Source: Psychrobacter glacincola | GTDB taxonomy: Bacteria > Pseudomonadota > Gammaproteobacteria > Pseudomonadales > Moraxellaceae | NCBI RefSeq assembly: GCF_904846215.1 | Contig: NZ_CAJGZK010000012.1 | Span: 28,836 to 92,835, forward strand | DNA length: 64,000 nt | Reading direction: 5' to 3' | Part shown: piece by piece, positions 1 to 64,000 of the stretch | How the letters are laid out: the number at the start of each line of letters is the position of its first letter | How positions within the stretch are numbered: position 1 is the stretch's first letter | Position numbers and translations under genes: made by a program | The notes under the pieces: generated by a model | The model's input: only the letters and a program-made list of their open reading frames with translations | Database searches by the model: none | Told to the model about the DNA's origin: nothing

Positions 1-1
1 C

Positions 2-70
2 TGCAGCAGCGAAGAGGTCGGGGCATTGACTGCAAAAAACTTTGAGAATTTACTAGCACAGTATCATTAA
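2..70 (+). CDS. 3' end of a TatD-family hydrolase-like gene (partial)
   Basis: Only the last 22 codons are in the window. The peptide ends in EVGALTAKNFENLLAQYH followed by TAA at 68-70. A C-terminus of the type TxxNFxxLF is common in TatD-family metal-dependent DNases, so I suggest that family, but the fragment is too short to prove it. The TetR regulator follows 232 bp downstream on the same strand. The gap between them holds nothing I can name. Confidence 0.4.
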   Translation, partial: CSSEEVGALTAKNFENLLAQYH

Positions 71-302
71 AGTGGTTATGATATGACCACTCAGTCATTT
101 ATTATAAGTTGTGCGATTTTATACGGCAAGCAATGGTTCGTTAAATGCAACCGCATGATTATAAATGACTATTTAGCACACATAAGCATATTCCTTCGTT
201 TTGTTCGTCGCGCAGTCTTTGCATTATCTGATATTCTGGATGCCGATATGTCAATGCAAACTGTGGTCATATGTATGATATTGTCAAGTTTTAGGAGAGG
301 TT

Positions 303-986
303 ATGAGTCGTCAGCATCAATTCAAGGTACGAGAAGAGAATATCTTAGCAATGGCAGAGCAGTTGCTACTTGAGTCAGGCGATGGTGACATCACTTTGGA
401 CAGCTTGGCAGACCAGCTTGATTTGGCTAAAGGCACATTGTATAAGCATTTTTCTAGCAAAGATGAGCTTTATCTGCGTATTATTATTCGTTATGAAGAG
501 CAGCTGTTTGAGATCAATCGCATTGACGATTGCCCATCAGCAGGTGTCGCCCGTATGATTTTTCAGCAGCTGTTTAACCCACAAAAAGCCATGCTACTCA
601 ATCAAATCGAAGAGCGGTTAGCTGCATCAGTGACGGGTCTTAATCGCCTATTTGGTGAGCTTTATGATATTCGCCGTCAGCGCATGAAGCGCTTAATTGA
701 TATTATCAGTGCTTATCTGAAGGATGAGCACAGCAGTTTGAGCACGCGTGATTATTTGTCTTCTATCTGGGCGATGGGTCAGGGCGGCGCAGGTTTACTA
801 AATTCAAGCTTCTATCAGCGTTATTTAGGACGCCGAGATACCTTACGCTACGCCTTTGTGCAGCAAATGTTAGAGCTGCCAAGCCATTATCCGGCGGTTG
901 AAGATGAAGTATTGGATAAGGATATGCAGGAATTGGTTGAGCAGATCGATACTGAGTCAGAAGAGCATCGCAATACCCATTATTAG
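303..986 (+). CDS. TetR/AcrR-family transcriptional regulator
   Basis: A 227-residue DNA-binding repressor-type protein. The N-terminal helix-turn-helix is at about residues 31-50 (LADQLDLAKGTLYKHFSSKD), a classic TetR signature, followed by a helical ligand-binding region without a recognisable subfamily motif. The ATG is preceded by AGGAGAGG at 293-300, which supports this start. The tail is acidic. The target and ligand cannot be read from sequence. The pseudopilin operon begins 176 bp downstream, but nothing shows that this protein regulates it. Confidence 0.85.
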   Translation: MSRQHQFKVREENILAMAEQLLLESGDGDITLDSLADQLDLAKGTLYKHFSSKDELYLRIIIRYEEQLFEINRIDDCPSAGVARMIFQQLFNPQKAMLLNQIEERLAASVTGLNRLFGELYDIRRQRMKRLIDIISAYLKDEHSSLSTRDYLSSIWAMGQGGAGLLNSSFYQRYLGRRDTLRYAFVQQMLELPSHYPAVEDEVLDKDMQELVEQIDTESEEHRNTHY

Positions 987-1009
987 GTTTTTACGGTACC
1001 GTGAAAACC
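986..1009. other. 24-bp near-perfect palindrome at the end of the TetR gene
   Basis: The sequence GGTTTTTACGG TA CCGTGAAAACC reads almost identically on both strands and begins at the last base of the TetR stop codon. No run of T follows directly, so a simple intrinsic terminator is uncertain. A dimeric repressor operator or a transcript-end hairpin are both possible. Confidence 0.45.
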
Positions 1010-1162
1010 ATGAGTGGTTATTTTATAAAAATCTGTGTTGTTATATGCTATATGGCAGCACATTAACCTATACTTGATACAGTCAGTCATATCTGTCGTT
1101 TTATATCATATCCCATATAACGTCATTTTTAATAGGATGACGCCATTCTAGATGACCTCTGT

Positions 1163-1855
1163 ATGTCAAAACCTTTATCACCAATGACACATCATCACGC
1201 CCAAGCTGGCTTTACGCTGGTAGAAATCGTCGTCGTCGTGGTTATTTTGTCTATATTTGCTGGCATGATGAGCTTATCAGTTGGCAGCAGTGAATCGCGT
1301 AAAAATCGCGCGTTTTATGAGCATCTGACGGATTCATTGAGTTATGTTAGATTGTTATCAGCGGAACGTATGCAGCCGATGGGTTTGAGTCTGCAAGCCA
1401 ATAAGCAAGGTCAAGTGACTCCTGTTATTGTCACTTTATCCAACCCTTATATTGCTTATCAAACGGCTGCCTCCACGTCTTCTAGTAGAGACAGCACGCC
1501 TAAAAATTCAATGGAGCTGTCTACCGATTTATCCAGTATGTCTGGTGGGATTGAAAATAAATTACCAACGCCAAGCTGGGAGGTTGAGTCAGAGGTTACT
1601 TTGCCTGAGTTACCTGCTGGTGTAAGTTTGAGTGTACAAAGTCTAGATGCTAATAATGTGTCAAATAGAGGACAAACTCAAACGATTCAACCTTGGTTTA
1701 CCGATCAAACGGTACCGCAAGTGTTATGGTTTGGCACGGGGCAAGCCGCACCGGTGACCATTGAAGTGCGCCATAATTCGCGTTTGGTGGGTGAAGTCAT
1801 CACGATTATGCCAGATGGCAACATATCGCTAGGGTCGATAGGACAAGGGCAATAG
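1163..1855 (+). CDS. gspH: Type II secretion minor pseudopilin GspH
   Basis: A 230-residue type IV pilin-like protein of the type II secretion pseudopilus. The prepilin peptidase site is at Gly16/Phe17 (GFTLVE), with Glu at +5 and a long hydrophobic helix (about residues 21-40) that anchors the precursor in the inner membrane. The globular part has a low-complexity Ser/Thr-rich stretch around residues 100-130, which is longer than in typical GspH. First gene of a tight operon: gspI starts 3 bp after the stop. The subunit is assigned from gene order H-I-J-K and the short leader. No strong Shine-Dalgarno precedes the ATG. Confidence 0.85.
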   Translation: MSKPLSPMTHHHAQAGFTLVEIVVVVVILSIFAGMMSLSVGSSESRKNRAFYEHLTDSLSYVRLLSAERMQPMGLSLQANKQGQVTPVIVTLSNPYIAYQTAASTSSSRDSTPKNSMELSTDLSSMSGGIENKLPTPSWEVESEVTLPELPAGVSLSVQSLDANNVSNRGQTQTIQPWFTDQTVPQVLWFGTGQAAPVTIEVRHNSRLVGEVITIMPDGNISLGSIGQGQ

Positions 1856-1858
1856 CTG

Positions 1859-2349
1859 ATGATGAATAATAATAAAGTCAAGCCTATATACATAAACCGA
1901 AAGCCAACCCTATCAAAGTATGAGAGTGGATTTACCTTGATTGAGGTGATGGTTGCTCTAGCGATTTTAGCGGTTGTGGCTGTGGCTGCGAGCCGTGCCA
2001 GTAGTGCTTATTTGAGCTCAGTCGATGTATTACGGACACGTACGCTTGCTCATTTTGTTGCCCAAAACGCTGCTGCTGACTTACGTATTCAAGAGACATG
2101 GCTAACGGCTAATAGCACCCAAACAATCAATGCCCAAGGTCGCGATTGGCAAATTACGATGAAGGTGGGTGAGGGTATAACGCCGGCATTAAAAGAGGTG
2201 AATATCGCCGTTGCACCTATCATAGATGGTCAGGCGCGTACCACAGTCAATGATATCAATTTGATACTTAGCAACTCAAAGCAAGAGGTTGGTCGTTTAG
2301 ATTTAGGTAGTGGTAGTACAAGCGGCTCTGGGCAAGCAGGAGTCAATCC

Positions 2350-2353
<4 letters not shown>
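1859..2353 (+). CDS. gspI: Type II secretion minor pseudopilin GspI
   Basis: A 164-residue pseudopilin. The cleavage site is Gly24/Phe25 (SGFTLIEV) with the conserved Glu at +5, then a hydrophobic helix. GspI forms the pseudopilus tip with GspJ and GspK; that role comes from the family. Two ATG codons in tandem (1859 and 1862) could both serve as start. The stop overlaps the gspJ start by the ATGA arrangement at 2350-2353, which implies translational coupling. The C-terminal 20 residues are Gly/Ser-rich. Confidence 0.87.
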
Positions 2354-3234
<881 letters not shown>

Positions 3235-3267
3235 CAGGTGCCGTTTGCTCAATAATAGAGGCTATAT

Positions 3268-4335
3268 ATGTCAAGCATGCCAGTTATGCCCATGAAAACC
3301 GACTCTCAGCGCGGGGTCGCGCTACTCACTATTTTATTACTAGTGGTCAGTATTACAGTGGTCGCAGGGGCGATGCTTGCCAGTCAAAAAATTGCCATTA
3401 GACGCAGCGGTTTGTTGTTTGATCAAAACCAGCTATTACAAGATATCGATGCTGGTCAGCAACTCGCCGTTACGATGATCCGTGCTGACGCTAATCTGAA
3501 TGATACCGATAGCGCGCAAGATATTTGGGCAAAGCCTATACCCCCTTATACCTTGGGCATACATAGCATTGGTATTGAGATGCGTGATGAAGCCAGTCGC
3601 TTTAACATCAATAATCTGTATCAAAACGGCAGGGTCGATAGTAATGCTTTGGCAGTATTTCAACGGCTATTAACCCAATTGAATTTGGCGCCAGACATTG
3701 CTATTGCTGTTCTTGATTATCAGGATGCAGACAGTGAGATTTATCAAGATGGCGGTGATGAAAGTACGGTTTATAGCCAGCAGTCTAATAACCCAGCGGA
3801 TAACGATTTACCTAATCAACGATTTGTCAATATTGAGCAGCTGCAAAATGTGAAAGGCGTAAATGCTGAGGTGTTGGCAGCGCTACGACCTTATATCACA
3901 GTCGTGCCGCATTATTTACCTATTAATATGAATACAGCCAGTCCAGTTGTACTTGCTGCTCTGATGGACGGCGCAACCAGCCAGCAGATGCAGACCATCG
4001 TCGATTTGCGGGCAAAACAAGTATTTGAGTCTATTGATGATATATGGCAATTGCCAATATTAAGCAGTCTAGATGAGCCGCAACGAAAAGCACTAGCACC
4101 ATTACTAGCGGTTGATAGCCAAGCATTTACAGCACTTATTACCTCTACTGATAATGCAACTGTTGGTCAGGCAAGACAGCGCTATGCAACCATCATTATT
4201 AGCAAAACTGCTACTGATGATACGGGAAATAGCAGTAGCAATATTAATGATAGTACTAGCAATGCCGACAACAAAAAGCCCAAAGAAGTCCGCGTGGTGA
4301 CGCAGCGACTTTGGGCATTTCGACCGAATTTTTGA
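3268..4335 (+). CDS. gspK: Type II secretion minor pseudopilin GspK
   Basis: A 355-residue tip pseudopilin. The N-terminus has a basic leader, RGVALL with cleavage after Gly16, and a hydrophobic helix; it lacks the Glu at +5 that H, I and J have, which is the known GspK hallmark. The body carries the sequence MNTASPVVLAAL, typical of the GspK helix-hairpin-helix region. Glu/Asp-rich segments near residues 130-160 match the place where GspK binds calcium, but individual ligands are not assigned. It is last in the gspHIJK operon, 33 bp after gspJ. A Ser/Asn-rich insertion precedes the C-terminus. Confidence 0.87.
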   Translation: MSSMPVMPMKTDSQRGVALLTILLLVVSITVVAGAMLASQKIAIRRSGLLFDQNQLLQDIDAGQQLAVTMIRADANLNDTDSAQDIWAKPIPPYTLGIHSIGIEMRDEASRFNINNLYQNGRVDSNALAVFQRLLTQLNLAPDIAIAVLDYQDADSEIYQDGGDESTVYSQQSNNPADNDLPNQRFVNIEQLQNVKGVNAEVLAALRPYITVVPHYLPINMNTASPVVLAALMDGATSQQMQTIVDLRAKQVFESIDDIWQLPILSSLDEPQRKALAPLLAVDSQAFTALITSTDNATVGQARQRYATIIISKTATDDTGNSSSNINDSTSNADNKKPKEVRVVTQRLWAFRPNF

Positions 4336-4374
4336 TGATTATCATTAAACGATAACCATCAAAGGATAATCAAA

Positions 4375-4512
4375 TATAGTCAAGGAAAAGTAATATCGAT
4401 ACATCAAGTACTGCTGATATTAATTTTTCTTGCTTGCTGTGCCTATGCAGACAGAGGCTGCAAAAAATTTATACCAGCAGCACTGTAGCATTTTTGGGAT
4501 ATTTTAACTATA
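4375..4512 (+). repeat. MITE-like palindromic element, copy 1 (subfamily A)
   Basis: 138 bp, bounded by TATAGTCA and AACTATA. It contains the subfamily A left arm (AAGTAATATCGATACATCAA), the conserved core (CTTGCTTGCTGTGCC then GCAGACAGAGGCTGC) and the right arm with ACCAGCAGCACTGTAGC. The inner arms AGTACTGCTG and CAGCAGCACT pair. It lies between gspK and the convergent FabR-like gene. Confidence 0.9.
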
Positions 4513-4518
4513 TATCTC

Positions 4519-5202
4519 TTATTGATCACTCAGATGAGTTTCTTCAGTAGATTTCCAGTTATAAGCGCCATAGAACAGCATCTGAGCTTGGCGCGTGCAG
4601 TTATGTAGCATCAACTGCTTGCGCTGTTCAATTTCAGCCAAATCGACTTCATCGTCATGATCTTCGGTATAAGTCAGCTCTAGCCAATCAATAATCCAAG
4701 AAAAGAACATATTGACCCCAGCCTCAGCCAGCAGTCTACGATCATAAGTATTGATATGGGTAAAAGCAGGCTGTAGCGCCAAATCGTCTGCTAAGCTTCG
4801 CCCATGCTGTTTGATAAGCTCATTGATGGCTTTACGGACGGCATCTGAGCCACCATATCGCTCACTGACCAAAAACTGCCAATAGTAGGGTTGCTCACTG
4901 ACCATATGCAAAAAAAGCTGAATACTTTTGGCGATTTGACGCTCAAAGCTGCGTTTACGCCCAATATGTAAGCTATTACTCAAGGTGGCTAATGTACCCC
5001 CTAACTCCTCAATCACCAAGGCGCGACCGAGCGATTCCATATCATCGAAATGGCGATAAAATGCGGTCGGCACGACACCAACCTCTCGCGTGACTTGTCT
5101 GAGGCTAATAGAGCTAAAAGATTGTCCTGTCATACATAAATCGAGCACTGCATTAAAAAACGCGTGCCGAGTTTGAAGTTTTTTTTGTTCGCGACTGCTC
5201 AT
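4519..5202 (-). CDS. TetR-family regulator, FabR-like
   Basis: A 227-residue TetR protein with the helix-turn-helix at about residues 32-51 (LRQVTREVGVVPTAFYRHFD). The VVPTAFYRHF recognition-helix pattern and the C-terminal half resemble FabR, the repressor of unsaturated fatty acid synthesis in E. coli, so a role in membrane lipid control is a family-based guess. It lies 82 bp downstream of dgt on the same strand and could be cotranscribed. Its 3' end abuts a MITE copy (6 bp gap). The HTH assignment is sure; the FabR subfamily is likely but unproven. Confidence 0.8.
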   Translation of the reverse strand: MSSREQKKLQTRHAFFNAVLDLCMTGQSFSSISLRQVTREVGVVPTAFYRHFDDMESLGRALVIEELGGTLATLSNSLHIGRKRSFERQIAKSIQLFLHMVSEQPYYWQFLVSERYGGSDAVRKAINELIKQHGRSLADDLALQPAFTHINTYDRRLLAEAGVNMFFSWIIDWLELTYTEDHDDEVDLAEIEQRKQLMLHNCTRQAQMLFYGAYNWKSTEETHLSDQ

Positions 5203-5284
5203 AATATTTCAAAATTAACCGATAGATGTCTATCATACTCATTTCATTGCAAAAATACGAATGAAATACGCTTAAATGTCGCTT

Positions 5285-6694
5285 TTAAACAACAGTCCCC
5301 CAATGTCCTTGTAGCTCTTGGGCCAATCGATAAGCTTCATGGTCATTCATGCCCGTGATAAAATCTAAGACATTAAGCATATTTTGATAAATATCATCTG
5401 ACAAAAAGCGCTGATGCTCATCAAAATGTGGCTTTAATAACATGAGCAAACGCTGCTGCTCAAAGGACATCGGTGTGCTTATCTCATTTGTCCACGCTAA
5501 TGGCATAAAAGCATCCAACAGGCGATGCAGGCATTGATTGGCCATCAGCTCCATACGTACTTTACTTGGGTGGTTAAATATTTTTTCACGTGCTAAGTCT
5601 TTGGCTTGGGTAATACCGCTTTGAACGGCCACATCACAATGCGCAAATAGGCTGCCATCTAACGTACCCGCTAGCATCGCATCACTATTGGCAACAAAGG
5701 CATCGGTGACACTATTGACCAAGCGCATCATTGCCCGTGAACGTAGTGATGCCAGATGTTGCCTGACGGACATGTGCGCAGGCAGGCTGATAGTACTAGG
5801 ATGCTCGCCAATAAGCTCATAGAAGATAGTCGCCACCTCAGCGTAAGTAAGCATATTCAGATTGATGCCATCCTCTAAATCTATCAGTGCATAGCAGATA
5901 TCATCCGCAGCTTCTAATAAATAGGCGAGTGGATGACGAGCAAAACCGTCGTGATGCTTTGAGCGCGGCAGACTTAAGCATGCTGCCAGCTGTTCTAATT
6001 GTGCGGCTTCACTATAAAAGCAGCCAAATTTTTGTATATTGCTCGTAGCTTTATCTTGATAAGCCTCATTGCTATGTGTGGCAAGCCAAGGATATTTCAT
6101 AAACGCGCCTAGCGTGGCACAAGTCAAGCGCATACCGCCTGCATCAGGGTGATGCTCATTACGAGTTAATATGCGAAAACCTTGGGCATTACCCTCATAC
6201 GCCAGTAAGTCTAATTGCTCATTACTGCTCATATTTTGCAGAATGGTTTGACGTTCAGAATGCATAAACCAATCACGAATGGCGTACTCTCCGGCATGAC
6301 CAAACGGCGGATTGCCAATGTCGTGGGCGAGGCAGGCCGCTTGTACAATAACACCCACATCAGCTGGCGTGACACCGTCAGGTAAACCGCCTTCTAATGT
6401 ATGATGCAGCTTCTCTGCTGCCATTACGCCCAAAGAGCGTCCGATACAAGAGACTTCAAGCGAATGCGTTAAGCGTGTATGAATGCCCAATTGATTGGTC
6501 AGTGGATGTACTTGGGTTTTTTGATTGAGCTGACGAAAGGAGTGCGAAAATACCAGTCTGTCATAGTCTTTATGAAAAGAAGAACGTGCGCTGTCTTGAG
6601 CAGGGGCTTTTTTGTGGCTGCCCAAACGCTGGGCGCTAAATAGCTTTGCCCAATGGCTACGGCTATTAAGTGGTTTATTGATAGGAGTGCGCAT
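5285..6694 (-). CDS. dgt: Deoxyguanosinetriphosphate triphosphohydrolase
   Basis: A 469-residue HD-domain enzyme that hydrolyses dGTP to deoxyguanosine and triphosphate. The N-terminal signature DYDRLVFSHSFRQLNQKTQV is characteristic of dGTPases. Metal ligands are visible as RLTHSLEV (His77) and the HD pair His124-Asp125 in CLAHDIGNPPFGH. Length is near the family norm (about 440-505). The ATG at 6694 is the first in-frame start. The gene stands between ychF and the FabR-like regulator, all on the minus strand, with a hairpin terminator separating it from ychF. Confidence 0.92.
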   Translation of the reverse strand: MRTPINKPLNSRSHWAKLFSAQRLGSHKKAPAQDSARSSFHKDYDRLVFSHSFRQLNQKTQVHPLTNQLGIHTRLTHSLEVSCIGRSLGVMAAEKLHHTLEGGLPDGVTPADVGVIVQAACLAHDIGNPPFGHAGEYAIRDWFMHSERQTILQNMSSNEQLDLLAYEGNAQGFRILTRNEHHPDAGGMRLTCATLGAFMKYPWLATHSNEAYQDKATSNIQKFGCFYSEAAQLEQLAACLSLPRSKHHDGFARHPLAYLLEAADDICYALIDLEDGINLNMLTYAEVATIFYELIGEHPSTISLPAHMSVRQHLASLRSRAMMRLVNSVTDAFVANSDAMLAGTLDGSLFAHCDVAVQSGITQAKDLAREKIFNHPSKVRMELMANQCLHRLLDAFMPLAWTNEISTPMSFEQQRLLMLLKPHFDEHQRFLSDDIYQNMLNVLDFITGMNDHEAYRLAQELQGHWGTVV

Positions 6695-6746
6695 AGTTTA
6701 TAGTCCGTTATTTTTATTATTTAACTGTTGTCGCTCCCAGTATAAT

Positions 6747-6775
6747 AAAAAAAGCCAGCATCAAGGCTGGCTTTT
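6747..6775. terminator. Intrinsic terminator downstream of ychF
   Basis: Stem GCCAGC/GCTGGC with a 6-nt loop, flanked by A and T runs on either side, so it could work in both directions. It sits between the 5' end of dgt and the 3' end of ychF. Confidence 0.8.
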
Positions 6776-6830
6776 GGTTGTTCTATGCTAAGACTGTGTA
6801 AACACGCCATCTACTATTAAAGGTTAAGCA

Positions 6831-7922
6831 TTAAACGTTAAAACGGAAATGCATCACATCACCATCTTGTACGATATAAGTCTTACCTTCTAAGCGTGAT
6901 TTGCCGGCAGCAGCAGCACCTTTTTCGCCGTTGTGTTCGATAAAGTCATCATAAGCAATCACTTCAGCACGAATAAAACCGCGCTCAAAATCGGTATGAA
7001 TCACGCCAGCTGCTTGAGGAGCGGTTGCACCAACGGCTACTGTCCATGCACGCACCTCTTTCACACCAGCGGTAAAGTAAGTTTGCATATCAAGTAAATC
7101 ATAACCACCGCGAATGACTTGGTCTAGACCGGCCTCGAGCATGTCCATCTCAGCCAAGAAGTCTTTTTTGTCGTCTTCATCGAGCTGGGCAATTTCAGAT
7201 TCGATTTGATTACATAGCGCGATGACGATAGAATCTTCGCCAGTGGCATAGTTGCGCACCGCATCTAAGTACGGGTTATTCTCAAAGCCATCCTCAGAGA
7301 CGTTAGCGATATACATGGTAGGCTTCAGAGTGATTAAACCATAGCTTCTGATGAGTTTTTTCTCATCAGCATCAAGATTGGCGGCGCGAGCGGCTTGACC
7401 TTCTGCTAATAATGGTTCGATTTTTTTGAACACATCAAGCATGGCTTGCGCGTCTTTATCGCCGCCTTTGGCTTTTTTGGTCAAGTTAAAGATCGCACGC
7501 TCAACTGCTTCTAAATCGGCTAACGCCAATTCAGTATTGATGGTTTCGATGTCGTCGATTGGGCTGACGCGACCATCGACGTGTACGACGTTATCATCAT
7601 CAAAACAGCGTACCACATGTGCAATGGCATCGGTCTCACGGATATTGGCTAAGAATTGGTTGCCCATCCCTTCGCCTTTTGACGCACCAGCGACCAAGCC
7701 TGCGATATCAACAAACTCCATCGTCGTTGGTAATACGCGCTCAGGGTTGACGATGTCAGCCAGTTTCTTTAGGCGTGGGTCAGGTACAGGAACGATACCG
7801 GTGTTGGGATCTTTGGTACAAAATGGAAAGTTTTCAGCGGCGATACCCGCTTTGGTCAAGGCATTAAACAGGGTGGATTTACCCACGTTTGGTAGACCGA
7901 CGATGCCGCAATTAAAACCCAT
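6831..7922 (-). CDS. ychF: Redox-regulated ATPase YchF (Obg/OLA1 type)
   Basis: A 363-residue TRAFAC P-loop NTPase. Visible motifs: P-loop GLPNVGKST (residues 9-17), the G3 region [16 protein letters not shown] (about 72-87), and NVSED where a true GTPase has NKxD, which explains the family's preference for ATP. A central coiled-coil insert and a C-terminal TGS domain ([20 protein letters not shown], then the conserved [11 protein letters not shown] end) follow. It is a ribosome-associated stress and translation factor by family knowledge. Length is exactly as expected. Confidence 0.96.
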
Positions 7923-8099
7923 AACATGCTCTCAATATATTGATAAAATCAGTTGATATAAGACTTAGTAAAATAGTAACTCAAAATTGGGCGTATTGTA
8001 GCAAATTTAACCGAATATGGGTGAGGTTGTTATACTGCTTAAGTGGGTTTTCATCGCGTCGAATCAGCTGCCTTTTAGATTTTTATTAGCATATTAAGC

Positions 8100-8178
8100 T
8101 ATAGTCAGTCCTAAATAAAAGAAATACAAATGTTATAAATCACTACTGGGGTTAGTTTTTCTTGCTTGCTGTGCCTCT
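8100..8178 (+). repeat. MITE-like element, copy 2 (subfamily B, left half only)
   Basis: It begins TATAGTCAGTCCTAAATAAA, continues through the B left arm and the first half of the core (CTTGCTTGCTGTGCCTC), then similarity stops. The right half is missing. The rest of the 410-bp gap between ychF and the Rrf2 gene holds no gene I can see. Confidence 0.8.
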
Positions 8179-8332
8179 GATGGTAGAACGAGCAATGAAT
8201 CATTGAATAAGCTGAATTTACTTGTAGCCATTCAATTCATTTTTTCTTACAAAGCACTCCCAAATCACTTTACTTATCTAAGACAGTCCTTAGAATAAAT
8301 CAATAACCCATTAAAAATAGGAGCACTTCAAG

Positions 8333-8890
8333 GTGCGATTGACCAATTACAGTGATTATGCGCTGCGCTCGTTAATATATTTGGCGACTAAGCCCGAGCC
8401 GAATCTATTGGCAAATATCAGTGATATTGCCAATAGCTATCATATATCTAAAAGTCATTTGACTAAGATTATTCATCAGCTGGGGCAACTGGGTTATATC
8501 GATAGCGTGCGCGGTAAGAATGGTGGTATTCGCTTGGCTTGCGCGCCAAAAGACATTAATTTGGGCGTATTGATTAAACAAATAGAGCCAGATTTTGCTT
8601 TGGTTGAATGTTTTTCTACAGACTTGTTGAACAGTCCGAGTCCGAACACTGATGGTGCTAGCAGGGCTATGATGAATGTAGCAAACAAGAGCGCTTACGC
8701 CAACGACATGTCATTAAAACTGATTGATGAGACCGCAAGCCATATAGCTTCAGGCTGTATTATCAGTCCGGTCTGTCAGTTAAAACAGGTGCTTTTTGAA
8801 GCGTTGACCGCATTTATTGCGGTGCTTGAGCGCTATACATTGGCAGATATTATCAGCAATAAGGATGAGCTTGCAGCGTTATTGTCATAA
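8333..8890 (+). CDS. nsrR: Rrf2-family regulator, NsrR-like, with split cysteine cluster
   Basis: A 185-residue Rrf2 protein. The N-terminal winged helix starts MRLTNYSDYALRSLIYLA, the form seen in NsrR, the nitric-oxide-sensing [Fe-S] repressor. Three cysteines match the NsrR ligand set: Cys93 (LVECF), Cys142 and Cys148 (GCIISPVCQLKQVL). In E. coli NsrR the first two ligands are five residues apart; here they are 49 apart, separated by a Ser/Asn/Ala-rich insertion. The start is GTG with an upstream AGGAG. No NO-detoxification gene is adjacent, so the targets lie elsewhere. The family is sure; NsrR function is probable. Confidence 0.82.
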   Translation: MRLTNYSDYALRSLIYLATKPEPNLLANISDIANSYHISKSHLTKIIHQLGQLGYIDSVRGKNGGIRLACAPKDINLGVLIKQIEPDFALVECFSTDLLNSPSPNTDGASRAMMNVANKSAYANDMSLKLIDETASHIASGCIISPVCQLKQVLFEALTAFIAVLERYTLADIISNKDELAALLS

Positions 8891-9035
8891 TATATTTTCC
8901 CGTTTTTTAAGAGGTAATTTATATTTAATAAGATTTTATGATTTACTTGCTAATCATTGTTAAGTTATTATTAATGCAATGCTATTTTAGTGAAAATTAT
9001 TTAAATTGACTTCAAAATTATTAAAGGGTCGTATT

Positions 9036-9818
9036 ATGAAATTCGTTTGCAAAATCAGTGCATCAGCTCTCATGGCAGTCATGTTATTAACCGGTTGTTC
9101 AAGTTTAGATGCAGCTAGCAATGCCACCCAAGATAATATCGTAAAAGTTGCACCGACGTTGCAAGCAGGATTTCGCTTCAGTGCTGCTGAAAATTTTGAT
9201 ATTGCCAATAAAGACAAGCTGTCTTATCGTAATTTTTATGAAAAACCTTCTACAGGCGCAGATGCCAGATGGTTCGATGCTGTAAAACGCGGAGATCTCG
9301 CGACTGTCAAATATATGGTAGCACAGGGTCAGAATTTAGAAGCCAAAGACACCGGTAACCTTGATCAAACAGCACTGGGCTGGGCGGCATTTATTGGTTA
9401 TGAAGACATGGTTGATTATCTGATTGCCCAAGGTGCAAGCTTGCAGGCGACTGATAAAGGCGATGTCTATAACGTTCTAAAATCTGCCGTATTGGGCAAA
9501 AACACCAAAGTGGTCAAAAAGGTACATGGGTTACTAAATGCTCAAACACCAGTCAATTTAAATGATCAAACCTTAGAGAGTGATGGCGAGACCTTGATTA
9601 TGGTTGCTGCCAGTAATAACCGAATTGAAACCGTAAAATACTTGCTGTCAAAAGGTGCCAATCCAAATCTGGTGGCGACCACTAAAGATAAGAAACTTGG
9701 TTCTTATAATCAAGGCGCATACTCTTATGCCTGTACGCGTGGGCATATAGAGATGCAGCAACTGCTAAAGGCAAATGGTGCTATCAATCATCGCACGGGC
9801 AAGGCAAGTTGCGAGTAA
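9036..9818 (+). CDS. Ankyrin-repeat lipoprotein
   Basis: A 260-residue protein from the ATG at 9036, which has AAAGGG upstream and begins a proper lipoprotein signal (MKFVCKISASALMAVMLLTGC, lipobox LTGC at Cys21). An in-frame TTG 30 bp upstream would spoil the signal. Ankyrin-type helical repeats are visible: DAVKRGDLATVKYMVAQG, GWAAFIGYEDMVDYLIAQGA, MVAASNNRIETVKYLLSKGA and ACTRGHIEMQQLLKANGA. It is probably envelope-anchored and protein-binding; the partner is unknown. It is followed by a strong terminator. Confidence 0.85.
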   Translation: MKFVCKISASALMAVMLLTGCSSLDAASNATQDNIVKVAPTLQAGFRFSAAENFDIANKDKLSYRNFYEKPSTGADARWFDAVKRGDLATVKYMVAQGQNLEAKDTGNLDQTALGWAAFIGYEDMVDYLIAQGASLQATDKGDVYNVLKSAVLGKNTKVVKKVHGLLNAQTPVNLNDQTLESDGETLIMVAASNNRIETVKYLLSKGANPNLVATTKDKKLGSYNQGAYSYACTRGHIEMQQLLKANGAINHRTGKASCE

Positions 9819-9833
9819 TAGCGTTATCAAAAT

Positions 9834-9866
9834 TAAAAAAGGCGACCAAAATGGTTGCCTTTTTTA
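9834..9866 (+). terminator. Intrinsic terminator of the ankyrin lipoprotein gene
   Basis: Stem AAAAAGGCGACC/GGTTGCCTTTTT with a 5-nt loop and a T run, 15 bp after the stop codon. Confidence 0.85.
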
Positions 9867-9891
9867 TAATATATGACTACAAAAAAATCAT

Positions 9892-10020
9892 TATAGTCAG
9901 GGAAAAGTAATATCGATACATCAAGTACTGCTGATATTAATTTTTTTGCTTGCTGTGCCTATGCAGACAGAGGCTGCAAAAAATTTATACCAGCAGTACT
10001 GTAGCGTTTTGATATATAGT
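9892..10020 (+). repeat. MITE-like element, copy 3 (subfamily A), joined to copy 4
   Basis: It starts TATAGTCAGGGAAAAGTAAT and carries the full A left arm, core and right arm up to GTAGCGTTTTGATATATAG. The expected AACTATA end is replaced by the start of the next copy, so two elements share a boundary. Confidence 0.85.
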
Positions 10021-10153
10021 CAGATGAAAATAAAAATGTTATGAAAATTCAAACGCGCTATTGGTATAAATTTTACTGGCGTGCTGCGTTCCCAGAGGCT
10101 GCGTAAAATTCATACCAATAGCGTTATAACACTTTTGTAATAAACTCACTATA
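10015..10153 (+). repeat. MITE-like element, copy 4 (divergent)
   Basis: It starts TATAGTCAGATGAAAATAAA. It has a perfect inner pair CGCTATTGGTAT/ATACCAATAGCG around a degenerate core (TGCTGCGTTCCCAGAGGCTGCG) and ends near CTCACTATA. It has the same architecture as the family but different arm sequence, so it may be an old or third subfamily member. Confidence 0.65.
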
Positions 10154-10165
10154 TTTTAACTATGG

Positions 10166-10407
10166 TTAAGTGTTTTTAAGCTTAAGTCGTGCCTTTGCAA
10201 TGGCTTTTAACAAGGCTGTTTCAAACTCGCTGTTTGTAAATTTGACCAAATAGGAGTGGGCTGGGCAAAAACCCTGAGTACCGCGCCAGTCATGCGCCAG
10301 TCATGTGCTAGCTTGATCGCCCAATCACAATAGTGCTGAGCAACGGCATCATTTTCGACCAAATCATCATGGTTTGTTTTCTTCAATTACGAATGTAGAC
10401 AGGTATT
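10166..10407 (-). pseudogene. Decayed small gene, frame broken by an 11-bp tandem duplication
   Basis: On the minus strand the peptide DDLVENDAVAQHYCDWAIKL leads into AHDWR, then the frame is lost at two tandem copies of GCGCCAGTCAT (10283-10304). Removing one copy restores a continuous frame running through GTQGFCPAHSYLVKF to ALLKAIAKARLKLKNT and TAA at 10166-10168. A second frame break lies further upstream near 10370 (FVIEENKP). About 70-80 residues of the old protein can be read. I do not recognise the family. Confidence 0.6.
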
Positions 10408-10458
10408 GATTTTATATTGTATCGATGCCGGATTGACAGTATTGGCAGTTTGGGTTAT

Positions 10459-10881
10459 TTATTCTGCTAATAATTTGGTCAGCAATTCATCTATCTCCAC
10501 TTTCAATTCTTTGTCTTCGATTTTATTGGCAGTGATTTTTGCGTTCTGTAGGCTAGTAATAGCAGCGTCCTTTTGCCCCAACTCAACTTGGATAACCGCC
10601 ATAGAGAAAGCAATCGATGACAAATGATCTTTTGAATTGATTGCTTTGGCTTTCTCCAGTGCCTTATCATAAATGACTAACGCTTCGTCTAACCCTGCGG
10701 TGAAATCAGCCAGCGTTTCCCACTGTTCAGGATGGTCTTTATCGGTATTTTCATTATCGACACAAATCGCTTTTAACTCATCATATAGCCAACTAAAGGC
10801 TTCTTGATGACCTTTTCTATCGGCTTCTAGTAGCTTTTCAGCCAAGGTATAGATAGACTTATATATTTTGGTATTAATCAT
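10459..10881 (-). CDS. Hypothetical helical (TPR-like) protein
   Basis: A 140-residue cytoplasmic, acidic, all-helical protein with no signal peptide. Segments such as GLDEALVIYDKALEKAKAI and LGQKDAAITSLQNAKITANK have the small/large residue spacing of tetratricopeptide repeats, suggesting two to three TPR-like units, so a protein-binding role is possible. AAGGAAG lies just upstream of the ATG on the minus strand and supports the start. Function unknown. It lies between two decayed regions. Confidence 0.7.
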   Translation of the reverse strand: MINTKIYKSIYTLAEKLLEADRKGHQEAFSWLYDELKAICVDNENTDKDHPEQWETLADFTAGLDEALVIYDKALEKAKAINSKDHLSSIAFSMAVIQVELGQKDAAITSLQNAKITANKIEDKELKVEIDELLTKLLAE

Positions 10882-11092
10882 GACTCACTTCCTTTTTAAA
10901 ATCGAATTTATCATTATAGGGAGAACTGTGGGCAAAACGATGAGCGAAACTGTAGGCGCAATACGCGCAAATCGTTATTTTGACATCGTTGGTGTTACTG
11001 TTTGGGGGTATACATCAGCAGGGACTGTAAAATAGCACCCTACCTGCGCTGACTCAATAGACGATTGAATTTATCTGCTGTTTATTATTTTA

Positions 11093-11122
11093 TGATTGAG
11101 CGCTTTATGATTGAGCGCTTTA
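11093..11122. repeat. 15-bp perfect tandem duplication
   Basis: TGATTGAGCGCTTTA occurs twice in direct succession in non-coding or decayed sequence upstream of the hydrolase 3' end. Confidence 0.9.
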
Positions 11123-11139
11123 GGATTAAACAAGCGTAG

Positions 11140-11422
11140 GAGAAATATGCTTTTGTGGTGGATATCAAAATTGTGCCTTTGCCCAAGATGGTCTGACCAC
11201 GGCGCCTAAGACTTATGTGCTTGCTTAGACTGAGGCGGCAAAAAATTCATACCAGCAGTACCGTCGCGTTTTTAGGGTATTTTGACTATAGTTAGCGGTT
11301 TGGAGGCAAAAGATGCGGTCAGCGCCATGAGCACCAACGCGCAGGCGCAGGCTTTGATAGGCTTTAAAAACGGCAAGCAGAGGTTTTGCAATGCAGCGGT
11401 TTTTATTTTGAGAGAATTATAA
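11140..11422 (+). pseudogene. Gene remnants flanking an inserted MITE fragment
   Basis: After GTAGGAG at about 11137, a readable segment contains YQNCAFAQDGLTTAPKTY, resembling the end of a signal peptide (AFA before QDG). It stops at the MITE fragment (11218-11290). Beyond the MITE an open frame at 11297-11422 reads GLEAKDAVSAMSTNAQ, ALIGFKNGKQRF and ends FILREL with TAA. The two pieces could be the 5' and 3' parts of one lost secreted protein. Family not recognised; linkage is inferred. Confidence 0.4.
11218..11290 (+). repeat. MITE-like element, copy 5 (right part, degenerate core)
   Basis: It begins within the core (TGCTTGCTTAGACTGAGGCGGC) and continues through the A right arm (ATACCAGCAGTACCGTCGCG) to the intact terminus TTTTGACTATA. 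The left half is missing. Confidence 0.8.
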
Positions 11423-12349
11423 GCAGTTTTTATAATCATAAGCTGAGATACGAGGGCTTTTGCTATAGTTTTCGTTGGCACATAAAAATTTATCGAAGCG
11501 GGTATCATTATTCATATAACGCTGCATCCAGGCGATGCCAGGCTTACTTAAGAGTATCTCGTTAAAGCGGTAGCTTGGACAAAAGTGACTGCCATTGTTT
11601 ACTTCAACCTTCATCTTGGGGCCGATGGTATCTTTATAGAACGCATTGGCATATTTCTTATTCTCAGCAATCCGGTCATTCTCGCAGGTAATGACTAAGG
11701 TTGGCGTTTTTACCTCGCCATAGCTTTTGTCATAATAGGGTGCTAGTGGCATAATAGCGCGTACTGTGCTGCGCTCCGTTGCCAGTTTAAGCGCACCGCC
11801 ACCGCCCATTGACCAGCCAATAGCGCCCAACCGCTCAGGATCTATCATACTGCCGACGGTGTCATCGGCAATCATCTGGTCTAGCGCCGCATTCAGCTGT
11901 GTTGCTCTACTGTCGGGATCATCGTAGATAGAGTTGGTATTGATGGTGATAACGACAAAGCCCCAAGAAGCCAGACGCGGTCCCCACCACTTGATAGAAT
12001 TCTCGTAAGAAACGTAACCAGGAACCACGGCAATAGCGCCTAACAGACCGCAGCCGCTAGCGTTGGTCGGGTAGTGAATCGTACCACCACCGAACCCTTT
12101 TGCCGACTGGCGCCCTAGAGATTTGGTAGCGATAGAAAAAGGACCCTTATCGCGCGTGCCTGATAGCGCATCGGCGCTAATCGCGCTATCGGCGATGCAA
12201 TGAGGGATGGCTGATGCAGTAGATGCTAGAGTCACTGGTAATGCAGGTGTTAGCAATAATTTTTCTGATGTAAAAGCGGTCACATTCATCGAAAATAGCA
12301 GCGCGCTAGTAGCGATTATTGATGTCGAAAAAAAAGGTATATTTAGCAT
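11417..12349 (-). CDS. Secreted PETase-like polyester hydrolase / Moraxella Lip1-type lipase
   Basis: A 310-residue alpha/beta hydrolase with an N-terminal export signal (hydrophobic residues 9-21, likely cleavage after VTA). It follows the PET hydrolase/cutinase family throughout: oxyanion PGY (Tyr112), SIKWWGPRLASWGFVVITI, nucleophile motif GWSMGGGG (Ser180, with Trp179 and Met181), Asp225 in CENDRIA, His255 in GSHFC. Two disulfides expected in type II PETases are present: Cys222-Cys257 next to the active site and Cys290-Cys309 at the C-terminus. The position of IsPETase Ser238 is Phe256, and Tyr205/206 stands for Trp185. It probably hydrolyses esters or polyesters outside the cell. No clear Shine-Dalgarno is seen. 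Confidence 0.9.
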   Translation of the reverse strand: MLNIPFFSTSIIATSALLFSMNVTAFTSEKLLLTPALPVTLASTASAIPHCIADSAISADALSGTRDKGPFSIATKSLGRQSAKGFGGGTIHYPTNASGCGLLGAIAVVPGYVSYENSIKWWGPRLASWGFVVITINTNSIYDDPDSRATQLNAALDQMIADDTVGSMIDPERLGAIGWSMGGGGALKLATERSTVRAIMPLAPYYDKSYGEVKTPTLVITCENDRIAENKKYANAFYKDTIGPKMKVEVNNGSHFCPSYRFNEILLSKPGIAWMQRYMNNDTRFDKFLCANENYSKSPRISAYDYKNCL

Positions 12350-12795
12350 GATAAATGATCTGTTTTATAAAGGTCTTTTGGCGAGTTATGATACGTTTTT
12401 AATTACTATCAATAATGAAAGACAGTAAAATAATGGTAGACACTAATCTGCTGTGTGTCAAAAATATAAATCACCTATACAGTACTGAGTGCAGATAAGT
12501 AACATAGTAGAACCTGAGTTTGTTGTGTGCTGTGATAATATAAAACATAGCTGCTTTTATTCACAAGATTTTGATGAACGCCGCTGTAATTGACAGCACT
12601 ATGGTTAGAATGACTTATTTCTAAATTTTTTGGCTATAAATCACGGGTTTTTACAATCACAGATTAATAGTCATGAGATGTTTTACACCTCATCGCCAAA
12701 TTCCTATTACTCACGCCCATTTAGCCTAAGCTAAAAGAGCCTTTTTTATAGTCAGCACTCTTTTGAATAATGATATAAATATTAATGCTACGAAC
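12350..12795. other. Intergenic region between divergent hydrolase and MFS genes
   Basis: 446 bp of AT-rich sequence that must hold both promoters. I see no convincing gene or hairpin. A single TATAGTCAGC at 12748-12757 resembles one MITE end but has no partner. Confidence 0.5.
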
Positions 12796-14043
12796 ATGAC
12801 TAAAGATAAAAGTAACGGTGAAAATAGCGCTTTAACTGGACGCGGTATCCAAGCGCTCACAAAAGTACCTTTTGATTCGCCTTCATGGATATTAAAGCTA
12901 ACGATCGGTCTGATTGGGATGTTTGCCTTTTTGCAGGTATATTCTATTCAGGCAGTTTTGCCAGTATTAATGGTGGATTTTTCAGCCACTGAAGTGCAGG
13001 CAGGGATGATTGTGGGCGCGACAGTGATGGCTATTGCCATTATGTCACCGTTTCTAGGTATGCTGTCGGATGCGGTCGGGCGTAAATCCTTTATTGTTGG
13101 CGCACTGTTGTTTTTAGCGATACCCACGGCTTTAATCGCTCAAAGCCCCAGTATTGGCTGGATTGGCATGTGGCGGTTTATGCAAGGATTATCTGTGCCA
13201 GGTATCACAGTGGTGACCATTGCTTATATCGGTGAGGAGTTCGAGGGGCGGGCTGTCACAGAGCTGATGTCATTCTATGTCTCAGGCTCAGTACTCGGCG
13301 GCTTTATGGGGCGATTTTTGCTGGGGCATTTGCATGAATATATTGGCTGGCGTGCAGGCTATTATGTGATGGCAGCGATGACACTTATCGGTGCGTTATG
13401 GGTTGGTAAAATGCTGCCCTCATCGCGGCATTTTGTGGCCAATCCAAACTTTCGCTCAGCGATGCAAACGCTTGGTGAGCATCTGACTAACCGTTATGTG
13501 GTAACCGCCTGTTTGCTTGGTGCTTGCGTACTGTTTTCGCTCGTAGGCTGCTTTACTTTTATCAATCTACATCTTGCTGGCACGCCTTATGAGCTTGGCA
13601 CTGGCGCACTTGCCAATATTTTTGCGGTGTATTTAATCGGAGTGATTATCACGCCATTGTCGACCACACTATTACGTCGATTTGGCGCAGCACGCACCGT
13701 TCGAGTGGCAGTGATTTTTTCGATGCTTGGTGCGCTATTAACACTGGTCACGCCATTATGGGGTATTGTCGTTGGGCTTGCTATTATGTCGTCAGGCGTC
13801 TTTATTACCCAAGCGGCAACCATCAGTTATATTGCAGTCAATGTCACAAAAGGTCGCTCATTAGCCTCGGGTTTATATTACATGGCTTATTATGCAGGCG
13901 GTACGATGGGCGCGTGGCTGTGTGGTATCGTTTATGCGCGTGGACAGTGGTCAATGACGGTTTGGCTGTTATTATTTGTGCAAGTATTGGCACTTTTGGT
14001 CGCAAGTTTTGGCATGATAAAAACAAAACCGCGTCCTGCTTAA
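12796..14043 (+). CDS. MFS transporter (YnfM-like)
   Basis: About 415 residues from the ATG at 12796; an in-frame TTG lies 33 bp upstream, and neither has an obvious ribosome site. It has twelve hydrophobic segments and the MFS loop signature after TM2 (LGMLSDAVGRKSFIVG, residues about 88-103). The first half (VYSIQAVLPVLMVDF, RFMQGLSVPGITVV) resembles the YnfM/arabinose-efflux type of drug:H+ antiporter. It is an inner-membrane exporter by family; the substrate is unknown. The AMP-ligase gene begins 251 bp downstream. Confidence 0.85.
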   Translation: MTKDKSNGENSALTGRGIQALTKVPFDSPSWILKLTIGLIGMFAFLQVYSIQAVLPVLMVDFSATEVQAGMIVGATVMAIAIMSPFLGMLSDAVGRKSFIVGALLFLAIPTALIAQSPSIGWIGMWRFMQGLSVPGITVVTIAYIGEEFEGRAVTELMSFYVSGSVLGGFMGRFLLGHLHEYIGWRAGYYVMAAMTLIGALWVGKMLPSSRHFVANPNFRSAMQTLGEHLTNRYVVTACLLGACVLFSLVGCFTFINLHLAGTPYELGTGALANIFAVYLIGVIITPLSTTLLRRFGAARTVRVAVIFSMLGALLTLVTPLWGIVVGLAIMSSGVFITQAATISYIAVNVTKGRSLASGLYYMAYYAGGTMGAWLCGIVYARGQWSMTVWLLLFVQVLALLVASFGMIKTKPRPA

Positions 14044-14294
14044 TGACAGACAAACTAACATCAGACAAACCAACATAAGAGATAAAATAAGCTATCACAA
14101 GCTGAGAGATTGAGAAACGATTATTTTCGAACACTGAGTATTGTGCTACTTACGTGTCGTGCCTTTACATAAGGCTGGTTTTTTCTTACTATCAAGAGGT
14201 TATTGATAAAAATATCACCATGTAATCATGAGTGACAGCCAGTCAATCGGTTTTATCTGCATTCAAAAATACTATAAACAAGGACGTTAAACTT

Positions 14295-15965
14295 ATGTCA
14301 AATATCTATCGCAGTGCGCCATCTGCCTATGATTTTCCGCTACTGATTAAGCAATTATTAAACCGTGCCAAAACCGTATCACAAGATCAAGAAATCGTTT
14401 ATGCGGATAAAAAACGTTTTACTTATAAAGACTTGTTTAACCGTATCAATCGCTTGGCGAATGTTTTAGACAGCTTGAACCTTGATGCTGGTGATGTGGT
14501 GGCGGTTATGGATTGGGACAGTCATCGCTATCTGGAATCCTATTTTGCGGTGCCAATGTCAGAGTATATTTTGCAGACGGTCAATATTCGTCTGTCACCG
14601 GATAAAATTCTTTATACCATCAATCATGCGAAACCCAAAGTACTGCTACTCAACTCTGAATTTGCGCCATTGGTCAAAGACTATCAGTTTGAAAACTCCA
14701 GCATCGAGCATATTATTTGGCTAGACGATGATGGTGTGACCTCTGAGGGCGTATTCGGTGGCAATCAGAACCGCGTCAAAGGTGAGTATGAGGCGCTACT
14801 TGATGCCGCTGATGACCATTTCGATTTTCCAGATTTTGATGAAAATACCATTGCCACGACTTTTTATACTTCAGGTACGACAGGCGATCCAAAAGGGGTA
14901 TTCTTTAGTCACCGTCAGTTGGTACTGCATACACTGACTGAAGCGGCGTCGATTGGTATGTTGCCAAACAAGCAAGGCGTCAGCTATGGCGATGTCTATA
15001 TGCCAATGACCCCGATGTTCCACGTTCATGCGTGGGGCTTTCCGTTTACGGCTACCATGACAGGACTAAAACAAGTCTATCCTGGGCGTTATGCACCTGA
15101 TTTGCTGATGGATTTGATTATCAATGAAAAAGTCAGTATCACTCACTGCGTACCGACCATTTTGCAAATGGTGCTCAAAGAAGCGCAAGACCGTGGTGCC
15201 AGCTTTAATGGTCTAAAAATGATTATTGGTGGCTCACGATTGACAGAAGGCTTGGCAAAAGCGGCGATGGATCAGGGTATCGAAGTCTATACCGGTTACG
15301 GCATGTCGGAAACGGCACCTTTGATTAGCTTGACGGATTTTACTCTTAATGAGCCGCAGCTAAGCGAAGAAGAGGATATCGCTCGCCGCTGTATGACAGG
15401 TAAACCTGTGCTTATGGTTGATGCTCAAGTATGGGGAGAAAACAATCAGCCAGTTGGTACGGGTCAGGACAATACTGGCGAGCTGGTATTACGCGCTCCT
15501 TGGCTCACACAAAGCTATTTAAAAAATGATGATGCTGGCAAAGAGCTGTGGGAAAATGGCTATATGCATACTCAGGATATCGCTTATATACGTCCGGATG
15601 GTTATATCAAAATCACTGATCGCTTAAAAGATGTGATTAAATCAGGTGGCGAATGGATATCCTCACTAGAGATTGAGACGATTTTATCGCTACATCCTTC
15701 GGTAGCGGATGTGTCTGTGATTGGGGTCCGTGATAAGCAGTGGGGCGAGCGTCCATTGGCATTGGTGGTACTCAAACCGAATTGCCAAGATACCAAAGTC
15801 GATGACATCAAAGCGCTGGCAGAGCAGGCGGTATCTCGCGGCATCATTCCAAAATACGGTGTACCCAGTCAGTTTAAGTTTGTCGATGAACTACCAAAGA
15901 CCTCTGTTGGTAAACACGATAAAAAAGTGATGCGTGAGATGTATGCCAATCAGAGCGAGGTATAG
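14295..15965 (+). CDS. Medium/long-chain fatty acid-CoA ligase (AMP-binding)
   Basis: A 556-residue acyl-CoA synthetase that activates a fatty acid with ATP and CoA. The AMP-binding P-loop is FYTSGTTGDPKGVFF (about residue 200), with GYGMSETAPL (motif A5) and the C-terminal KDVIKSGGEWIS hinge and PKTSVGKHDKK lysine. The closest named type by motif is AlkK-like medium-chain ligase. The start is the ATG at 14295 with AAGGACG upstream; a longer GTG reading (14232) has no ribosome site. It is first in a run of same-strand acyl-CoA genes. Confidence 0.88.
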   Translation: MSNIYRSAPSAYDFPLLIKQLLNRAKTVSQDQEIVYADKKRFTYKDLFNRINRLANVLDSLNLDAGDVVAVMDWDSHRYLESYFAVPMSEYILQTVNIRLSPDKILYTINHAKPKVLLLNSEFAPLVKDYQFENSSIEHIIWLDDDGVTSEGVFGGNQNRVKGEYEALLDAADDHFDFPDFDENTIATTFYTSGTTGDPKGVFFSHRQLVLHTLTEAASIGMLPNKQGVSYGDVYMPMTPMFHVHAWGFPFTATMTGLKQVYPGRYAPDLLMDLIINEKVSITHCVPTILQMVLKEAQDRGASFNGLKMIIGGSRLTEGLAKAAMDQGIEVYTGYGMSETAPLISLTDFTLNEPQLSEEEDIARRCMTGKPVLMVDAQVWGENNQPVGTGQDNTGELVLRAPWLTQSYLKNDDAGKELWENGYMHTQDIAYIRPDGYIKITDRLKDVIKSGGEWISSLEIETILSLHPSVADVSVIGVRDKQWGERPLALVVLKPNCQDTKVDDIKALAEQAVSRGIIPKYGVPSQFKFVDELPKTSVGKHDKKVMREMYANQSEV

Positions 15966-16181
15966 TGTTTAAAGTAGCTCAATATTAAGCAGATAATAGG
16001 CTTAATAGTTGACCTTTATTGTTAGCTCTGCTACATTTTAAACCGATACGTAATGTATCGGTTTTTTAGTTCTGGCACGGATGACCAGCGCCTTATTACG
16101 ATATTGTCTATCACAACTATATTCGTAACTATATCGACAATTATATTGCATCATATCTTGTTTACGCTAAGGACAGCTATT

Positions 16182-18212
16182 ATGAGCGACACAATCAAAA
16201 ACCAAGCGGCAACGCAACCTTCTCAAACCACGCAACCCTCAAGCTTTGCTGATATTTATAACGCTTCTATTAACAATCCTGAGCAGTTTTGGGCGGAGCA
16301 AGCAAAGCGTATCTACTGGCACAAAGAGCCTGAGCAGATTCTCGATGACAGCAATTTACCATTTGCTAAGTGGTACGTCGGCGGTGAGACCAATCTTTGC
16401 TATAACTGTGTGGATCGCCATATACCAGATCGTGCTGAGCAAGATGCTTTTGTCTGGTTGTCTTCAGAGATCAATCAAGAGTTAATTCAGACTTTCCCAG
16501 CAGTCGTAGACGCGTTTAAAGATTTGGGCAATAACGTTGAGTTTTATACGGATTATACCAAGCGCCGCCTGACTTATAACGATTTATATAAAGAAGTCAA
16601 TTACTTCGCCGATGTGCTACAGCGTCACGGTATCGAAAAAGGTGACCGTGTCATTATTTATATGCCAATGATTTTAGAGGCGGCATACGCGATGCTCGCG
16701 TGTGCGCGTATTGGCGCGGTGCATTCAGTCGTGTTCGGTGGTTTTGCGGCACATAACTTAGCGATTCGAATGGACGATGCTGAAGCAAAAATGGTCATCA
16801 CAGTAGACTCAGGTTTGCGTGGTGGTAAGGTTATTAACTATAAAAACCTCGTCGATAAAGGCGTCGAGCAAGCCAATGTGAAGCCTGAGCATGTGCTGGT
16901 CGTTAATCGTGGTATCTTGCCTTATGAGCCAAAAGATAAAGATATTGATTATGCGAGCCAGCGGCGCATCAGCTGTGACGCCAATGCTGTTGTGGAACCA
17001 GTATGGCTTGAGTCAAATGAGCCTTCATACTTACTTTATACTTCTGGTACGACAGGCACACCAAAAGGCGTGCAGCGTGATACGGGCGGTCATGCGGTAG
17101 CGCTGACGACATCGATGGACTATATCTATGACGGTAAAGCGGGCGAAACCTTTTGGGCAATATCAGATATCGGTTGGGCAGTGGGACACTCTTACACTAT
17201 TTATGCGCCACTGCTCGCTGGCATGACCAGTGTCATGTATGAAGGTCTGCCGCATCGACCAAATCCAGGTATCTGGTGGCGTATCGTGGAAGCCAACAAG
17301 GTTAATATTTTATTTACCGCTCCGACTGGTGTACGTATGCTCAAAAAACAAGATGAAACGTGGATGACACGTTATGATGTCTCCAGCGTGAAATCGTTCT
17401 TTTTGGCAGGCGAGCCGCTTGATGAGTCGACCGCCAATTGGCTGACTAAGCATTTGAACGTACCGATTTTAGATCATTATTGGCAAACCGAGTCAGGCTG
17501 GCCTATTTTGAGCAATACACCTAAATTTAATGACAAACCCCACAAAAAAGGCTCCCCTGGTTTCCCCATGTATGGCTATGATGCACAAGTGATTCATGAA
17601 GACACTGGCGAGCCTTGTGCGGCTGGCGAAAAGGGTTTATTAGCCATTCGCGCACCCTTGCCACCGGGCTGTTTGACTACGGTTTGGCGTAACGATAAGC
17701 GCTTCATCGATAGCTATTTTAGCTTGACTGATAGCAATCAATACTCAACGTCAGACTATGCTGTCGTTGACGAAGATGGCTATTTTCATATACTTGGGCG
17801 TACTGATGATGTAATTAATGTCGCAGGCCATCGTATCGGTACTCAAGAGATTGAGGAAGCGATTAGTACACATCCAGAGATGGCGGAGTGCGCCGTCGTG
17901 GGTATTCAAGATGAACTAAAAGGCGAGTTGCCCATTGCGTTCTGTGTGCTAAAAGATCACGAGCAAGTTACGACTACTGAAAACCGCTTCCGCATTGAGC
18001 AGCAAGTGATTGGAGCTGTGGTCAAATCGCTTGGTGGTATTGCAAGGCCGGCGGCTATTTATTTTCCGCAGGCACTGCCAAAGACCCGCTCTGGCAAAAT
18101 CTTACGCCGCGCTATTCGTGCTTTGGCAGAAGGCAAGGAGACCGGTGATATGTCAACGCTTGACAATCCAGTAGCGATTGATGCCATCAAGCAATCGATG
18201 AAAGACTATTGA
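16182..18212 (+). CDS. prpE: Propionyl-CoA synthetase
   Basis: A 676-residue ligase of the acetyl/propionyl-CoA synthetase family, from the ATG at 16182 (AAGGACAG upstream). The N-terminal ACS domain has WHKEPEQILDDSNLPFAKWY and NLCYNCVDRH; the AMP motif is YTSGTTGTPKGVQRDTGGHA, whose RDTGGHA ending is typical of PrpE and its mitochondrial ACSS3 relatives rather than Acs. The C-terminal lysine motif is KTRSGKILRRAIR. It converts propionate to propionyl-CoA, the product class formed downstream of MmsA in valine breakdown. A strong terminator follows. Confidence 0.88.
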   Translation: MSDTIKNQAATQPSQTTQPSSFADIYNASINNPEQFWAEQAKRIYWHKEPEQILDDSNLPFAKWYVGGETNLCYNCVDRHIPDRAEQDAFVWLSSEINQELIQTFPAVVDAFKDLGNNVEFYTDYTKRRLTYNDLYKEVNYFADVLQRHGIEKGDRVIIYMPMILEAAYAMLACARIGAVHSVVFGGFAAHNLAIRMDDAEAKMVITVDSGLRGGKVINYKNLVDKGVEQANVKPEHVLVVNRGILPYEPKDKDIDYASQRRISCDANAVVEPVWLESNEPSYLLYTSGTTGTPKGVQRDTGGHAVALTTSMDYIYDGKAGETFWAISDIGWAVGHSYTIYAPLLAGMTSVMYEGLPHRPNPGIWWRIVEANKVNILFTAPTGVRMLKKQDETWMTRYDVSSVKSFFLAGEPLDESTANWLTKHLNVPILDHYWQTESGWPILSNTPKFNDKPHKKGSPGFPMYGYDAQVIHEDTGEPCAAGEKGLLAIRAPLPPGCLTTVWRNDKRFIDSYFSLTDSNQYSTSDYAVVDEDGYFHILGRTDDVINVAGHRIGTQEIEEAISTHPEMAECAVVGIQDELKGELPIAFCVLKDHEQVTTTENRFRIEQQVIGAVVKSLGGIARPAAIYFPQALPKTRSGKILRRAIRALAEGKETGDMSTLDNPVAIDAIKQSMKDY

Positions 18213-18281
18213 TAAAGAATGGTAGCTAAGAGACACTGTTGGCAGATTATAATGATATTAATACCATAACCTCAGTGTCAT

Positions 18282-18314
18282 AAAAAAGCTCATGAGTCAT
18301 CATGGGCTTTTTTT
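18282..18314 (+). terminator. Intrinsic terminator of prpE
   Basis: Stem AGCTCATGA/TCATGGGCT with a 4-nt loop, an A run before and seven T after. The remaining part of the 309-bp gap to mmsA is AT-rich promoter-like sequence. Confidence 0.85.
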
Positions 18315-18521
18315 GGCTTGGATATAGACACAATCAATGCACATAAAACACTTGACCCTAAAATTGATTTATTGTTATAGTCAATAATGATACAAAATAA
18401 ATCACTTTAAAATAAGGTTTTATTTGACATTTTATCTAATAAAATCTTTTCGTTTTAATCCTTTTTATAAATATAAAGACACCGTCGAATGGTAGCTTCG
18501 CAAACAAGATAAGGATATCTT

Positions 18522-20006
18522 ATGCACCACGTTAAACAGCTCATCAATGGTCAATTTGTCGACTCAAACACTGACGAATGGATTGATATCACCGATCCTG
18601 CCACTCAAGAAGTCATCGCCAAAGTACCGCAAACGACTGACGATGAAATAAACCAAGCCGTTGCAGCAGCAAAGACCGCTTTTCAAACCTGGCGCAAAAC
18701 ACCAATTACCACACGTGCGCGTATATTTTTGAAGTATCAGGCACTAATTCGTGAGCACATGGATGAGCTGGCAGAAATCTTGACTGCAGAGCAGGGCAAA
18801 ACCATTGCCGATGCGCGTGGGGATGTATTCCGTGGGTTAGAAGTGGTGGAGCACGCAGCAGGGATTGCCAACTTACAGATTGGTGATTTCGTTGAAAACG
18901 TTGCTTCAGGCGTTGACACTTATAGTATCTGGCAGCCGCTAGGTGTCTGTGCTGGTATCACGCCATTTAACTTTCCAGCGATGATTCCACTATGGATGTT
19001 CCCAATGGCGATTGCCACCGGCAATACTTTTATCCTAAAACCATCTGAGCAAGATCCAATGGTCACGATGCGTTTGGTTGAGCTTGCTATCGAAGCTGGC
19101 GTACCTGAAGGCGTACTAAACGTGGTACATGGCGGCAAAGCAACCGTCGATGCGATTTGTGATCATCCTGATATTAAAGCGGTCTCTTTTGTCGGCTCCA
19201 CCAACGTCGGTAAACACGTCTATGAGCGCGCCAGTCAGTCAGGTAAACGTGCGCAGTGTATGATGGGCGCTAAAAATCATGGCGTTATTTTACCTGATGC
19301 CAATAAAGAGCAGACGCTCAATCAGTTAGCAGGTGCAGCATTTGGTGCTGCTGGTCAACGTTGTATGGCACTGTCTGTCGTTGTGCTGGTTGGCGCAGCA
19401 GGTGAGTGGATTGATGATATCAAAGCCAAAGCAGAAGGCTTAATCGTCTCAGCTGGCAAAAATGATAAAGACTTAGGTCCGCTGATTTCTCCTGCCGCAA
19501 AAGCGCGCGTTGAGCATTTGATTGGCACAGGGGTAGAAGAAGGCGCAAGTTTGATTCTTGATGGTCGCGGTATTACCGTTGAGGGCTATGAGAAGGGTAA
19601 CTTCGTTGGCCCTACTATCTTTGATAACGTCACCGCAGACATGCAAATCTACAAAGAAGAAATCTTTGGTCCAGTATTATGTATCATGCGTGCCAATAGC
19701 TTGGATGAAGCGATTGAGCTGCTTAATGCCAATCCACATGGTAATGGCACGGCAATATTTACCCAGTCAGGCGCTGCTGCCCATAAATTCCAACAAGATG
19801 TACAGGTCGGTCAAATCGGTATCAACTTGCCGATTCCTGTGCCATTACCGATGTTCTCATTCTCAGGCTCACGTGCTAGTAAGCTTGGTGATCTCGGTCC
19901 TTATGGCAAGCAGGCGGTGCAATTTTATACCCAAACCAAGACCGTTACGGCACGTTGGTTTGATGATGAGGCAAGTCGCGGCGTTAATACGACTATTTCA
20001 ATTTAA
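18522..20006 (+). CDS. mmsA: Methylmalonate-semialdehyde dehydrogenase (CoA-acylating)
   Basis: A 494-residue aldehyde dehydrogenase. It converts methylmalonate semialdehyde to propionyl-CoA in valine catabolism. Signatures: [20 protein letters not shown] (about 140-160), [16 protein letters not shown] for NAD binding, and the catalytic Cys in [12 protein letters not shown]. The C-terminal [20 protein letters not shown] is the usual MmsA ending. Length matches the family (about 500). It heads the valine cluster, separated from the next gene by a MITE. Confidence 0.95.
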
Positions 20007-20030
20007 GGTTAATGCCTTATATTTGTGTTA

Positions 20031-20168
20031 TATAGTCAGGGAAAAGTAATATCGATACATCAAGTACTGCTGATATTAATTTTTCTTGCTTGCTGTGCCT
20101 ACGCAGACAGAGGCTGCGAAAAATTTATACCAGCAGCACTGTAGCGTTTTTGAGATATTTTAACTATA
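20031..20168 (+). repeat. MITE-like element, copy 6 (subfamily A, full length)
   Basis: 138 bp from TATAGTCAGG to TTAACTATA, nearly identical to copy 1. Inner arms AGTACTGCTGATATTAATTT and AAATTTATACCAGCAGCACT are largely complementary. It lies between mmsA and the acyl-CoA dehydrogenase gene. Confidence 0.92.
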
Positions 20169-20311
20169 GCAGCAATTTTACTTAGCGTTTTTTAGAAAAA
20201 GCATGATTTTATGATTGTCGTTATGCCGCTGCTATACTATATAAGCGATATTAAAGTGATAACCTCAAACCTAATTCACCATATTTGCTCTGCAAGCCCA
20301 AGGATGACCTT

Positions 20312-21472
20312 ATGGATTTTTCATTGACTGATGACCAAATCGCCTTTCGTCAAACTGCCAGACAGTTTGCGCAAAAAGAGCTAAAGCCAAACTCGGCTGA
20401 GTGGGATCGTACCTCGCACTTTCCAATTGATGTGATTAAGAAATCAGGGGAGCTTGGTTTTTTGGGACTCTATACCAATCCAGAATATGATGGTTTGGGT
20501 TTACCGCGCTTAGATTCTGCCATGGTTTTTGAAGAGCTGGCATGGGGCGATACGGCTGTTGCTGCCTATATAAGTATTCATAATATGGCAAGCTGGATGA
20601 TTGGTGAATTTGGTAGCGATGCGTTGTGCAAAAAATATTTGCCGAATATGGTCAGTGGTGAATGGCTTGGCAGTTATTGCTTAACCGAACCCAATGCTGG
20701 TTCTGATGCGGCGTCACTACGCACCAAAGCCGATAAGCAAGGCGAGTATTATGTGCTCAACGGTGAAAAAACCTTTATCTCAGGCGCAGGCTCAACCGAT
20801 GTGTTAGTGGTCATGGCTCGTACCGGCGGTGCAGGACCAAAAGGTATTTCAGCGTTCGTTGTTGACGCCGACAGCGCTGGTATCGAATATGGCAAAAACG
20901 AGCATAAAATGGGCTGGAAAGCGCAGCCAACGCGAGCAATTAGTTTTAAAGATGTCAAGGTGCCAGCAGAGAATCTCATCGGCGAAGAAGGACAAGGCTT
21001 TCGTATCGCTATGAAGGGCTTAGATGGTGGTCGTATCAATATCGGTATTTGCGCTGTTGGTACAGCACAGTCAGCGCTCGAGACAGCAACCAATTATGTG
21101 CAAGAACGTAGCCAGTTTGGCAGCCCGATTGCCGGCTTACAATCAGTACAGTTTAAGCTTGCTGATATGCTGACTCAAACCATTACCGCACGGCAAATGC
21201 TCTATCTAGCAGCCAATAAAGTTGATAATAAGGATGCGCAAGCGTCTACTTATTGTGCGATGGCAAAGCGATTATCGACTGATCTTTGCTTCGATGTCGC
21301 TAATGAAGCCCTACAATTACATGGTGGTTATGGTTATCTAAACGAATATCCACTTGAGCGTCATGTCCGTGATTTGCGTGTGCATCAAATTTTAGAAGGC
21401 ACCAATGAGATTATGCGCGTGATTGTCTCGCGCCAGCTACTACAAGACGATGCGCTAAGCCAGTTACGTTAA
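20312..21472 (+). CDS. Acyl-CoA dehydrogenase, probably isobutyryl-CoA dehydrogenase
   Basis: A 386-residue FAD enzyme, from the ATG at 20312 with AAGGATGACC upstream. Motifs: YCLTEPNAGSDAASL (about 125-140), the GWKAQPTRAISF region, ERSQFGSPIAGLQSVQFKLA, and LEGTNEIMRVIVSRQLL at the C-terminus. Position inside an mmsA/hydrolase/mmsB cluster points to isobutyryl-CoA as substrate (isobutyryl-CoA to methacrylyl-CoA, the first dehydrogenation in valine breakdown). Substrate is inferred from context. Confidence 0.88.
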   Translation: MDFSLTDDQIAFRQTARQFAQKELKPNSAEWDRTSHFPIDVIKKSGELGFLGLYTNPEYDGLGLPRLDSAMVFEELAWGDTAVAAYISIHNMASWMIGEFGSDALCKKYLPNMVSGEWLGSYCLTEPNAGSDAASLRTKADKQGEYYVLNGEKTFISGAGSTDVLVVMARTGGAGPKGISAFVVDADSAGIEYGKNEHKMGWKAQPTRAISFKDVKVPAENLIGEEGQGFRIAMKGLDGGRINIGICAVGTAQSALETATNYVQERSQFGSPIAGLQSVQFKLADMLTQTITARQMLYLAANKVDNKDAQASTYCAMAKRLSTDLCFDVANEALQLHGGYGYLNEYPLERHVRDLRVHQILEGTNEIMRVIVSRQLLQDDALSQLR

Positions 21473-21538
21473 TCACTTTATATGAATAAATAACTCGCCG
21501 ATTCGAATGTATAAATAAAGCAATTTTATAGAAAATTA

Positions 21539-21683
21539 TATAGTCAGTCCTAAATAAAAAAAGTACAACTATTGTCAGGCGCTACTGGTGTAAATTTTAC
21601 TTGCTTGCTGTGCCTGCGCAGACAGAGGCTGCGCAAAATTTATCCCAGTAGCGCTGTATTTATTTAATAGTGGAACGACTATA
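21539..21683 (+). repeat. MITE-like element, copy 7 (subfamily B, full length)
   Basis: 145 bp from TATAGTCAGTCCTAAATAAA to CGACTATA. The inner arms CGCTACTGGTGTAAATTTT and AAAATTTATCCCAGTAGCG pair around the core CTTGCTTGCTGTGCCTGCGC. The right terminus lies 13 bp before the start of the broken hydratase gene. Confidence 0.9.
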
Positions 21684-21696
21684 ACAAGGATGTTCC

Positions 21697-22006
21697 ATGA
21701 CGGATTATACCAACTTAAAACTATCGATTGATGGTCATACTGCCACACTCACAAACAATAATCCACCTGCTCATACTTGGACGATGGACAGTCTAAAGGC
21801 GCTTAAGCAGTTAATTACTGACCTTAATGCCAATGATGATATCTACGCAGTGTAAATGACTGATTCAAGCTGCTAGAAATATACCGCCTGCGCAAAACCT
21901 TGTCGATGAGCGTGAAGCATTTGTGAAGTTGTTCGACACCATGGATCAGCGTGAAGGCGTGCAAGCCTTCTTAGAGAAGCATAAGCCTGTTTGGCAAAAT
22001 AAATAG
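21697..22006 (+). pseudogene. Enoyl-CoA hydratase with large internal deletion
   Basis: An ATG at 21697 opens 52 codons (MTDYTNLKLSIDGHTATLTN, DDIYAV) ending in TAA at 21853-21855, which reads as the N-terminus of a crotonase-fold hydratase. Immediately after, a second frame carries a typical hydratase C-terminus (NIPPAQNLVDEREAF, KLFDTMDQREGVQAFLEKHK, PVWQNK) ending at 22006. Only about 100 of an expected 255-260 residues remain, so the central catalytic part is gone. In this cluster it would have hydrated methacrylyl-CoA. AAGGATGTTCC precedes the ATG. Confidence 0.85.
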
Positions 22007-22066
22007 AGCTTACTGCTTTATTTTTAAGCATAATATTTTTTCATTTAATTTTTGTAGGTCAATTTT

Positions 22067-23305
22067 ATGACAGCAGCTATAGAAGGCAAGCCAGAAGCGC
22101 CAGTATTATTCAGCACCGAACCGACAGATTGTGGTCACCTTATTGGGATAATGACATTAAATACACCCAAATCGCTCAATGCCTTGAGCGTTGAGATGTG
22201 TCAATTATTATCACAGCAACTAGAGCAGTGGGAAAGTGATGAACAAGTGGTGGCACTGCTATTAAAAGGCTCAGGCGATAAGGCATTTTGTGCGGGCGGT
22301 GATATACGTAAGCTCTATGACAGTATGTCTATAAATGCACCGCTGCCAAATCCATACGCCACAGAGTTTTTTGGTAATGAATACAGCCTTTATCGACAAA
22401 TGCACTTTTACTCGAAACCATTAATACTTTGGGGCGATGGCATTATCATGGGTGGCGGCATGGGGCTGATGGCTGGTTGTAGTCATCGACTGGTTACCGA
22501 GCGCACCCGCTTTGCCATGCCAGAGATTACTATTGGGCTATTTCCTGATGCTTCTGGCAGTTGGTTCTTGCAGCGTATGCCTGCGAAAACAGGTTTGTTT
22601 TTGGGGCTAACGGGTGCGATGTGTAATGGTAGTGATGCTCTATTAGCCAATCTTGCAGAATATGCCGTTGCCAGTTCTGATTATGATGCCATCATGCAGC
22701 GCTTAAAACAGAGTAATTGGCAATCGCTAGCTGACAGCACAGATAAATGTCATAACCGTCATCATAACAGCGCCTACAGTATCGTCAGCCGTGCACTCGC
22801 GGCGCAACCGGTAGCCGAATTGCCTGCTAGTAAATTGGCAACTTATTGGCATCCTATCCAGCAGTTGATGAATAGCGGCGGCTTAGGTGACATCGATGCG
22901 CTATTACAAAGTGACGAGGCGCTCGCACAGATAGATAAAGAATTTTCAGAAGACAGCTGGACACAGCGAGCAGTAGCAACCTACCGACAGGGTTGTCCGG
23001 TGACTGCCGCCTTGACCTATGCGCTATATCATAAAGTGACTGATTTATCATTAGAGCAAGTGCTGTATCTAGAGACCAATGTTGCCGTACATTGCGCGGC
23101 CAATCCTGATTTTAAAGAAGGCGTGCGGGCGTTATTGATTGATAAAGACCGCAATCCACAATGGTCACGCACGTTAGCTGAGTGTCTCAGCCCTGAAGGA
23201 CAAGAATATATTGAGCAGCACTTTACCAATCCTTATACGAAAGGCGCGCATCCTTTAGGCGATTGGCTTAGCGATACAGCATTGGGTAATGAAGCGGTTC
23301 GCTAG
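22067..23305 (+). CDS. 3-Hydroxyisobutyryl-CoA hydrolase
   Basis: A 412-residue crotonase-superfamily protein that releases 3-hydroxyisobutyrate from its CoA ester in valine catabolism. It is longer than an enoyl-CoA hydratase, as expected for the HIBCH family. Signatures: TPKSLNALSVEMCQLL, AFCAGGDIRKLYDS (oxyanion region), DGIIMGGGMGLMAGCSHRLV, and the catalytic-region MPEITIGLFPDASGSWFL. It lies between the hydratase pseudogene and mmsB. Confidence 0.9.
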   Translation: MTAAIEGKPEAPVLFSTEPTDCGHLIGIMTLNTPKSLNALSVEMCQLLSQQLEQWESDEQVVALLLKGSGDKAFCAGGDIRKLYDSMSINAPLPNPYATEFFGNEYSLYRQMHFYSKPLILWGDGIIMGGGMGLMAGCSHRLVTERTRFAMPEITIGLFPDASGSWFLQRMPAKTGLFLGLTGAMCNGSDALLANLAEYAVASSDYDAIMQRLKQSNWQSLADSTDKCHNRHHNSAYSIVSRALAAQPVAELPASKLATYWHPIQQLMNSGGLGDIDALLQSDEALAQIDKEFSEDSWTQRAVATYRQGCPVTAALTYALYHKVTDLSLEQVLYLETNVAVHCAANPDFKEGVRALLIDKDRNPQWSRTLAECLSPEGQEYIEQHFTNPYTKGAHPLGDWLSDTALGNEAVR

Positions 23306-23309
23306 CCAT

Positions 23310-23446
23310 ACATAGTCGGTCCTAAATAAAAGAAATACAAATGTTATAAGGTACTACTGGGGTTAATTTTTCTTGCTTGCTGTGCCTACGCAGACAGAGG
23401 CTGCGAATCATTAACCCCAGTAGTGCTGTACCCTTTTAGAAGTGGA
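23310..23446 (+). repeat. MITE-like element, copy 8 (subfamily B, right end eroded)
   Basis: It starts CATAGTCGGTCCTAAATAAA (one base different at the terminus). The inner arms GGTACTACTGGGGTTAATTT and ATTAACCCCAGTAGTGCTGTA pair well around an intact core. The right outer arm ends AGTGGATTA without the ACTATA terminus. It is located between the hydrolase and mmsB. Confidence 0.85.
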
Positions 23447-23498
23447 TTAAATAAAAAATTAAAACTAATTGCATAAGCAATCATCAAGGAGCGATGAG

Positions 23499-24464
23499 AT
23501 GGATACAAAGGATACAGATTCAAGTAATACAACTATGACTGATAATGATGGTAAGATAGCAAAGCCAAATATCGCCTTTATCGGACTTGGTAATATGGGC
23601 GCACCAATGGCGGAGAACTTGTTAAAGGCAGGTTATGCGTTATCTGTATATGACTTATCTGCAGAGGCGACCCAGCGCTTAGCACAATCAGGCGCAAGTG
23701 TCGCGGATAGCCCAAAAGATGCCGCACGCAATGCCCGAGTGGTTATCAGTATGCTACCCGCAGGCAAACACGTTCATTCTGTTTATTTAGGAGAAGGCAG
23801 TACTGACGGTCTGCTTGTAAGCTTACCGAAAGGCACATTGGTCATTGATAGCAGTACCATCGCCGCCGCTGATGCTAGATTAGTGGCAGAAGCAGCAAGC
23901 AAGCTTGGTATAGACTTCCTGGATGCGCCTGTCTCTGGTGGTACGGGCGGTGCTATTGCAGGCAGTCTGACTTTTATCGTTGGTGGCGACGATGACGCCT
24001 TTGCCAAAGCCGAGACAATACTTGCTGTCATGGGCAAAAATATCTTCCATGCAGGCGAGCACGGTGCCGGACAAGTCGCAAAAATATGCAATAACATGCT
24101 GTTAGGTATTCTGATGGCAGGAACGGCAGAAGCGATTAATTTAGGCGTTAAAAACGGCTTAGATCCGAAAGTACTATCAGACATCATGCTGCAAAGCTCT
24201 GGTCGTAACTGGACACTCGAGGTCTATAATCCTTATCCGCAAGTCATGGAAAATGTCCCATCGAGCAATGGCTATCGAGGCGGCTTTATGAGTAAGTTGA
24301 TGCAAAAAGACCTTAATCTTGCCATGCAGACCGCTCAAGATACCAATGTGGATACGCCAATGGGTGCCAAAGCAACAGAGCTCTATGAAGCGCATACCGT
24401 CGAGAATGGCGATAGGGATTTTTCTAGTATTATGGCGCGTTACGACAGCTCTGCATTGTCTTAA
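23499..24464 (+). CDS. mmsB: 3-Hydroxyisobutyrate dehydrogenase
   Basis: A 321-residue NAD-dependent beta-hydroxyacid dehydrogenase that oxidises 3-hydroxyisobutyrate to methylmalonate semialdehyde. The Rossmann motif is FIGLGNMGAPMAENLLKAGY, followed by the substrate region DAPVSGGTGGAIAGSLTF and catalytic Lys in GQVAKICNNMLLG. The start is the ATG at 23499, 7 bp after AAGGAG; a TTG 30 bp upstream would bury that ribosome site. The N-terminus has about 28 extra polar residues before the Rossmann fold. It is last in the valine cluster. Confidence 0.93.
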   Translation: MDTKDTDSSNTTMTDNDGKIAKPNIAFIGLGNMGAPMAENLLKAGYALSVYDLSAEATQRLAQSGASVADSPKDAARNARVVISMLPAGKHVHSVYLGEGSTDGLLVSLPKGTLVIDSSTIAAADARLVAEAASKLGIDFLDAPVSGGTGGAIAGSLTFIVGGDDDAFAKAETILAVMGKNIFHAGEHGAGQVAKICNNMLLGILMAGTAEAINLGVKNGLDPKVLSDIMLQSSGRNWTLEVYNPYPQVMENVPSSNGYRGGFMSKLMQKDLNLAMQTAQDTNVDTPMGAKATELYEAHTVENGDRDFSSIMARYDSSALS

Positions 24465-24482
24465 ATTATTTCATATATAAAT

Positions 24483-24523
24483 AAAAAAAGGTCTGCATTA
24501 TCACAATAGTGCAGACCTTTTTT
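24483..24523. terminator. Intrinsic terminator between mmsB and the IclR gene
   Basis: Stem GGTCTGCATTAT/ATAGTGCAGACC with a short loop, flanked by A7 and T6. It sits between convergent genes and can serve both. Confidence 0.9.
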
Positions 24524-24542
24524 GGCTCATATATGACGGCAG

Positions 24543-25301
24543 TTAACTGGGCAGCTCATAGACCAGCGACTGAATGTCTTGTGCTGCTTTTTGCAGTTGT
24601 GGGACATGGGTTAAGAGGTCATCTAAAGACACCCGTATGGTTGGTGCATGCACATACAGCGAAGCGAGGTAGCGTGATTTTGTATCCCGTATCGGTACGG
24701 CGATTGCCACCATCTCAGAGATAAACTCTTCGTTATCGATACCTATGCCTGTTTCAGCGATACGGTCAAGCTCAGCATTTAATGCATCGATATCGGTGAT
24801 GGTGTTTTTGGTGAACTTATCTAGTGGTAAATTTTGCAGTATCTTTTCGCGGCTTGCGCTTGATAATTGACTCAAATACAGCTTGCCGGTTGCTGTACAC
24901 CACATCGGTGATTTTGCGCCCACTGGTAGATAAATCTGTAACGGCAAGGTCGTTTTTGCGCGGTTGGTATAGATCATATTCATATGATAAGGAACGCCAA
25001 TACCGCACGTTTCCTTAAGTTCATCAACCAGATTTTGCAAAATCATTTGCCGCTCATTGAAGAATAGTCGCTGCTGCCAAAGCTCGACACTTAAATTGCG
25101 CACCCGCTTGCCCGGTATAATGCCACCACCAATATCGACAGTCACAAACCCTTCATCAACCAGATTTTGAATCAATCGATGGATGGTCGGCTTTGGAATA
25201 TCAAGCTTCTGCGACAGCTCAAGTGGCGAGAGTGACTTGGAGGCGTAAGACACTGCCTCGATAATCTCTAGCACACGGGTAATCGACGATACTTTTGGCA
25301 T
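24543..25301 (-). CDS. IclR-family transcriptional regulator
   Basis: A 252-residue regulator. The N-terminal winged HTH (LSPLELSQKLDIPKPTIHRL, about residues 20-40) and C-terminal effector domain (IGIDNEEFISEMVAIAVPI) are typical of IclR. It lies convergent to and directly after the valine cluster, so control of mmsA-mmsB genes by an acyl-CoA or hydroxyacid pathway intermediate is a reasonable inference, not shown by the sequence. Confidence 0.88.
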   Translation of the reverse strand: MPKVSSITRVLEIIEAVSYASKSLSPLELSQKLDIPKPTIHRLIQNLVDEGFVTVDIGGGIIPGKRVRNLSVELWQQRLFFNERQMILQNLVDELKETCGIGVPYHMNMIYTNRAKTTLPLQIYLPVGAKSPMWCTATGKLYLSQLSSASREKILQNLPLDKFTKNTITDIDALNAELDRIAETGIGIDNEEFISEMVAIAVPIRDTKSRYLASLYVHAPTIRVSLDDLLTHVPQLQKAAQDIQSLVYELPS

Positions 25302-25943
25302 ATATGTGACTCAATAAGAATAAAAAAATAAAGCAGGTAGCTACCCTATAACGGATATAATCCTAGTACAAAATAGAGTAGAACAATCAAGGCGATAAGG
25401 CTAAAAATGAATAAGTATAAAGGCATACAGCAATTGGCTTATTGGATCTAATTTAGCACAATATAACCCTTAGACACGCCTAACTCTTATTATATAGCAG
25501 CGTGTTTACCTTGCGTGGATTTATATCCAAATTATCTGGGAATCTAGGTATTTTTGAGCAATATTAGATACGTTCAGTCACAAAGTACAACAATCTGTAG
25601 TAATTAACTCTATAACTGTTATTGCGTTCTTTCTTAAGATGCTTCATCATGCAGACATATTTTGTAATACCTTTACATGAGCGTTAATTAGTTCAACAAT
25701 CATGTGTAGGCTGCGCGGTGGCTTTAATAGCATTGTGTAACAAAAGGGCGAAGTATTGCGGGCGGGTATAGTAATTATTACAATATCTATGCAATCTTTA
25801 CATAATGGCAAATAAAAAGTGCGTCTTTAGGGGTGACTTTTTGAACCAAAATTGTTTTAATCCTCGCATCAAAATGATTGTTTAAAAAAGTTAGATTTTC
25901 ATTTTTTTATGGGCGTGTTATTTCATACTTCAGGAGAGTAATC
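25302..25943. other. Long intergenic region, no gene seen
   Basis: 642 bp of AT-rich sequence between divergent iclR-type and YfaZ-like genes. It must hold their promoters. I could not identify a confident operator, RNA gene or repeat. Confidence 0.5.
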
Positions 25944-26813
25944 ATGAAACTTATTCAATTAACAGCAATTACTGCTGCCGTTTTAGCCTCAACTGCTGCT
26001 CTTGCAGCTGATCCAGTGATCGTCATCGATGGTAATAACGCTGTTGTATACGAAGCTGAGCCAGTAGCGGTTGCTTATCAAGCAGACGCCGGTTATGCCT
26101 ACAATGCAGATGCTGGCGTGTTACGTAACACAACTGGCGCAGTCGTTGGTGGTACTAAGACTTTCTTCCAAACTGTTACTCATCCAGCAGCGATCAGCGC
26201 TGAAGTTGGTACATTAGGTTACGGTGCTAACATAGGTTATGCACTTAACGACAAGACTGAACTACAAGCTGGTTGGGCAGGTGGCGATGTTGCTGATTTA
26301 TTCGGCGGTGACTTTGATGCAAACGATGTAAACTACGAAGTAGAGACTGATTTTAGCAACCCGTACCTAGGCGTACAATTACGTCCTATGGCGAACTGGT
26401 TTACAGTAGGTGCTGGTATCATTGTTCCTGATAACGAAATTAACGTAACTTCTAACCCTAATGGTGGCGTTTATAAAGTTGACGGCAAACAATATAATGC
26501 AGACGATGTAGGTACTTTAAAAGGTAGCCTTGAGCACCGTAACACGCTAGCTCCTTATGCTACTATCGGCTTCCGTCCTAACATTACTAACAACTTTGGT
26601 TTGTTCGGCGAGATAGGTGCTGCATATATGGGTAAAACTGATGCAGAAGTTAGCACTGTTGGTGGCTCGAATGGTTTTATTAGAGATGAGAATGGCGTTG
26701 TAACAGGCGAAACTTCAGCAAGCGTTGCTAATAAAGCTGAAAAAGAATTAGAAGATGAAAACTATGTCGAATGGTTACCAATTGTTAAAGTTGGTGCAAC
26801 TTACCGCTTCTAA
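25944..26813 (+). CDS. YfaZ-family outer membrane beta-barrel protein
   Basis: About 289 residues from the ATG at 25944 (CAGGAGAG upstream). The signal peptide is clear (MKLIQLTAITAAVLASTAAL, cleavage after ALAA). The rest alternates polar and hydrophobic residues as in a beta-barrel and ends in VGATYRF, with a C-terminal Phe as outer membrane proteins usually have. Segments such as AEVGTLGYGANIGYALND and APYATIGFRPNITNNFGLFG fit the YfaZ domain. Function is not known. The longer reading from 25878 lacks a ribosome site. Confidence 0.82.
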   Translation: MKLIQLTAITAAVLASTAALAADPVIVIDGNNAVVYEAEPVAVAYQADAGYAYNADAGVLRNTTGAVVGGTKTFFQTVTHPAAISAEVGTLGYGANIGYALNDKTELQAGWAGGDVADLFGGDFDANDVNYEVETDFSNPYLGVQLRPMANWFTVGAGIIVPDNEINVTSNPNGGVYKVDGKQYNADDVGTLKGSLEHRNTLAPYATIGFRPNITNNFGLFGEIGAAYMGKTDAEVSTVGGSNGFIRDENGVVTGETSASVANKAEKELEDENYVEWLPIVKVGATYRF

Positions 26814-26857
26814 TTTAATAACAGCTTTAATGTTGTTGTTAACAGAAGAATAAGTAC

Positions 26858-26889
26858 GAAAAAACGATCCTCTTGAGGGTCGTTTTTTT
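26858..26889 (+). terminator. Intrinsic terminator of the YfaZ-like gene
   Basis: Stem ACGATCCT/AGGGTCGT, loop CTTG, preceded by an A run and followed by seven T. Confidence 0.88.
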
Positions 26890-26907
26890 ATGTCTAAAAT
26901 AAAGTAA

Positions 26908-27046
26908 TATAGTCAGTGAAGAGTAATATCGACACATTATGTATTGCTGGTATCAATTTTTCTTGTTTGCTGTGCCCATGCAGACAGAGGCTGCAAAAAA
27001 ATTTGTACCAGCAGTACCGTAGCGTTTTTAGGGTATTTTGACTATA
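26908..27046 (+). repeat. MITE-like element, copy 9 (subfamily A, full length)
   Basis: 139 bp with perfect terminal inverted repeats TATAGTCA/TGACTATA. The inner arms GTATTGCTGGTA and TACCAGCAGTAC pair; the core is TGTTTGCTGTGCCCATGCAG. It lies between convergent genes (YfaZ-like and phosphopantetheinyl transferase). Confidence 0.93.
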
Positions 27047-27078
27047 GCTGTCATTTGCTATCTGGCACTTTGTATTTC

Positions 27079-27786
27079 TTAATAAACAATGACGGTTTGT
27101 TGCGAGGGAATAACAGCAATACGATAACCGCTATTATCGTCAGTTATCGCAAGCAAAGGAATACTGTCTGTAGAGTGCTTGATTAAGTTAGGAATAATAG
27201 CGGTGTAATCCATGCCCAAACCTTGAGCAAGCGTATATTGATGTATCTTTATAAAGCTCTCTTTTATTTGCCAAAGCCGTTTGATGACATTATCACGCTT
27301 TATGATTGGCATGTCTTGCAAGATAGCGAGCTCCTTTGGGTGATAGAACCGCTTTGCTACCTGCCATTTCACTTCTTTGACTTCGATATCGATACCCGAT
27401 GCACGCTGGCGACTGAGAATGACAGCGACCTTGACGTATGGGTTATCCGAGTTTTCTATATCATTTTGCATGCGAGTAGCATTTTTATTACTGCCACTGC
27501 TATGGCTAAAACACACGTAATATTGGCTATGGGTCAGTCGATAAGGAAAGCTTGATTCATCCAAAATATCGACGATAGCCAGTTTTTTTAGCAATGCCTG
27601 CAATAATAGTCGTACACCTGCACGTTGCTGCTGACGTTGGTTATAAGCAATTTGAGAGGCAGATAAGCAAGGATTGTTTTTTTGAATGTCGCAATAGGGA
27701 GCACGCAATTGAGCAGTCGCACACCATGTCATTGTCATGGGATCGAGCTCGGTATAGTTAGTATCATGTAGCATTAAGTTTTGCAT
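27079..27786 (-). CDS. 4'-Phosphopantetheinyl transferase (Sfp/EntD superfamily)
   Basis: A 235-residue enzyme that moves phosphopantetheine from CoA to a carrier protein. Key motifs: GIDIEV (Mg/CoA-binding Asp and Glu, about residue 134) and WQIKESFIK (about 173), with YVCFSHSSG before them. No synthase or peptide synthetase gene lies nearby, so it could serve a distant cluster or a general carrier protein. Divergence is high outside the motifs. Confidence 0.85.
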   Translation of the reverse strand: MQNLMLHDTNYTELDPMTMTWCATAQLRAPYCDIQKNNPCLSASQIAYNQRQQQRAGVRLLLQALLKKLAIVDILDESSFPYRLTHSQYYVCFSHSSGSNKNATRMQNDIENSDNPYVKVAVILSRQRASGIDIEVKEVKWQVAKRFYHPKELAILQDMPIIKRDNVIKRLWQIKESFIKIHQYTLAQGLGMDYTAIIPNLIKHSTDSIPLLAITDDNSGYRIAVIPSQQTVIVY

Positions 27787-27840
27787 AGTTTGTGTATTGT
27801 AGAAACTTATGGTTCATATCGCGATTTATTTTAGCCTAAC

Positions 27841-27872
27841 AAAAAGCCCAACAATAGGTTTGTTGGGCTTTT
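27841..27872 (-). terminator. Intrinsic terminator of pal
   Basis: Stem AAAAGCCCAACAA/TTGTTGGGCTTTT with a short loop, on the 3' side of pal (minus strand). Confidence 0.88.
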
Positions 27873-27901
27873 CAATGCTTATCATGTCTTATGCTATATG
27901 C

Positions 27902-28420
27902 TTAGTAAGACAGTTCAGCACGGCGGTTTTGGGCATAAGCATCTTCGCTCGTACCGGCAGCAGCAGGACGCTCTTCACCATAGCTGATGACACGGATGTT
28001 ATTTGCTGCAACACCTTGAGCAGCAAGATAATCACGTGCTGCTTGGGCACGGCGCTCACCCAATGCGATGTTATATTCACGGCTACCGCGCTCATCGGTA
28101 TGACCAGCAATAACCACACCCGCGTTTGGGTTGGATTTTAACAGACCGGCGTGTTGATTTAAGACGCCCGCAGATTGTGAAGTGATTTCACTGCTATCAA
28201 AAGCAAAGTAAACAACCGCTTGTATGTTCTCAGCACCGGTGATGACTGCGTTTGAGTTGTCCACGATGACTGCACCACTGTAGCCGACTTGACCACCTGG
28301 AATGCCTAGTGGGGCAACGACGACTTCAGAAGTAGCGCGCTTGGTGGCACAACCTGAAGCTAGAACAACGGCGCTTGATAAGACAGCGAGGGCAGCGATT
28401 TTTGAAAAACTGGTTGACAT
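27902..28420 (-). CDS. pal: Peptidoglycan-associated lipoprotein Pal
   Basis: A 172-residue outer-membrane lipoprotein, from the ATG at 28420 with GGAG upstream. The signal peptide ends in the lipobox ASGC (Cys24). The C-terminal OmpA-like domain shows YFAFDSSEI, the peptidoglycan-binding AGHTDERGSREYNIALGERR, and SYGEERP. Pal links outer membrane and peptidoglycan with the Tol system. The usual tolB neighbour is absent; pal stands alone between a transferase gene and pepN. Confidence 0.93.
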   Translation of the reverse strand: MSTSFSKIAALAVLSSAVVLASGCATKRATSEVVVAPLGIPGGQVGYSGAVIVDNSNAVITGAENIQAVVYFAFDSSEITSQSAGVLNQHAGLLKSNPNAGVVIAGHTDERGSREYNIALGERRAQAARDYLAAQGVAANNIRVISYGEERPAAAGTSEDAYAQNRRAELSY

Positions 28421-28799
28421 AATAAGCTCCAAAAATTTTATTTCATTGAATTTGTTGTTGTAAATTGCTTACGATAAAACTTGGGCAATTGCTGTCTATA
28501 ATATACTAAATGTTACTTTATGTAAGTACTATTACTGTAAATAATGCTAGAGTTTACAAATAGATATAATGCGCATTACGCCAAGATTTACGTCATTATA
28601 TAGGGATTCTTATCGTCGTTACGGTCTTATTTTAATTTATCGGCACCCTTGAAATTTGGTGCTTTAGGTCAATGTAGCTAGGTATCTTAGATATTATGAC
28701 AGTCACTAAGTGCTGCTTAATTACTGCTTAAGTGCCGCTTAATTACTGCTGTAAAAGTTGTTATAAATATAACCATCATAAAAACCAATAGGAATCTAT
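28421..28799. other. Divergent promoter region pal / pepN
   Basis: 379 bp, AT-rich, no gene seen. It contains a 22-bp tandem duplication listed separately. Confidence 0.5.
28707..28750. repeat. 22-bp tandem duplication upstream of pepN
   Basis: TAAGTGCTGCTTAATTACTG plus CT is followed directly by a second copy with one change (GCCGCTT). The two units end 50 bp before the pepN start codon. Confidence 0.9.
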
Positions 28800-31442
28800 A
28801 TGTCTACCGCTGAAAACGATGCGCAAATCATCAATGCTGAAATGCCTGATGTACCTCTCCATACGCCTGATAAAATCAATTTAAAAGACTATCAAAAGCC
28901 AAGCTTCGATGTTGAAACTGTCAGCTTAGATATCAAGTTATTTGAAGACCATGCTCAGGTAGACAGTACTCTAAAAATGGTACGTCAAGGCACAGGCGAT
29001 ATCGTTCTATTTGGTGAAGACTTAGAGCTGTTGGCTCTAATGATGAATGGTAAGGCATTGACAGCTGAGCACTATGAGCTGTCAGCAGGTAAGCTTACGA
29101 TTGGTGATGCTCCTGATGAGGTAACATTGGCGCTTCAAGTACGTATCTGCCCACAGACCAACACTGCGCTTGAAGGGTTTTATGTGGCGGGCAGTGGTGA
29201 TGAGACGATGTTTGTCACCCAGTGCGAGCCGGAAGGTTTTCGTAAAATCACTTTTTATCCAGACCGCCCTGACGTACTCGCGATATTTACCACTCGCCTT
29301 GAAGCTGACAAGCGCTATCCAACGCTATTAGCCAATGGTAATTTGCTCGAAGCGGGCGAGGTCACAGACGCACCAGACCGTCATTATGCTATTTGGCATG
29401 ATCCAACCAATAAGCCAAGCTATCTGTTTGCCTGCGTGGTTGCCGACTTAGATGTATTGGCTGATAGCTATACCACCAGTGAAGGTCGTAAGGTACTGCT
29501 TGAAGTATATGCAAAGTCCGCCGATATCGATAAGTGTGATGTTGGTATGCAAGCGCTCAAGGATTCGATGCAATGGGATGAGGTCAATTACGGCCGTGCT
29601 TACGACTTAGACCGTTATATGATCGTTGCAGTCAGTCAATTTAATATGGGGGCGATGGAAAATAAAGGGCTAAATATCTTTAATACTGCCTGTGTATTAT
29701 CGAGCCCCGAAACGACAACGGATACCCGTAGTTTTAGCGTAAAAGCCATCATCGCCCATGAGTATTTCCATAATTGGACGGGCAATCGTATCACTTGCCG
29801 TGATTGGTTTCAGTTATGTTTAAAAGAGGGCTTTACCGTTTATCGTGATCAGTCGTTTTCAGCGGACCAACAATCAAGTGCTGTGCAACGTATCGATGAC
29901 GTCGCGACTTTGCGTGCCCATCAGTTTGCAGAGGATGCAGGACCACTTGCCCATCCTGTACGTCCTGAGAGTTTTGTTGAGATTAATAATTTTTATACCA
30001 CCACCGTCTATGAAAAAGGCGCTGAAATTGTCCGTATGATAGCCAATACCTTGGGAGCAGACGATTTCCGAAAAGGGACGGACGAGTATTTCCGTCGCTA
30101 CGATGGTCAAGCAGTGACCGTTGAAGATTTTTTATCTGCGCTCAGTATTACTAACAGTAAGGTGGAAGACTTTATCGATTGGTATCGCCAGCCGGGTACG
30201 CCAGTAGTGTCCGGTCATCAAAACTATGATAGTGCTGCGCAAACGTTAACTATTACATTAAGTCAGAAAACTCGCCATGTCAGCGGCTTTGATGCGCCAA
30301 GACCGTTGCCAATTCCAGTCGCAACGGCATTATTCGATAAAGAAAGCGGTAAAATTATTGCTGAGCGTATGTTGTTGCTCGATCAAGCCGAGCAAACCTT
30401 TACTTTTGAAAATGTAGCGAGCGAGCCTATCGTATCTTTGCTACGTGATTTTAGTGCACCTGTGCAGCTAAACTATGATTATCAAGATGAAGATTTGGCG
30501 TTTTTACTCAAATATGAGACCAATGGCTTTAATCGCTGGCAAGTGACGCAAATGCTGGTCAACCGTATTTTATTGCCGACGCAAGGCGCGAAAAGCAGTC
30601 CTGATGTCTATCTAGCGGCATTGGCGCAGACATTGCCAGTGCTAGCAAGTGAGGATGCGATGCTGGCGGCGCGTTTACTCGATATTCCCTCAGCGCAGGA
30701 ATTGGCGGCGGCTATTTCTAAAGATTATGATCCAGAGTTGGTCAAAGCGCAGCGTGAAGGCTTGTATCAGCAGCTGGCGGAGGCGTTAAAAGATCAATGG
30801 GGCGTGCTTTACAAACAGCTGCCTTTACAATCTTATGAAGACAACGCACAAGCTCGCGGCAAACGGGCATTACGTAATGTGGTGCTCGATATGGCATTGA
30901 CGGCGAAGGTGGCAGGCGCTGGAGAGTGGGCGCAGCAGCAGTACGATAATGCCAGCTGTATGACGGAACGTTTTGGGGCACTAAAAGCGATGGTGAATCA
31001 TCAAGTAATCAATGCTGATGCGTATTTGGCAGAATTTTATCAGCGTTTTCAAACGGATGATTTGGTGATTGATTTGTGGTTTAGTGTCCAAGCATCTGCT
31101 GAAAACGTCAATGCTGATGTCATAAAATCACTATTAGCGCACGAAGATTTTGATTGGAATACGCCCAATCGTGTGCGTTCAGTCATCAGCGCCTTTACCT
31201 CGCAGCCGACCGCATTATGGACGCAAGAAGGTTTAGATATCTATACAGACGTGATTAAGAAGCTGGATGACTCCAACCCGATGATAGCCTCGCGCTTATT
31301 ACAAGTGCTGGCGCGTTGGAATACGTTAGCTGAACCACGCCGTCAAATGGCGCATGCGCAGCTCCTTGATGTACAGCAGCAGGTATCCTCTAAGCATGTG
31401 CATGAGAGTTTAAGCAGTGTACTTGGTGCAGCAACTGCGTAG
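28800..31442 (+). CDS. pepN: Aminopeptidase N
   Basis: An 880-residue M1 zinc metallopeptidase that removes N-terminal residues from peptides in the cytoplasm. The exopeptidase motif GAMENKGLNIF and zinc site HEYFHNW...E (HEYFHNWTGNRITCRDWFQL, then KEGFTVYRDQ) are intact. Length matches the proteobacterial PepN form (about 870-880). AGGAA lies upstream of the ATG. A bidirectional terminator follows, shared with convergent aroG. Confidence 0.96.
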   Translation: MSTAENDAQIINAEMPDVPLHTPDKINLKDYQKPSFDVETVSLDIKLFEDHAQVDSTLKMVRQGTGDIVLFGEDLELLALMMNGKALTAEHYELSAGKLTIGDAPDEVTLALQVRICPQTNTALEGFYVAGSGDETMFVTQCEPEGFRKITFYPDRPDVLAIFTTRLEADKRYPTLLANGNLLEAGEVTDAPDRHYAIWHDPTNKPSYLFACVVADLDVLADSYTTSEGRKVLLEVYAKSADIDKCDVGMQALKDSMQWDEVNYGRAYDLDRYMIVAVSQFNMGAMENKGLNIFNTACVLSSPETTTDTRSFSVKAIIAHEYFHNWTGNRITCRDWFQLCLKEGFTVYRDQSFSADQQSSAVQRIDDVATLRAHQFAEDAGPLAHPVRPESFVEINNFYTTTVYEKGAEIVRMIANTLGADDFRKGTDEYFRRYDGQAVTVEDFLSALSITNSKVEDFIDWYRQPGTPVVSGHQNYDSAAQTLTITLSQKTRHVSGFDAPRPLPIPVATALFDKESGKIIAERMLLLDQAEQTFTFENVASEPIVSLLRDFSAPVQLNYDYQDEDLAFLLKYETNGFNRWQVTQMLVNRILLPTQGAKSSPDVYLAALAQTLPVLASEDAMLAARLLDIPSAQELAAAISKDYDPELVKAQREGLYQQLAEALKDQWGVLYKQLPLQSYEDNAQARGKRALRNVVLDMALTAKVAGAGEWAQQQYDNASCMTERFGALKAMVNHQVINADAYLAEFYQRFQTDDLVIDLWFSVQASAENVNADVIKSLLAHEDFDWNTPNRVRSVISAFTSQPTALWTQEGLDIYTDVIKKLDDSNPMIASRLLQVLARWNTLAEPRRQMAHAQLLDVQQQVSSKHVHESLSSVLGAATA

Positions 31443-31480
31443 AGTTTCTTAGAAAACTAAAATTCTAATCTTAACAATGA

Positions 31481-31520
31481 AAAAAGCCCGTCTGACAATC
31501 TAGTGTCAAACGGGCTTTTT
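31481..31520. terminator. Bidirectional terminator pepN / aroG
   Basis: Stem AAAAAGCCCGT.TGACA / TGTCA.ACGGGCTTTTT between convergent genes. Confidence 0.9.
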
Positions 31521-31550
31521 GATAAATAGCTATTATTGGATAAGTAGCTA

Positions 31551-32633
31551 TTAGCGGTTAGGTAGAATGTCTTTGACCGTATCACGTAAGCTATGTAGTG
31601 CTGTGACCGTGCTGTCCCAATCTAGGCAACCATCAGTAATCGACATGCCGTATTCGAGCGCGTCCAAATCAGCAGTCAGCTCTTGGCGACCGCCTTTTAA
31701 GTGGCTCTCAACCATCATACCAATGATAGATTTGTTGCCATTTTTAATTTGCTCTGCGACGTTTTGGATGACCATCGGTTGCAAATAAGGGTCTTTACCA
31801 GAGTTGGCATGACTTGAGTCAATCATAATCTTGCTACTGGTTTTGCCTTTAGCGAGTGCATCTTCTACTTGAGCAACTGCCGTTTCATCGTAGTTGGGCT
31901 TACCGTTACCACCACGTAATACCACGTGAGCATAAGGGTTACCTTTAGATTTGATGATAGACACCTTGCCATCAGATGACAGACCTAAAAAGCTATGACC
32001 CGCTTTTACCGCTTGCATGGCGTTGACCGCGACAGTCATGCCACCATCGGTACCATTTTTAAAGCCAACTGGACACGATAAGCCTGAGCTCATCTCACGA
32101 TGCGTTTGGCTCTCGGTAGTACGGGCGCCAATCGCTGACCAGCTGATCAAGTCCTGCATGTACTGCGGCGTGTTCGGATCAAGTGCTTCGGTGGCACAAG
32201 GCAGCCCTTTTTCATTGAGATCAAGCAGTAGTTTACGGGCCGTACGCAGACCTTTTTCGATATCAAAGCTGTCATTCATATCAGGGTCGTTAATCATGCC
32301 CTTCCAGCCAACGGTCGTGCGCGGCTTCTCAAAATAGACACGCATCACAACAAATACGCTGTCTTCAATCTCTTTTGCCAATATCGCTAAGCGATCGGCA
32401 TATTCGTGCGCGGCTTTGATGTCATGAATAGAGCAAGGACCAACCACCACAAACAGACGCTTGTCTTTGCCATCCAAGATGTTTTGGATAGTGTGACGAC
32501 CATTTAAAACGGTTTTATAGGCTTCGTTTGATAAAGGAAGTTCGGTTTTTAGCTCATTGGGTGTGATTAAAGGAATAAATTTTTCAATATTCACGTCGTC
32601 AATTTCTACATTATGGGTAGCGGCTGTTATCAT
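31551..32633 (-). CDS. aroG: 3-Deoxy-7-phosphoheptulonate synthase (class I DAHP synthase)
   Basis: A 360-residue enzyme that joins phosphoenolpyruvate and erythrose 4-phosphate, the first step of the shikimate pathway. Motifs: LFVVVGPCSIHD (about residue 60), RVYFEKPRTTVGWKGMINDP, SWSAIGARTTESQTHREM, SCPVGFKNGTDGG and IMIDSSHANSGKD. The sequence is of the AroFGH type. Which aromatic amino acid inhibits it cannot be told by eye; the aroG symbol is the usual default. Confidence 0.93.
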   Translation of the reverse strand: MITAATHNVEIDDVNIEKFIPLITPNELKTELPLSNEAYKTVLNGRHTIQNILDGKDKRLFVVVGPCSIHDIKAAHEYADRLAILAKEIEDSVFVVMRVYFEKPRTTVGWKGMINDPDMNDSFDIEKGLRTARKLLLDLNEKGLPCATEALDPNTPQYMQDLISWSAIGARTTESQTHREMSSGLSCPVGFKNGTDGGMTVAVNAMQAVKAGHSFLGLSSDGKVSIIKSKGNPYAHVVLRGGNGKPNYDETAVAQVEDALAKGKTSSKIMIDSSHANSGKDPYLQPMVIQNVAEQIKNGNKSIIGMMVESHLKGGRQELTADLDALEYGMSITDGCLDWDSTVTALHSLRDTVKDILPNR

Positions 32634-32997
32634 GATTATATATCGTCTAGCTGATTTATAGGAACTTTCATTATGCGGACAAAACTACCGGTTGACAAGG
32701 GCAGTCGAGCAGTTAATTGACTTATAACTGGAATGCTGATGCGAAAACTTGGTTATACTTAATAATTGTAGGCAGGATAAAGAGACGTTTATAGCGCTAG
32801 ATTTCATCGGGCAACTTCGCTATTTTTATCATCGTCACGTATGATGGCAGTATAAATGGCTGAATTTAAGCACCGCAAACGCCGCTGATTATGATGCTGC
32901 GTGTCCTATGATGGATACCCTGTGCTATATTTTATCATATCCATGTTTTCTCCCTTGTACGACTTTCACTGTTACACTTAATTATTAAGAGCTTGTC
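32634..32997. other. Divergent promoter region aroG / lpxB
   Basis: 364 bp without a recognisable gene. No trp/tyr-type operator that I could identify with confidence. Confidence 0.45.
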
Positions 32998-34302
32998 ATG
33001 ACCGATACCGTTACCCTTCAGCCTGATTTAACTGCGCCATTTGATACTTACGAGTTGGCTACTGTAACGCGTGAGCCGCTCGTTATCGGTATCGTCGCTG
33101 GTGAAGTGTCAGGTGATAGCTTGGGTGCAGATTTGATGCAGCAGATGAACAATCTACGTGACGATATCGTTTGGGTCGGAGTTGGCGGCACCAAGATGCA
33201 AGCACAAGGGCTGAATAGTATTTTTCCACTGTCTCGTTTGGCAGTGATGGGTCTGGTAGAAGTCATGGGGCAATTGCCTGATTTGCTTAAGGCGCGCCGT
33301 GAATTATTGACTGCTTTTAAAACAGCGGATATTGATTGGTTTATTGGCATAGATGCCCCTGATTTTAATCTACGAGTCTCTAAAAAACTCAAGCCTAAAG
33401 GCGTATTTTGCGTGCAATATGTTAGTCCCTCTATCTGGGCTTGGCGTGAGTCGCGTATCCATAATATTAAAGCGGCAACCCATTTGGTACTGTGTCTGTT
33501 TCCATTTGAGCTGCCCGTTTACGAGCGTTATAACCATCCGGCGATATGTGTCGGACATCCACTGATGCATACCATTGATCAGTCACTACTCGAGATACCC
33601 ATCAATCAGCGCCGTAGTGAGCTGGTTTGGCACAATGATGGCTTGCAGCAGTTTTTTATCGAACGCTTTGATGAGGTCAGCCAGCTTATTTGTGTCATGC
33701 CCGGCTCACGCCGCGGCGAGATAACGGCTATTTTGCCACTGATGTTAGATGGCATTCAAAAGCTGATCTTATTAGACCCAAAGCTTTGCTTTATCATTCC
33801 TACTGTCGATCAAAATCATCAATATATCGTTCAAGACGTCATTGATCAGCGCTCAGAGCAGCTGCGTGCCGCTATCGTGGTGGTCTATGATGATAGTCAG
33901 CCTACCTTTAGTCAGCAGGCGATGGCGGCATCAGATATCGTAATGTTAGCCTCAGGTACGGCAACGCTTGAGGCGATGCTGCTTGAGCGTCCGATGGTCG
34001 TCGTCTATCAGTTGAATCAGCTGACCTATCAGATTGCTAAGCGTCTGGTCAAAGTGCCCTATGTGGGCTTGCCAAACATTTTGGCGGCTACCGCGATTGT
34101 ACCGGAGCTGATTCAAGAACAGGCAAGTGGCGACAATATCTGCCGTACCGTCATGCGCCTACTGCAGCCACGTGCTTACGCGGAGCAATTGAATGCGCTG
34201 ATTCAAACCAAGCATCTTTTGCAACAGCAAAGCAATCATGAGCCTGCCAATAGCGTGATTGAACAATGGTATCTGCAAAATCATCCGTCAAAAACGCTGT
34301 AG
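32998..34302 (+). CDS. lpxB: Lipid-A-disaccharide synthase
   Basis: A 434-residue GT19 glycosyltransferase that condenses UDP-diacylglucosamine with lipid X to form the lipid A disaccharide at the inner membrane. Motifs: [16 protein letters not shown] (about 32-47), [45 protein letters not shown] and [11 protein letters not shown]. It has about 25 residues before the conserved start and a 40-50 residue insertion relative to E. coli (382 aa). It is followed at once by rnhB, the usual lpx neighbour. Confidence 0.95.
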
Positions 34303-34354
34303 AACTAGTAAGCGAATTCACCTTATATCTCATATACATAAGACCGTAAAATCA

Positions 34355-35203
34355 ATGAATAGCATGCCACATACAGAGAACCATATCTTACAGATCAAAC
34401 GCAGTATCGAGCAGATTGATATAAAAGGACAATATATTAATCTGGCATCTCCCATTTATTTATCTGGTCAATTTAATATCACTGAATTACTCGCTCAGTA
34501 TTCGAATAATATTGCGCAGGGTGATGCGGGCTCAGCGCTCCAGATTGGGGTAGATGAAGCAGGGCGTGGACCATTATTGGGCAGCGTCAATGTTGCGTCG
34601 GCAATATTACCACGTGCTTGGTCAGGACTGATTGAAGAGCAGCCCCTCAAAGACACGCCCTTATCGATACTGACCGACTCCAAGCAGTTGAGCGAAAAAA
34701 AGCGCGATACCCTTTATCCATTGGTTCAGCAGTATGCGCTGGGTTTTATCATTGCTGATATTCCAGCGGCAGTCATTGATCAGGTAAATATCTTGCAAGC
34801 CACTATGCTTGGTATGCGTTTATGTACTGAGATGTTATTAGAGGCGATAGCCGCACATCTTGGCACACCTATGCTGAAAGTTGAGGTTTTATTCGATGGG
34901 AATCGCTGTCCTGAATTGAATTATGCAAGGCTCGAGGGGTTAGGAATAAAAGAATCGATGATTGATTGCCAAGCGTGGGTCAAGGGTGATGCACGTCATA
35001 CCAGTATTGCCGCCGCAAGTATCTTGGCAAAAGTCAGCCGTGATACAACGATGTATACGCTCGATGCTCAGCATCCTGAGTATGGGATTGCCAAACATAA
35101 AGGCTACCCAACCAAAGCGCACCTCGAAGCGATTGAAACATATGGCGTGTTGCCCGCTCATAGACGTAGCTTTGCACCAGTGAGAAAGGCGTTAGGGAAT
35201 TAA
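34355..35203 (+). CDS. rnhB: Ribonuclease HII with N-terminal extension
   Basis: An RNase H-fold enzyme that cuts the RNA strand of RNA-DNA hybrids. Catalytic signature [15 protein letters not shown] (Asp67, Glu68 from the ATG at 34355), [12 protein letters not shown], and [20 protein letters not shown]. The core ends in the common HRRSFAPVR. The N-terminus is about 50 residues longer than in E. coli RNase HII and is not similar to a known domain. A TTG further upstream (34259) overlaps lpxB; ATG 34364 is another possible start. Confidence 0.93.
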
Positions 35204-35412
35204 GAGTGGATAGAGAGTGGCTGATTGATTTAAATAAATAGCCTAAGTAAAAATATCTATTAATTTCATAATAAGCGTACTTTGGTCAAATATAGTAATT
35301 TCCTAAAGCTTTATACTTTTTATTCAATGACATTCGAATAAGTATTCGATAATATCCGTTATACCCGAATGATTGTTCATAATAACCACGCCACTATCTT
35401 ATAGGATAAGAG

Positions 35413-36591
35413 ATGACCCTTAAATTGCCAGAAAAAAACCTTGCTGCAATCATATTATTAACGGCTTTTTTAACGGCCTGTGGCGGTGGCGGAGACTCAG
35501 ATAATAGCGCTAATGACGTTACGCCAGAGCCAACAGCACCTGCTGCTAGCCCTGATGATACCTCGACTGATAAGCCTGATAATGTGGCAAGCGACAATGA
35601 GACACAAGCAGCATTAATCGCAAGTAATACCTTTAGTCTAGCGCGTACCAGCTGTGGTCTTGGTGGGTTGTCCGCTGACACCGCACTGGATAATATTGCG
35701 ATTCAACATGCCAAATATATCAAGCACGTATTTGCTAACAGCACACCGACTACTTTTAGTCCACATTATGAGAATAAGATTGCGGATATCGTAAACGTCA
35801 CGGGTGATAATAACCCGTTCTTTAGGGGCGTTAGCTTCGAAGACCGGTTATTACAGGCAAAATATGGCAACGCCCGATATGGGGTGACTGAGAATATTGC
35901 CCAATCGGTTTACTATAGCTCGGCAGGCAATATTATAGGCTCTGATATAGTGGCAGGCTCAATGGCTAAGTCGTTATTGGCAGCGCCTTATCATCTGCGC
36001 TCTTTGATGCTACCAGGTTCAAGTTTGACAGGGACGGGCATGGTCACTTATAAGCCTTTTGGTAAGGATACGGCCAATAATCAAGGTTATGTATTAGTCA
36101 ACCATGCCTCAGCGACGCAGGCGACCGAAGATAATACGGTGGCAGGAGTATTCACTTATCCATGCCAAGGGGTCAGCGGTACCGTCACTGCGTTGTATAA
36201 CGAAACGCCAAGTCCGGTCAAAGGAACGGGTCGTGACTTACAAACTGATCCTATCGGGCAGCCTATTTATGTCAGTATGCCGTCTGCTCAAACGATTGAT
36301 ATCAGCAATGTTAGATTCCATGATATACAGCGTAATATGGATGTGCCCATTGAGCTATTAGACTATCGCCAAGATCCCCATAAAAACACCATATATGAGC
36401 TACCAGCGAACGAAGCGTTCATCTTGCCCATTACGGACAATTTGAAAAGCTGTACAAGCACCAGTAAAAAAGACGAAAATTGTGGTTTACATGGCAACAG
36501 TGATTACCGTGTCAGCTTTGATATCTTAGTCGATAGCAAAGCCATAGAGCGTGAGAGCTTCACCTTTAAAACTGGTGCTGTGAACAATTAA
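35413..36591 (+). CDS. CAP-domain lipoprotein
   Basis: A 392-residue protein with a lipoprotein signal (lipobox LTAC, Cys23), a Gly then Asp/Pro/Ser/Thr-rich linker (residues 24-65) and a domain with CAP/SCP-like features: LDNIAIQHAKYIKHVF, FSPHYEN, the YGVTENIAQSVYYSS block and APYHLRSLMLPG. The CAP fold assignment rests on the spaced AxxHAxY, ENI and YHR/LM patterns seen in bacterial YkwD-like proteins. It is envelope-anchored; substrate or ligand unknown. AGGATAAGAG precedes the ATG. Confidence 0.75.
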   Translation: MTLKLPEKNLAAIILLTAFLTACGGGGDSDNSANDVTPEPTAPAASPDDTSTDKPDNVASDNETQAALIASNTFSLARTSCGLGGLSADTALDNIAIQHAKYIKHVFANSTPTTFSPHYENKIADIVNVTGDNNPFFRGVSFEDRLLQAKYGNARYGVTENIAQSVYYSSAGNIIGSDIVAGSMAKSLLAAPYHLRSLMLPGSSLTGTGMVTYKPFGKDTANNQGYVLVNHASATQATEDNTVAGVFTYPCQGVSGTVTALYNETPSPVKGTGRDLQTDPIGQPIYVSMPSAQTIDISNVRFHDIQRNMDVPIELLDYRQDPHKNTIYELPANEAFILPITDNLKSCTSTSKKDENCGLHGNSDYRVSFDILVDSKAIERESFTFKTGAVNN

Positions 36592-36601
36592 TTGCGCAAT
36601 C

Positions 36602-36745
36602 TATAGTTAAAATATCTCAAAAACGCTACAGTACTGCTGGTATAAATTTTTTGCAGCCTCTGTCGGCTAGCTACAGCAAGCAAGAAAAATTAACCCCAGT
36701 AGTGCTTTATAACATTTGTATTTCTTTTATTTAGGACTGACTATA
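36602..36745 (-). repeat. MITE-like element, copy 10 (A/B chimera)
   Basis: Read on the minus strand it begins TATAGTCAGTCCTAAATAAA (subfamily B left arm) and ends with the subfamily A right arm (ACCAGCAGTACTGTAGCG ... TTTTAACTATA). The inner arms therefore pair poorly (CACTACTGGGG against CCAGCAGTAC). The core is altered (GCTGTAGCTAGCCGACAGAG). It lies between convergent genes. Confidence 0.9.
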
Positions 36746-36755
36746 GAACAAGTTA

Positions 36756-36799
36756 TAAAACAAGGGCTGAACCAGTTATCTGATTCAGTCCTTGTTTTA
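36756..36799. terminator. Intrinsic terminator near the DUF924 gene
   Basis: Stem ACAAGGGCTGAA/TTCAGTCCTTGT with A and T runs on either side. It is downstream of the minus-strand DUF924 gene and right beside the MITE. Confidence 0.8.
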
Positions 36800-36834
36800 T
36801 ATAATGGTCAATCCACTATGCAAGCGTTATCACG

Positions 36835-37500
36835 TCAAAACGACGAGTTCCACTGCTGCAAAAAGGCTTTTTCTTCATCGGTTGACTCGCGATCTAACAT
36901 GTTATTGCGATGGGGATAACGTCCAAACTGCTCTATAATATCTTTGTGCTGCTGCTCAAAATCTAGAGTAACGGTATCCTCCAGCTTTTCAAACAAGGGC
37001 ATATAGCGTTTATGAATCACAAAAGATTCAGAATGCATAAACGGCATAATGGTAAATTTGCGCCATGCCATCGGAAGGGTATGAAAATGTGGTTGCAATA
37101 CGATTTCTTGAGCCAGCACCAGCGCCATGCCATCTTGCGCGAACGCCTGCGCTTGATTGCGGTATAGATTGCGTGAAAACTGGTCTAAAACGATGATCTC
37201 TGCCAGACGTCCAGCCAAAGCAGTAATGGAGCTATTGCAATCAGTTGGCGCTTCTGCAATGCGCCAAGTCACGCAGTCACCTTGTTTGGCTGCTTGCCAA
37301 ATCTTATAAAAATGCGCTTTTATTTTCTGATCAAATTCATCGTTCTGTTCAAACCAATAAGGCTTATTGTCCTTATCAAACCAAAACGCTAAAACAGCAC
37401 GCGCATCCACATTTAGATGACTCAGATCGATGTGATTTGAGTCCAATGAGGGTGAGTTGACTTGGTTTTTTGCAGTAGAATAATCGGTTGAGAGTGACAT
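36835..37500 (-). CDS. DUF924 family protein
   Basis: A 221-residue cytoplasmic protein with the DUF924 pattern: ARAVLAFWFDKDNKPYWFEQ near residue 33, LAEIIVLDQFSRNLYRNQA (about 87-105), ALVLAQEIV and FTIMPFMHSESFVIH. The fold is TPR-like helical by family knowledge; no biochemical role is established. Start chosen at the ATG at 37500. It is flanked by a terminator and MITE downstream and divergent from nspC. Confidence 0.88.
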   Translation of the reverse strand: MSLSTDYSTAKNQVNSPSLDSNHIDLSHLNVDARAVLAFWFDKDNKPYWFEQNDEFDQKIKAHFYKIWQAAKQGDCVTWRIAEAPTDCNSSITALAGRLAEIIVLDQFSRNLYRNQAQAFAQDGMALVLAQEIVLQPHFHTLPMAWRKFTIMPFMHSESFVIHKRYMPLFEKLEDTVTLDFEQQHKDIIEQFGRYPHRNNMLDRESTDEEKAFLQQWNSSF

Positions 37501-37589
37501 AAGATATTCTAATTATGATGAATTTAGTCTACTATAGCGCAAATATTTATGTCTGTCATGATACGAGCAGCAGCTATTAGGTAACCCTT

Positions 37590-38834
37590 ATGAATACAAA
37601 AAATTCGCCACAAAACACTCAGTCATCCTTACCACCAACGCCATATTACTTGCTTGATGAAGCCGCAATCGTCGCCAATATGCAGATTATCGCGCGCCTG
37701 TGCGAGTTATCTGGCGCTAAAGCCTTACTTGCGCTTAAATGTTTTGCGACTTGGGGCGTGTTCGATATCATGCAGCCTTATCTGCATGGTACGACGTCAT
37801 CTTCGCTCAATGAAGTCAGATTGGGTTATGAGACTTTTGGTAATAATAGTGATGCTAGTAGTAAAGATAAAAAAGAAACCCATGCTTACAGCGTCGCCTA
37901 TAGTGCGGAAGAAATTCCTGAAGTATTAAAGTATGCTGATAAGATTATTTTTAACTCAATTTCACAGTTAAATGCCTTTAAAAACCAAGCATCAACGCAA
38001 AACATACCGGCTGGGCTGCGCTTAAACCCACAAACCAGCAATTCATCGTTTATTATTGCCGATCCTGCGCGTCCCTTTAGTCGTCTTGGTGAGCATGATA
38101 AAGACAAAATTGCAGCCGTGTTGAGTGATATCACAGGGGTCATGATTCATAATAACTGTGAAAATGACAGTTTTGAGGCATTTAGTGAGAGCTTAGTCGA
38201 TATCGAAGCCAGATTCGGTGATGTTTTGCAGCAGCTTGAATGGGTGAGTTTGGGCGGCGGCATTCATTTTATCGCGCCTGATTATCCACTAGAAAAACTT
38301 GCGGATAGATTAAAAGGCTTTAGTGAAAAATATGGTGTACAAGTTTATCTTGAGCCAGGTGAGGCAAGTATTCATGGTGCTGGCACGCTCGTCACGACCG
38401 TTTTAGATACGATGCACAATGAGAAAAATCTCGCGGTAGTAGATTCATCCATTGAAGCACACATGCTTGATTTGCTGATTTACCGTGAGTCAGCGCCGAT
38501 AGCGGCTATTAACAGTGATTTAATTAATATCGCCTCTCTTGATATCGACCCTACCAATATCGCACCCATCAGCGAGAACACCAAATCAGCTGATAATACG
38601 ATTATCTATGGTCGTTCTTGTTTGGCAGGCGATATCTTTGGTGAATACGCCTTGCCAAATACCTTAAAAATAGGTGACACCGTGACCTTTGGTAATGCAG
38701 CAGGCTATACCATGGTGAAGAAAAATTGGTTTAACGGCGTCAATATGCCAGCGATTGTGATTCGCCGCTTAGATGGCAGTATCGATATCCAGCGCGAGTT
38801 TGATTATCAAGATTATAAGGCGAGCTTGTCATAG
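37590..38834 (+). CDS. nspC: Carboxynorspermidine decarboxylase
   Basis: A 414-residue fold III PLP-dependent decarboxylase that makes norspermidine or spermidine from the carboxylated precursor. The PLP lysine region is AKALLALKCFATWGVFDIMQ (about residues 45-65). Other marks: GTTSSSLNEVRLGYE, LRLNPQTSNSSF, VSLGGGIHFIAPDYP, LEPGEASIHGAGTLV and GRSCLAGDIFGEYALP. It has short insertions compared with the usual 365-380 residues. The dehydrogenase partner is the next gene, 276 bp downstream. Confidence 0.92.
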   Translation: MNTKNSPQNTQSSLPPTPYYLLDEAAIVANMQIIARLCELSGAKALLALKCFATWGVFDIMQPYLHGTTSSSLNEVRLGYETFGNNSDASSKDKKETHAYSVAYSAEEIPEVLKYADKIIFNSISQLNAFKNQASTQNIPAGLRLNPQTSNSSFIIADPARPFSRLGEHDKDKIAAVLSDITGVMIHNNCENDSFEAFSESLVDIEARFGDVLQQLEWVSLGGGIHFIAPDYPLEKLADRLKGFSEKYGVQVYLEPGEASIHGAGTLVTTVLDTMHNEKNLAVVDSSIEAHMLDLLIYRESAPIAAINSDLINIASLDIDPTNIAPISENTKSADNTIIYGRSCLAGDIFGEYALPNTLKIGDTVTFGNAAGYTMVKKNWFNGVNMPAIVIRRLDGSIDIQREFDYQDYKASLS

Positions 38835-38954
38835 CGCTATTAAAATCATATTCGAGATGAATAGATGAGACTGCCAAACAACTATCTATAAATTTTTATT
38901 CGCTTTGACGTTTTTAGGTTAAGTTGTAATTTTTTCCGAAAAGTCAGTAAAAAT

Positions 38955-38963
38955 TGTTATAAT
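38955..38963 (+). promoter_or_regulatory. Extended -10 promoter candidate upstream of the saccharopine dehydrogenase-like gene
   Basis: TGTTATAAT matches the extended -10 form (TGnTATAAT). No good -35 box is visible, which is acceptable for this promoter class. It would give a leader of about 140 nt before the TTG start at 39111. Confidence 0.45.
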
Positions 38964-39110
38964 TGCGACTGGCAAACGCAGTAGGATTTGTCAACGGGTG
39001 CGTGGGTTTTCCTCGGTCTTCCTTTTTAATTCACGCATATCATTCACTCGTTTCTGTTTTGCATAGCCAATATCAATGGTATCGACAGGGACACAAAGGA
39101 GGATTGTTCT

Positions 39111-40385
39111 TTGAACACAAACCAACAAGCTAAACCTAGTAAAAAAGACGTGCTCATCATCGGTGCCGGCGGTGTCGCTCAAGTGGTCGCTCATAAATGT
39201 GCGATGCATAATGACGTACTCGGCGAGATTCATATCGCTTCACGTACCAAAGATAAATGCGATGCCATCGCTCAGAGCGTCATAGAAAAGAACAGCTTTA
39301 AGCAGCCAGCGGTACTACATACGCATGAAGTCGATGCCATGGATACCCAAGCGCTGATACAGCTGATTGAAGATACGGGTATTCAAATCCTTATCAATGT
39401 CGGTTCGGCATTTGTGAATATGACTGTTTTGGAAGCTTGTATTGAGACAGGTGTTGCCTACATCGATACTGCTATTCATGAAGACCCTCGCAAGATTTGT
39501 GAGACGCCGCCATGGTATAACAACTATGAATGGAAGCGTAAACAGCGCTGTGCCGACAATAATGTCACAGCTATCTTAGGTGCAGGCTTCGATCCTGGGA
39601 TGGTCAATGCCTATGCACGTTTGGGTTATGACATGATGGATGCAGGTTCGGTGACTGATATCGATATTATTGATATCAATGCGGGCAGCCATGGCAAATA
39701 CTTCGCCACCAACTTTGATCCTGAGATTAACTTCCGTGAATTCACCGGTACCGTTTATTCTTGGCAGAATAGCAAGTGGCAGTCTAACAAGATGTTTGAA
39801 GTCAAACGTACCGATGACTTGCCTGTTGTTGGTGTACAAAACAGTTATTTAAGTGGTCATGATGAAGTGCATTCTTTATCAGCCAACTTAGATGTGCCCA
39901 ATATTCGCTTTTGGATGGGCTTTGGTGAGCACTATATCAATGTCTTTACCGTCCTACAAAACTTGGGCTTACTGTCTGAGCAGCCAGTCATGACTGCTGA
40001 AGGACAAGAAGTGATCCCATTAAAAGTGGTGAAAGCAGTCCTACCAGATCCAAGCTCGCTTGCGCCAAATTACACGGGTAAAACCTGTATCGGTGACAAG
40101 GTAAAAGGCAAGATTAATGGCGTCGATAGTGAGGTATTTATCTATAATATCTCAGACCATGAAGACGCTTATAATGAAGTCGGTAGCCAAGGTATCTCTT
40201 ATACCGCAGGCGTGCCACCGGTTGCTGCTGCTATGCTAGTCGCTACAGGCGAGTGGGATGCAGGCAAAATGGTCAATGTTGAAGAGCTAGATGCCAAGCC
40301 GTTTATCAATCTATTAAATAAAATTGGTTTGCCTACGCGTATCAAAGACAGCGAAGGCGATAGAGCCCTTGAGTTTACTATCTAA
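39111..40385 (+). CDS. Saccharopine dehydrogenase-family protein, probably carboxynorspermidine synthase
   Basis: A 424-residue NAD(P)-dependent enzyme. The Rossmann motif is LIIGAGGVAQVVAHKCAMH near residue 15; the body (YIDTAIHEDPRKICETPPWY, AILGAGFDPGMVNAY) fits the Lys9/carboxynorspermidine dehydrogenase family that condenses aspartate semialdehyde with a diamine. Pairing with nspC upstream supports this. The start is TTG with a textbook AAAGGAGG 7 bp before it, which outweighs the rare start codon. A terminator follows. Confidence 0.9.
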   Translation: MNTNQQAKPSKKDVLIIGAGGVAQVVAHKCAMHNDVLGEIHIASRTKDKCDAIAQSVIEKNSFKQPAVLHTHEVDAMDTQALIQLIEDTGIQILINVGSAFVNMTVLEACIETGVAYIDTAIHEDPRKICETPPWYNNYEWKRKQRCADNNVTAILGAGFDPGMVNAYARLGYDMMDAGSVTDIDIIDINAGSHGKYFATNFDPEINFREFTGTVYSWQNSKWQSNKMFEVKRTDDLPVVGVQNSYLSGHDEVHSLSANLDVPNIRFWMGFGEHYINVFTVLQNLGLLSEQPVMTAEGQEVIPLKVVKAVLPDPSSLAPNYTGKTCIGDKVKGKINGVDSEVFIYNISDHEDAYNEVGSQGISYTAGVPPVAAAMLVATGEWDAGKMVNVEELDAKPFINLLNKIGLPTRIKDSEGDRALEFTI

Positions 40386-40417
40386 ATTCTCGTGTTAGCT
40401 TTTGTTGTCTGTTAAAT

Positions 40418-40458
40418 AAAAAGCACCCTATTGAGGCAGACTCGATAGGGTGCTTTTT
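40418..40458 (+). terminator. Intrinsic terminator after the polyamine gene
   Basis: Stem AAAAAGCACCCTAT/ATAGGGTGCTTTTTT with a loop of about 12 nt. Confidence 0.9.
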
Positions 40459-40530
40459 TACGTATCTGCTTCTCTAATAAAAACGAGTATCATAAAACTG
40501 ATAGCTATAAATGGCATAAGGAGAATTGCT

Positions 40531-41154
40531 ATGTTTTTAGAACAATATAAAGTCTTCAACTTGATTGAGGATGTGATAAAGTTAAAAGTGCTACTCATTT
40601 TAGAATCTCCCTATATCAATGAATATCTCCATCAACATCCAGCGGCAGGCGAGTCGGCACTTGAGCTCACTCAATTTTTGATGGCTCAAGGATATTTAAA
40701 GAATTTTGATGCCCAACTACCATTAGGCTGTAATATCAAGGTATTAAATTATCAGTCACTGGGTATTTTGAACTGCTCGACATTACCACTGAATAAAGCG
40801 TTTTACCCTTGCGCTCTAAATAGTGAAGACTTAGCAAAAGTGAATGCATTGGCAGCCATTAAACAAAATTTAAATCAAAGTAATCCGAATAAATTACCTG
40901 TCGATTTGAAGAAAAGCAGTATTTTTAAAGACTTTGTTAGCCGATTAACTGAAGTGCTTGAGCAAGCGCCAGCTGATATTGTCATTGTACCTTGCGGCGA
41001 TACCGCAATTGGGTTTGTAGATGCTTTTAAAACAATTTATCAGAAGTCTTTGACAGTTTTAGATAGTTTGCCGCATCCAACTGAGCCAGATTGGGCTGAG
41101 AAGATAGCGGCTATTAGATTGACCGATCATATCGCGCCTCAGATATTGCCTTAG
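40531..41154 (+). CDS. Uracil-DNA-glycosylase-like fold protein
   Basis: A 207-residue protein from the ATG at 40531, preceded by AAGGAG; a TTG-type extension from 40450 lies over the terminator and is unlikely. The order of LLILESPYINEYLHQHPAAG, VLNYQSLGILNCSTLPL, VIVPCGDTAIGF and LPHPT resembles the motif 1 / Asn strand / LPHP(S) pattern of uracil-DNA-glycosylase superfamily members. Catalytic activity is not implied, as the active-site loop is not clearly conserved. No partner gene adjacent. Confidence 0.65.
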   Translation: MFLEQYKVFNLIEDVIKLKVLLILESPYINEYLHQHPAAGESALELTQFLMAQGYLKNFDAQLPLGCNIKVLNYQSLGILNCSTLPLNKAFYPCALNSEDLAKVNALAAIKQNLNQSNPNKLPVDLKKSSIFKDFVSRLTEVLEQAPADIVIVPCGDTAIGFVDAFKTIYQKSLTVLDSLPHPTEPDWAEKIAAIRLTDHIAPQILP

Positions 41155-41208
41155 CTATGATTGCACTCTGTCTATAATGCCATTCTTTATATAAGGACGA
41201 CCACATCT

Positions 41209-41417
41209 ATGAGTATTGATGAGCAAAAAACTGTGGACACACCAAAGGTTGCTGTAAGCTCTGTTAGAAAGTGGCTGATTCAAACCACTACACTTGTACA
41301 GGCGGTCATTTTAAAAATATAGAAGGGATTTTATTTTTGTCAGCCAATGATATTTTGGTCGCAAAAAAGGTCAGCGCTATGGAGTGGGAACTTAAACAAG
41401 TGAAGTGTAAGCCGTGA
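41209..41417 (+). pseudogene. Short frameshifted gene remnant
   Basis: An ATG with AAGGAC upstream opens 37 codons (MSIDEQKTVDTPKVAVSSVR, TTTLVQAVILKI) to a stop at 41320-41322. A one-base frame change near 41313 would continue as FKNIEGILFLSANDILVAKK and end at 41417 (about 68 residues in all). Family not recognised. The rest of the 437-bp gap before the phzF-like gene shows nothing else. Confidence 0.35.
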
Positions 41418-41591
41418 ATTTTAGACTGAGATATGGAGTTAATCCCGCCATATATTATTGACTAATAACTAGGCAATGTGGCAATGTGACCGGCTCAGTC
41501 TTACTATGGTCTTCGACCTATTTTTTATCAACAGCAGTGTATTTTTTACCATGAATCAGCGATATCCCTCTCATAAAAATAAGAGCGTAAT

Positions 41592-42404
41592 ATGCAATTA
41601 GAAATAAATGTTATCGATGCCTTTACGGATACTGTGTTTAAAGGCAATTCAGCGGCAGTGATTATCACAGAAAGCTGGTTGTCTGAGAAGCTCATGCAGT
41701 CTATTGCCTTTGAAAACAACTTGTCAGAGACGGCTTTTATCGTAGCTGATGATAAAGGCACTTATCATATTCGCTGGTTTTCACCGTTTACGGAGATTGA
41801 TTTTTGTGGTCATGCGACCTTGGCTTCTGCCTTTGTGCTGTTTAAGAAAAATCCTACTTTGACGTCTATTAAGTTTTCAGCCAAAGCAGTTGGGGTTTTG
41901 ACGGTTGAGCAAACCGACGACGGTAAAATACAGATGGATTTCCCCAATACCAAGCCTGAGGAAGCCACTGATATCCCTGATAGTTTGCTGGCAGGATTGT
42001 CTATTGCCCCTATTGAAGTCTATAAAAACGCACAGGCGTATTTTGTAATTTATGACTCGGAATCTGACGTATTAAGTGTAGAGCGTGACAATGACGCGCT
42101 AAAACAGCTTGCGCCTCACGATGTGGTGGTCACGTGTCAGGCTAAATCTGCTGACTATAAAGACTATGATTTCATTTCACGTTACTTTTGGCCGGCTAAT
42201 GGCGGCGATGAAGACCCAGTGACAGGCTCGGCTCATACTGGATTAGCACCATTATGGGCACAACGATTGGGTAAAAATACATTGGTCGCTTATCAAGCGT
42301 CAAAACGTGGCGGGGTACTCAACTGCGTGGTTGCAAGAGATAGAGTGCTTATTGCTGGCCATGCCGTGCATTATTTGACGGGGTTTATCACAGTTGAGGA
42401 GTAA
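41592..42404 (+). CDS. PhzF-family isomerase/epimerase-like protein
   Basis: A 270-residue protein of the PhzF/diaminopimelate-epimerase fold. Motifs: DAFTDTVFKGNSAAVI, LSETAFIV (catalytic Glu region, about residue 46), IDFCGHATLASAFVL and GGDEDPVTGSAHTGLAPLWA. No phenazine genes are near, so it is one of the many PhzF homologues of unknown substrate. ynfA starts 3 bp after its stop, suggesting cotranscription. Confidence 0.88.
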   Translation: MQLEINVIDAFTDTVFKGNSAAVIITESWLSEKLMQSIAFENNLSETAFIVADDKGTYHIRWFSPFTEIDFCGHATLASAFVLFKKNPTLTSIKFSAKAVGVLTVEQTDDGKIQMDFPNTKPEEATDIPDSLLAGLSIAPIEVYKNAQAYFVIYDSESDVLSVERDNDALKQLAPHDVVVTCQAKSADYKDYDFISRYFWPANGGDEDPVTGSAHTGLAPLWAQRLGKNTLVAYQASKRGGVLNCVVARDRVLIAGHAVHYLTGFITVEE

Positions 42405-42407
42405 CTT

Positions 42408-42740
42408 TTGTCTGAATTAAAAACAGTGGCGCTGTTTGCGATTACAGCATTGGCCGAAATCGCTGGCTGTTATCTGCCTTATCTGTGGTTGCGAGAAGGC
42501 AAGTCAATCTGGCTACTCGTCCCTGGCGCATTGAGTTTGGTCGCTTTTGTATGGTTGTTATCATTACATCCCACTGCTGCCGGTAGAGTCTATGCAGCCT
42601 ATGGCGGTGTTTATATCTCAATGGCGATTTTGTGGTTGTGGACTGTCAATGGCATTAGACCAACGACTTGGGATATAGTGGGTTCTGCTATCGCCTTATT
42701 GGGCATGGCAATTATTATGTTTGCGCCGCGCAGTGCCTAG
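42408..42740 (+). CDS. YnfA family (UPF0060) membrane protein
   Basis: A 110-residue inner-membrane protein with four hydrophobic helices. Diagnostic stretches: [38 protein letters not shown] and [12 protein letters not shown]. The start is TTG with GAGGAG 6 bp upstream, so I accept TTG. It resembles small multidrug resistance proteins in size and topology, but the role is not established. Confidence 0.9.
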
Positions 42741-42774
42741 ATTATGAGTCAAAGTGCGCAAATTAAAGCTTATT

Positions 42775-42822
42775 AATACCAGCAGTACAATAAGGTATCG
42801 ACATTGCTTTTCACTGATTATA
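42775..42822 (-). repeat. MITE-like element, copy 11 (terminal half only)
   Basis: ATACCAGCAGTACAATAAGG, TATCGACATTGCTTTTCACT and GATTATA match the A left arm read on the opposite strand (compare copy 13). The core and other half are missing. Confidence 0.7.
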
Positions 42823-42826
42823 TAAA

Positions 42827-42866
42827 TAAAAAAATGCCAATCAAACCATTAGGTTCGATTGGCATA
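42827..42866 (-). terminator. Intrinsic terminator of the small basic protein gene
   Basis: Stem ATGCCAATCAAACC/GGTTCGATTGGCAT; on the minus strand it is followed by a run of T. It supports the reality of the small gene at 42882-43004. Confidence 0.8.
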
Positions 42867-42881
42867 TTGCTGCGCTTACTG

Positions 42882-43004
42882 TTAATGCTTTCCTAAGATG
42901 CTACCATTATCATCTTTCTTTGATTGTTTTGCCGCTTTTTTCTCTTTTGCCGTTAACAGCGGCTTCTTTTTGACATTCTTCTTACTATCTTGACCTTTAC
43001 TCAT
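42882..43004 (-). CDS. Small Lys-rich protein (40 aa)
   Basis: A 40-residue protein too short for usual ORF cut-offs: it starts MSKGQDSKKNVKKKPLLTAK and ends KKDDNGSILGKH. About a third of residues are Lys. AAGGAC precedes the ATG and a clean terminator follows, so it looks like a complete transcription unit. It has no membrane segment. Function unknown; nucleic-acid binding is only a guess from charge. Confidence 0.75.
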   Translation of the reverse strand: MSKGQDSKKNVKKKPLLTAKEKKAAKQSKKDDNGSILGKH

Positions 43005-43228
43005 GATGCTGTCCTTTTATGTGAACGATTAATATCTAGTAAAATCAGTATAGCCCTAAGGCTGAGTAATAGCCAGCTTCAAGCAAATGGACGATGGCGT
43101 TAATAAGTGCTTACTTACGAATACATCACGATTTGCTATAATGAGCAGTAAGCCGATAAATCGCGGCAAACCTTTATCCTATGATTATTTAGCACAATGA
43201 TGCTTACTGTTTTGGTTGATTGATTATT

Positions 43229-43852
43229 ATGCGTATCCGTAAACTGTTTAAATTCGAAAACGCTCATATTGTGCGTAACTGTAGCTCTGAGCGCTGCAAA
43301 CACTCGATCCATGGTCATAGCTATCAGATTGAGCTGATACTAGAAGCCAAGCGCTTAGACCATGGGCAGATGGTGTATGATTTTGGCTTATTAAAATCCT
43401 CTATTAAAGACATTATCGACAGTTTTGATCACGCGATTTGTTTTTGGAGTAAAGACGACCCTGAGTACATCGCTGCCTGTAAGAAATTCAGTGCGCGCTG
43501 GATCAGCTTACCGGTATCACCATCTGCAGAGCAGTTTTCACGAGTCATATTCTTTTGGGCGCAAGAGATTTTGCAACAGACGCAAATGCAAAATGGTGAG
43601 TCTGATGTCAGTGTGTATTCGGTGATTGCGCACGAAACTGCCACAGGTTATGCCCAGTGTTTTGCTGATGATGTGAGCAATGAGCAAATGGGTAAGCTGG
43701 TGCTAGAAGAGTTTGAATTTAGCGAGCAAGTATCTGCAGAGTGGCATGACTCTGAGCTGTATGCCAAACTGATACGTGGTGAGAGTTTCATCAATCCTTC
43801 AGTGACTATGCAGGTACAAACGCAAGTACAGACAGGTAAGCCTGATGCCTAA
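43229..43852 (+). CDS. queD: 6-Carboxytetrahydropterin synthase-like protein (QueD)
   Basis: A 207-residue PTPS-fold protein, from the ATG at 43229. Zinc histidines are visible: His in FENAHIV and the pair in SIHGHSY, with cysteines just before (NCSSERCKHS) where QueD has its catalytic Cys; DHAICF and IAHETATGY supply the second His and the substrate Glu. QueD makes the queuosine/7-deazaguanine precursor. It is longer than E. coli QueD (121 aa), mainly at the C-terminus, so a variant activity is possible. tsaE overlaps its stop by 8 bp. Confidence 0.85.
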   Translation: MRIRKLFKFENAHIVRNCSSERCKHSIHGHSYQIELILEAKRLDHGQMVYDFGLLKSSIKDIIDSFDHAICFWSKDDPEYIAACKKFSARWISLPVSPSAEQFSRVIFFWAQEILQQTQMQNGESDVSVYSVIAHETATGYAQCFADDVSNEQMGKLVLEEFEFSEQVSAEWHDSELYAKLIRGESFINPSVTMQVQTQVQTGKPDA

Positions 43853-44372
43853 TAATAGTGGTATAAAAAATGACAAAAACGTGAAAATGTTGACGTTATA
43901 TTCTGAAGACGACACACAGAATTTGGCTAAGCAATTGGCTGCTTTACCGCTGACAGGCAGTGTGTGGCTAGCAGGAGATTTGGGTGCTGGTAAAACGACA
44001 TTAACGCGCTATTGGTTGCAAGCATTGGGTCATAAGGGTGCGGTAAAAAGTCCGACTTATACCTTGGTGGAGCCTTATAGTATTGAGCAAAGTGACGGCA
44101 CAACCAAGCCTGTTTATCATGCTGATTTGTATCGTCTGCAAGATCCAGAGGAGCTGTCTTTTATAGGCTTTGATGAATATTTGGATGAGCCAAATGCGTT
44201 GGTTATTATTGAATGGGCGAGCCGAGCGAACAGCTATTTGCCGCAGCCGACTGTATTTATTGATATGACTCAAAGTGATAGCAATGATGATAAAGAATCA
44301 CGTCAAGTTACAATACGATTGTCAAAGGCAGGACAAGCACAAGGTTTGGATGTATCCAGTCTAAATATCTAA
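43845..44372 (+). CDS. tsaE: tRNA threonylcarbamoyladenosine biosynthesis ATPase TsaE
   Basis: A 175-residue P-loop protein that drives the TsaB-TsaD complex making t6A at tRNA position 37. Walker A is LAGDLGAGKTTLTRYWLQAL (about 45-64); KSPTYTLVEPY and YHADLYRLQDPEEL follow, then IIEWASRA. Start ATG overlaps the end of queD by 8 bp. It is upstream of mutL, as in the common tsaE-(amiB)-mutL-miaA-hfq order; amiB is missing here. Confidence 0.93.
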   Translation: MPNNSGIKNDKNVKMLTLYSEDDTQNLAKQLAALPLTGSVWLAGDLGAGKTTLTRYWLQALGHKGAVKSPTYTLVEPYSIEQSDGTTKPVYHADLYRLQDPEELSFIGFDEYLDEPNALVIIEWASRANSYLPQPTVFIDMTQSDSNDDKESRQVTIRLSKAGQAQGLDVSSLNI

Positions 44373-44443
44373 ACCAAATCGTACTCCTGATGTTTAAACC
44401 CTTAAAATCTGCCGCTATTATTTTCAATACATGATGCCCATCA

Positions 44444-46186
44444 ATGCCACATAGCCATACTCGTATCAAAAAACTATCACCGCTGCTTATCAATCAATTA
44501 GCAGCCGGTGAGGTCGTGACCCGTCCATCAGCTGTGGTCAAAGAGCTACTCGAGAATGCGATTGATGCTCATGCCACAGACATCGAGGTGCGCATTACCC
44601 AAGGTGGCATGGGTATGATTGAGGTGATTGATAATGGCGTGGGCATTCATCCCGATGATATGGTCATGGCAGTCACGCGTCATGCCACTAGCAAAGTCGC
44701 TGATGTGGCACACCTGCATGGCATTACGACGTTGGGTTTTCGAGGTGAAGCATTGGCAGCGACGGCCGCTGTTTCCCGTTTGACCTTAACCAGTAGCCAT
44801 GATAACACCGGTATTGGTCGCCAGTTACAAGTTGCTGGTATATTGGGCGATACGCCAAAGCTGATACCCGTTGTCCATCATCGCGGCACTACTATCACAG
44901 TCAAAGATTTATATTTTAATGTACCAGCACGGCGTGGCAACTTGAAATCCATCGCCACTGAGTTTGCTCATATCGAAACCATCGTTCGTGAGGTAGCTTT
45001 AGCACGTGCTGATGTGGCACTGACCCTTTTTCATGATAATAAAAAACGGCTATCACTGTCGATCAATACTATAAATAACGATACTGAAAATTATCTGCCG
45101 TTATCACGTCTTGAGCAAGCGACTGGATTGGCACTGACAGAACAGGCGATTGAAGTCGCGGTTGATTTATCTAGCCTAATACAGCAGCACTTTGGAAGTT
45201 CTAATTCTACTCATGCTAATGGCGGATATGAAGATAATGCAGGCACCATGCAATCGGCGAAGATCGGTGGTTGGTTGTGGGCAAGTCATGATACCAACCA
45301 TAGTTTACCCAAGCTTATTTATGTGAATGGCAGATTGGTAAAAGAGGCATTGATTAGCAATCAGCTGCGCCAAATGGCTCAAAGCGCACAGCTAGCAGGT
45401 ATGGGATATGCGCTGTATTTTGAGTTACCAACTCAGTGGCTCAATGTTAATGTTCATCCCTCCAAGCAGCGTATTAAAATCAGTCCACTGAACAATATCA
45501 TGGCGCATTTCAGCCATGCACTTCGGGCAAAGCTAAAAACGCTTAACACTGCAAAGATTTTTTCTAATAAAGATGCAAAACCAAATAGGCATATCTCCAC
45601 AAACCAGTCTGTTAATAGCTCGGACCCAATAGCGTTATCTATCAGAAATGCAATACGAAGTCAGCAAGTTCAAGCTCCTAAGCAAACATATCAGCTGTCA
45701 GCAAATGAGCCGTTATCCCAAAGTACCAAAAACTTTCATGTTAATGGGTTTATAGAAGACAGTCGTCATGCTATTGATAGTGACTCTGTAAACACACCAC
45801 CTTTACCCCTGTGCTTAGAAGTTATAAATAGTGTCGCTGGTTTGATAACAGAGTCTCCTGTTATATATGACATTGACGATGAAGCGCTGCCTTGGCTACT
45901 GTTTTATTATCAAGGGCAGTGTGCGCTAATTAGCGCTGAGAGATGGCAGTCAAGATTAAAAGTATTGTTTGAGTCAACTGTCTTTAGCAGCACTATGTAT
46001 GACAAAGTCAAAGAATTAAATAGCACTACTATTAATCAGCAATTGGCGAGGATAATCAAACAGATGTCAGCACAAGATGCACAAGCTTTTGTAGCAGACA
46101 TAGAAGCGATATTGCGCAAATATGCTATCCACTCTATAGAGAGTCATCAATTAGTCACATTGATGTTATCATCTGTGCCCAAGTGA
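44444..46186 (+). CDS. mutL: DNA mismatch repair protein MutL
   Basis: A 580-residue GHKL ATPase that couples MutS to MutH or strand discrimination. N-terminal ATPase motifs: AAGEVVTRPSAVVKELLENA (Glu and Asn for ATP), DNGVGIHPDDM, TTLGFRGEALAA and GTTITVKDLYFNVPARRGN. The linker (about 370-440) is polar and poorly conserved; the C-terminal dimerisation domain ends with HSIESHQLVTLMLSSV. Length is near E. coli (615). The metal-binding endonuclease motif DQHAxxERI of endonucleolytic MutL is not seen. Confidence 0.95.
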   Translation: MPHSHTRIKKLSPLLINQLAAGEVVTRPSAVVKELLENAIDAHATDIEVRITQGGMGMIEVIDNGVGIHPDDMVMAVTRHATSKVADVAHLHGITTLGFRGEALAATAAVSRLTLTSSHDNTGIGRQLQVAGILGDTPKLIPVVHHRGTTITVKDLYFNVPARRGNLKSIATEFAHIETIVREVALARADVALTLFHDNKKRLSLSINTINNDTENYLPLSRLEQATGLALTEQAIEVAVDLSSLIQQHFGSSNSTHANGGYEDNAGTMQSAKIGGWLWASHDTNHSLPKLIYVNGRLVKEALISNQLRQMAQSAQLAGMGYALYFELPTQWLNVNVHPSKQRIKISPLNNIMAHFSHALRAKLKTLNTAKIFSNKDAKPNRHISTNQSVNSSDPIALSIRNAIRSQQVQAPKQTYQLSANEPLSQSTKNFHVNGFIEDSRHAIDSDSVNTPPLPLCLEVINSVAGLITESPVIYDIDDEALPWLLFYYQGQCALISAERWQSRLKVLFESTVFSSTMYDKVKELNSTTINQQLARIIKQMSAQDAQAFVADIEAILRKYAIHSIESHQLVTLMLSSVPK

Positions 46187-46269
46187 CAGTGTCTTATACA
46201 TAGCATATAACCTCACAGCCAATATACATCGCTGAGCTGTCACTCATCTACCTTATTACGCTCAGAACC

Positions 46270-47511
46270 ATGACCTTTAAAGGCAACCGTATGCGACTTT
46301 CGTCTGATAGCCTATCTTCTTACTTAAGTCCCAGTTTGGCGGACAATAGCGTGGTGTGCTTGATGGCACCAACAGCGAGTGGTAAGACCGCCTTGGCTTA
46401 CGAGCTTTATGACAGTGGTCGTTATGAGCTGATTTCGGTAGATTCAGCATTGGTGTATCGGGACATGACGGTCGGTACTGCAAAGCCAAATGCTGCTGAG
46501 CTGGCACGATATCCCCATCATTTGGTCGATATCATTGATCCTATGCAAAGCTATAGTGTCGCTGAGTTTGTCAGTGATGTGGCAAGACTGATTGACAGCT
46601 GTCATCAGAATGGCAAAATACCTTTACTGGTAGGCGGCACGATGATGTATTACATGGCATTACTCGACGGACTCTCACCAGTGCCTGATAGTGATGACAA
46701 TGTTCGCGCACGCGTTGAGCAATGGCGACAAGATGAAGGCATCAGTGCGCTATATGACTACCTTGGTAAAGTCGATGCGATTAGTCATGAGCGCCTTAAT
46801 GCCACCGATACTCAGCGCATTACCCGTGCTGTTGAAGTATATTTGCAAACAGACATTCCTATGAGTGACTGGCAGCATCAGCCTAAGCAAGCATTGGCTC
46901 ATAATCCCAATCAGCAATGGCATGCTATTTCTGTCATGCCAGATCGTCCATGGCTGCATACGCGTATCGAGCAGCGTTTAGATATAATGTGGCGTGAAGG
47001 GTTAGTAGCGGAGGTTATCAGTTTACTTGAGCGTTATCCTTTAACGCCAAATTTACCATCGATGCGCTGTGTTGGTTATCGACAAGTATTAGAATATCTG
47101 GTACAGATTAATCACCCTGTATTTGAGAAGCCCCATCTGGATAAAGCACGGTTTTATGACGCTTTTGCTCAATCGGAGTCATCAAATGTTGAAATTGATG
47201 AAAGTAACGAACAAGATGCCATGACTCAGACGCATTTGTCATTGGTAACGGACCAAACCGAGGCGCTTGCTTGTCAGCAAATGCAAAATAAGGCATTATA
47301 TGCCACAAGGCAGCTGGCAAAGCGCCAATACACGTGGCTGCGTAAAGTGATGCAACTGTCTGATACAGTAGCAGCAGTGCCTGCAACAGTCTCATCTACA
47401 ATGCTGTCGACATCCATTGTTGGAGCTGATGATGTAACAGGTTCTCAAAAGAATAAATTAAGGCTGCACTCATTTAGCACCATGGAGCAGGCGAGAGCGT
47501 ATTTATTTTAA
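46270..47511 (+). CDS. miaA: tRNA dimethylallyltransferase with internal insertion
   Basis: A 413-residue enzyme that adds dimethylallyl to A37 of tRNAs. P-loop-like MAPTASGKTALAYELYD (about 36-52), SVDSALVYRDMTVGTAKP, LVGGTMMYYMALLDGLSP, TDTQRITRAVEVY and CVGYRQVLEYL are conserved, with ATRQLAKRQYTWLRKV near residue 341. Between the last two lies about 50 extra acidic/polar residues not found in E. coli MiaA (316 aa). A Met at residue 8 (46291) is an alternative start. It is followed by hfq, the standard order. Confidence 0.94.
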   Translation: MTFKGNRMRLSSDSLSSYLSPSLADNSVVCLMAPTASGKTALAYELYDSGRYELISVDSALVYRDMTVGTAKPNAAELARYPHHLVDIIDPMQSYSVAEFVSDVARLIDSCHQNGKIPLLVGGTMMYYMALLDGLSPVPDSDDNVRARVEQWRQDEGISALYDYLGKVDAISHERLNATDTQRITRAVEVYLQTDIPMSDWQHQPKQALAHNPNQQWHAISVMPDRPWLHTRIEQRLDIMWREGLVAEVISLLERYPLTPNLPSMRCVGYRQVLEYLVQINHPVFEKPHLDKARFYDAFAQSESSNVEIDESNEQDAMTQTHLSLVTDQTEALACQQMQNKALYATRQLAKRQYTWLRKVMQLSDTVAAVPATVSSTMLSTSIVGADDVTGSQKNKLRLHSFSTMEQARAYLF

Positions 47512-47960
47512 TAAGTGATATCAATCATTTACGTAGGCTTGTCAGACCATTGATGTTCTGTAATATCAATTATTGAACGGTGGTATTACAAATACAGCAT
47601 GACCGTATAACGTCATACAAAGATACGAAAGTAATGACAATTAGTTTCAAAGTATAATGTAGATAACTGTTATAATTTGCTTATATGAAAGTATGAACTG
47701 TTGCAAGTAATGACCGATTTTTAGTGATGATTCATCAACATTTAGTGCTATAGATAACTTACGCAACAACTGGTTACTTAATTTATTACAATAATGACAT
47801 ATTCACGATAAAGTAGAATGACTTAACAAGCTTTAGCACTTATTTAGATACGTTTCATAGATAAAACGTATTATTGTATCTACCTTTAGCCATTATAATT
47901 GAAGTAACCCTTAGAATAATTGGCGCTAACAATAATTATATAATATTTAGGAGAGATTTC
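47512..47960. other. miaA-hfq intergenic region
   Basis: 449 bp, AT-rich, no gene. Two TATAAT boxes are visible (47653-47658 and the extended form TGTTATAAT at 47668-47676), so hfq probably has its own promoter with a long leader. Confidence 0.5.
47668..47676 (+). promoter_or_regulatory. Extended -10 promoter candidate for hfq
   Basis: TGTTATAAT, extended -10 form, about 285 nt upstream of the hfq start. No clear -35. Confidence 0.35.
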
Positions 47961-48518
47961 ATGTCAAAGGGACAAACTTTACAAGATCCGTTCTTGAACT
48001 CACTACGCAAAGATCGCATTCCAGTGTCTATTTTCTTAGTTAATGGCATTAAGCTGCAAGGTCAAATAGAATCATTTGATCAATATGTGGTTCTGCTGAA
48101 AAATACCGTCAGTCAGATGGTATATAAGCATGCTATCTCAACAGTCGTGCCAGCACGTAACCCTCGCAGCAGTACAACGCCAAGCGCAACTACACAACAA
48201 GGCACAGCCCCAATGGGTTATCAAAGTCAAACTGGCGGCGTGAGTAGTGGTTTTGAGCGCGGCGGTAGCGCAAATCCAGCTACTGGTAGCGGCTTTGAAG
48301 AACGCGGCTTTGCCAATCGTAGTGGCTTTAATCGTGGTGGCTTTAGTCAAGGAAGCCAAGGACAGGATCGCGGCTTTGAACGTGGCAGCTTTGGTCAAAG
48401 TCAGGAGCGCGGTTTTGAGCGTGGTGGTTTTGGTCAGGATCGCGGTTTTGAAGCGCCGTCAGACAATGTGGATCATGACAATAAATTCAATGACGAATCT
48501 GATGATAGCAATCCTTAA
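47961..48518 (+). CDS. hfq: RNA chaperone Hfq with long Gly/Arg/Phe-rich tail
   Basis: A 185-residue Sm-like protein, from the ATG at 47961 with AGGAGAG upstream. The Sm domain (residues 1-66) is canonical: [40 protein letters not shown], and [10 protein letters not shown]. It forms a hexamer that pairs sRNAs with mRNAs. The tail of about 119 residues is disordered-looking, with repeated GFERGG, RGFxxRSG and [10 protein letters not shown] units, far longer than the E. coli tail (about 37). Moraxellaceae Hfq proteins are known for long Gly-rich tails. The upstream in-frame reading from 47874 is not supported. Confidence 0.96.
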
Positions 48519-48553
48519 CCCTTCCTATTAAGACATCGAAATATCCTATTAAG

Positions 48554-48578
48554 ACCTACTATCATAGTGGGTTTTTTT
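48554..48578 (+). terminator. Intrinsic terminator of hfq
   Basis: Stem ACCTACTA/TAGTGGGT with loop TCA, followed by seven T. Confidence 0.85.
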
Positions 48579-48791
48579 GTATTGAGATTTGTATAATCTA
48601 TAATCGCACCCACGATACCCTTATGGCTGCATTCTTACGGCATCATATTAATATTGACCATAATGATTAATATGGTTCATAGTATAATAAAATGTATAGT
48701 AAAATGATTCATCAAATCACAAGAATATACAGCCAAAAACATAGAGTCATCGAAAACGAAAAATTAATAAAATAGAGAACCACTGAATATA

Positions 48792-48929
48792 TATAGTCAG
48801 TGAAAGGTAATATCGACACATTATGTACTGCTGGTATCAATTTTTCTTGCTTGCTGTGCCCATGCAGACAGAGGCTGCAAAAAATTTGTACCAGCAGTAC
48901 CATAGCGTTTTTAGAGTATTTTGACGATA
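48792..48929 (+). repeat. MITE-like element, copy 12 (subfamily A, full length)
   Basis: 138 bp, TATAGTCAGTGAAAGGTAAT to TTTTGACGATA (one base off the consensus terminus). The inner arms GTACTGCTGGTA/TACCAGCAGTAC are a perfect 12-bp match. It ends 23 bp before the kdsD start codon, so it could affect kdsD transcription. Confidence 0.92.
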
Positions 48930-48952
48930 GCCACTAAATATAGAGCCACTGT

Positions 48953-49945
48953 ATGAATAGTCCTGAACGCAATCTGACCCATGAGCAGTTTATTAATACC
49001 GCTATTGAGGCGATCAATACTGAAAAGGCGGCACTGGCATTACTCACTGAGCAAATAGATGATAGGTTTGCTCAGGCTTGTGACATCATTTTGGCGTGTC
49101 AAGGTCGTGTGGTTGTGACAGGGATGGGTAAGTCGGGATTGATTGGTCGTAAGATAGCGGCGACATTTGCGTCTACTGGTACGCCATCGTTTTTTATGCA
49201 TCCTGGTGAAGCAGGGCATGGTGACCTTGGGATGTTGGTCAAAGGGGATGTGTTGCTTGCCATCTCTAACTCTGGCGAGTCAGATGAGATAAAAATGCTT
49301 TTGCCTGTGGTCAAGCACTTAAATATTCCGCTGATTAGTATCAGTCGAGATAAACGCGGTATGCTGCCCCATGCTGCGGATATTATATTGACACTTGGTA
49401 AGTCGCAAGAAGCTTGCCCGCTCAATCTTGCTCCCACCTCAAGTACTACAGCGACACTAGCGCTCGGTGATGCATTGGCAGTTGCCTTGGTGCATGCGCG
49501 CAATTTTACCTCAGAAGATTTTGCGTTATCGCATCCTGCTGGCGCACTGGGTCGGCAGTTATTGACGCGAGTAGAAGATTTGATGCACACCAAATTAGAA
49601 GATTTACCACTCATCAATCAGCAAGCACCCTTACAAGAAGCGCTATTTATCATGTCAGCTGGGCGATTAGGAATGACGGTGGTTACGGATGATGAAAAAA
49701 AGGTGGTGGGTATATTTACCGATGGTGATTTGAGGCGAGGGTTGGAAAAAGGCATTGATTTACAGACACCGATGCGTGAGCTGATGGTAAGTAGCCCTCG
49801 TCGTATCAGTAAATCTATGCGAGCTTCAGATGCACTCAGTGTGATGAATGAAAATGCTATCAGTCAGTTGCTTATTATCGATGATAAGCTGCGCCTAGAA
49901 GCCATTATTACGGTACATGATTTGCTACAAGCCGGTGTAAAATAA
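48953..49945 (+). CDS. kdsD: Arabinose-5-phosphate isomerase KdsD (KpsF/GutQ family)
   Basis: A 330-residue enzyme that converts ribulose 5-phosphate to arabinose 5-phosphate for Kdo. SIS domain: RVVVTGMGKSGLIGRKIAAT (about 46-65), HPGEAGHGDLGMLV, SNSGESDEI; then two CBS domains (EDLMHTKLEDLPLI, VVGIFTDGDLRRGLE, SPRRISKSMRASDALSVM). First gene of the kdsD-kdsC-lptC-lptA-lptB block. Confidence 0.95.
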   Translation: MNSPERNLTHEQFINTAIEAINTEKAALALLTEQIDDRFAQACDIILACQGRVVVTGMGKSGLIGRKIAATFASTGTPSFFMHPGEAGHGDLGMLVKGDVLLAISNSGESDEIKMLLPVVKHLNIPLISISRDKRGMLPHAADIILTLGKSQEACPLNLAPTSSTTATLALGDALAVALVHARNFTSEDFALSHPAGALGRQLLTRVEDLMHTKLEDLPLINQQAPLQEALFIMSAGRLGMTVVTDDEKKVVGIFTDGDLRRGLEKGIDLQTPMRELMVSSPRRISKSMRASDALSVMNENAISQLLIIDDKLRLEAIITVHDLLQAGVK

Positions 49946-49984
49946 GCGTTATATTAGAGTATATATTAATAGAAGAGATGGCTG

Positions 49985-50551
49985 ATGCAAGACTTAATAA
50001 AAAAATCCGGACAAGTAAAGCTATTGGTCATGGACGTTGATGGGATTTTATCAAACGGTCAAATTATCTATGATGCCAATGGTATTGAGACCAAAGCATT
50101 TTCTGTCTATGATGGTGTAGGCGTCAAGTCATTAGCCCGTTATGGTATTTTGACCGCAATTATTACCGGTCGTAGCAGTCCTATGGTTGCTAAGCGGGCA
50201 ACAGAGATCGGCGTAGATTATATTGTGCAAGGTCGTGATGATAAGCTGGTGGCGTTAAATGAGCTGCTTGCAAGCCTTGATCCGGCGCTTAATATCACAG
50301 CTGCTGATTGCGCCTATATGGGCGATGATTTGCCTGATATCAAAGCCATGCAAACGGTAGGATTCGCGGCTACTGTACCAAATGCCCATGCGGAGGTTAT
50401 CAATCGCAGTGATATGGTGACCACGCGAGTCGGCGGTACAGGCGCCGTACGTGAAGTATGTGATCTCATTTTAAAGGGTCATGGACATTACCAAGACTTT
50501 ATCGCGCACTATACGCTTGATGAAGTAAAAAATCAGGATGACTTATCGTGA
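49985..50551 (+). CDS. kdsC: 3-Deoxy-manno-octulosonate-8-phosphatase KdsC
   Basis: A 188-residue HAD-superfamily phosphatase that releases Kdo from Kdo-8-phosphate. HAD motif I is VMDVDGILSNGQIIY (Asp19 and Asp21), motif II IITGRSSPMV, motif IV YMGDDLPDIKAM. Size matches E. coli KdsC (188). Its stop overlaps the lptC start by 4 bp (GTGA form). Confidence 0.95.
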   Translation: MQDLIKKSGQVKLLVMDVDGILSNGQIIYDANGIETKAFSVYDGVGVKSLARYGILTAIITGRSSPMVAKRATEIGVDYIVQGRDDKLVALNELLASLDPALNITAADCAYMGDDLPDIKAMQTVGFAATVPNAHAEVINRSDMVTTRVGGTGAVREVCDLILKGHGHYQDFIAHYTLDEVKNQDDLS

Positions 50552-51132
50552 ATACTCGTGTTTTAATAGTCATTACCTTGATCATAGCTGGTCTTGCTGG
50601 TTGGTTTTTTAAGCAGCAAGGGGAAATCACGCCGCCAGTCAATATTGAAACCTCTAATGTCGATTATGAAGCAACAGATATTAAGGCGGTACAGACAAAC
50701 GAGCAAGGCGAAACAGAATATGAGCTAAGCGCTGAGTCATTGACGCACAATCCAGCAACCAATCAAGATGAGATAAAAGGCATTACCATGAACTGGGAGC
50801 CTTCAGATGAGCAACGTTATCGTATCGAAGCGGGTACAGCGGCTATCAGTCAGCAGACGGGCGAGCTGAGTTTATCAGGTGGTTTTTCCTTAATCAGTGA
50901 AGGCAAAACAGCTAAGCCTGAAGTCGAACCCATTAAGGTCACCGGTGCCACATTGAAAGGTAATACCAAGTCAGGTCAAGTGTATAGTAATGATCCAGTC
51001 AAGGTTGAACAAGGTATGAACCGTTTTGAAGCATCGAGTATGAAAGCCAATCTTGAAATGGGCGACTATGAATTTGGTCAAGTGGCGGTCTCTTTTACAC
51101 CCGCTGATCGTCAAGACAAAGCCTTGTTTTAA
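50548..51132 (+). CDS. lptC: LPS export system protein LptC
   Basis: A 194-residue bitopic inner-membrane protein: one TM helix (about residues 3-20, VLIVITLIIAGLAGWFFK) and a periplasmic beta-jellyroll (AVQTNEQGETEYELSAESL, VKVEQGMNRFEASSMKANLE). It passes LPS from LptBFG to LptA. The start is GTG overlapping the kdsC stop by 4 bp; the tight overlap supports it. Confidence 0.92.
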   Translation: MNTRVLIVITLIIAGLAGWFFKQQGEITPPVNIETSNVDYEATDIKAVQTNEQGETEYELSAESLTHNPATNQDEIKGITMNWEPSDEQRYRIEAGTAAISQQTGELSLSGGFSLISEGKTAKPEVEPIKVTGATLKGNTKSGQVYSNDPVKVEQGMNRFEASSMKANLEMGDYEFGQVAVSFTPADRQDKALF

Positions 51133-51207
51133 TTAGCATATTATTCAGTGAAGCATCTAGCAGGAAGTTTGCAAACTCTACTACCCATTATAAAACGAGT
51201 AATTTTC

Positions 51208-51777
51208 ATGAAATCTAATTCTTTGCCTACTTTACGCTTGCTATCGACGCGCTCTATTCAAGTGTCGCATAGATTGCGTACATTACCAGTAGTCATGCTG
51301 TTGGCGCTGCCATTATATAGCCATGCTTTGCCATCAGATGCCAATCAGCCGATCAAACTATTGGCGGACAAAGCCACTTATAGTGAGCGTAGCGGTATTA
51401 CAAGCTACTCCGGTACGGTAGTTATTACCCAAGGTACATTTAAGATGACGGCCGACAATATTACGGTCAATTTATCACAAGGTCGCAGTATCAATTCTGC
51501 AGTAGCGACTGGACGTCCAGCGACGATGCAGCAGGTTGTGACGCAAGAAAAAGGTCTGGCAAAAGGTCAGGCAAATAAGATTGACTACAATGCCGTTACA
51601 GGTATTGTCACGCTGACGGGCAATGCAAAATTGGTACAAAATGGCGCAAGTTTTGCCGGAAACGTTATCCGCTATAGCCTAAAAGCCGGTGATGTGGAAG
51701 CGACCGCTGGCGGCAATCAGCGCGTGGAATTGGTGTTCCCGCCTAATAATAGCAACAGCCAAAGCAGCATACGCTAA
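51208..51777 (+). CDS. lptA: LPS transport periplasmic protein LptA
   Basis: About 189 residues from the ATG at 51208; a GTG at 51148 in the same frame would add 20 residues. A long cleavable signal with a basic N-region (LRTLPVVMLLALPLYSHALP) precedes the OstA-like jellyroll: LLADKATYSERSGITSYSGT, VVITQGTFKMTADNITV, RVELVFPP. It bridges inner and outer membrane in LPS export. Confidence 0.92.
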   Translation: MKSNSLPTLRLLSTRSIQVSHRLRTLPVVMLLALPLYSHALPSDANQPIKLLADKATYSERSGITSYSGTVVITQGTFKMTADNITVNLSQGRSINSAVATGRPATMQQVVTQEKGLAKGQANKIDYNAVTGIVTLTGNAKLVQNGASFAGNVIRYSLKAGDVEATAGGNQRVELVFPPNNSNSQSSIR

Positions 51778-51910
51778 GCGTTATAATCAATTAAGCCAAG
51801 ACCCATAAAGCCAGTAATAACATAAATAAGCGACTGAACATCTGATCAGTTGGCATGAAGTGGAATGCTGTCATATTATGAGCAAGGTATAAGTCAGTTA
51901 TGAGTAAGTT

Positions 51911-52690
51911 ATGAATGATAATAGAAATAACAACCCTGTAGTACCAACCGATCATGTTGAGCCAGTTGCTCGTTTATCGATGCAAAACTTGGGTAAGCGC
52001 TATGGTAAACGCTGGGTTGTTAAAGATGTCTCATTTTCTGTTGAGCAAGGGCAAGTGGTTGGATTGTTAGGTCCAAATGGTGCCGGTAAAACGACCAGTT
52101 TTTATATGGTAGTCGGACTGGTCAATATGGATAAAGGCCGTGTCACCTTGGGAAATATGGACTTATCCAAATATGCCATGCATGAGCGTGCGCGTGCCGG
52201 TATTGGTTATTTACCACAAGAAGCCTCTATTTTTCGTAAGCTATCCATTGAAGACAATATCTTAGCGATTCTGCAAACTCGTAAAGATTTAAATAGTAAC
52301 CAGCAGCGTCAAGAGCTTGAAAAGCTCATTGATGATTTTCATTTGGAGCATGTACGAAAATCTCTGGGCATGAGTGTATCAGGCGGTGAGCGTCGTCGTT
52401 GCGAGATTGCTCGCGCCTTGGCAGCTGACCCCAAATTTATCTTATTAGATGAGCCTTTTGCCGGTGTAGATCCTATCTCTGTTGGTGATATCAAAGATGT
52501 TATTTTGGCGCTCAAACGACGCGGTATTGGCGTGTTAATCACTGACCATAATGTCCGTGAAACTTTAGCGATTTGTGAAAAAGCTTATATCGTCTCAGAG
52601 GGCGCTATCATTGCTGAGGGCACCTCAGAAGAAGTTCTAGAAAATGAGCTGGTAAAATCTGTGTATCTTGGTAAAGACTTTCAGGTATAG
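51911..52690 (+). CDS. lptB: LPS export ABC ATPase LptB
   Basis: A 259-residue ABC ATPase that powers LPS extraction with LptFG. Walker [18 protein letters not shown]-loop [13 protein letters not shown], signature [17 protein letters not shown], Walker [16 protein letters not shown]-loop [10 protein letters not shown]. It has about 17 extra N-terminal residues (Asn/Pro-rich) compared with E. coli LptB (241). Last gene of the LPS block. Confidence 0.96.
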
Positions 52691-52959
52691 ATTGGCTAAC
52701 TTATTATTTGATTGATTTCTTATCTAACCATGCTGACATAAGATTCGCTACTGTGCATTCTTAGTCAGCCCTCGCCATGTGTTGTCTATATTTTGCCGTT
52801 TGCAAAATCCTTCTATGAAACATTGCTTCTTAAAGCAACTGCTTGTTTATCTTAATATTTATACTTTAGTTCTTATCTTCAAAAATACGCTTATAAGCGT
52901 CATTCCTTTTCATATACTCTCTATTTTAGACTTGAACACCTGCATAAGGCTTCTATATT

Positions 52960-54405
52960 ATGGCAAAAAATAAAACCAGTTATGTCTGTCAAGCTTGCGG
53001 CGCTCATTTTGGCAAGTGGGCAGGGCAATGTAGTGATTGCGGCGAGTGGAACAGCTTACTTGAAGCACCCAATGTCAGCATGCCACATCATAATAAAAAC
53101 GTAGCAAAGCCCAATGCTGGTCGCGCCATACCTCGTAATGCAAGTGGTGCTGGTACACCGGCGGGCAATTATGCGGGCACGCATAGTGCTGTGATGCCGC
53201 TCAATGCGGTGAGCGTCGGTTTAGATACCCGTTTACCAACAGGTATCAGTGAGTTTGATCGCGTATTGGGCGGCGGTTTGGTTGCCGGTTCTGTGGTATT
53301 GATTGGCGGTGACCCCGGTATCGGGAAATCGACTATTCTATTGCAAACGGCGACCAATATGGCAAAAGCTGATTCACTGGCAGGGAGTGCGCTGTATGTG
53401 ACTGGCGAGGAGTCATTGGCACAGGTCGCCATGCGAGCAAAGCGCTTAGATTTGCCTGCAGACAGACTTCGTGTCCTTGCAGAAACCAATGTGGAAACGA
53501 TTTGCGCGGCTTTAACGCAAGAGCAGCCGGCGATTGCCATTATTGACTCTATCCAGACCATTTATACCGATGCCATCAACTCTGCGCCAGGCGGAGTCAG
53601 TCAAATTCGAGAGTCAGCGGCTATTTTGACACGCTATGCTAAACAGACAGGTACGGCGCTGTTTTTAGTGGGACATGTCACCAAAGAAGGCACACTTGCC
53701 GGTCCACGCGTACTTGAGCATATGGTCGATACTGTCTTGTACTTTGAAGGACAATCTGATTCGCGTTTTCGCATGATTCGCGCCGTCAAAAACCGTTTTG
53801 GCGCGGTCAATGAGCTAGGTATTTTTGGCATGACAGATATGGGACTAAAAGAGGTCGCCAACCCGTCAGCGATATTCTTGAGCCGTTATGATAAGCCTGT
53901 GGCTGGTTCTGTAGTCATGGTCAGCCGAGAAGGCACAAGACCGCTATTAGTAGAAGTGCAAGCCTTGGTAGATGATTCTCAAGGCTCACCAAGGCGCATG
54001 GCATTAGGATTAGACTTTCAGCGCTTGTCCATGCTATTGGCAGTCATGCATCGCCATGGCGGTATCCATACCAGCGGACAAGATGTGTATGTCAACGTCG
54101 TGGGCGGTGTTAAAGTGATAGAAACTGGGTCGGACTTGGCAGTATTATTAGCCTGTGCGTCCAGCATTAGAGAAAAAGCATTGCCATCGTCATTGGCGGT
54201 CTTTGGTGAAGTCGGTTTATCGGGCGAAATTCGTCCTGTCCCCAATGGACAAGAGCGTTTAAAAGAAGCCATGAAGCATGGGTTTAAGCATGCCATTATT
54301 CCTAAAGCCAATGCGCCTGCCAAAGATGCGCCGCAGTTTAAAGGCATTAATGTGATCGCAGTCGAACGTCTTGATGATGCCATTGCCAGTGCATTTGAAC
54401 TGTAA
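52960..54405 (+). CDS. radA: DNA repair protein RadA
   Basis: A 481-residue RecA-like helicase that helps branch migration in recombination. N-terminal C4 zinc finger (YVCQACGAHFGKWAGQCSDC), Walker A GGDPGIGKSTILLQ (about 115), the RadA motif KNRFGAVNELGIF, and a C-terminal Lon-protease-like domain (DVYVNVVGGVKVIETGSDLA). A low-complexity Asn/Gly/Ala insert lies between the finger and the ATPase. Downstream end is near a MITE. Confidence 0.96.
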   Translation: MAKNKTSYVCQACGAHFGKWAGQCSDCGEWNSLLEAPNVSMPHHNKNVAKPNAGRAIPRNASGAGTPAGNYAGTHSAVMPLNAVSVGLDTRLPTGISEFDRVLGGGLVAGSVVLIGGDPGIGKSTILLQTATNMAKADSLAGSALYVTGEESLAQVAMRAKRLDLPADRLRVLAETNVETICAALTQEQPAIAIIDSIQTIYTDAINSAPGGVSQIRESAAILTRYAKQTGTALFLVGHVTKEGTLAGPRVLEHMVDTVLYFEGQSDSRFRMIRAVKNRFGAVNELGIFGMTDMGLKEVANPSAIFLSRYDKPVAGSVVMVSREGTRPLLVEVQALVDDSQGSPRRMALGLDFQRLSMLLAVMHRHGGIHTSGQDVYVNVVGGVKVIETGSDLAVLLACASSIREKALPSSLAVFGEVGLSGEIRPVPNGQERLKEAMKHGFKHAIIPKANAPAKDAPQFKGINVIAVERLDDAIASAFEL

Positions 54406-54425
54406 TTTGCTGTCGTTTGTTAAGC

Positions 54426-54563
54426 TATAGTTAAAATATCTCAAAAACGCTACGGTGCTGCCGGTATAAATTTTTTGCAGCCTCTGTCTGCGTAGACACA
54501 GCAAACAAGAAAAATTGATACCCGCAGTACATAATGGGTCGATATTACTTTTCACTGACTATA
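54426..54563 (-). repeat. MITE-like element, copy 13 (subfamily A, full length, reverse)
   Basis: 138 bp: on the plus strand it begins TATAGTTAAAATATCTCAAA and ends TTTTCACTGACTATA. The core appears as GCAGCCTCTGTCTGCGTAGA. It lies between convergent radA and rlpA, 20 bp after the radA stop. Confidence 0.92.
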
Positions 54564-54600
54564 ACATTTACAACTATATACCCTGTAAATTTAAGGCATA

Positions 54601-54638
54601 AAAAAGCGCCCAACTCACTAGCAGTTAGGCGCTTTTAT
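54601..54638. terminator. Intrinsic terminator between radA and rlpA
   Basis: Stem AAAAGCGCC.AACT / AGTT.GGCGCTTTT; the A and T runs allow use on both strands. It most likely ends rlpA. Confidence 0.82.
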
Positions 54639-54706
54639 TTAGATCTAAAATACTCTTACAAAACCGTTAAAGGTTTAAACCTCGAATGGTCTAAAACGTT
54701 AATGGT

Positions 54707-55327
54707 TTAAGAAGAAGGTCCTGAAACACGCTCAATAGCGACGTTACCAACCCCTTTAGCAGTAATACCAAGTTTTTTGGCAGCACCATAAGATAAATCC
54801 ATCACACGGTTGCCATGGAATGGACCACGATCGTTTACTTTAACGATGACGCTTTTACCATTGGTTTTATTGGTCACTCTAACATAGCAATTTAATGGTA
54901 GTGAGCGATGAGCGGCTGTTAAACCATTCATATCAAAGGTTTCACCGCTGGCTGTTTTGCGACCATGAAACTGACGACCATACCAAGAGGCTAAGCCGGT
55001 TTGCTTGAATTTGCTCACAGAGTTAGAGGCGACGGCTGTTAAGCGCTCTAACACATCTTCATCATTACTAACTTGGGCGGTATCACTGGCTAACAGTGAG
55101 CTGCTAAGCGCTAATGAGGTAGGTTGGCGTGCAGATTTGACTAAGCTTGATGCGCCGTCATGTTGACGACTGAGTTCACCGAGTACACGGTCGATATGGG
55201 AGGCGTTATCTTGCGAGATCATAGCAAGAGAGGTTCTTGATTCTACAGCATTTGCATTAGAAACGATTGCAGAGCCAGCAAATAGTACCGCTGACATTGT
55301 AAGTAAACCAGATAAACGCTTATTCAT
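54707..55327 (-). CDS. rlpA: RlpA-like double-psi beta-barrel protein
   Basis: A 206-residue exported protein: signal peptide MNKRLSGLLTMSAVLFAGSA with cleavage after ANA, a linker of about 80 residues, then the RlpA domain (about 113-203): GLASWYGRQFHGRKTASGET, LTAAHRSLPLNCYVRVTN, VNDRGPFHGNRVMDLSYGAA. RlpA proteins are septal lytic transglycosylases acting on peptidoglycan. No SPOR domain is present, unlike E. coli RlpA, so septal targeting would need another route. Confidence 0.9.
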   Translation of the reverse strand: MNKRLSGLLTMSAVLFAGSAIVSNANAVESRTSLAMISQDNASHIDRVLGELSRQHDGASSLVKSARQPTSLALSSSLLASDTAQVSNDEDVLERLTAVASNSVSKFKQTGLASWYGRQFHGRKTASGETFDMNGLTAAHRSLPLNCYVRVTNKTNGKSVIVKVNDRGPFHGNRVMDLSYGAAKKLGITAKGVGNVAIERVSGPSS

Positions 55328-56385
55328 AAATACCTCTATGACTTATACCTTAGAACCTAACTCTAAAAACATCTTAGAGTGAGCGAGATAGTGTTAGACC
55401 AATTTAACAGTACCGCAAACTCAAAAACCGATATCAATCTATCTTTTCCATAATGATTGATTTTATCGTTCGGCTTTTATAAGTTCTAACATATGTTAAT
55501 TTTTAATTCGTGATCATAACTGGGTGGCAGTTTTTATAACCCACTTATGACACGCTCAAATGATAGTTAACAATCTTGATTAAAACATTCATCAACAACT
55601 AAAATTAGATACTAATCTTCGACAAACAGCCTTTTTAACATTGCAAAGTTAATAAAGGGTTTCAAGAGTCTTACGTATAAGTTTGTTATTAAACCGTTAA
55701 TTAAGTAGTGACTTTGAAAGTCTGAAATCTACAAGTTGCTAACTATACGGATGAGCTACAACGACAATATAATTAAATGCTAACTTTCTTAGTAGCTCTG
55801 TACAGGTTATGTATAAATGACACTAAGACGAGATTAACGCAAATAATTGTAAAAAACAAGGAATAAAACCTGTTGGGATTGAATCCTAAATACTTAATAT
55901 TAGTCATGGTTAATAAGAGTAATATTTACAGTTATCTCTAATAAAATCATGCATTTAGCTGTTCCACTAGAGTAGAGAGATGGTGGTTTTTATCACAGTT
56001 TATGTAGAATTGTTTACAAATAAGTTGGGCGCAAGTGAACTTATTTACAGCCAATCGCACATTCTGTGTAACTGCCACTTAGATTAAATACCTGACATTA
56101 CGATCATTAAACACAATTATTGAACACAATCATAAAGCAGACATGCATAGGTCAAACAGCAGTAAGCTTAGTGCGTGTCAATAAAACGACGGCTAGCTAT
56201 TACATTGACCGTCATAGAATGATGATTTATACGATTCTGGATATATTTCTAGGTTTTTGCCCATCGCATCCAAAATGGGCGCTGAATTTCCTATATAATT
56301 TGAACCATCTCATTATTGCTGATTCATTCAATTTAGGCTTTTTTCTTAGCAAAAAAGGCTTTTTATTAGGTAAAAAGGGCACTTT
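55328..56385. other. Long AT-rich intergenic region, no gene assigned
   Basis: 1,058 bp between divergent rlpA and rluF. I see no MITE copy, no convincing terminator and no tRNA. An open frame at 56120-56413 overlaps the rluF start, has no ribosome site and no protein-like pattern, so I do not call it. A small RNA or long leader could be present but is not visible by eye. Confidence 0.5.
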
Positions 56386-57372
56386 ATGTTTAACGCTTCC
56401 TCGACTCGTCTAAATAAATATATCAGCGAAAGTGGTATTTGCTCCAGGCGTGACGCTGACCGCTTTATTGAACAAGGTAATGTGTACATCAATGGCAAGC
56501 GTGCTCAAGTTGGCGCGCAAGTGGTTGCTGGAGATACGGTAAAAGTCAACGGGCAGCTCATTGAGCCGCGAGAAGCCGATGATTTTGTTTTTATTGTATT
56601 GAATAAGCCAGTGGGCATTGTGAGTACCACGGAAAGCTCGGAGAAAAACAACATTGTTGATTTTGTTAGACATTCGGTACGTATCTTTCCGATTGGCCGT
56701 TTGGATAAAGATTCCCAAGGTCTGATATTTTTGACCAGCAATGGCGATTTGGTGAACAAGGTATTGCGTGCTGGTAATAATCACGAGAAAGAGTATTTGG
56801 TAACGGTAAATAAACCGATAACGGACAGCTTTATTGAGGGTTTAGCGGGTGGTGTGCCAATGCTTGGCAAGATGACGAAAAAATGCCCGGTTACTAAGGT
56901 AGCGCCTAATGTATTTAACATCACGCTCGTGCAGGGTTTGAACCGTCAAATTCGTCGTATGTGTGAGCATTTTGGCTATGAAGTCACAAAGCTCGAGCGT
57001 ACGCGGATTATGAATGTGAGCCTCAAGGGTACTCCCGTTGGAGACTGGCGAGACTTAACACCAAAAGAGTTGTCTGATTTACTTAAATCTATAGAAGGTT
57101 CTTCTTCAGACGCGAGTACTCCAGCCAAGAAATCTCGTAATGCGTCGCGAAAAAATGCTCGTACTGATACCTCATCAAAGCCAAAAGTATCTTCAAAATC
57201 AACGGGAGCTGCAAAGGGCAATAGCAAACATCCCAAGGATGGTGCTAGAAAACCAGCGGATTCTAAAGGTAAAGATAGGCGTCCTTTTGGTGATGGCAAG
57301 AAGTCTCATGGCAATGGCAAACCGGCTACCAATGGTAAGCGCCCTTCAAAAGGTCGAAGTTCTAAGCGGTAG
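56386..57372 (+). CDS. rluF: 23S rRNA pseudouridine synthase RluF-like, basic tail
   Basis: A 328-residue RsuA/RluF-type synthase. N-terminal S4 RNA-binding domain ([20 protein letters not shown]), then the catalytic domain with [20 protein letters not shown] (catalytic Asp in GRLDKD) and [15 protein letters not shown]. The last 85-90 residues are Lys/Ser/Arg/Gly-rich and disordered-looking ([18 protein letters not shown]). E. coli RluF (290 aa) modifies U2604 of 23S rRNA and also tRNA-Tyr; RluB/RluE are alternatives. Confidence 0.88.
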
Positions 57373-57473
57373 TAGTTTCGCGATCATAAGTTTTTAACGT
57401 GTGACTGCTTTATTCATGTTTTAAATGTCCGTAAGCTAAATAATTTTAACTTTGACCTTAACAGGAGAATATT

Positions 57474-57917
57474 ATGTTTAAAATAAAAGTAGAACGCATT
57501 GTCAAAAAACCGATTGATGAGGTATTTGAGGCACTGAGTGACCACGCCAGTTATGGCTCATTTAAAGCTGTAGGTGTAGCTAAGTTGGTGAATGAAGGTA
57601 ACGACGAGCGCAATGGCGTTGGGGCTTTACGTACCATTCAATCGGGACCTGTTAAGTTTTGGGAGCGAATTACGGCGTTTGAGCGTCCTACTCATATGCA
57701 ATACCGAATCGAAAAATCTAGACCTATAAAAATGCAACATGATAAAGGCGTCATTGATTTGAAAGACTTGGGCGATGGAACCACACACGTGACTTGGGTG
57801 TCTGAGGGTCGATTGACTGTACCATTGCCATTAATCGGTCGCCTATTTGATCATCAAATGCAGAAACAAGGAACCATAGGGTTTAGTAGCATACTCAAAT
57901 CTATAGAAAGCCGCTAA
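57474..57917 (+). CDS. SRPBCC (START/Bet v1-like) domain protein
   Basis: A 147-residue single-domain protein of the helix-grip fold: starts FKIKVERIVKKPIDEVFEAL, has GVGALRTIQSGPVKFWERIT in the middle and ends with a long C-terminal helix (QMQKQGTIGFSSILKSIE). Such proteins bind hydrophobic ligands; the ligand is unknown. AGGAGAAT precedes the ATG. No obvious operon partner. Confidence 0.85.
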   Translation: MFKIKVERIVKKPIDEVFEALSDHASYGSFKAVGVAKLVNEGNDERNGVGALRTIQSGPVKFWERITAFERPTHMQYRIEKSRPIKMQHDKGVIDLKDLGDGTTHVTWVSEGRLTVPLPLIGRLFDHQMQKQGTIGFSSILKSIESR

Positions 57918-57991
57918 TCTAGCGGCAATGTTGGGGTCTTAATATAACTATCTAGTGGTGGCTTATTTTATTTGAGCCATCACTGGCAGCT

Positions 57992-58303
57992 TTAATCTGC
58001 TTTGTTCTTAGCAGCTTCAATCTCGTTAAAGCGCGCTAACTGCTCTTGTGTTGCTTTCTGTTGATGCTTCTCTTTCCACTCAGCATAAGGCATACCATAA
58101 ACCAGCTCGCGCGCATCCTCGTATTCGATGTCAATACCACGCTCTTCACCAGCAGCTTTATACCATTTGGATAAGCAGTTACGACAAAAATCTGCAAGGT
58201 TCATTAGCTCAATATTTTGTACATCTTTACGCTCATCTAAATGAGCCAATAAGCGACGAAATGCTGCGGCTTCTAATTCGATGTTTGATTCTAATTTTGC
58301 CAT
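57992..58303 (-). CDS. DUF1244 family protein
   Basis: A 103-residue cytoplasmic protein. The pattern AAAFRRLLAHLDERKDVQNI, ELMNLADFCRNCLSKWY and YGMPYAEWKEKHQ is that of DUF1244. Two Cys (FCRNC) could bind metal. Family function is not established. Upstream lies a short perfect inverted repeat TCATTTCA-AAAC-TGAAATGA (58329-58348) in its promoter region. Confidence 0.9.
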   Translation of the reverse strand: MAKLESNIELEAAAFRRLLAHLDERKDVQNIELMNLADFCRNCLSKWYKAAGEERGIDIEYEDARELVYGMPYAEWKEKHQQKATQEQLARFNEIEAAKNKAD

Positions 58304-58328
58304 AACATTTTTCCTAATTGTAATTGAG

Positions 58329-58348
58329 TCATTTCAAAACTGAAATGA
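58329..58348. promoter_or_regulatory. 8-bp inverted repeat upstream of the DUF1244 gene
   Basis: TCATTTCA and TGAAATGA separated by AAAC, 26 bp upstream of the start codon on the minus strand. It could be an operator for a dimeric regulator. Confidence 0.35.
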
Positions 58349-58522
58349 TACTAACGATAGAAATATCGCGCAACCTGTGTTGATCTATATTAAAAAAGTC
58401 TATTAGTAAACTTATTATAGTAAAGTTTATCAACTTAGAGTCTTTTAATCATAATATTGAGCCATTTTTCATTTCTATCTGCTCTTTGGTCAATCGCGAG
58501 CCAAGTTTCTGCTTTGAATTCA

Positions 58523-58546
58523 TGTATAAATTTTTTGTAGTCTCTG
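58523..58546 (-). repeat. MITE-like element, copy 14 (fragment ending at the IS)
   Basis: TGTATAAATTTTTTGTAGTC then TCTG matches the region of the family that reads TATAAATTTTTTGCAGCCTC then TG in copies 10 and 13. Similarity stops exactly where the IS3-family element begins. Confidence 0.65.
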
Positions 58547-58619
58547 GGTAATCCCCCCAGTAAATAAGAACACTTACAAATAGAGATTAACTGCTAAAAT
58601 AAACCAGCAGGAGAATCCT

Positions 58620-58886
58620 ATGAAAAAGACACGCTTTAGCGACAACCAAATCGTCAACATTCTTAAACAAGCAGAACAAGGTGAGCCTATTACTGAGCTC
58701 TGTCGTGACCATAATATTGGACAGAGCACTTTTTATAACTGGCGCTCTAAGTATGGCGTTATGGATGCCACGCTTATCAGTCGCTTAAAAGAGCTTGAGA
58801 TTGAGAATGCTCGTTTAAAGAAAATGTATGCTGATGAATGTCTTAAATCAGACATCCTACAGGACGCCATGACAAAAAAGTGGTAG
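58620..58886 (+). CDS. IS3-family transposase OrfA
   Basis: An 88-residue DNA-binding subunit: HTH from [20 protein letters not shown] to [13 protein letters not shown], then a leucine-zipper region [29 protein letters not shown] precedes the ATG. Its end carries AAAAAAG (58872-58878), a slippery heptamer for -1 frameshifting, so OrfA probably also gives an OrfAB fusion. Confidence 0.9.
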
Positions 58887-59710
58887 CGCCGCTTGGGCGC
58901 CGTGAGATGGCTTGTCACTACATTGAAGAGCGTGACATCAGCATACGCAGGGCATGTCTGATTTTTAATATCAGCGTGACTTGCTACTACCATAAGTCTG
59001 TCGCCTCTGATGAGAATAAGCAGATCGCTGACTTGCTCATAAATCTAACCGAGCAGAATAAGAATTGGGGCTTTGGATTGTGCTTCTTAACCCTACGCAA
59101 TGTGTTGGGGCTGCCATACAATCATAAGCGTGTGTATCGCATCTACTGCGAGCTTGAGCTCAACCTTAGGATCAAGCCTCGCCGCCGCCGTATCAAACGC
59201 GCCAAACCCGTGCCACTTGCTGTACCTGATAAGATAAATCAAAGCTGGAGCATGGACTTTATGCACGATGCCCTAACCGATGGCCGCGCCTTTAGGCTGT
59301 TTAACGTGATTGATGATTATAACCGTGAAGCCCTAACGGTTGAGATTGACTTCTCACTACCCGCTCAAAGAGTGATACGTAGCTTAAACCAGCTGATTGA
59401 ATGTCGAGGTAAACCTGTTCAAGTAAGGTGTGATAACGGCCCTGAATACATTAGTAATGCGCTCAAAGACTGGGCTTGTGATCAAGGCATTACGATAAGC
59501 TATATTGAGCCTGGCAATCCACAGCAAAACGCTTATGTTGAACGCTACAATAGAACCATGAGGTATGATTGGTTAAACCAAGAGCTGTTTACTACTTTAG
59601 CTCAAGTCAGAGAACAAGCTGAACACTGGTTATATCATTATAATAACGAGCGCCCAAACATGGGCAATGGCGGTTTTACACCTATACAGAAACTAAATCA
59701 GGCAGCTTAA
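58880..59710 (+). CDS. IS3-family transposase OrfB (DDE integrase domain)
   Basis: A 276-residue rve-type catalytic part. Catalytic acids: Asp in [18 protein letters not shown], Asp in VRCDNGPEY, Glu in NAYVERYNR. It is read in the -1 frame relative to orfA and most likely translated by frameshifting at A6G rather than from its own GTG. All motifs are intact, so the element may be active. Confidence 0.9.
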
Positions 59711-59734
59711 TTCTATTTATTAAGTGTCTTATGG

Positions 59735-61411
59735 TTGGGATGGTTACCTTACACTTACGGACGGCTACGCGCTTTTCATCGATATCAGATGCAGTATTTT
59801 AATGCTCCTGATGTGGTTTTTGCATGGGGAGAAAACAAGCAGATCGTCAAAGCGAGTATGATATCCCCTCGAGTATATAACGCCATGCATAGCGCACTAC
59901 AAGTATCTGAATTAAACAAGAGTCAAAAGCTGTTATGCCAGACGATATTGATTCTAGCGTATCGTACTGGCATGCGTATTAATGAAATTGCAGGTATAAA
60001 ACTCAAAAATATAAAAGATCTTTCGGATATTAGCGTTGTACTTACGCCAAACCCTTATCTACGTCTTAAAAGTAGCAGTACTAAAAGAAGGATATTATTG
60101 GCGGCACTTTTAAAGAAAGAGGAGCTAAGAATAGTTACGTCGTTTATTGCTCAGCAAGAAAGAATGGGGGCGTCGTATTTGTTCTCACAAGGGGCTAGTA
60201 GGCAGCCACTACCGACGTACTTTTTTAGCAATTTGATGAGAATACTATGGGATAGAGTACTTGGACAAGATAATCACAATTATACTTTTCATAGTTTCAG
60301 GCATACGGCAATCAGTCAGCTGGCATTAGCCATCAATCAGTCTACATTAGCACAGGTAATGACTGATTATACTATCGAGGATTGCCAAAATATTGCTGAC
60401 AGTCTTGCTGGTTACCATCAAAATCAAGGTACTTGGTTTGGGTTAGCAAGCTTTGTAGGTCATCTGACTTGTGACACTACCTTTGAGCATTATATCCATA
60501 CCACACATTTATTAGCAGGGTGGCAGTTAAGCAGCGCTAAAATTGAAATACCTTTTACGGTACTACAGAATATAACTGCTATAGATTATCAAACTGTCAA
60601 TTATTATGATAAAACTGCCTATGACAAATCTACTAAGACAGTAGCGTTAAAAAAATTGAGGCCTTATTTTGCAAAAAAGCTAAAAGCACATCACAATCCT
60701 TTGTTTACAGCACCCGATGTGAGCGCTCAACTTATCCAGCAGAATACTGAAGATGATGCGATACATCGCTCTATTTTTATTGATACTAGATATGATGCTG
60801 TTATTAGCTTTATAAGAGAGATAGATAAAATCAGACCTGAGTTACGTGAAAAAGATTTGGAAAATATAGCGATAAAACACGGTATTTATCTAAACAATGC
60901 ACGAGAGTTATACAAAAACGCGAGTGGCTTAAATAATAACGCCAAGCTCATCACTCAAGTCAAAGATCAAACTGCTCAAGCGATTATTACCACGGCATTG
61001 GATAATGCTTATAACATGTCCGTACAGAAACCTGATACATTGCGAGAGTTTGTCAGGACCTATCAAAAAAAGCACATTACCTCTAGATCTTACTTAAAGT
61101 TTGGCATTAAAGAGTCTCAACATGAGTTATTGGCTGAGTTTTTGAAGATAGGCTGTGACATTATTGCTTCTCACCATTGGCAACTGACTTCTACCAAGAT
61201 AAAAGAGGTTAGGAAGTTCAAGAAGAAGCATAAACTCGATAGCACCATTAGGGTAGAAGCTAACCAAAACTGTGTAGGCTTTGAAGTTAGAGTTGTCAGA
61301 AAAATGAAATCCAAATCTGAAAAACAAGCTACTTATGAATCGTCCGGTGTTTTGAAGTTTTTGGGAGAGATGTTGGTAATGCTGCTTGACTGGAGTAAAG
61401 ATGAAGAATGA
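59735..61411 (+). CDS. Tyrosine recombinase, N-terminally truncated by the IS
   Basis: An open frame of 558 codons whose first codons come from the IS end; host-derived sequence starts around 59749 (TYGRLRAFHRYQMQYF). Catalytic residues of a tyrosine recombinase are present: Arg81 (YRTGMRINEIAG), His186-x-x-Arg189 (FHSFRHTAIS), His243 (FVGHLTCDTT) and Tyr253 (FEHYIHT). The gap between HxxR and the second His is larger than usual, and about 300 residues follow the Tyr, ending in a basic domain (KEVRKFKKKHKLDS). The arm/core-binding N-terminus is missing, so it is probably inactive. It looks like an island integrase. Confidence 0.8.
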   Translation: MGWLPYTYGRLRAFHRYQMQYFNAPDVVFAWGENKQIVKASMISPRVYNAMHSALQVSELNKSQKLLCQTILILAYRTGMRINEIAGIKLKNIKDLSDISVVLTPNPYLRLKSSSTKRRILLAALLKKEELRIVTSFIAQQERMGASYLFSQGASRQPLPTYFFSNLMRILWDRVLGQDNHNYTFHSFRHTAISQLALAINQSTLAQVMTDYTIEDCQNIADSLAGYHQNQGTWFGLASFVGHLTCDTTFEHYIHTTHLLAGWQLSSAKIEIPFTVLQNITAIDYQTVNYYDKTAYDKSTKTVALKKLRPYFAKKLKAHHNPLFTAPDVSAQLIQQNTEDDAIHRSIFIDTRYDAVISFIREIDKIRPELREKDLENIAIKHGIYLNNARELYKNASGLNNNAKLITQVKDQTAQAIITTALDNAYNMSVQKPDTLREFVRTYQKKHITSRSYLKFGIKESQHELLAEFLKIGCDIIASHHWQLTSTKIKEVRKFKKKHKLDSTIRVEANQNCVGFEVRVVRKMKSKSEKQATYESSGVLKFLGEMLVMLLDWSKDEE

Positions 61412-61430
61412 TTTAGCCTAGATTATAACG

Positions 61431-61622
61431 TCAGGCTGTGTAACTGAAATCTTCCAAGTTTAAGTCTGCAGATTTGACAGCATAGGTCAATGCAGTCTCT
61501 AGGTAGAAAATAGGATAGATACTACTCAATGGTCTGTTCTGCCAAGCGGTGATGTTAGCAAAGCTGCTAATACTACCAGCTATTTGCTCAGCCAGTTTGT
61601 TAATGTCAGATTGAGTAGTCAT
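61431..61622 (-). CDS. Small hypothetical protein (63 aa)
   Basis: The start MTTQSDINKLAEQIAGSISS has a good CGGAGAA 8 bp upstream on the minus strand, which supports it as a real gene. No signal or TM segment. Tail-to-tail with the recombinase (20 bp gap). Not recognised; may be island cargo. Confidence 0.55.
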   Translation of the reverse strand: MTTQSDINKLAEQIAGSISSFANITAWQNRPLSSIYPIFYLETALTYAVKSADLNLEDFSYTA

Positions 61623-61669
61623 TGCTTATTCTCCGGTTAGTGAAATATAAGCAGTGACACAGTTTTTAG

Positions 61670-61707
61670 AAAAGTTTCTAATGTTTACGTTTTCTTCAGC
61701 ATAGCTC
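61670..61707 (-). repeat. Solitary IS-end-like sequence
   Basis: AAGTTTCTAATGTTTACG followed by TTTTCTTCAGCATAGCTCA resembles the 5' flank of orfA of the downstream IS3 element (63460-63495): 18 bp identical (TTTCTTCAGCATAGCTCA) plus partial similarity inward. The orientation is the same, so the two sites are direct repeats flanking the TM2 gene and the IS. Confidence 0.6.
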
Positions 61708-61749
61708 AGTCTTATGCCAGGACACTTTTTAGAACACTACCTTTTTTAG

Positions 61750-62106
61750 TTATAATCCACCATATTTTCTGTTGAATTCAATGTCACTCATTAGTAGCAA
61801 GATGATAAACTCAATAAATGCTATGATTGCAGGTATAAAAGTCCAACAAAATAGTAAGTAGATAATACCCATTCCAACCTGACCCAAGTAAAATTTATGG
61901 ACTCCAAAAGCACCAAGGAAAAAAGCTAATAAAGCTGCTATTACCCTACTTTTACCATTCTGTGCTGATACAAACCCATTTGACATTGCTATCTGTCTAA
62001 CGCCACACTTAGGACATATTTCAGCTTTCATATTAATATTCGCTGCACAATCAGTACAAAATTTCTCATTTTCATTTTTAAATCTTTGAGTAGCTACGTT
62101 GTTCAT
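61750..62106 (-). CDS. TM2-domain protein with zinc ribbon
   Basis: A 118-residue membrane protein: an N-terminal zinc ribbon (FCTDCAANI and ICPKCGVRQ, four Cys, about residues 17-36), a basic linker, then a TM2 domain (KSRVIAALLAFFLGAFGVHK, FYLGQVGMGIIYLLFCWTFI) with two TM helices. TM2 proteins are common and of unclear function. It lies between the two IS-end-like repeats, so it may have been moved with them. Confidence 0.85.
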   Translation of the reverse strand: MNNVATQRFKNENEKFCTDCAANINMKAEICPKCGVRQIAMSNGFVSAQNGKSRVIAALLAFFLGAFGVHKFYLGQVGMGIIYLLFCWTFIPAIIAFIEFIILLLMSDIEFNRKYGGL

Positions 62107-62248
62107 AAATACATTCCTTAGATAAAATTTTAAATAAAAGCTATGATTTTTTTAAAATACAATTATGTAATTATTAATAGGTTTTCTAATATCGTATGTT
62201 ACTGACCCCTGCCGTCAATTCCGTACAGTCAAACTTGGGAGATTTTAG

Positions 62249-63082
62249 TTACGCAGCCTGACGATAATAATCAAACCACACCTGTCTTGGCGATTTATAG
62301 CCCAAGCCCTTTTGAATCCTAGTCTGATTATAATATAACTCAATATATCCAATGATATCGCTGATGGCTGCAAATCTTGTTTTATAGTCTTGGTGATACA
62401 CCAGCTCGTTCTTCCTTGCAGAGCAGTGCTCCTCACCCGAGAAGCTTTCTATTGGCGCATTGTCAAAGCAGTTGCCTTTAGCACTCATTGATCCTTTAAA
62501 CTGATGCTGCTTAATGATCTTATGGTACGCGTGGCTACAGTACTGACTGCCTCTATCAGACTGCACAATTAGCCCTTGGCTTGGCCCTTTATTTTTGATT
62601 GCCATATTGAGTGCACGGCATACTAAATCCGCTGTCATGCGCTTATTAATGGCGTAGCCGACCAGCTCTTTGGTGTATAAATCTTTTACTCCAGCTAAAT
62701 ACAACCAGCCCTCAAGCGTCCAAATATATGTGATGTCACTGACCCACGCTTGGTTAGGGCGACTGGCATCAAACTTCTGATCCAGTACGTTTGGATAGAC
62801 CAGCTTGTTGTGATTGGAGTCGGTGGTGACTTTAAAACGTTTGTGGCGACGGCATTTGATGCTATGTTCTTCTTTAATGCTTCTGACCATGTATGGGCTG
62901 ATATCATGCCTTTGTTCACTTAAATGAGCATGCAGACGCTCAATACCATAGCGCTCTTTAGTTTCACTGTGAGCAGCTCTAACCAATAGCTCAGACTGGT
63001 TACGATGTATCTGTTGGTCGCTGATATCGCGATTTATCCAGTCGTAATAGCTTGATGGCTTTACTTTCAAAACACGACACAT
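62249..63082 (-). CDS. IS3-family transposase OrfB
   Basis: A 277-residue catalytic part: the HTH_21 region (KPSSYYDWINRDISDQQIHR), Asp in SDITYIWTLEGWLYLAGV, Asp in IVQSDRGSQYCSHAY, Glu in NAPIESFSGEEHC, ending RIQKGLGYKSPRQVW. In the -1 frame the reading continues upstream to orfA (QLVRYAFIKDNQQIFSIT), so the true product is an OrfAB fusion made by frameshift. Confidence 0.9.
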   Translation of the reverse strand: MCRVLKVKPSSYYDWINRDISDQQIHRNQSELLVRAAHSETKERYGIERLHAHLSEQRHDISPYMVRSIKEEHSIKCRRHKRFKVTTDSNHNKLVYPNVLDQKFDASRPNQAWVSDITYIWTLEGWLYLAGVKDLYTKELVGYAINKRMTADLVCRALNMAIKNKGPSQGLIVQSDRGSQYCSHAYHKIIKQHQFKGSMSAKGNCFDNAPIESFSGEEHCSARKNELVYHQDYKTRFAAISDIIGYIELYYNQTRIQKGLGYKSPRQVWFDYYRQAA

Positions 63083-63132
63083 GCAAGTGATGCTAAATAT
63101 TTGCTGGTTGTCTTTAATAAAGGCGTACCTGA

Positions 63133-63429
63133 CTAACTGTGCTTTGCAAAGTACGCCGTGGCCTTTTTTAAGATCTCGCGTTCCTCTTCAGCGATTTTAA
63201 GCTGGCGTTTTAGCCGTTTCACTTCTTCAAGCGCACTCATAAGATCAGGATCATATTGAGCTGTTCCTGCAATTTTGCCTTGATTGGCTTTATTGTGCCA
63301 ATTAGATAGCGTTTGCATGGCGATACCAAGCTGCTTTGCAGTCGCTGAAATATTGCCATTATTATCCGCTATCTTCTTGACGGCTTCGGCTTTAAATTCT
63401 GTACTATAATTTCTGATCTTCTTGGTCAT
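63133..63429 (-). CDS. IS3-family transposase OrfA
   Basis: A 98-residue DNA-binding subunit: KKIRNYSTEFKAEAVKKIAD, HTH (ISATAKQLGIAMQTLSNWHN), then the zipper EVKRLKRQLKIAEEEREILK. The end encodes AAAAAAG (complement of CTTTTTT near 63162-63168), a slippery site for -1 frameshifting. GAGGAG lies upstream, inside the loop of an inverted repeat. Confidence 0.9.
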   Translation of the reverse strand: MTKKIRNYSTEFKAEAVKKIADNNGNISATAKQLGIAMQTLSNWHNKANQGKIAGTAQYDPDLMSALEEVKRLKRQLKIAEEEREILKKATAYFAKHS

Positions 63430-63460
63430 GGTAAACTCCTCATTGAGTCGTTAGTTTACC
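63430..63460 (-). promoter_or_regulatory. Inverted repeat enclosing the orfA ribosome site
   Basis: GGTAAACT (63430-63437 as read on the plus strand) and AGTTTACC (63453-63460) are perfectly complementary and enclose the GAGG ribosome site; the proximal arm touches the orfA ATG. It could be a hairpin that tunes transposase translation. Confidence 0.5.
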
Positions 63461-63495
63461 AAGTTTATCTCTACGGTTTCTTCAGCATAGCTCAT

Positions 63496-63838
63496 ACAAC
63501 TACAATTCAAAAGTTATTCGTAAGTCAACATGCTTTAAAGGTAAACAAGAAAAACAGATGATTAACTCTAATATTTACAATGAGCGGGTCTTGAGAAATT
63601 CTTTTTGAAGTACAAATAGCGGTATGCTAGCTCAGTAATTTTAATATGCTCACTATAACTGAGTCGAGTGACGATATAAGTTGAGCGATAAATAAGTTTT
63701 TTATGTTTATTTAAACTTATACTAGCTTACTCATATTTGTACTTAAGTTGCAAAAAGTTACCTAATTATTACAATCTATTATTATGCACTTTTATCGACT
63801 CATGGCAACTGAAATTTCATCATATTTAGGCATTTAAC
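63496..63838. other. AT-rich gap, no gene seen
   Basis: About 340 bp between the second IS and the IS630-like fragment. No open frame, RNA or repeat recognised. Confidence 0.5.
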
Positions 63839-64000
63839 TATGTAGTCAGTTTACAAATACAGCACATATCCTGAAATAACTTATCCAAATTATTCTCCAT
63901 CTAACCTTGGCATAGAAACTTCGCTTATGCTCACTTTTTTTCAATGGGGTTTAGATTAGGGCTGTAGGGTGGCAGCCATAGAATACGATGGCCATACCTG
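63839..64000 (-). pseudogene. Degenerate IS630-family transposase, 3' fragment
   Basis: Read on the minus strand from the window edge: RILWLPPYSPNLNPIEKK, then a stop in place of Trp, another stop two codons later, AKFLCQG, a third stop in place of Trp, and MENNLDKLFQDMC, ending in TAG at about 63839. PPYSPxLNPIE is the catalytic-Glu motif of IS630/Tc1-mariner transposases. At least three premature stops show it is dead. The gene continues beyond the window. Confidence 0.85.

Follow-up and report, generated by a model that had tools for sequence, protein, structure and literature searches.

A gene in a 64,000-nucleotide window of Psychrobacter glacincola DNA (the window being the whole stretch that was analysed) encodes a protein closely akin to an enzyme that has already been solved and assayed, the cold-active PETase of Moraxella sp. 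TA144 known as Mors1, Lip1 or MoPE (UniProt P19833, PDB 8SPK). The mature parts are identical at 239 of 260 residues (92%) and differ at 21. Because of this identity, the window protein is very probably a secreted, cold-active serine hydrolase, predicted to cut the esters of lipids, aliphatic polyesters and, slowly, PET. The initial annotation had described a PETase-like hydrolase from the family of Lip1. It missed how near the protein stands to the solved enzyme, and it missed a second copy elsewhere in the same genome. The features discussed below are collected in Table 1.

Table 1. Features in the window, and the second gene copy outside it
Feature	Coordinates	Strand	Basis or remark
Four type II secretion pseudopilin genes	1163..4335	+	Pfam identifies I, J and K; the first gene is assigned from N_methyl and position alone
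MBL-fold gene remnants	10175..10386	-	internal stop
140-aa ORF between PETase gene and MBL remnants	10459..10881	-	weak TPR match, below cut-off
PETase-family hydrolase, Mors1/Lip1 ortholog	11417..12349	-	ATG start, 310 aa
Phe256 codon (IsPETase Ser238 position, type IIa)	11582..11584	-	IsPETase alignment
Catalytic His255 codon	11585..11587	-	IsPETase alignment
Catalytic Asp225 codon	11675..11677	-	IsPETase alignment
47 bases at the nucleophile (GWSMGGGG)	11781..11827	-	identical to contig C11 copy
Catalytic Ser180 codon	11810..11812	-	translation and IsPETase alignment
Predicted secretion signal: codons 1-50, a hydrophobic leader plus linker	12200..12349	-	by eye
Divergent MFS transporter gene	12763..14043	+	
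Second PETase-family gene, 295 aa	G000:C11:8551-9402 (L002:1495-2382)		contig C11 of the window's genome

The closeness to Mors1 is seen in sequence, predicted structure and phylogeny alike. The top solved relative by phmmer is PDB 8spk_A ('Lipase 1', E 5e-166), from an entry titled 'Crystal structure of Antarctic PET-degrading enzyme'. The best of five AlphaFold2 models, built on a 30-row alignment, has a pLDDT of 80.4 and a pTM of 0.80 (the other four reach a pLDDT of 67.6-69.1), and its first two Foldseek hits are 8spk_B and 8spk_A (TMt 0.95 and 0.94, 1.5 A, 92%). At 28 IsPETase positions compared, Mors1 has the same residue as the window protein at 27, and the last is a gap in both. A phylogeny had been set beforehand as a test capable of refuting the assignment. 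The maximum-likelihood tree, inferred under LG+G4 from 245 columns with LCC as root, puts the protein inside the polyester-hydrolase clade, as sister to the pair formed by Mors1 and the database protein P0002 (UFboot 99), and these three sit within a genus clade of 57 tips (support 100). The kinship with Lip1 was thus well judged. The protein also has Cys51, Cys100, Tyr205 and Asp144, which together with the tree grouping mark a Mors1 ortholog. Therefore, the window gene is best regarded as a further copy of a known enzyme. It differs from Mors1 in having a leader from a different lineage and in lying in a genome that also contains a second, IIb-like copy.

What is known of Mors1 thus bears directly on the window protein. 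The passages of a 2024 review concerned with this enzyme (PMC11509169) relate that it was found in Moraxella sp. TA144 through a search with IsPETase, and that it brings about a weight loss of 1.98% in amorphous PET film over 6 days at 25 C. It clears a PCL suspension with an optimum of 25 C and has a Tm of 52 C. According to the same passages, it has a third disulfide, Cys60-Cys109, Tyr214 and Asp153 lie in subsite I, and subsite II is nearly the same as in other type IIa enzymes. A Mors1 loop chimera without the active-site disulfide lost activity completely (PMC11509169). At a constant offset of nine, Cys60-Cys109, Tyr214 and Asp153 correspond to Cys51-Cys100, Tyr205 and Asp144 of the window protein. 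MoPE has also been used as a PET-active enzyme in work excerpted from PMC11187625.

Alignment to IsPETase and translation of the gene agree with all the residues named in the initial annotation. Trp179, Ser180 and Met181 match IsPETase Trp159, Ser160 and Met161, while Asp225 and His255 match Asp206 and His237, which completes the proposed triad; Tyr112 matches Tyr87. There are six cysteines, at 51, 100, 222, 257, 290 and 309, and Mors1 shares all six. Cys222 and Cys257, put forward as the type II active-site pair, align with Cys203 and Cys239 (the bond itself has been described for Mors1), Cys290 and Cys309 align with Cys273 and Cys289, and Cys51 and Cys100 are those of the third Mors1 disulfide. 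The loop after His255 is extended, as had been claimed, relative to LCC, but it is one residue shorter than that of IsPETase. Family membership is likewise secure, the Pfam PETase model PF12740 giving 282.5 bits where its cut-off is 28, and the description of the genus as cold-adapted is supported. For the NCBIfam BHET hydrolase equivalog NF051441 the protein lies far below the cut-off (243.9 bits against 520). An M5 PETase motif has been set out in PMC12224614 as GGGG, PGY/PGF, Met after Ser and DxDxR(Y)xxFxC. The first three elements are present in the window protein; the last reads NNDTRFDKFLC, with Asn for the first Asp of the pattern. This segment is the same in Moraxella P19833, which the available text of PMC12224614 counts as M5, naming Moraxella TA144 as the source of an early M5 PETase.

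One part of the initial annotation did not hold. Phe256 and Tyr205 do replace IsPETase Ser238 and Trp185, but the likeness to type IIb relatives that was drawn from them is mistaken. In the account of Joo et al. (2018; PMC5785972), as far as it was available, type IIa is defined by Phe or Tyr where IsPETase has Ser238, and all four type IIb enzymes of their set are from Burkholderiales. Phe256 thus places the window protein in type IIa. Both Ser238 and Trp185 are retained in the three IIb references of this analysis, which form a separate clade in the tree (support 100). Type IIb is therefore ruled out by Phe256, by the loop sequence (PSYRFNE compared with ANSGNSNQ in IsPETase) and by a tree position outside the IIb clade.

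Comparison with other known enzymes fits this placement. IsPETase of Ideonella sakaiensis, a type IIb enzyme, is 46% identical (110/238) and has in common with the window protein the triad, Trp159, Met161, Tyr87 and two disulfides, whereas its Ser238, Trp185 and Gln119 are replaced by Phe256, Tyr205 and Asp144. LCC, a type I cutinase 43% identical to the window protein, has the same fold and triad but lacks both the cysteines of the active-site disulfide and the loop extension, and it has His in place of Trp159. Closer are PET6 of Vibrio gazogenes (7Z6B; 51%) and the enzymes of entries 8AIT and 8AIS (50% and 49%). Like the window protein, these have a IIa residue at 238, the triad and the active-site cysteines; unlike it, they have Trp185 and Gln119, and their active-site Cys is followed by Ala-Asn. 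A PET hydrolase predicted in Psychrobacter nivimaris LAMA 639 belongs to the same genus and occupies the same gene site. The 2022 paper that described it (PMC8857425) puts its identity to P19833 at 69.5%; its identity to the window protein is 69%. Two further database proteins, P0133 and P0137, combine PETase domains with additional PF14200 and PF00652 domains. We take these to be ricin-type lectin families, and they may possibly serve substrate binding.

How would the protein leave the cell? Residues 1-47 have a pLDDT below 50 in the model, and the leader has its first Lys at residue 30, with no Lys or Arg ahead of it. Because of this, and because P0002 has a leader from a different lineage, export is less sure than it is for Mors1. 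A type II secretion pseudopilin operon had been pointed out nearby. It is real, lies 7.1 kb from the PETase gene and carries N_methyl, T2SSI, T2SSJ and T2SSK domains, and a GspD secretin scores over its cut-off on contig C7 of the same genome. Going by these genes, export of the window protein by type II secretion is plausible.

The leader also raises the question of whether the gene is a mosaic. It shares 26 identical residues with the leader of P0036 (42 residues long) and 16 with that of P0002 (56 residues long). In the mature part the order is reversed, with 244/260 residues identical to P0002 and 201/260 to P0036. The DNA behaves similarly. The promoter and leader (window 12200-12760) find their best matches in loci L091/L006 and L093/L013 (about 74% over 112-114 bases), and the mature part in L003/L111 (84.7% over 776 bases). 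The same leader with a similar mature start is seen in the database proteins P0003 and P0083. Perhaps, then, a mature part of the Mors1/P. okhotskensis lineage acquired a promoter and leader like those of P. immobilis/P. luti by recombination near codon 50. We place this slightly below an even chance. Since leaders diverge quickly, and the DNA of this one finds matches of only about 71-74% identity at best, an unsampled lineage explains the discordance equally well. A promoter scan gave 10 sites (5.2 +/- 2.1 in shuffles), among them a 10/12 match that precedes the PETase gene at 12461-12433; all are consensus matches only.

By analogy with the family, the window protein would be exported by Sec through its leader, would fold in the periplasm with three disulfides and might then be released by the type II system. 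Ser180, activated by His255 and Asp225, would attack the ester carbonyl in a cleft that is probably lined by Tyr112, Trp179, Met181 and Tyr205. The family chemistry presumably proceeds through an acyl-enzyme at Ser180, with an oxyanion hole formed by the backbone of Met181 and Tyr112, and water would then release the acid. The active-site disulfide Cys222-Cys257 likely keeps the His loop in place.

What might the natural substrate be? The literature searched contained no assay of the window protein. No Tannase-family (MHETase-type) gene was found in its genome; the same search matched 0/14 control genomes and, when repeated over the order, 12/76. This speaks against PET as a growth substrate, and a PET catabolic cluster is rejected on the same ground. 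Given this negative search, and given that its closest characterised relative was originally called a lipase, the enzyme more probably acts in nature on esters or lipids than on PET. Its likely role is to scavenge substrates with ester bonds, PET being hydrolysed on the side.

One might go further and see in the protein no more than a common extracellular lipase or cutinase-like esterase with negligible PET activity. Phe256 makes subsite II narrower, a trait of type I and IIa enzymes, and an S238F substitution dramatically decreased the activity of IsPETase in the data excerpted from Joo et al. (PMC5785972). The exchanges of Trp185 and Gln119 for Tyr205 and Asp144 point the same way, as does the failure to find a Tannase-family gene. 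P19833 is annotated by UniProt as a triacylglycerol lipase, according to PMC12224614, and PET product release by MoPE is put at almost 300-fold below that of LCC-ICCG in PMC11187625. However, Mors1 has the same residues at the compared positions and still degrades PET film at 25 C, which leaves an enzyme devoid of meaningful PET activity an unlikely reading. A secreted cold-active hydrolase that acts slowly on PET remains the preferred one.

A PETase match is present in 50 of 105 genus genomes searched, and only the window's own genome has two full copies (in G048 there are two PETase fragments, and in G030 a further short match shares the frame of the first). The site is largely constant. An MFS gene lies within 1.5 kb of 48 of the 49 other genus copies, and 47 of them have a complete or partial MBL-fold gene in the 1.5-kb flank, with an ankyrin-repeat gene in between at some sites. 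At the window site the MFS gene is retained and the MBL-fold gene survives only as remnants. The MFS site was examined in 14 other genomes, all without a PETase match. In eight (G002, G003, G036, G040, G041, G069, G079 and G104) the MFS and MBL matches are 344-569 bases apart with no PETase match between them at E 0.01. The spacing is about 1.8-2 kb in G053 and G054, the two matches are on separate contigs in G092, and no MBL match was found in G001, G031 and G043. Being filled in some genomes and empty at the same site in others, the locus marks the PETase as a presence/absence gene at a fixed site. This patchiness could also be read as a recent, plastic-era acquisition serving growth on PET, which is very improbable given the genus-wide constancy of the site, the spread of copies over a broad genus clade, the failure to find a Tannase-family gene and a Lip1 sequence dating from 1990 (as stated in PMC12224614).

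The neighbour gene is named MBL-fold because of its predicted structure and of three UniRef labels among 120 listed relatives. It forms a family of 248-aa proteins, often in tandem (e.g., L002:548-1294 and L072:6750-7496), and the copies tried had no Pfam, NCBIfam or PDB sequence match. The best of five models has a pLDDT of 77.1 (others 47.2-74.8), and all 50 listed hits of a structure search are metallo-beta-lactamases (prob 1.00, TMq 0.50-0.58), at an rmsd of 5.5-8.6 A and 10-15% identity. Where HxHxDH is expected the family has HPFHTVHC, and the third His is not invariant. A strict functional pairing of this gene with the PETase was considered and is weakened, since the MBL-fold gene occurs in 96 of the 105 Psychrobacter genomes and the PETase in 50.

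The second PETase gene of P. glacincola differs from the window gene in several respects. Its product is identical at 192 of 295 aligned residues (65%). Upstream is an iron-type alcohol dehydrogenase-like gene (by eye) instead of the MFS gene, and two complete MBL-fold genes follow. At position 238, the 51 genus copies have Phe (46), Leu (3) or, in the second copy, Ser (1), the position being absent in fragment L051. The second copy alone has Gln119 and Asn241, and these, like its Ser238, are the IsPETase residues. Its Ala240 is also found in a number of other genus copies, and Tyr at 185 is common to all 51. The tree sets it apart from the genus clade and groups it with P0121, P0123 and P0124 (support 99), of which P0123 has Tyr and P0124 Phe at 238. 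Nearby P0122 and P0125 combine Ser238, Trp185 and Gln119, which makes them similar to the IIb set. The second copy and all these neighbours nevertheless belong to the IIa side (support 90) and are separate from the IIb clade, and we read the Ser238 of this group as having probably arisen independently of the IIb enzymes. Neither a pair of PETases in Psychrobacter nor IIb-like enzymes from this genus turned up in a search of the open-licence literature. Two other relatives, P0126 and P0127, are 71-73% identical to the second copy and come from Aurantivibrio plasticivorans, a name not found among the literature matches listed, and a Cellvibrionaceae MAG. Elsewhere in the order, one genome has a tandem pair of PETase-family genes (L058/L070, G201:C6:136394-138439).

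The two genes share one identical stretch of 47 bases at the nucleophile, and the next longest identical block is 14 bases. When a 47-base span shifted by 3 bases is compared in 12 other loci, they differ at only 3-11 sites; much of the identity may therefore reflect constraint at the nucleophile. Gene conversion is at most a candidate cause. Three database proteins (P0001, P0017 and P0003, among the 120 listed of 2346 relatives) combine a window-type N half with a C11-type C half, with the switch falling between window residues 172 and 192, a range that spans the 47-base block. They are on short contigs of 2295, 1563 and 1086 bases. The simplest cause is assembly error, though they may be real recombinants. 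A different kind of variant is P0083, a window-type protein of 239 aa in which two LGAI repeats flank an internal in-frame gap (by eye). The gap may reflect either a true deletion or faulty assembly. It is a rather doubtful proposition that a single cold-adapted Psychrobacter has both a Mors1-like IIa PETase and a IIb-like one (Gln119, Ser238, Ala240, Asn241), with the IIb-like residues gained independently of Burkholderiales, and that the genes recombine through the 47-base stretch to give natural chimeric PETases. If true, the IIa N half joined to a IIb-like C half would be a natural half swap, akin to the engineered loop exchange of Mors1.

With the window gene, the well-studied cold-active PETase Mors1 gains a close ortholog and is seen to represent a gene carried by many Psychrobacter genomes but not all, so that natural variation can be read against cold activity. 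The conserved MFS and MBL-fold neighbourhood offers a handle on the physiological substrate. Finally, the presence of a IIa and a IIb-like enzyme in one genome would provide a natural test of whether Ser238 is what improves the IIb enzymes.
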